A stretch of DNA of 20,674 nucleotides from assembly GCA_003133425.1 (NCBI GenBank), contig PKXI01000467.1, forward strand, positions 1 through 20,674, in the 5' to 3' direction. Origin of the DNA: Acidobacteriaceae bacterium (GTDB taxonomy: Bacteria > Acidobacteriota > Terriglobia > Terriglobales > Acidobacteriaceae). Within the stretch, counting starts at the first letter, position 1. The number at the start of each line of letters is the position of its first letter. Both the position numbers and the translations under genes were made by a program. Below, in pieces: positions 1 through 20,674 of this stretch. The notes below the pieces were generated by a model, which was not told the DNA's origin, did no database searches, and was given only the letters and a program-made list of their open reading frames with translations.

Positions 1-19
1 CTCGAAATTAGCGCTCTTT

Positions 20-39
20 CCGGGGGCTGAAGCCCCCGG
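20..39. repeat. Perfect GC-rich palindrome (9-base arms, 2-base loop)
   Basis: The left arm at 20-28 (CCGGGGGCT) and the right arm at 31-39 (AGCCCCCGG) pair perfectly around a GA loop. Short 'GGGGCT..AGCCCC' palindromes recur between genes in many Acidobacteria, so this is probably a copy of a dispersed intergenic repeat. It could also end transcription of whatever gene lies left of the window, but no run of T follows it. Confidence 0.6.
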
Positions 40-248
40 CTCCCTCCGGAATCCGCGATCTACAACTGTAGTACTAGCGTCCAACAGGTGCGGCGGTTGA
101 TTCCCGAGACCAGAACAATTCTCGCCAATGGAAGAATCCCAAATCCGAGGATAATGGGAATCAGTAGTAATGCCGAACGGGCTCAGTTGGGCATAACTCC
201 ACCAGAGTTGCCGTAGGTGTGTTCAGTTGATCCACGACGAGGTGAGCG
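40..248. other. Left-edge intergenic region, no gene seen
   Basis: I see no convincing coding frame or RNA gene before the TTG start at 249. A GATAAT hexamer at 150-155 resembles a -10 box, but no fitting -35 box lies 16-18 bases upstream, so no promoter is called. Confidence 0.4.
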
Positions 249-1703
249 TTGCCGCAGATCGTCTCCCAGCCGGAAATCGCCGCAACAACGCTGCGGCCCC
301 TTTGTGTCGATCTGGACGGCACGCTGGTCAAGTCGGATACGCTGGTCGACTCATTGCTCGTATTGTTGCGGACACATCCCGCACTGATGCTGATGCTGCC
401 TGCGCATCTGCTTAGCGGCAAGGCAGCTTTCAAGGCCTTCGTTACCAAATCGGTCTCACTGGATATTGCGCAGCTCCCGTACAACCGCAAGCTACTCCTG
501 TTTCTTCAGCAGCAGCACAAAGAAGGCCGGGCCATCTACCTGGCTACCGGAGCTGATGTCGTGCTTGCCCACCGCGTTGCTACCCATCTGGGTATCTTCA
601 GCGGTGTACTGGGGTCGGACGGCGCCACCAACCTCACGGGAAACAAAAAACTCAACGGCCTGCGCAGCCGCCTCGGCCAGGGCGCATTCGATTACATCGG
701 TAACGGCTCCCCGGATCTGCCGCTTCTCGCCCACGCCACCGAGGCCATGGTTGCCAATCCCAGCCTGGTGTTGCGCATTAAGCTGCGCGCACGTGGCATC
801 CGGCCCCTGCGCGAATTTGAGGAACGCCCCAGTACTGTCAAGTCCATCTTTCGGGCATTGCGCCCTCATCAGTGGGCCAAGAATCTGCTCGTCCTGTTGC
901 CATTGCTTCTGGCACACAGTTTGAAGATTGACGGGCTCGTCTTCGCGCTTCTGGCTTTCTGCTGCTTTTCACTCACTGCTTCGGCAACGTACATCGTCAA
1001 CGACCTGCTCGATATCGAGACTGACCGGCATCATCCGCAAAAGCGGTCGCGGCCATTTGCCGCAGGAGATTTGTCAGCCTTTACAGGCGCAGGTATAGCT
1101 TCGGGCCTTCTGGTGCTGGCGCTTCTTGGCGCCCGTTTGCTTCCTGTGGCCTTCTACGGTTGGCTCCTTCTCTACCTGGCCATGACCCTGGCGTATTCCA
1201 CGTATCTTAAGAAGATTCCAGTCGTGGATGTACTTACCCTCTCCGGGCTTTATACGCTCCGGCTCCTCGCGGGCAGTGCCGCCACAGGCACGCACATCTC
1301 TCATTGGCTCGGCGGCTTCTCAGTGTTCCTGTTCTTCTCTCTGGCCGTCGCCAAGCGATTCGCCGAACTCGAGAACCTGAGCGCTACCGATTCACCGCCA
1401 AAAAACGGTCGCGGCTACATGCTGGTCGATATCCCGCAATTGCGCAGCTTCGGCACATCGAGCGCCTTCGCGGCGGTTGTCATCTTCGCCATCTATATCA
1501 GCGGCCCAGACGTAATCAAGCTCTACCGTAATCCGTCACTCCTCTGGCTGATCATGCCTCTCATGATCCTGTGGCTCTGCCGCGTGTGGTTGCTGGCCTC
1601 CCGTGGCGAACTCCACGAAGATCCCGTCGTTTTCGCCTTGACTGACCGCATGAGTCTTCTCATTGGTGCGGCGGTGGCTGTGGTCACGATTTTGGCCATC
1701 TAG
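249..1703 (+). CDS. HAD-family phosphatase fused to UbiA-type prenyltransferase
   Basis: This 484-residue two-domain protein has an N-terminal HAD hydrolase domain (about 15-190) and a UbiA-family membrane prenyltransferase domain (about 200-484). The HAD part shows motif I, DLDGTL at 21-26 with nucleophile D21 and D23, and a motif IV-like GNGSPD at 151-156. The UbiA part shows the Mg-diphosphate motif NDLLDIETD at 251-259 followed by HPQKRSRP, and about seven to eight hydrophobic segments. The second conserved region (YLKK..VVDVL...R) resembles decaprenyl-phosphate phosphoribosyltransferases. In mycobacteria that enzyme moves phosphoribose onto a polyprenyl phosphate and a separate phosphatase removes the 5-phosphate, so one chain here may do both steps at the inner membrane; that is inference. 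The start is TTG, chosen because GAGGTG lies about 7 bases upstream and no in-frame ATG fits better. Its gene neighbours give no pathway clue. Confidence 0.88.
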   Translation: MPQIVSQPEIAATTLRPLCVDLDGTLVKSDTLVDSLLVLLRTHPALMLMLPAHLLSGKAAFKAFVTKSVSLDIAQLPYNRKLLLFLQQQHKEGRAIYLATGADVVLAHRVATHLGIFSGVLGSDGATNLTGNKKLNGLRSRLGQGAFDYIGNGSPDLPLLAHATEAMVANPSLVLRIKLRARGIRPLREFEERPSTVKSIFRALRPHQWAKNLLVLLPLLLAHSLKIDGLVFALLAFCCFSLTASATYIVNDLLDIETDRHHPQKRSRPFAAGDLSAFTGAGIASGLLVLALLGARLLPVAFYGWLLLYLAMTLAYSTYLKKIPVVDVLTLSGLYTLRLLAGSAATGTHISHWLGGFSVFLFFSLAVAKRFAELENLSATDSPPKNGRGYMLVDIPQLRSFGTSSAFAAVVIFAIYISGPDVIKLYRNPSLLWLIMPLMILWLCRVWLLASRGELHEDPVVFALTDRMSLLIGAAVAVVTILAI

Positions 1704-1740
1704 ACGGTTCCACTTATCAAATACACTCGGTCCTCCAGGG

Positions 1741-1768
1741 TTGCCAGATATTCCCGGCCATGTGATAC
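1741..1768 (+). promoter_or_regulatory. Possible sigma-70 promoter for the methyltransferase gene
   Basis: TTGCCA at 1741-1746 and TGATAC at 1763-1768 are spaced by 16 bases, about 100 bases before the start at 1868. Both boxes depart from consensus (the -10 box matches 4 of 6), so this is only a candidate. Confidence 0.3.
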
Positions 1769-1779
1769 GCTGCTTTCAC

Positions 1780-1838
1780 TTGGCATGTTTTGCCAAACCA
1801 CTTCCCCGGACGAGTAACTTCCCCAAACAGGTAACTTC
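1780..1838 (+). promoter_or_regulatory. Inverted repeat and direct repeats upstream of methyltransferase
   Basis: TTGGCA at 1780-1785 and TGCCAA at 1791-1796 form a perfect inverted repeat around TGTTT. Downstream, GTAACTTC occurs twice (1814-1821 and 1831-1838), exactly 17 bases apart. Placed between the possible promoter and the ribosome binding site, these may bind a regulator or fold in the leader RNA. No known regulator site is recognised. Confidence 0.35.
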
Positions 1839-1867
1839 ACAAACGAAATGTTCCAAGGAGGTTTGCT

Positions 1868-2893
1868 ATGCAACCTGCTAACCACGCAGAAGCTCCCCTG
1901 ACCCCGGCCGTGATCTTCGAGATGCTACAGGCCCATCAACGCACGGCTGCTCTAAAAGCCGCAATCGATCTGGATATCTTTCGGGCCGTCGGCGAAGGGC
2001 CCGGAGACGTGGCATCCATCGCCCGGCACTGCAAGGCATCGGAACGCGGCATCCGCATCCTGTGCGATTTCCTCGTCATCTGTGGCGTCCTCTCCAAGGA
2101 AAACGGCCACTACAAGCACACCCCCACCAGCGCCGCCTTCCTTGACCCGCGCTCGCCCGCATGCATGGCCTCCATCGCGCAATTCCTCGGCAACCCCGCC
2201 ATGCAGGAGCCATACAAGAATCTCGTCGACATCGTCCGCACCGGACGCACCGTCCTGCCCGGTGATGGAAGCGTCGAACCCGAAAACCCCATCTGGGTCC
2301 AGTTCGCTGAGACCATGGGACCAATGATGGGTCGCATGGCCGGACCGCTCGGAGAAGTCGTGCTCCAGGGACGCACCGGGCCCATGCACGTGCTCGATAT
2401 CGCCGCCGGTCACGGCCTCTTCGGCATCGAAATAGCCAAGCAGAACCCGCAAGCGCGCGTCACCGGCCTCGATTGGGCTCCGGTCCTCCGCGTAGCGCTC
2501 GAAAACGCCCGCAAAGCCGGCGTTCACGACCGCTACAACATGCTTCCAGGCAGTGCCTTTGATGTTGACTTCGGTGGGCCTTACGACGCCGTGCTGCTCA
2601 CCAACTTCCTGCACCACTTTGACAAACCAACCAACGTCACCTTGCTCAAGAAGGTCCGCGCCTCACTTCAGCCGGGCGGGCGCGCCGCCACTCTCGAGTT
2701 CGTGCCCAACGAAGATCGCGTCTCTCCGCCCATGCCCGCGGCCTTCAGCATGACCATGCTCGCCTCCACTGCTGCCGGCGATGCCTACACGCTCAGCGAA
2801 CTCACGTCCATGTATACTGATGCCGGCTTCGGCGACATCTCCGCGCATCCCATTCCTATGAGCCCGCACACCGTTGTCATGGGGCGCGCCTGA
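1868..2893 (+). CDS. SAM-dependent O-methyltransferase, acetylserotonin-OMT type
   Basis: This 341-residue protein has the two-part layout of the Methyltransf_2 family. An N-terminal winged-helix dimerisation domain (about 12-95) precedes a Rossmann-type methyltransferase domain (about 105-341). The S-adenosylmethionine-binding motif I is VLDIAAGHG at 175-183, motif II is the acidic end of VTGLDW (198-203), and H249-H250 before D252 sit where small-molecule OMTs carry the catalytic histidine. It most likely methylates a hydroxyl on a small aromatic or polyketide-like substrate in the cytoplasm; the substrate cannot be read from sequence. Bacterial relatives are often simply called 'methyltransferase'. 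The ATG start is well supported by a strong AAGGAGGT about 5 bases upstream. The next gene starts 20 bases after the stop, so the two are probably co-transcribed. Confidence 0.88.
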   Translation: MQPANHAEAPLTPAVIFEMLQAHQRTAALKAAIDLDIFRAVGEGPGDVASIARHCKASERGIRILCDFLVICGVLSKENGHYKHTPTSAAFLDPRSPACMASIAQFLGNPAMQEPYKNLVDIVRTGRTVLPGDGSVEPENPIWVQFAETMGPMMGRMAGPLGEVVLQGRTGPMHVLDIAAGHGLFGIEIAKQNPQARVTGLDWAPVLRVALENARKAGVHDRYNMLPGSAFDVDFGGPYDAVLLTNFLHHFDKPTNVTLLKKVRASLQPGGRAATLEFVPNEDRVSPPMPAAFSMTMLASTAAGDAYTLSELTSMYTDAGFGDISAHPIPMSPHTVVMGRA

Positions 2894-2913
2894 GCGATTC
2901 AGAAGGGCCAACT

Positions 2914-3843
2914 ATGCAAACAGGAAATGGCGAGTGGACCTATCGCGTCGTTGAGGGTTGGGGACATTTGCCGGCTGGAACTTCGTTCGGTGGCACTCAC
3001 GGCGGAATTGCCACCGACAAAGCCGGCAACGTGTACGTGAGTACACAGAGCGCGACCGGAGTCCTCGTATACAGTCCGGATGGCACGCTCCTCAGGACGA
3101 TTGCCAACGAGTATCCCGAAGTCCACTCGATCGTCTACGCAGAGGAGAACGGCAACGAGTACCTGTACACAACAGTGCAAAAAGGCACTCCAAAAGAGAA
3201 CTGGCTCTTTGTCAAAATGAAGACCGACGGAACCGTGGTGCAGAAGATCACTGCTCCACCCCAGGCCGGCTTCAAAGCTCCGAATGAATGGCGGCTGACT
3301 TCCGCGGTGCCCGCCCCGGACGGCTCCATCTTTATCGCCAATGGCTACGGCGACTCGCGGCTTTTCAGGTTCGACAAGAACGGCGAGTACAAAGCGAGTT
3401 ACGCCGGCAAGGGTCACACGGAAGGCCTCTTCGATTGCAACCATGGACTCGCCGTCGATATGCGCTACGGCCAGCCGCTGCTCCTGGTGTGCGACCGCGA
3501 AAATCGCCGCCTCTGTCATTTCGACTTCGACGGAAAATTCGTTCGCACAGTCACCCAGCATCTGCGCCGACCATGCCAAATAAGTTTTCACGGAGACTAC
3601 GCCGTCGTCTCCGAGTTGGAAGGCCGAGTCACGATCCTCGACAAGGACAATGTCCCCGTCGCCTTCCTCGGTGACAATCCGCAGCGCGCACAATGGGCCA
3701 ACTACAAACTCCAGCCCGGTGAAATCGCCCCGTTCTTTTTCAGCGCCGCTCATGGATGCCACATTGACGAGTACCTCAACATTTACGTCTCTGACTGGAA
3801 TCAGACGGGCCGGGTCACCAAGCTAGTCCTCACAACGGCATAA
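2914..3843 (+). CDS. NHL-like six-bladed beta-propeller protein
   Basis: This 309-residue protein has no signal peptide or membrane segment, so it is predicted cytoplasmic. Repeated blade units with 'D..GN.YV', 'SPDGTLL', 'APDGSIFIANG', 'FDKNGEY', 'LLVCDREN.R', 'FDFDGKFVRTV' and 'LNIYVSDWN' spacing mark it as an NHL/SMP-30-like propeller. Histidines recur at the same blade-entry position (H29, H71, H177, H280, mostly followed by Gly). That recalls the zinc-binding histidines of the peptidyl-alpha-hydroxyglycine lyase propeller, but enzyme activity is not established. A GAAGGG ribosome binding site precedes the ATG by about 8 bases. Its close coupling to the upstream methyltransferase suggests a shared small-molecule pathway. 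It could instead be a non-catalytic scaffold or ligand-binding propeller. Confidence 0.75.
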   Translation: MQTGNGEWTYRVVEGWGHLPAGTSFGGTHGGIATDKAGNVYVSTQSATGVLVYSPDGTLLRTIANEYPEVHSIVYAEENGNEYLYTTVQKGTPKENWLFVKMKTDGTVVQKITAPPQAGFKAPNEWRLTSAVPAPDGSIFIANGYGDSRLFRFDKNGEYKASYAGKGHTEGLFDCNHGLAVDMRYGQPLLLVCDRENRRLCHFDFDGKFVRTVTQHLRRPCQISFHGDYAVVSELEGRVTILDKDNVPVAFLGDNPQRAQWANYKLQPGEIAPFFFSAAHGCHIDEYLNIYVSDWNQTGRVTKLVLTTA

Positions 3844-3894
3844 GGCCACTTCGAAAAGCTGAATTCCCCCGGCGGTCAAGAATCGCATCCGCCA

Positions 3895-4845
3895 GTGCAA
3901 TTCCCCGCCCCCGTGCCTCATACTTTTCGTGTGCGCGAAATCCTCCGGTCCATCGCCATAGCAATCGCATTCAATATGCTGAGTGCCGCGTGCGGCCCCG
4001 CTCCGGCGCCCAGCTGGCAAACTGCGGTTGATCGTGCCGCGCGCGTGGCTCCCGAAGCAAGAATCCTGGTAGTCGATCTCAGCACCGGTCGCCTGCTGGC
4101 CTCGCACCGCCTCAGCGAAGCGGCTCGCACTCTGGCCGCGCCCGGCTCAACGCTCAAGCCACTGGTCCTGTATGGCCTCGTTGCAGCAGATCGCTGGAAT
4201 CCCGACCGCCGCATCGCCTGCGACCGCAAACTCGTGGTGGCCGTACACCACATGTCCTGCACGCATCCCCCGGCCCCGCCATTCAATGCACGCGAAGCGC
4301 TCGCGTGGTCCTGCAACACTTACTTTGCACAGGTTGCGCGCACGCTTGAACCTGGAGAACTCGGCCGTCTCCTGCGTTCCACCGGATTGCTGAGCTTTAC
4401 AGGATTGGCAGGCAAATCGGAATCGGCCGAGGTCCCAGCCGAGTTTCGCGAACCATTGAATCCAGAGGCCGCGCAACTTGCACTGCTCGGCGTTGAAGGC
4501 ATTCGCATAACTCCGCTCGAGTTAGCCGCCGCCTATCGCTGGCTCGCTTTGGAACTGGCCGCGCATCCTGACTCGCATGCAGCTCAAGTGGTCCGCGCCG
4601 GTATCGAAGACTCCGCCAGCTTCGGCATGGCGCGCCAAGCCGGCCTCGGAGGCGTCCCCATAGCAGGCAAAACCGGAACAGCCGAAGGCGCCGCTTCAAA
4701 CCAATCGCACGGCTGGTTTGCGGGAGTAGCTCCAGCGGATAAACCCCAGGTTGTTGTGGTCGTCTATCTCCCCGCTGGCCGAGGCGCAGACGCCGCTCAC
4801 GTAGCCGCTGAGTTGCTATCGCATTCGTCCTTGGTGCACCAATGA
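3895..4845 (+). CDS. Transpeptidase-only penicillin-binding protein, probably exported
   Basis: This 316-residue protein carries the three active-site motifs of a serine DD-transpeptidase in order: SxxK at 85-88 (S85-T-L-K88, in APGSTLKP), SxN at 139-141 (S139-C-N141) and KTG at 259-261. It should cross-link or trim peptidoglycan peptides in the periplasm and bind beta-lactams. It is far shorter than ordinary class A or B PBPs; no glycosyltransferase or dimerisation domain is present. The N-terminus has a hydrophobic stretch (about 17-32) ending in LSAAC-G. C33 may be a lipoprotein cysteine, but the lipobox is imperfect. The GTG start at 3895 has no clear ribosome binding site, and in-frame GTG codons at 3913 and 3931 are alternatives. 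The stop overlaps the next gene in ATGA, which indicates translational coupling to the SpoIID protein. Confidence 0.85.
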   Translation: MQFPAPVPHTFRVREILRSIAIAIAFNMLSAACGPAPAPSWQTAVDRAARVAPEARILVVDLSTGRLLASHRLSEAARTLAAPGSTLKPLVLYGLVAADRWNPDRRIACDRKLVVAVHHMSCTHPPAPPFNAREALAWSCNTYFAQVARTLEPGELGRLLRSTGLLSFTGLAGKSESAEVPAEFREPLNPEAAQLALLGVEGIRITPLELAAAYRWLALELAAHPDSHAAQVVRAGIEDSASFGMARQAGLGGVPIAGKTGTAEGAASNQSHGWFAGVAPADKPQVVVVVYLPAGRGADAAHVAAELLSHSSLVHQ

Positions 4846-6626
4846 TCCCGCATCGGACCTTACTCAGCGCGCTGGCCGCAGCCATCCTGGCCATCGCCAA
4901 TGTCGAACACGCGCCGCAGCCTGCCGCACTCGCTGCCTCCACTCCACAAACTGTGCGCTTAACTCTCCGCGTGGGCATGTGGACGTTATGGCACGATCGC
5001 GAAGTTATATTGAAGCCCACCGGCCCCAATCGCAAAATCACGTTTCGCACCTGCGGCCAATGCGCCGCCCTCTCGCTGTCTCAAGCTGTCACCGTCCGCG
5101 CCAGCGGCGACGCAGTCCTGCTTGCCGGCTCTGGCAGCAAAGGAAATGCGACCCACCTCTGGCTTGCCGGCGCAGTTACTCTGGCGGCCCACGGCGAAAC
5201 GGTGACTTTGCAGAATCCCATCGAGATCACCGCGCGCGCGGGCATGCTGGTCATCGCCGTCACGCTGCCCGTCGAGAGCTATGTCGAACGTATCGTCTCC
5301 AGCGAAAGCGGTCCCTCCGACACCCAGCAATCGCTGCAAGCTCTAGCCATCGTAGTCCGCACCTTCGCGTTGCACGAGCCTCACGGCCACACAGACTACG
5401 ATCTCTGCGACTCCACTCACTGCCAGCTCTTGCATTGGGGTGGCAATCCCGGCAGGCAGCCCGCCGCCCACAACGCCACACTGGCCACCGCCGGCGAGAC
5501 GCTGTGGTTCCACGCCACGCGCGCGTTGGCATATTTCAACAAAGACTGCGGCGGACGAACCGCCTCGCCCACCGAGATATGGCCGCGCGCGCATGCGGCC
5601 CCCTATCTGCCCTCGCAACCGGACCGCTATTGCACCAACAGCAACGGCAGAGAGTGGGCCTCCGATCTAACCTGCACCGAGCTGTCCGCAGCGCTTGCCT
5701 CAGCCGGACTTGCAGCCCCCGGATGGCAACACCTCACCGTCGAGCGCAGAGGCGAGTCGGGCCGCGCCGTCACGCTACGCCTCGACGCAACTCAAATCTC
5801 CGCCGAATCCTTCCAACTCGCTGTCGGTCAGGCCCTGGGATGGAGCAAGATTCCCAGCACCTGGTTTGAAGTGAGCCAGCAGGGCGATCACTTCCTCTTC
5901 CACGGCCGCGGATGGGGCCATGGCGTTGGCCTTTGCCAGAAGGGCGCTGCAACAATGGCATCGCATGGCCGGTCAGCCCAACAGATCCTGCAACAGTATT
6001 TCCCCGGCGCCCAACCCGCCGACGAAGCCACTGGACGCGCCTGGCAGAGTTTCAAAGGCGATGGCTTCACGCTCGAATCTCTCGACGCCGCGGATGCCGC
6101 CTACCTGCCGCAGTTGTCTCGCGTGTATGCTGAAGCATCGCAACGATCCGGCCTCAACGCACACTCGCCCTTCACCGTGCGCTCCTTCGCCACCACGGCC
6201 GCCTTTCGCGACGCCACGCTGGCGCCCGGCTGGGTAGCAGCCTTCACTGAAGGTGATTGGATTGCAACTCAGCCGTTAGGCACCCTGGCCGCGCGCCGCC
6301 TGCTCGACGCAACCATGCGTCACGAATTCCTGCACGCGCTCGTTGAACATGAGTCCGGTCCCGCCACGCCACTCTGGCTCCGCGAGGGCCTCGTCGAAAC
6401 ATGGAGCGAGCCTGACACCCGAACAACCGCAGCTCCCGCAATCAACCTCGCCGCAATCGACGCTGCACTCGCGCACTCATCCAGCGAGGCAGAATCCGAA
6501 ACGGCTCATCGCGCCGCCGCATGGTATGCCGCGCGCCTGCTCGATCACTACGGACGCGCGAAGGTTCTCGAATGGCTCCGCTCAGGCGTCCCCGACGGAG
6601 TCCTCACCACTCTCACTCAGCGGTAA
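4842..6626 (+). CDS. SpoIID/LytB-domain protein with C-terminal HEXXH metallopeptidase-like domain
   Basis: This 594-residue secreted protein has an N-terminal signal peptide (about 1-32). The SpoIID/LytB domain covers about 35-390. Its hallmarks are LPVESYV at 142-148 with E155 just after, DCGGRT at 235-240, and a C-terminal block starting GRGWGHGVGLCQKGA at 355-369. SpoIID proteins are lytic transglycosylases that cut glycan strands lacking stem peptides; LytB proteins stimulate amidases. Residues about 430-594 form a second domain with HEFLH at 494-498 and, 16 residues on, WLREGLVE (512-519, E515 the likely third ligand). This pattern matches gluzincin/peptidase_MA-like zinc peptidases. 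It starts inside the stop of the PBP gene (ATGA), so the two should be made together. Its 3' end overlaps the convergent membrane-protein gene by 45 bases. Confidence 0.87.
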   Translation: MIPHRTLLSALAAAILAIANVEHAPQPAALAASTPQTVRLTLRVGMWTLWHDREVILKPTGPNRKITFRTCGQCAALSLSQAVTVRASGDAVLLAGSGSKGNATHLWLAGAVTLAAHGETVTLQNPIEITARAGMLVIAVTLPVESYVERIVSSESGPSDTQQSLQALAIVVRTFALHEPHGHTDYDLCDSTHCQLLHWGGNPGRQPAAHNATLATAGETLWFHATRALAYFNKDCGGRTASPTEIWPRAHAAPYLPSQPDRYCTNSNGREWASDLTCTELSAALASAGLAAPGWQHLTVERRGESGRAVTLRLDATQISAESFQLAVGQALGWSKIPSTWFEVSQQGDHFLFHGRGWGHGVGLCQKGAATMASHGRSAQQILQQYFPGAQPADEATGRAWQSFKGDGFTLESLDAADAAYLPQLSRVYAEASQRSGLNAHSPFTVRSFATTAAFRDATLAPGWVAAFTEGDWIATQPLGTLAARRLLDATMRHEFLHALVEHESGPATPLWLREGLVETWSEPDTRTTAAPAINLAAIDAALAHSSSEAESETAHRAAAWYAARLLDHYGRAKVLEWLRSGVPDGVLTTLTQR

Positions 6627-7385
6627 CTCTGCCACAGCACCGCCATTCGCAGGCCGCCCCAGCATCACCGCCGCCCACCCCAGCAACAAAACCCAACTGC
6701 AGATGGCGAGCACATAGCTTCCGACCAACTTGAGCGCCACCGCCCACACCTGATTCGAAACCGTTCCATGCGGAACACCATTAAAGAAATGCCCCGGCAA
6801 CACCACGCCCAAAAGTGCCGCCAGCACCACCGCCGGCCACCACCGCCAGTTGAACAGCAGCCGAATGATCTTCCGAAACGGCACCCGCCAGCCCCATTGC
6901 GCCGACGCCACCGCGTACGGAACGATCTTGCCCGGGACAATAATCCAGCGCAGCAGCCATTCGGCCTGCGTGAACCACTTTTGCAGATGTTCATAGGTAA
7001 AGACCGTTGCTCGCCCGCCCGCCGAAGCCCGCGAGTTCAGATAGCCCGCCCACTCCCCAATCCTGTCGTCACACCAGTCCAGTGCCGCCCAGCACGCCCA
7101 GAACAACGCTACCCACACCAGCAGCGTACATGCACCCAACACCAGCTTCACGCGCCTGCCATCATCGTCCGCCAGCGCGCGCATGGTCCCAGCTTCCAAC
7201 TCGAGAAACGAAATCCCCAGCAGCACGGGCACAAGCAAGGTCAGCAAAACTTGCCACACGTGCTTATCCGGCAACCGTGTCCACGCCAGTACCAGCAGTA
7301 TCAATAGCAGCGTCAAGCCAAACTGCAACGCAACCCAAACGGAGCTCAATCGAATGCGGCGGAATAAATCAACAAAGTAACTCAC
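6582..7385 (-). CDS. Multi-pass inner-membrane protein of unknown function
   Basis: I do not recognise this 267-residue protein. It has strongly hydrophobic segments at about 15-36, 44-63, 79-101, 184-200 and 213-242, and a Trp-rich, less hydrophobic stretch (about 140-182), so five or six membrane spans are likely. No catalytic motif is visible. The tail after 245 is polar and acidic. The start is GTG, overlapping the alpha-2-macroglobulin stop in GTGA, with GGAGGT about 7 bases upstream, which makes the start secure. Tight coupling suggests it anchors, exports or senses the state of the macroglobulin. Its last 45 bases overlap the end of the convergent SpoIID gene. Confidence 0.8.
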   Translation of the reverse strand: MSYFVDLFRRIRLSSVWVALQFGLTLLLILLVLAWTRLPDKHVWQVLLTLLVPVLLGISFLELEAGTMRALADDDGRRVKLVLGACTLLVWVALFWACWAALDWCDDRIGEWAGYLNSRASAGGRATVFTYEHLQKWFTQAEWLLRWIIVPGKIVPYAVASAQWGWRVPFRKIIRLLFNWRWWPAVVLAALLGVVLPGHFFNGVPHGTVSNQVWAVALKLVGSYVLAICSWVLLLGWAAVMLGRPANGGAVAELPLSESGEDSVGDA

Positions 7386-10300
7386 GGCTGCACCTCCAGC
7401 GTTGCGGGATCGGTAGTGGTCTGCACATTCGCCTGATACATGGGCCCTGCCTGCGCCGGACTGATCACAAACTTGCCTTCGTTCACCACCTTCAGCAGGT
7501 ACACATACTCGCGCCGCCCGCTGAACTCGGTATTGAAGAAAGCCGCCCGATCATCGTGGAACTCCTTGCGCGTAAACCAGTCGGCCCACCAGTCAGGCTT
7601 GTTATTCAGTTTGTAGAGCCCGGTATCCGCAAGAAACTCCGTGCCCGCCGGAATCGGATCCTCGGCCAGCAGATACTTCCAGGCCGTTCCGCTCAGCGCC
7701 AGCCTCACGGCAACAATATCGCCCATATGCGCCGCACCCTTTAGCGGAACCAGGTCGTACGTAATCGGATCCGTCGGCTTGTCCTGCCGTTTCTGCAACA
7801 GGTAATAATCGCGCGTAATGTTCAACGCCAGCTTGCCCTGCTGGAAGAGCCGCTTGTCTGCCGAGTACCACCCACTCTCCGCCGACCAGTAGGTAATCCC
7901 ATTGCCGCTCTTGCGAACGGTGACCTGACCGCCGCTTCCCGCCTGCGCCGCCGGAACCTGTATCTTCCACGGCAATGCAAACCCATCACCCGGCCCAAAG
8001 TGCCGCTTACCCACACTCGCGCCATTCACCAGCACTTCCACATCCGACGCGTTCGCCAGCTCACCACTCAGTTGCACGTAGTCCGTCAGCCCCTGGATCA
8101 CCATCGCCGTCTGCTTGGTCGAATACCAGTAACTGCCCTCGCGATGTCCGGCAAGCCACACCGCAGCCTTCGGCAGCAGCCCACTCGCGCGATCCTGCCT
8201 GATAAGCAGCTTCAGCGCAAACGCCGTAGTCTCACTCGAAGTGTCGTCCCAATACTCGAGCAGACCATCGTAATTGCCTTCCCAATGCGCATCGATATCG
8301 CTCACCCTGGCCTTCTTTTCCAGCAGCGTGGCGGCCTCCCGCGCGCGTCCGTCTCCCGCCGCATCAAGCGCAAGTCCCACCAGCGCCAGCCCCTCGTCGC
8401 TCAACTTGTCGCGGCTATCCCATGCCTTGTCGAGCCCATCCTTCGGCGCACCGCCCGTCGTAGCAAGCGCAAACACCACATAAGCCCGCAAATCCGGAAT
8501 CATGTCAGGATGCGCAGCCAACGTCGCCTTCAACCAGGCGCGCCCCTTGTTCATCCGGTCATCATCCACTGTCCGGCCCGCATCTTTCGCCTGTCCCAAT
8601 CCGCTCACAACGTATGCAGTCATAAACACGCGGCTCGGATCATCCGGCCACCAACCCCACCCTCCATCGTCGTGCTGGAAGCTGTACAGCCGCTCGATCC
8701 CCGCGTTCACCATATCGTTCAACGTCGCGCGATCGATCGGCGACTTCAGATGCAGCTTGTCCACCGCCTGCGCCACAATCAGGTCCGGCATAAAGCTTGA
8801 CATGGTCTGCTCAGTGCATCCCCACGGATAGCTGGTCAGGTAATCGAGCGCCGTAAACACCGTCCCCGCCACCGATGGCGCCACTGTAATCGTCAGCTCG
8901 CGTGTTCCCGCATCCGATCCATCCGGATAGCTGTACGACCACTGGTTCTGTCCCGCGCCCGAGAACACCACTCCTGCCCCCGCCGCCTTCTGCTTCACGC
9001 CATACGCCAGCACCGGCAGTGTCATCTCCAGCGCATCCGATTCTTCGTTCGTCAGCGCCTTCGCAGTCAGCACCACGTTTCCTGTCGCCTTTGCTTTTAC
9101 GCGCCAGTCTACGTAGCTCTCGCCCTTCGCCGGAATGTTCACCTTCTGCGTCTGTCCGCTCACAACGTCCACGCCCGTAACGTCCAGCGCAAACGTTACA
9201 TCCTTCGCCGTCGCCAGGTAGTTGTGCGCAATCACGCGCAGCACCGTCTCGTCGCCCTGCCGGAAGAACCTTGGTGCAGCCAGCCGCACAATCAGATTCT
9301 TGCGAACCAGCACTCGCGTCACCACGCCGCCCGCCTTGCCGTCATCCGTCATTGCGCGAATAGTCGTCCGCCACGTCGTCAACGCATCCGGAAAATTGAA
9401 CTCGACGCGCGCATGCCCATCTGCTCCCGTCCGCACATTCGGATTCCAGTACGCCGTATCTGGAAACGCTTTGCGCACCTTCGGCACCACCAGGTCTGAA
9501 CCCGGTTTCACCTGCGCCATCCGCGGGTGGAACATCCCCGCATTCATCTCCGCCAGCAGCGGACTCTTCGTTCCCGCCTGCCCCGAGAAGAAAAAGTCGA
9601 ACGAAGTTTGCGGTTGCAGATATGCGTATCGTTTCGGATAGAAGAAGCTCACAATGTCGCCGCTCGTATCCGGCCGCACCGAGTACAGCGCCTCATCCAC
9701 CTCGCCAAAGCTAAGGTCCGCCTCCACAGGCTTGCCCTGCGAGTCGACAGCAAATACATCAAAGCTGCCCTTCTCTCCGGGCAGGTACTGGCTCTTGCTC
9801 GCCGTCGCCGTCACCGTCAGCGTTCGCTCCACCAGCGGAACCTTCAGGCTCTTCTGCGCCGTCATCAACTGGTTTTCGTGAACAATCACCGCATTGACAA
9901 TGAGGTTCGGTTGCGACTGCTGCGTAATCGGCACGTCGAACGCAAAGCTCTCCCCCGTCGCATGCATCAGTCTCCGTGACTGCACGCTTTCGCCCTCCGC
10001 CGTCACCACCGCCCACGACTCCTTCAACCCCGTCACCAGAAGCAGGTGCGCCGTATCGCCCACCTTGTAGCTCTTTTTATCGGCCACAATCTGCGCCTGA
10101 GCATTCGGCTGGTACCACTCGCCCGCACCATTCCAGATCCATACCCAAGTGCGTCCCACCACTGTCCGGTTCTCCGGAGTCTGCGCGCTCGCCGTCACCT
10201 GGAAATCGCCGCTCCCTGCCGCGCCCATCGCCAGTTCCACCAGCGCAGTCCCATCCGCGCCCGTGGTAGCATCGCTGCCAGCCACTGGAGCCTCGGTCCG

Positions 10301-12070
10301 CTCGCGCGTCACAGAATCCCACTTTTCCAGCGCTGCTGCCACATGCACCTGCGCCTGCACCGGCTTGCCATCGTAGTCCTGCGCCGTCACCTTCACCCGC
10401 ACCGGTTGCCCGCTCTGGAACACATAACTCGTCGGCTCCACGCTCACGCGAAACGGTCCATACGTAGCCAGCACCGTGGTGTGTCCACTTACCTCGCGAT
10501 TGGCCGCATCCGTCACCCGCGCCTCAATGCGGTAATCCTGATCGTTGTGCTTGCCGTCTACTGCCGTGGGCAGCGTTACCGTCAGCCTTCCATTCGCATC
10601 CAGCACGCCCTCGTGTTCCTGCTGCTCGGTCTCATCCCAGGCAACATCGGAATTATCTGATTCGCCCGAGTCGCCTTCATCGCCTTCCGCATCACCTCCT
10701 GAATCTTCCTGGTCCTCATCCCACCAGTAATGCGCCGACGTATGCACCACGTATTTCACCTTCGCCCCTGCAACAGGCTCGCCAAAAAAGTACTTTGCCT
10801 CGATGTTTGCCTGAATGGGATTTCCCTGAAGAAGATGTGCCACTGCCACCTTCACCGTCACCTGGTATTCAGGCTTCTTGTACTCCTCCACATAAAAGCT
10901 GCCCCCGCCCGCTACTCCGGCATCGTTGAGGCTCACGTTGTAGTACCCCAGCGCCGCATCACTTGCCAGATCCAGGTCCGCCGTCAGCGTCCCGTGCGCC
11001 GAGAGAGCAATCTCCTTCGTGAATACCTTCTTGCCATTGCTGTCGTTCACCTCAAGTGTTGGCGTCAGGCCCTGCGGCAATTGCAGCGTATCGTCTTTCT
11101 TCAGCCGCACGATCGCCTTGATGTGCACCGTATGTCCCGGCCTGTAGACTGGCCGGTCAGTGTAGATGTACGCCCGCCCCTGCCGCTCGTTCTGCTGCCC
11201 GAAGTTATAGCTCCATGGAGTCACCAGCGCCGCATCCGCCCCGTGCCGTGCCAGAATCCACACGTTCTCCGGCTCCGGCCCCTGCGCCGTTCCACGCGCG
11301 CCCATCGCCAGCGAAGCCATCCCGTCGCCGTTGGTCGTGCTCGACGACTGCATCTTGCCATCGGACCACAACGCCACATCAGCCTTCTCGATAGGCACAC
11401 CGGTCTTGCGATCGGCCACGTAGAGATTGGCCTGCCCGTTCAGTATCCGCTCCACTACCGCAATGCTCGTTACCAGCGCCACGGTGTAGGCCTTGTAAGT
11501 TCCGTCCGTTGCTTCGATTAGATACACGCCCGCAGAGAGTCCGTCGATCGGCAACTGCTGCGTTTCACTCACCAGCGCAGGCGGCGTCTCCAGCTTCCAT
11601 CGCGCCACCAGTTGGCTTGCATTCAAAATCGGCACCTGCGCAAACTGAGCCGCGCCCACCACCCGGCTCTTCTTGCCCAGCTTGCCCTGCTGCTCGCGGA
11701 AGTTGTCGCGCGCATCATCAGTAAACTGTCCCCGGAAGAAGTGCCGCACCAGCCACCACAAGTGCGCCTTGAAGTCGTGCAACCGCTCCAACAAAGTGCG
11801 CTGGTCAATCTGCTCCGTCGGCGACTGGCTCTGCACGCCAAAGCTGTGCAGGTCCTTCAGGCCGGCAAAAAACTTCTGCGCGTCGTTCACCCGGTAAACG
11901 CGAAACTCCAACTCCGGCACATTCCGCGCCAAGAGCTGTATCTTCACGCTCTCGCCCGGCGCAAACGTTCGCGACGTCGACAGCGAAAACGAACGCGGCG
12001 CGTCCGTTGCGTGAGCGGCTGCGCAAAGCAGCAAGATCGAAACAGCAAGCAGCGATTTACCCTGACTCAT
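7382..12070 (-). CDS. Alpha-2-macroglobulin family protease trap with thioester
   Basis: This 1562-residue protein should be periplasmic. It begins with a signal peptide (about 1-21, ending AHA), and the Cys in LLLC is not in a valid lipobox, so signal peptidase I cleavage is more likely. Recognisable parts are the MG/A2M_N region with DRPVYRPG at 305-312, the A2M domain entry RKAFPD at 866-871, and the thioester motif C1085-T-E-Q1088 in a GCTEQ context inside an alpha/alpha-toroid thioester domain. A proteinase that cuts the bait region would trigger collapse and covalent capture. Residues 451-488 form an acidic insert (18 of 38 Asp/Glu, no Lys/Arg). The start at 12070 is preferred over a longer frame to 12139 because it overlaps the upstream stop in ATGA, has GAGGA upstream and begins the signal peptide directly. 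Length is similar to E. coli YfhM and YfaS. The downstream membrane protein and upstream DUF1175 gene are coupled to it. Confidence 0.93.
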   Translation of the reverse strand: MSQGKSLLAVSILLLCAAAHATDAPRSFSLSTSRTFAPGESVKIQLLARNVPELEFRVYRVNDAQKFFAGLKDLHSFGVQSQSPTEQIDQRTLLERLHDFKAHLWWLVRHFFRGQFTDDARDNFREQQGKLGKKSRVVGAAQFAQVPILNASQLVARWKLETPPALVSETQQLPIDGLSAGVYLIEATDGTYKAYTVALVTSIAVVERILNGQANLYVADRKTGVPIEKADVALWSDGKMQSSSTTNGDGMASLAMGARGTAQGPEPENVWILARHGADAALVTPWSYNFGQQNERQGRAYIYTDRPVYRPGHTVHIKAIVRLKKDDTLQLPQGLTPTLEVNDSNGKKVFTKEIALSAHGTLTADLDLASDAALGYYNVSLNDAGVAGGGSFYVEEYKKPEYQVTVKVAVAHLLQGNPIQANIEAKYFFGEPVAGAKVKYVVHTSAHYWWDEDQEDSGGDAEGDEGDSGESDNSDVAWDETEQQEHEGVLDANGRLTVTLPTAVDGKHNDQDYRIEARVTDAANREVSGHTTVLATYGPFRVSVEPTSYVFQSGQPVRVKVTAQDYDGKPVQAQVHVAAALEKWDSVTRERTEAPVAGSDATTGADGTALVELAMGAAGSGDFQVTASAQTPENRTVVGRTWVWIWNGAGEWYQPNAQAQIVADKKSYKVGDTAHLLLVTGLKESWAVVTAEGESVQSRRLMHATGESFAFDVPITQQSQPNLIVNAVIVHENQLMTAQKSLKVPLVERTLTVTATASKSQYLPGEKGSFDVFAVDSQGKPVEADLSFGEVDEALYSVRPDTSGDIVSFFYPKRYAYLQPQTSFDFFFSGQAGTKSPLLAEMNAGMFHPRMAQVKPGSDLVVPKVRKAFPDTAYWNPNVRTGADGHARVEFNFPDALTTWRTTIRAMTDDGKAGGVVTRVLVRKNLIVRLAAPRFFRQGDETVLRVIAHNYLATAKDVTFALDVTGVDVVSGQTQKVNIPAKGESYVDWRVKAKATGNVVLTAKALTNEESDALEMTLPVLAYGVKQKAAGAGVVFSGAGQNQWSYSYPDGSDAGTRELTITVAPSVAGTVFTALDYLTSYPWGCTEQTMSSFMPDLIVAQAVDKLHLKSPIDRATLNDMVNAGIERLYSFQHDDGGWGWWPDDPSRVFMTAYVVSGLGQAKDAGRTVDDDRMNKGRAWLKATLAAHPDMIPDLRAYVVFALATTGGAPKDGLDKAWDSRDKLSDEGLALVGLALDAAGDGRAREAATLLEKKARVSDIDAHWEGNYDGLLEYWDDTSSETTAFALKLLIRQDRASGLLPKAAVWLAGHREGSYWYSTKQTAMVIQGLTDYVQLSGELANASDVEVLVNGASVGKRHFGPGDGFALPWKIQVPAAQAGSGGQVTVRKSGNGITYWSAESGWYSADKRLFQQGKLALNITRDYYLLQKRQDKPTDPITYDLVPLKGAAHMGDIVAVRLALSGTAWKYLLAEDPIPAGTEFLADTGLYKLNNKPDWWADWFTRKEFHDDRAAFFNTEFSGRREYVYLLKVVNEGKFVISPAQAGPMYQANVQTTTDPATLEVQP

Positions 12071-12978
12071 GGAGTTCCTCGCAGAATATTCCAGCGATAG
12101 ACGCCGAGAAAGTTTGGATTGCCCGGAAGCGGCCGCCATTGCGGCTGAGGATGGTCAAGCAGTTCAGCCAGCGTCACGCGCCGCAACTCGCCCGGGAGCC
12201 CGTGGTCGGGGTCCCCACGGACAGGTCTTCGTCCGTGGGGTGAATGATCTGTGCCGGTGTCGTAGACGACCGCAGCCTCAGGCCCCGCCCGGGCCACAAT
12301 CATCGAGTGCCACGGCGAAGACTGCCCGAACTGGCGATAAAAAAGTAGATCTCCCGGCAGGGCCTGGCGCACATCCCTGCTCACGAAAAACGCATTGCGT
12401 TCCACCAGCGTCTTCGCGTCGGCAAACTGCGCAAAGGCGCCGTCGTCCACATCCCGCGCCTCAAATGCTCCCGGCCGCACCCTGAACAGCGCAGTGCCGA
12501 GCGGCGAATGCGGATAGCTCCACGCGCGAACCTCTCCCGGCGGAGCAGAAACCTCCATCCCGCTCGTCGTAAACCAGTTTTCGTCGTGGCGCTTCAGAGC
12601 CTCGCGGTAGGCGTAGCGCAGCAGGCTTGCGCAGTCCGTAATCTCTGCCGGCACCTCAGCCTTGGGCCGAACAGCCTGGTACTCCGCGATCAACGTGAAC
12701 CAGCGCCGGAACGCTGCCTGGTCTGCCGGATCGCTCAGCCGCAAAAAATCCGGCGTCCCATCCCCGAACCGGTCCGTCCATGCCACCGATGCACCGCTGC
12801 CAGCAGAATTCGCGGCCTCGTGCGCAACGCGCCCCGCCCGCAGCAACCGCCACCCGCCAAACCCAATCAGCAGCGCAATCATAATCAGCGCAGCCACGGA
12901 ACCGAACACAACCCCGGATCTCCAGCGACGAGCCATCGCTGTCTGGGTAGAAACGAGAGGTCTGGCGTGAGCATTCAC
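12067..12978 (-). CDS. DUF1175 family protein, NlpC/P60-like
   Basis: This 303-residue protein is anchored or exported by a single hydrophobic helix (about 23-46). The rest matches DUF1175, the family of E. coli YfaT, whose gene lies beside the macroglobulin gene yfaS. It contains DCASLLRYAYREAL (Cys at about 116), PGDLLFYRQFG and, closely after, WHSMIV. A Cys near a conserved helix, the 'PGDLLF' strand and a His before a hydrophobic strand are the layout of NlpC/P60-type cysteine peptidases, so a peptidoglycan-peptide hydrolase role is plausible; this is inference. The start is uncertain: GTG at 12978 has no evident ribosome binding site, and ATG at 12936 (residue 15) would keep the membrane helix. 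The stop overlaps the macroglobulin start (ATGA). Residues about 247-256 are encoded by a perfect palindrome, which looks like a repeat inserted in frame. Confidence 0.83.
   Translation of the reverse strand: MNAHARPLVSTQTAMARRWRSGVVFGSVAALIMIALLIGFGGWRLLRAGRVAHEAANSAGSGASVAWTDRFGDGTPDFLRLSDPADQAAFRRWFTLIAEYQAVRPKAEVPAEITDCASLLRYAYREALKRHDENWFTTSGMEVSAPPGEVRAWSYPHSPLGTALFRVRPGAFEARDVDDGAFAQFADAKTLVERNAFFVSRDVRQALPGDLLFYRQFGQSSPWHSMIVARAGPEAAVVYDTGTDHSPHGRRPVRGDPDHGLPGELRRVTLAELLDHPQPQWRPLPGNPNFLGVYRWNILRGTP
12213..12240. repeat. Perfect palindrome inside the DUF1175 coding region
   Basis: CCCCACGGAC at 12213-12222 pairs perfectly with GTCCGTGGGG at 12231-12240 around an 8-base loop. It lies in frame within the DUF1175 gene and encodes a Gly/Arg/Pro/His-rich segment (about residues 247-256). 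It resembles dispersed intergenic palindromes of Acidobacteria rather than ordinary coding sequence. Confidence 0.65.
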
Positions 12979-13117
12979 GGGAATGAGAGAAAGTGAGACG
13001 CACTCATCCTAGCGCGAAAAGGCCCCTGTGCAGAAAAGATAAAGTCGACAACCAATCAGCGATGGCGGAATCCAACGACTCGCTATTGAAGCCTGGGATT
13101 CCACATCAGTCCCGTGC

Positions 13118-13153
13118 CCCATCCTTGCGACTTTCTTCTGTCGCAAGGGTGGG
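13118..13153. repeat. Intergenic palindromic repeat (14-base arms)
   Basis: CCCATCCTTGCGAC at 13118-13131 pairs with GTCGCAAGGGTGGG at 13140-13153 around an 8-base loop, with one G-T wobble. It lies in the gap between the gamma-glutamyltransferase stop (13201) and the DUF1175 start (12978). I recognise this 'CCATCCTTGCGAC...GTCGCAAGG' form as a dispersed repeat in Acidobacteria. It may also lower read-through from the upstream gene. A second, weaker inverted repeat (GCTGAAT 13164-13170, ATTCAGC 13193-13199) directly follows the stop codon. The rest of the gap shows no gene or clear promoter. Confidence 0.65.
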
Positions 13154-13200
13154 ATACCACAACGCTGAATCTGGTTGCTCTCTCCGACCCAAATTCAGCT

Positions 13201-15066
13201 TCAATAAGCCAGCGCCACCCCATCCGCCCGCATCTCGCTCGCCGCGGAATAGAACCGATCCGCCCCGCTCATCCCCCCGCTCATGCGGTGCTCGATGCAC
13301 TCGTACCGTCCGAACCCGCCGTCAGAAGCTTCCAGCGGCCAGCCAAGCTCCGCAAGCGCGCGCCGTGACGCCTCCGGCACCCCTGCCTCCAGTCGCAGCA
13401 CGCCCATCGGTCCCAACCCAGCCGTATCTTCCCCCATCGTCTGCGAAGACCCTTCATGATGCCACCGCGGACTGTCTCCCGCCGCCTGAATCTCCAATCC
13501 GTAATCCACGCGGTTGATAATGATCTGCGACTGCCCCTGCGGCTGCATATCACCGCCCATAACGCCAAACGACATCCACGGCTTCCCATCCCGCGTTGCA
13601 AATCCGGGAATGATCGTCTGAAACGGCCGCTTGCCCGGTGCGTACATATTCGGATGTCCGTCCTGCAGCGAAAACAGCTCTCCGCGATCCTGGAACATGA
13701 ACCCGAGCCCATCTGCCACCAGCCCCGATCCCAGCCCGCGAAAGTTCGACTGGATCATCGAGATCATCATGCCGTCCGAATCCGCTACCGTGAAGTACGT
13801 AGTGTCGCCGTGACTCGGCGCCTGCCCCGGATGCACCGGCGTCAAAATCCGATCCGGCCGAATCAGCTTCGCCCTCTCCGCCGCATACTCCTTCGAGTTC
13901 AGCCACTCAATCGGAATCTTCGCAAAGTGTGGATCGGCATAGTAACGCCCGCGATCTTCATACGCCAGCCGCTTGGCCTCCACCTGTGCATGAATCGACG
14001 CCGCAGACTGAAAGCCCATCTCCCGCAAATCGAAGTTCTCCAGAATATTCAGAATCTGCAGCGTCGCCAGCCCCTGCGTATTCGCGGCCATCCCATAAAC
14101 ATCCACGCCGCGATACTTGGTCACCAGTGGCTCATTCCACTCCGCATGCTGCTCGCGCAGATCGCTCACTTGCAACCACCCGCCGATCCGCTTGAAATAC
14201 TCCTCAATCGTCTTCGCGATTGGCCCATCATAGTATGCGTCGCGTCCGCCCTCGGCGATCATGCGATAAGTGCGCGCCAGGTCAGGATTGCGAAACACAT
14301 CGCCCTCGCTCGGTGCGCTGCCTCCCGGCGCAAAGGTGTGCACCGCGTTTGCTGTCTCCTCCACGCCCGACCCCGGCTTCACAAAGGCCGCCAGGTTGCG
14401 CTTGATGTAGAAGCCGATAATCTGCGGCACCGGCACGCCCGACTCGCAAAGATGAATAGCGGGCTCCAGCACCTCCTGCCACTTCAGCCGCCCATAGCGC
14501 TGGTGCAGCGTCCACCACGCATCCAGCGCACCGGGCGTCGAAATAGACACCGCGCCGAACTTCGGAATCACGCCATTCACTGCCCGCTGCCGCACCGTCT
14601 CCAGGCTCAGCGACTTCGGCGAACGTCCCGATCCCGCCAGCCCCACCACCTTGCTCAGCTTGGGATCCCAAATCATCGCGTAGCAATCCCCGCCCAGCCC
14701 GCAACTTGTCGGCTCCAGAAATCCCAGGCAGGCATTCGCAGCAACCGCCGCATCCGCGGCTGAGCCCCCGCGCTTCAACATCTCGATCGCCGTCAGCGTA
14801 GCCAGCGGATGCGCCGTCCCCGCCGCACCTGACCGCCCCATCGCCGCCGAACGGCTCGCAAAGCTCGCTCCCGATGGCCGGTCTCCCGCGTGAACGTCAG
14901 GCCGCAGAAATCGCTCCGCGCCAGCAGGCTGAAACTTGGGCAGAGCCGCTTCCGAATCGGCTTTCCGCATCGCAGCCCCTTCCTGTCCTGAAGCCTCGGC
15001 GTGAAGACCGCTAAGTGTGCCTGCCGCGGCCAGCGGAAGTGCAGCAACAAATGATCGGCGACGCAT
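13201..15066 (-). CDS. ggt: Gamma-glutamyltransferase (glutathione hydrolase family), Tat-exported
   Basis: This 621-residue protein is an N-terminal nucleophile hydrolase made as one chain that cuts itself into large and small subunits. The nucleophile is T422 in GDTTYF (residues 420-424 plus the following Phe), giving a 421-residue large part (before signal removal) and a 200-residue small part, as in classical GGTs. Other family signatures are GGSAADAAVA and LGGD in the large subunit, and GSG, PGKRP and GG.MQPQGQ in the small subunit. It hydrolyses or transfers the gamma-glutamyl bond of glutathione-like peptides in the periplasm; some relatives act on other acyl-amides, so the substrate is open. 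The N-terminus MRRRSFVAALPLAAAG has a twin-Arg export signal. The ATG start has AAAGGAGT upstream. It is the gene upstream of the DUF1175 operon but separated by about 220 bases, so co-transcription is uncertain. Confidence 0.93.
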   Translation of the reverse strand: MRRRSFVAALPLAAAGTLSGLHAEASGQEGAAMRKADSEAALPKFQPAGAERFLRPDVHAGDRPSGASFASRSAAMGRSGAAGTAHPLATLTAIEMLKRGGSAADAAVAANACLGFLEPTSCGLGGDCYAMIWDPKLSKVVGLAGSGRSPKSLSLETVRQRAVNGVIPKFGAVSISTPGALDAWWTLHQRYGRLKWQEVLEPAIHLCESGVPVPQIIGFYIKRNLAAFVKPGSGVEETANAVHTFAPGGSAPSEGDVFRNPDLARTYRMIAEGGRDAYYDGPIAKTIEEYFKRIGGWLQVSDLREQHAEWNEPLVTKYRGVDVYGMAANTQGLATLQILNILENFDLREMGFQSAASIHAQVEAKRLAYEDRGRYYADPHFAKIPIEWLNSKEYAAERAKLIRPDRILTPVHPGQAPSHGDTTYFTVADSDGMMISMIQSNFRGLGSGLVADGLGFMFQDRGELFSLQDGHPNMYAPGKRPFQTIIPGFATRDGKPWMSFGVMGGDMQPQGQSQIIINRVDYGLEIQAAGDSPRWHHEGSSQTMGEDTAGLGPMGVLRLEAGVPEASRRALAELGWPLEASDGGFGRYECIEHRMSGGMSGADRFYSAASEMRADGVALAY

Positions 15067-15262
15067 GAATACTCCTTTTGCAAAATCCTGAGGATGGCTC
15101 CGCGGAGTTCGATCCCGCGCACACCCATGGTATAGGAACGAGCGTTTTACCAGCCGATCATTCCGGCCAGCGAATCATTCCTGAATCACCCGCTCGTCCT
15201 TCGCTGGCTCAAGATCCACTACTCCCTTGATTCTGCGCGGTTGTTTGGTGGAGACTTTCTGC

Positions 15263-15715
15263 ATGAAGAACCTATTCGAAGCAACAACGGTCGAAGAAGT
15301 GAAGCAACGCATATCGCGCCTCGGCCCTGGTAGCGAGCGGCAGTGGGGCACCATGACTGCGTCGCAGGCGCTCGCGCACTGTTCAGCGGCCATGGAGTGG
15401 GCTGTGGGTGACGCCTTCCCGCCGCGGATGTTCATCGGGAGCATCATTGGGCGGATGATCAAGGGAAAGGTACTCGGGGATGACCAACCAATGCGCCGGA
15501 ACTCGCCAACGGCGAAGACTCTCATCGTGAAGGACGACCGGGATCTGGCGCCGGAACAAAAGCGATTGTGTGTGCTGGTCGACAGATTCGCAGCAGGCGG
15601 TTCGAAGGGTTGCACTACCCATCCCCACACATTCTTCGGACGGCTGACGCCGGACGAGTGGGCGATCCTGCAGTACAAACATCTCGACCATCATCTGCGC
15701 CAGTTCGGGGCCTGA
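15263..15715 (+). CDS. DUF1569 (DinB-fold) protein
   Basis: This 150-residue protein matches DUF1569, a member of the DinB/YfiT-like four-helix superfamily. Visible features are TASQALAHC (helix with a His likely to bind metal), HTFFGRLTPDEW and the C-terminal DHHLRQFG, whose His residues would complete the metal site. Some DinB-fold proteins are bacillithiol- or mycothiol-dependent transferases; no activity can be assigned here. The ATG at 15263 is preferred over a TTG at 15227 because GGTGGAG lies about 9 bases upstream and family proteins begin with this helix. It is divergent from ggt and convergent with the aldo/keto reductase gene, so it stands alone. Confidence 0.82.
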   Translation: MKNLFEATTVEEVKQRISRLGPGSERQWGTMTASQALAHCSAAMEWAVGDAFPPRMFIGSIIGRMIKGKVLGDDQPMRRNSPTAKTLIVKDDRDLAPEQKRLCVLVDRFAAGGSKGCTTHPHTFFGRLTPDEWAILQYKHLDHHLRQFGA

Positions 15716-15795
15716 CACCGGTGCCGGTGGTCCCAGGAACTCGAACCAAAGAAGGAGGACTCCAAAGCCACAAAAGGAATCCCCCCTCCAATACT

Positions 15796-17226
15796 TCAAG
15801 CCTCTTTCGCCGTCACCGTCACCTTTCCGTCGCCCACTGCAGCAGCAGGCACGCTAGCCCACAGCGGCTCCGGCGTAAGCTGCGGCCGATACGGCACCGA
15901 CAACAGCAGCCGATCCCCGCTCCGAATCTCGTAAGCGCCAATCGGCTTCGCCGCTGCGATTGCGGTATTCCAGCGCACCGTCACCTGGTCGCTCCCGGCA
16001 ACCTTCTCCACCTTCACCTCTGTCGGCTGCACTAGCCCCGTTTGCTCAAGCTGGAAGTAGTTGGTCTTCGCGCCATAGCGTTGTGCCATCTCGCGCTCAA
16101 TCCTCCGCCGCTCCGCCGGCGAAACAGGATCCAGCGTCGCCGCCGCCAGGTTCGCCACCAGCTGATCGTTCTCCGGCTTCTCCCGATCGATGTGTCCAAT
16201 GCCCGTCACCGCGCACGACACACCCGGCATCGAGAGCGAATAGCGAACCAGGTCCTGATAGTTGACGGCGTCCGGCTTGCCAACTGAGTGAATCACGTCG
16301 GCAGGAACCTTCGAGAAGTGCGGATCCTTGCCGTAGAACACGCCATCGGCAAACAGCTTCATCGCGATCACGCCCATGCCGCGTCCCACAGCCAGTTGCA
16401 GCACGTTGTATTCATGCGAGGTGTAGAGCTTGTCATTCGCATTTAACGCCACCAGTAGCGTGTCCAGGTTGTTGCCGGTGTCGCGCCGCAGCACTTCCAT
16501 TAGCACGGGAGAACTCATGTGCCCGGTTACCCCGACGTGCCGTACATACTGCTTATGCTCGGGATTCAGCCCGGTATAGTTCGTTCCGTCGCGATAATCG
16601 AGCGCGGCCGCAATGGCTCCAATGCGCTCTGGCATCTTTGAGCCACGCTCTGCCATACCCATGTAGAGCTGATCTACGTCATCCATCGTTTGGATGGCGT
16701 GCATCTGGATCGCATCGAGATACGCGCCTTCGGGTATGTATCCCTTGCCGTCACCAAACATCTGCGTCAGCGTCCGCTTGATGTCGGTTACCGCTGTTGC
16801 GCCCGGTGTTTGCGCTGCCGGGCTTGACGGTCCCAGCCCGAATCTCTCGCGCGTTTTGCTCGCGATGTACAAACTCTCCCGCAGCGGCGCGTTGTATTCC
16901 GCCGCTCCAGGTGCCAGGTGGATGCGCCGAAACGCCTCTCCATAATTCACCTGGCTCGGGCCATACACATTGGCCGAGTCCAGATAGTTCACGCCCAGTT
17001 GCACGGCGCGCACAATAATGTCCGGGGCATCGATGCCCGGCGCCGTCCACTGCATCGACGCCTGCCCGCCCAGCGCCAGGGGCGTCACCCACCTGCCCGT
17101 CCGCCCCAACAACCGCTTTGGAAGTCTCGGCGTTGCTGTTTCAGCCCACACGGTTCGATTCGTCGCGAGGTACCCCGCTGCCGGCAGCGTGCCTAACACC
17201 TTAAGAATGTTTCGCCGTGAAATCAT
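15796..17226 (-). CDS. Tat-exported aldo/keto reductase with C-terminal beta domain
   Basis: This 476-residue protein starts with a perfect twin-Arg signal (SRRNILK at 3-9) and should fold in the cytoplasm and be exported with its cofactor. The aldo/keto reductase barrel holds the catalytic tetrad: D83 and Y88 (LDSANVYG), K124 (IASKT) and H176 (QMHAI). It would reduce a carbonyl or oxidise an alcohol using a nicotinamide cofactor. The last ~75 residues (PTEVKVEKV... to the end) form a beta-rich, fibronectin III-like tail that is absent from ordinary cytoplasmic members. Start at 17226 is chosen over 17301 because the Tat signal begins there and GGCGGAG lies upstream. It follows dnaJ on the same strand, about 160 bases away, and is probably transcribed separately. 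Confidence 0.87.
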   Translation of the reverse strand: MISRRNILKVLGTLPAAGYLATNRTVWAETATPRLPKRLLGRTGRWVTPLALGGQASMQWTAPGIDAPDIIVRAVQLGVNYLDSANVYGPSQVNYGEAFRRIHLAPGAAEYNAPLRESLYIASKTRERFGLGPSSPAAQTPGATAVTDIKRTLTQMFGDGKGYIPEGAYLDAIQMHAIQTMDDVDQLYMGMAERGSKMPERIGAIAAALDYRDGTNYTGLNPEHKQYVRHVGVTGHMSSPVLMEVLRRDTGNNLDTLLVALNANDKLYTSHEYNVLQLAVGRGMGVIAMKLFADGVFYGKDPHFSKVPADVIHSVGKPDAVNYQDLVRYSLSMPGVSCAVTGIGHIDREKPENDQLVANLAAATLDPVSPAERRRIEREMAQRYGAKTNYFQLEQTGLVQPTEVKVEKVAGSDQVTVRWNTAIAAAKPIGAYEIRSGDRLLLSVPYRPQLTPEPLWASVPAAAVGDGKVTVTAKEA

Positions 17227-17385
17227 AACGACTCCGCCTTTCCCGCAGAATGGCTGGTCTGCACCGTTTCTCAAAGGAATTGATTTGCAAACAGTGTACA
17301 ACTAAGCGCACTTTCGCGCATCGGGCGACGACGCGACCGCATCTTGAGGAAAGCGAATTGTCTTGGGAGTTACCGGGACCTGCTC

Positions 17386-18522
17386 CTAGCTGAACAGGTC
17401 CTTCATCTTCTCAATCAGCCCAGGCGAAGTGGGATTGTTGTCCACGGTCATAGTCTCTGACAACTTGCTCACCAGCTCTCGTTGCGCGCGGCTCAGCTTC
17501 CTGGGAATTTGCACAATCACCCTAACAATCAAATCGCCGCGGCCTTTTTCGTTCAGGTACGGAACGCCCCGTCCGCGCACCTTCACTTCCCTCCCGCTCT
17601 GCGTGCCCTCGGGAATCTTCACGATCACTGGCCCGTCAATGCCTGGAATTTCGAACTCCGCGCCCAGCGCCGCCTGCGGAAAGCTGACCGGGATGATGCA
17701 GTGCAGGTCGTGCCCGTGCCGCTCGAAAAAGTCGTGCGGACGAACAGAAAGCACCACGTACAAATCGCCCTTGGGACCGCCGCCGCGCCCCGCGTCGCCT
17801 TCGCCTGCATAACGGATGCGGGTTCCATCTTCCACGCCCGGCGGGATCTTGACGGTGAGTTTGAATTCGTTGGTAGCGCGCGTCTCGCCGCGGCAGGTCA
17901 TACATGGATCGCTGATAACCGAACCCAGGCCGCCGCATGCGCCGCAGGTGCGGGCAACTGAGAAGAAGCCCTGCTGATAGCGAAGCTGGCCGCGCCCCTG
18001 GCACTGGCTGCAAACCGTAGGCCCGCGACCCGATGCGCTGCCGCGGCCCTTGCACGCCGCGCATGTCTCGAGGCGGCGAATCTTTACTTCGGTCTCGGTG
18101 CCAAAAAATGCATCCTCGAAGTTGATGGTCATGTCGAAGCGCAAGTCATCGCCGCGCTGTTGACGCGAACCGCGCTGCGAGTTGCCCCCCATTGAGAACA
18201 TCTCGCCGAACAGGTCGCCGAAGATGTCGCCGATATCCACGCCACCCGCAAAGGGGCCGCCCGCACCAAAGCCCTGCCCGCCCAGCCCCGCATGACCATA
18301 GCGGTCGTAGGCGGCGCGCTTGTCGGCGTCGCTCAGCACCTGGTAGGCTTCGCTGGCCTGCTTGAACTTTTCCTCGGCCGTGTGGTCGCCGGGGTTGCGG
18401 TCAGGATGGTACTTGAGCGCCTGCTTGCGATACGCGCTCTTCAATTCCTGGTCGCTCACATCGCGGGATACGCCGAGAAGCTCGTAATAATCTGTTTTGC
18501 TCACTCTAGTATTTGAACTCAT
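17386..18522 (-). CDS. dnaJ: Chaperone DnaJ (Hsp40)
   Basis: This 378-residue co-chaperone delivers unfolded proteins to DnaK and stimulates its ATPase. Domains in order are the J domain (about 10-75, HPD at 39-41), a Gly/Phe-rich linker (about 78-112), the zinc-binding region (cysteines 154/157, 171/174, 193/196, 207/210) and two beta-sandwich substrate domains with a C-terminal dimerisation end. The fourth zinc repeat, CMTCRGET, lacks the second Gly of CxxCxGxG. Length matches typical DnaJ. It is the last gene of hrcA-grpE-dnaJ, 46 bases after grpE. dnaK is not in this window. Only a weak purine-rich ribosome binding site (GAGAGA) precedes the ATG. Confidence 0.97.
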
Positions 18523-18568
18523 TCTCTCGTCTGCGATTCAATCTCACGCGCTCGTCTTCTGCGGGATC

Positions 18569-19204
18569 TCATTCACTTGTCTGTTTCGGATTATGTGCCA
18601 CGCGCACCATCGCGGGCCGCAGCAGCCGCTCGCGCAGCTTGTAGCCGCGGCGAATCTCCTCCGCCACATGCTGGTCCGGCAAGTCATCGCGCTCCACTGA
18701 GCCCAACGCCTCGTGAACGCGTGGATCGAATTCTTCACCCACGGCTGGAACCGGAAGCACCTGTAACTGCTTCAGAACGTCTTCCATCTGCTTCACAATG
18801 AGCTGAACACCGGAGCGCAATTGGTGAGCCGTGCCGGTCGATTTCAGCGCCAGTTCGAAGTTGTCCAGCACCGGCAAAAACTGCTCAACCACATTTCCGG
18901 TGGCGTAGTCGCGAAATTCCAGGCGCTCGCGCTCGGCGCGTTTGCGGGCGTTTTCAAACTCCGCCTGCAGCCGGGCGATGCGGTCAAGCAACTGGTCGCG
19001 CTCCGCTTTCAACTGCTCAAATTCCGCGCGGGGAACAGACTCGCCTGCCCCAACCGGCTCAGCCGAGCCTGTGGAGTTCTCGCCGCCTGTCGCGGTGTCC
19101 TGCGTAGCTTCTTCCGCCAGCCCGCCGTGTGCGGTCCCGGAACTGATTTCAAGGGATTCCAACTCCGTCAAATCTGTCTCCTGCCTCTGCATATCTCTTT
19201 TCAT
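18569..19204 (-). CDS. grpE: Nucleotide exchange factor GrpE
   Basis: This 211-residue protein releases ADP from DnaK. It has a polar, acidic N-terminal tail (about 1-50) and a long coiled coil (about 55-105, FEQLKAERDQLLDRIARLQ and following). The signature block follows: LPVLDNFELAL, then FDPRVHEALGSV, DLPDQHVAEEIRRGYKL and RLLRPAMVRV near the C-terminus. The ATG at 19204 is used; a second ATG at 19192 is a reasonable alternative, as both have weak ribosome binding sites. It lies 122 bases after hrcA and 46 bases before dnaJ. Confidence 0.96.
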   Translation of the reverse strand: MKRDMQRQETDLTELESLEISSGTAHGGLAEEATQDTATGGENSTGSAEPVGAGESVPRAEFEQLKAERDQLLDRIARLQAEFENARKRAERERLEFRDYATGNVVEQFLPVLDNFELALKSTGTAHQLRSGVQLIVKQMEDVLKQLQVLPVPAVGEEFDPRVHEALGSVERDDLPDQHVAEEIRRGYKLRERLLRPAMVRVAHNPKQTSE

Positions 19205-19260
19205 TGTCTCAAGAAATCGGCAGCGCCTGATTCCATTGTATTTTCTTCAGGGCCACCGTG

Positions 19261-19289
19261 TCCGACGCAGGTCGCAGACCTGCCCCGGA
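19261..19289 (-). promoter_or_regulatory. Symmetric hairpin between hrcA and grpE
   Basis: GCAGGTC at 19267-19273 pairs with GACCTGC at 19277-19283 around a 3-base loop. After a 2x2 internal loop, TCCG (19261-19264) pairs with CGGA (19286-19289). No T-run follows on the - strand, so it is more likely an mRNA processing or stability element, or a dispersed repeat, than a full terminator. Confidence 0.5.
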
Positions 19290-19326
19290 ACGACACCAAC
19301 CTCAATCGGAAGTCGCCGCAATCTGT

Positions 19327-20430
19327 CTAATCGGCGGGAATTTCGAGGAGACGCTCGGAGAGCCGCGCGATGTACCTCACGGCCTGAATCATCTCCTGAT
19401 ATTGGATGCGCGTGGGTGCGATAACGGCGACAGTGCCAAGGTTAGTCCCTCCCAGCCGCGCCGGGGCGCCAATGAGCACCAGATCCTGCATGGCTGGAGA
19501 GGCTTCGTCGAGTCCAACCACCACCCGAACCTCCTGCTGGCGGCCGTCTACATAGGCATTGAGCAACTCCACCAGCCGCTGCTTGGCTTCCAGGGCAAGC
19601 AGCATCTGCCGCAGCCGCTCGCGGTCCAATTCGCTGGAAATAAGGTTGGCAATGCCGTCAACAAAGAGTGTTGGGCCGCTCTCTCCGGCGGCCAGCGCAC
19701 CCTTGCGGCAAAGTTCCTCAATGGAGGCCAGCATCTCGCGATAAGCCTCGCGTTCAACGTCCGCACGGCGTGCAACCTCCGCCCGAATCCGCTCAATCGG
19801 CCAGCCGCGGAAGTTCTCGTTCAGGTACCTGGCGGCGGTTTCCAGCTCCAGGTGCGTAAGTTCCTTGTCCAGGGCGAGCACACGATCCTGCACTGCTCCG
19901 GCCTGGGTCACCAGCACCGCCAGTACCCGACCCGTCGAAAGGCGAGAAAAGTGAATGTGCTCCAGCACCTGCCCCTCGGTTGAGCAGGCAAGAGCAATGC
20001 CCAGCCCGCTCGAAATCAGCGCCAGCACATGGGACGTGCGCTCCAGGTATTCATGGCTGCTGGTGACGCCGGAGAAGCTCTCCTCAATCTGACCACGGCG
20101 CGCGTCGCTCAGCGGTGACGTACCTGGCGGATTGGCATTGGTAATCTGCTGGCCCGCTGCAAGCTGGCCGGACTGGGTAATCTGCTCAACGTGGTAGCGG
20201 AATGCAGAAGCCGTGGGAATACGCCCGGCGGAGGTGTGGGGCTGCTCCAGCAAGCCTGCCTCGCCAAGCACAGCCATCACGTTGCGCAAGGTGGCAGAAC
20301 TCAGGCCCTCGCGGTCCGCGAAGAATCGGGCAAGTGCCTGCGATGCCACTGGTTCGCCTGTGGCAATATACATTTCGATGATCGCGGTCAGCACCAGCCG
20401 CTCGCGCGGACTGAGGCGTAGATCTGACAT
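19327..20430 (-). CDS. hrcA: Heat-inducible transcription repressor HrcA
   Basis: This 367-residue repressor normally binds CIRCE operators and keeps chaperone operons off until GroEL is busy. The N-terminal winged helix (about 1-80) begins LSPRERLVLTAIIEMYIATG and ends in the family signature HTSAGRIPT; the GAF-like ligand and dimerisation domain fills the rest, with the usual conserved MQDLVLIG and LGTVAVIAPTRI..Y blocks near the C-terminus. It is slightly longer than the typical ~340 residues, the excess lying in a linker after about residue 90. ATG start with AGGGA close upstream. It heads the operon, downstream of a strong promoter. Confidence 0.96.
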   Translation of the reverse strand: MSDLRLSPRERLVLTAIIEMYIATGEPVASQALARFFADREGLSSATLRNVMAVLGEAGLLEQPHTSAGRIPTASAFRYHVEQITQSGQLAAGQQITNANPPGTSPLSDARRGQIEESFSGVTSSHEYLERTSHVLALISSGLGIALACSTEGQVLEHIHFSRLSTGRVLAVLVTQAGAVQDRVLALDKELTHLELETAARYLNENFRGWPIERIRAEVARRADVEREAYREMLASIEELCRKGALAAGESGPTLFVDGIANLISSELDRERLRQMLLALEAKQRLVELLNAYVDGRQQEVRVVVGLDEASPAMQDLVLIGAPARLGGTNLGTVAVIAPTRIQYQEMIQAVRYIARLSERLLEIPAD

Positions 20431-20452
20431 CTTCCCTGCTCTCGGTCCTGGT

Positions 20453-20520
20453 TAGCACACGGCTTCAAGCCCTGTCCCCGACCGCGGCGGAACCCTGACG
20501 TTTGCCTGCTAAGTGCTTAA
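20453..20520 (-). promoter_or_regulatory. CIRCE-like displaced half-sites and inverted repeat in hrcA leader
   Basis: Reading the - strand, TAAGTGC pairs with GCACTTA around an 11-base spacer (about 20506-20533). About 45 bases nearer the start lies GTGTGCTAA (20453-20461), 8 of 9 matches to the right half of CIRCE (GAGTGCTAA). TTAAGCACTT resembles the left half with one extra base. No half-sites sit at the canonical 9-base spacing. A regulatory role is inferred from position only. Confidence 0.35.
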
Positions 20521-20564
20521 CCCCTCTGCACTTATTACAGGAAAAGATACAGTACCCCTATTTG

Positions 20565-20594
20565 ATTGTAGGTAGGCTCGAATGGCAATGTCAA
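20565..20594 (-). promoter_or_regulatory. Strong sigma-70-type promoter of hrcA-grpE-dnaJ
   Basis: On the - strand the -35 box TTGACA (20589-20594) is perfect, and the -10 box TACAAT (20565-20570) matches 5 of 6, with an 18-base spacer. Transcription would start near 20557, giving a leader of about 125 bases before hrcA. Confidence 0.75.
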
Positions 20595-20674
20595 GGTAAC
20601 GGGCGACCAGTTCGAGCGTCGTCGGTGGCGCCTGTTTAGATATATACGGGACCAGTAGTGTCCGGTTAGATGTC

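What the first reader, a model, noticed from the sequence alone, without database searches (positions are those of the whole stretch)
3895..12978. Two facing envelope operons: PBP-SpoIID/peptidase against DUF1175-macroglobulin-membrane protein
Five adjacent genes joined by 4-base overlaps all encode exported or membrane products acting on peptidoglycan or proteases. Proteobacterial macroglobulins pair with PBP1C (yfhM-pbpC) or with DUF1175 (yfaS-yfaT). Here a thioester macroglobulin pairs with DUF1175 and an unknown membrane protein, and a transpeptidase-only PBP coupled to a SpoIID-peptidase fusion lies convergent to it. This could be a distinct wall-repair and protease-capture module in Acidobacteria.
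Basis: partly seen in the sequence, partly recalled or inferred. Interest (0 to 1): 0.72.

Follow-up and report, generated by a model that had tools for sequence, protein, structure and literature searches.

The report
Bacterial protease trap with wall-repair enzymes
In this soil bacterium, genes for a large protease-trapping protein resembling our alpha-2-macroglobulin and complement sit beside genes for cell-wall cutting and joining enzymes and a built-in zinc peptidase; in most relatives examined that carry the set it stays together despite rearrangement, so it is probably one envelope-defence machine.

Summary
Window 3895-12978 holds DUF1175 > thioester macroglobulin (A2M) > membrane protein, facing a transpeptidase-only PBP > SpoIID-HExxH pair. 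Of 396 Acidobacteriota genomes, 54 carry DUF1175 over cut-off. Of these 54 loci, 51 have an A2M beside it (all 51 keep CxEQ) and 45 hold transpeptidase (TP), SpoIID and HExxH domains nearby (44 with the A2M). Layouts differ: convergent, co-directional, fused, or domain order swapped. SpoIID-HExxH copies have TP in 29 of 29 cases from genomes with DUF1175, 0 of 14 from genomes without. It is not unique to Acidobacteria: the PBP plus SpoIID-HExxH pair is a split counterpart of E. coli YfaQ (MagE by gene order), so this is a thioester-bearing variant of the yfa/mag operon. The HExxH domain, in no Pfam family at cut-off, is gluzincin-like and sits directly behind the A2M in 5 of 5 Deinococcota plasmids. 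Most likely this is a periplasmic guard: DUF1175 holds peptidoglycan, A2M traps intruders, enzymes mend the wall, and the peptidase acts on A2M or its catch. Function is inferred, not tested.

The parts
3895..4845 (+). Transpeptidase-only PBP, 316 aa, hydrophobic N-terminus with lipobox-like LSAAC (read by eye); motifs PGSTLK, SCN, KTGT
   Evidence: Pfam PF00905 E 9e-27; SxxK, SCN and KTGT kept in 20 of 20 split PBPs aligned
4842..6626 (+). SpoIID lytic-transglycosylase-like domain fused to a C-terminal HExxH peptidase, 594 aa
   Evidence: TIGR02669 E 7e-40; Foldseek SpoIID 4rwr E 8e-7; SpoIID Glu in 19 of 20 (one gap), HExxH 20 of 20
6039..6623 (+). Gluzincin-like zinc peptidase domain (residues 400-594): HEFLH at 494-498, then WLREG (E515); in no Pfam family at cut-off
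6582..6626 (.). Tail-to-tail 45-base overlap of the two operons
   Evidence: 11 of 12 related loci overlap, 8 of 12 by exactly 45 bases
6582..7385 (-). Polytopic membrane protein, 267 aa, about 5-6 TM helices, no named family
   Evidence: no Pfam/NCBIfam; hydropathy; AF2 pLDDT 78, pTM 0.70; no PDB match at E <= 0.001; profile found in 7 of 396 genomes, all 7 behind DUF1175-A2M, two more at DUF1175 loci
7382..12070 (-). Alpha-2-macroglobulin, 1562 aa, signal peptide (by eye), bait region, thioester CTEQ (about 8807-8818)
   Evidence: Pfam MG2, A2M, TED, A2M_BRD, bMG10; CxEQ in 40 of 40 plus 11 of 11 A2Ms next to DUF1175 in the phylum sample
12067..12978 (-). DUF1175 (MagC/YfaT family, NlpC/P60-like), N-terminal hydrophobic helix (by eye); Cys116 and His224 kept
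   Evidence: PF06672 E 8e-63; PDB 7bk8 MagC E 5e-18; Cys 41 of 41 and His 39 of 39 rows with a letter, of 43

Best explanation
The five genes form one periplasmic envelope-guard module, a thioester-bearing, partly split variant of the yfaT-yfaS-yfaQ / magC-magD-magE system. Shown by sequence: the parts, their motifs, their homology to the yfa/mag parts and their conserved linkage. Inferred: DUF1175, anchored in the inner membrane, holds peptidoglycan and docks the A2M; the membrane protein tethers the complex in place of single-pass MagB; the A2M traps an intruding protease or effector by bait cleavage and its thioester; the SpoIID domain trims damaged or denuded glycan strands and the lipoprotein transpeptidase re-crosslinks the wall; the gluzincin-like domain is the A2M's dedicated peptidase, processing it or clearing it after capture.
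For: Linkage: DUF1175 over cut-off in 54 of 396 Acidobacteriota genomes; all 54 neighbourhoods examined (40, 13, one): A2M adjacent in 51, thioester in 51 of 51, TP + SpoIID + HExxH in the same stretch in 45, 44 of them with the A2M. Layout varies: convergent and split, convergent and fused, co-directional and fused, or HExxH-before-SpoIID with TP in front, so it is not merely frozen synteny. Co-occurrence: TP with SpoIID-HExxH in 29 of 29 copies from DUF1175 genomes against 0 of 14 from genomes without (Fisher p 1.3e-11, not corrected for kinship); at least 3 changes on the SpoIID-HExxH tree. Homology to YfaQ: hhalign against the fused proteins, 298 collinear columns over TP and SpoIID, prob 97.9, E 5.7e-13 for one comparison; Pfam SpoIID above cut-off in YfaQ; HEYLH in 21 of 21 YfaQ relatives aligned. 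The window A2M matches YfaS (210 bits) better than YfhM (90 bits). HExxH protein directly behind the A2M in 5 of 5 Deinococcota plasmids, same domain by hhalign. Published: MagC structure 7bk8; DUF1175 said to bind peptidoglycan (PMC10318531, passage); mag operon protects against some wall-targeting T6SS effectors (PMC12663445, passages); yfaQ deletion widens cells and resembles wall-remodelling mutants (PMC12282094, passages); magE deletion disturbs MagD processing (PMC5764988, sections 7 and 10).
Against: No function was tested. SpoIID-HExxH without TP and without DUF1175 exists in 13 genomes plus one truncated contig, so that enzyme also works outside the module. Of these 14 genomes 11 have no A2M match and 3 (G232, G194, G336) have a more distant A2M of about 2,000 aa without DUF1175. 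In 3 of 54 loci the TP-SpoIID part lies elsewhere in the genome (L055, L068, L073); L118 kept TP but its genome has no A2M match; L140 and L142 have DUF1175 and part of HExxH-SpoIID but no TP or A2M beside them, although the genome of L142 holds A2M pieces on other contigs. In 2 of 5 Deinococcota plasmids DUF1175 is not next to the A2M. DUF1175 is described as inactive, and MagE was reported cytoplasmic and not stably bound to the Mag complex. YfaQ matches the split families less well than the fused ones (PBP prob 30, SpoIID prob 90) and its C-terminus matches the HExxH domain only weakly (prob 42 against Acidobacteriota, 2 against Deinococcota). The promoter scan of 3700-13300 found none and fewer terminator-like sites than shuffles, so co-expression is unknown.
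Confidence: 0.7

Rival explanations
1. Two unrelated envelope operons kept side by side by common descent; the A2M set and the PBP-SpoIID set do separate jobs.
For: G174, G382 and G057 keep both sets but apart; SpoIID-HExxH exists without DUF1175 in 13 genomes and one truncated contig; L014 has the membrane protein without A2M.
Against: The neighbourhood survives inversion, fusion, fission and domain swapping; TP follows DUF1175 across genomes, 29 of 29 against 0 of 14; counterparts of the parts are adjacent in E. coli and, for HExxH, in Deinococcota.
Confidence: 0.13
2. A pure wall-remodelling machine: the A2M is mainly a scaffold or stress sensor and its protease-trap chemistry is incidental, as type II A2Ms do without the thioester.
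For: The yfaQ phenotype is about cell width and resembles wall mutants; intact YfaS and a Citrobacter A2M lack CxEQ; the published mag protection is against wall-cutting effectors.
Against: CxEQ is kept in 51 of 51 acidobacterial and 5 of 5 Deinococcota A2Ms of this type, and the bait-region domain matches Pfam; MagD trapped a protease in vitro even without a thioester (PMC5764988).
Confidence: 0.3
3. The HExxH domain acts on peptidoglycan-bound or lipoprotein substrates and has nothing to do with the A2M.
For: It stays fused to SpoIID in genomes without DUF1175, 11 of 14 of which have no A2M match.
Against: It is a separate protein directly behind the A2M in 5 of 5 Deinococcota plasmids.
Confidence: 0.3

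Closest known systems
mag operon of Pseudomonas aeruginosa / yfaA-yfaT-yfaS-yfaQ-yfaP of E. coli (type II A2M operon)
   Same: DUF1175 before the A2M; a TP + SpoIID + HExxH protein (YfaQ; MagE by gene order, inferred) behind it
   Different: A2M keeps the thioester; no DUF2138 or DUF2135 among the window ORFs scanned; a polytopic membrane protein is added; TP and SpoIID-HExxH are two genes in a facing operon; TP keeps SCN and KTGT where the YfaQ family has SCG and KTW
yfhM-pbpC (type I A2M with PBP1C)
   Same: thioester A2M linked to a transpeptidase
   Different: the PBP here has no glycosyltransferase hit; the A2M is closer to YfaS than to YfhM by BLAST; DUF1175 and SpoIID are present
Deinococcota A2M-HExxH operon (Deinococcus and Meiothermus plasmids)
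   Same: thioester A2M followed by the same HExxH domain; DUF1175 in front in 3 of 5
   Different: HExxH is a stand-alone ~200 aa protein; no SpoIID annotated in the stretches read; DUF1175 detached in 2 of 5; in D. psychrotolerans a transglycosylase-domain gene lies about 6 kb on
Gluzincins (M1 aminopeptidases, M9 collagenases)
   Same: HExxH and downstream Glu; fold of residues 390-594
   Different: about 10-15% identity; no Pfam family at cut-off (nearest DUF1570, E 0.0012, below its cut-off, for a Deinococcus member)

Membership tests
mag/yfa type II A2M operon | DUF1175 gene next to an A2M gene | tested here: met
   window yes; A2M adjacent in 51 of 54 loci
mag/yfa type II A2M operon | YfaQ-type TP + SpoIID (+ HExxH) protein in the cluster | tested here: met
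   split in two genes in the window
mag/yfa type II A2M operon | A2M without CxEQ thioester (defines type II) | tested here: not met
   CTEQ in the window; CxEQ 51 of 51 in relatives
mag/yfa type II A2M operon | DUF2138 (MagB/YfaA) and DUF2135 (MagF/YfaP) genes in the cluster | tested here: not met
   none among the 10 window ORFs scanned with Pfam; elsewhere in the genome not testable, genome not held
mag/yfa type II A2M operon | single co-directional operon | tested here: not met
   window is two facing operons; co-directional in other lineages
yfhM-pbpC type I A2M pair | thioester A2M | tested here: met
yfhM-pbpC type I A2M pair | partner is a bifunctional PBP1C (glycosyltransferase + transpeptidase) | tested here: not met
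   316 aa PBP with Pfam Transpeptidase only
DUF1175 / MagC | PF06672 profile and NlpC/P60 Cys-His | tested here: met
D,D-transpeptidase (PBP) | SxxK, SxN, KTG motifs | tested here: met
   20 of 20; activity not tested
SpoIID lytic transglycosylase | SpoIID profile, catalytic Glu, fold | tested here: met
   activity not tested
Gluzincin zinc peptidase | HExxH + downstream Glu and fold | tested here: met
   Pfam membership below cut-off; zinc and activity not tested
mag-type envelope protection | protection against wall-cutting effectors | not testable with these tools
   needs bench work

The most novel reading that the evidence does not exclude
A complement-like circuit in bacteria: a thioester macroglobulin with its own dedicated activating zinc peptidase. 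When the wall is breached, the gluzincin-like domain cuts the A2M bait region, the exposed thioester bonds covalently to nearby intruder or damaged wall, and the attached SpoIID and transpeptidase enzymes repair the marked spot. The A2M-gluzincin pair would be the old core (Deinococcota, Acidobacteriota), with the thioester later lost in the proteobacterial type II form.
Probability: 0.15. Interest if true: 0.85.

Novelty: new variant of a known kind. Interest (0 to 1): 0.62.

Why it matters
Bacterial macroglobulins are described in two separate settings: thioester type I beside PBP1C, and thioester-less type II in the mag/yfa operon (PMC5764988, passages). This locus is a thioester macroglobulin in the mag/yfa setting with wall enzymes attached, which ties the two settings together and suggests that macroglobulin action and peptidoglycan repair are one job. 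It also names a concrete, untested partner: a gluzincin-like peptidase that accompanies these macroglobulins in two phyla by profile and in a third by motif and position. That would offer a simple explanation for the report that MagD is not properly processed without MagE.

Tried and rejected
Chance neighbourhood: rejected. Known anti-phage system: no PADLOC hit at E 0.01 for the six window proteins given. Known fold for the membrane protein: Foldseek against PDB gave nothing at E 0.001, best 0.68; this does not show a new fold. Thioester reactivity (complement-type His or not): the PDB alignments skip that stretch, inconclusive. Pseudomonadota-wide survey of DUF1175: not possible, no genome handle. 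Literature: the listings (20 of 34 papers shown; 20 of 61; 1 of 1; 12 of 139; 11 of 11; none found) show nothing that describes this acidobacterial module or an A2M-peptidase pair; I saw titles and starts of abstracts there. Robert-Genthon 2013, Budd 2004 and the MagC paper of 2021 are not held, so their content is unseen. 'HExxH', 'metallo' and 'zinc' do not occur in the main texts of PMC12282094 and PMC5764988. That MagE is the DUF2300/YfaQ protein is inferred from gene order. Meanings of motifs (SxxK, CxEQ, lipobox, HExxH) and the preference of SpoIID for denuded strands are recalled.

Limits of the TP test: TP was sought about 9 kb around each SpoIID-HExxH gene, less where contigs end; the swapped-order group is left out; the match list was cut, best E-values first; one of the 14 TP-less copies (L120) ends before HExxH, and one of the 29 (L119) is read in two frames; a second, TP-less copy in G272 (L110), which has DUF1175, was not counted. 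Genome completeness was not told. A first comparison of the membrane proteins included one wrong ORF and was redone.
Full report
What is there. The window comes from an Acidobacteriaceae-type genome: its A2M is 88% identical to that of an Acidobacteriaceae MAG, L001. The PBP has Pfam Transpeptidase only; the second gene is SpoIID plus a C-terminal region with HEFLH; the A2M has a CTEQ thioester; the membrane protein matches no Pfam or NCBIfam family.

Is the neighbourhood conserved? I started from the least known part. A profile of the membrane protein found 15 genome loci: 14 have DUF1175-A2M directly upstream, and of the 13 of these with DNA beyond the membrane protein, 12 have the facing SpoIID-PBP pair (L004 lacks it there, L008 ends early, L014 has no A2M). 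The tail-to-tail overlap is kept in 11 of those 12. In 396 Acidobacteriota genomes the membrane protein profile hit 7, and all 7 lie right behind DUF1175-A2M; two more copies at DUF1175 loci turned up.

Across the phylum. PF06672 is over cut-off in 54 of 396 genomes, an even draw. I examined all 54 neighbourhoods (fetched; read). The A2M is adjacent in 51, and all 51 have CxEQ. Transpeptidase, SpoIID and HExxH domains are all found in the fetched stretch, up to 13 kb downstream and sometimes with other ORFs between, in 45; 44 of these have the A2M. Of the other nine, two have TP only (L083, L138), two have part of HExxH-SpoIID but no TP or A2M beside it (L140, L142), three have the genes elsewhere in the genome (L055, L068, L073; found in L104, L111, L117), and two contigs end inside the A2M (L062, L076). 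L118, counted in the 45, keeps DUF1175, a membrane-protein-like ORF and TP-SpoIID-HExxH, but its genome has no A2M match. The layouts differ: convergent with split genes (the window's kind); convergent with TP-SpoIID-HExxH as one protein; co-directional DUF1175 > A2M > membrane protein > TP-SpoIID-HExxH; and DUF1175 > A2M > TP > HExxH-SpoIID with the last two domains swapped. The swapped group's TP is confirmed by profile (hhalign prob 97.2, E 4.5e-11) and by motifs such as GSLAK, SCN and KTGT. The membrane proteins of the co-directional group are related to the window's (hhalign prob 86, E 5e-6 over 236 columns; reversed control nothing).

Coming and going together. A phylum-wide SpoIID-HExxH profile hit 358 of 396 genomes; most matches in the cut list cover SpoIID alone. 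Among copies that run through HExxH, TP is fused or adjacent in 29 of 29 from genomes with DUF1175 and in 0 of 14 from genomes without (one of the 14 is a truncated contig; a second, TP-less copy in G272 is left out). Whole-genome searches found no A2M in 11 of the 14; the other 3 (G232, G194, G336) have a more distant A2M, 26-30% identical, in frames of about 2,000 aa. On a tree of 43 copies the TP label needs at least 3 changes. Fisher p is 1.3e-11, not corrected for kinship. So the SpoIID-HExxH enzyme can live alone, but TP comes with DUF1175 and its A2M.

The link to yfa/mag. In E. coli the order is yfaA, yfaT (DUF1175), yfaS (A2M), yfaQ (DUF2300), yfaP. YfaQ carries SpoIID above Pfam's cut-off. 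Its family, aligned to 16 fused acidobacterial proteins, runs collinear over TP and SpoIID for 298 columns (prob 97.9, E 5.7e-13 for a single comparison); against the split families alone the match is weaker (PBP prob 30, E 6e-4; SpoIID prob 90, E 2e-6). The YfaQ family keeps SxxK, has SCG and KTW in place of SCN and KTG, and keeps the SpoIID Glu and HEYLH, 21 of 21 aligned. A 2025 paper had already described YfaQ as transpeptidase-like plus SpoIID-like, with wider cells on deletion (PMC12282094, passages). The differences are the thioester, which defines type I and is absent from intact YfaS and a Citrobacter relative, and the membrane protein; no DUF2138 or DUF2135 is among the window ORFs scanned.

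How it likely works. Shown: the parts, their intact active-site motifs, their linkage and the homologies. From the literature seen: DUF1175 is classed with NlpC/P60-like folds, said to bind peptidoglycan but be inactive (PMC10318531, passage), while the family here keeps Cys in 41 of 41 and His in 39 of 39 rows with a letter. MagD traps a protease, and its processing is disturbed without MagE, which those authors put down to signal-peptide removal or a chaperone role (PMC5764988, sections 7 and 10). The mag operon protects against some wall-cutting T6SS effectors (PMC12663445, passages). Inference: a membrane-tethered complex in which DUF1175 holds the wall, A2M captures what comes in, SpoIID and PBP mend the wall, and the gluzincin acts on the A2M or its catch. 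Against it: SpoIID-HExxH exists without DUF1175, and MagE was reported cytoplasmic.

Verdict. The least expected points are the thioester A2M inside a mag/yfa-type set and the conserved A2M-gluzincin pairing; both are directly testable.

Noticed in passing
L124 8427-10518; L127 8157-10267: In two Deinococcus plasmids DUF1175 has left the A2M and lies beside an anhydro-N-acetylmuramic acid kinase gene, a peptidoglycan-recycling enzyme.
   Followed up: no
L014 9676-10506: A stand-alone copy of the membrane protein family without A2M, beside a glycosyltransferase-like ORF (neighbour named by eye).
   Followed up: partly
L140, L142: Two loci with DUF1175 directly followed by part of an HExxH-SpoIID gene, without A2M or TP beside them; the genome of L142 has A2M pieces on other contigs, that of L140 none.
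   Followed up: partly
L118 10435-15216: A decaying locus: DUF1175 and a membrane-protein-like ORF remain, the A2M is gone, and a large ORF that looks like a TonB-dependent receptor (by eye) lies before TP-SpoIID-HExxH.
   Followed up: partly
G232:C292, G194:C19, G336:C68: Three genomes with TP-less SpoIID-HExxH and no DUF1175 carry a different, longer A2M-like frame of about 2,000 aa.
   Followed up: no
L095 5799-10403; L122 3988-8502: yfaS is annotated as a pseudogene in E. coli MG1655 and with an internal stop in ER1709, and is intact in strain MEI4B-1023.
   Followed up: no
window 13201-15066: The gamma-glutamyltransferase gene upstream of DUF1175 has a counterpart in that place only in L001 and L002 among the 15 loci.
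   Followed up: partly
P0031, P0117: Relatives of the membrane protein of 456 and 433 aa look like head-to-tail duplications (by eye).
   Followed up: no
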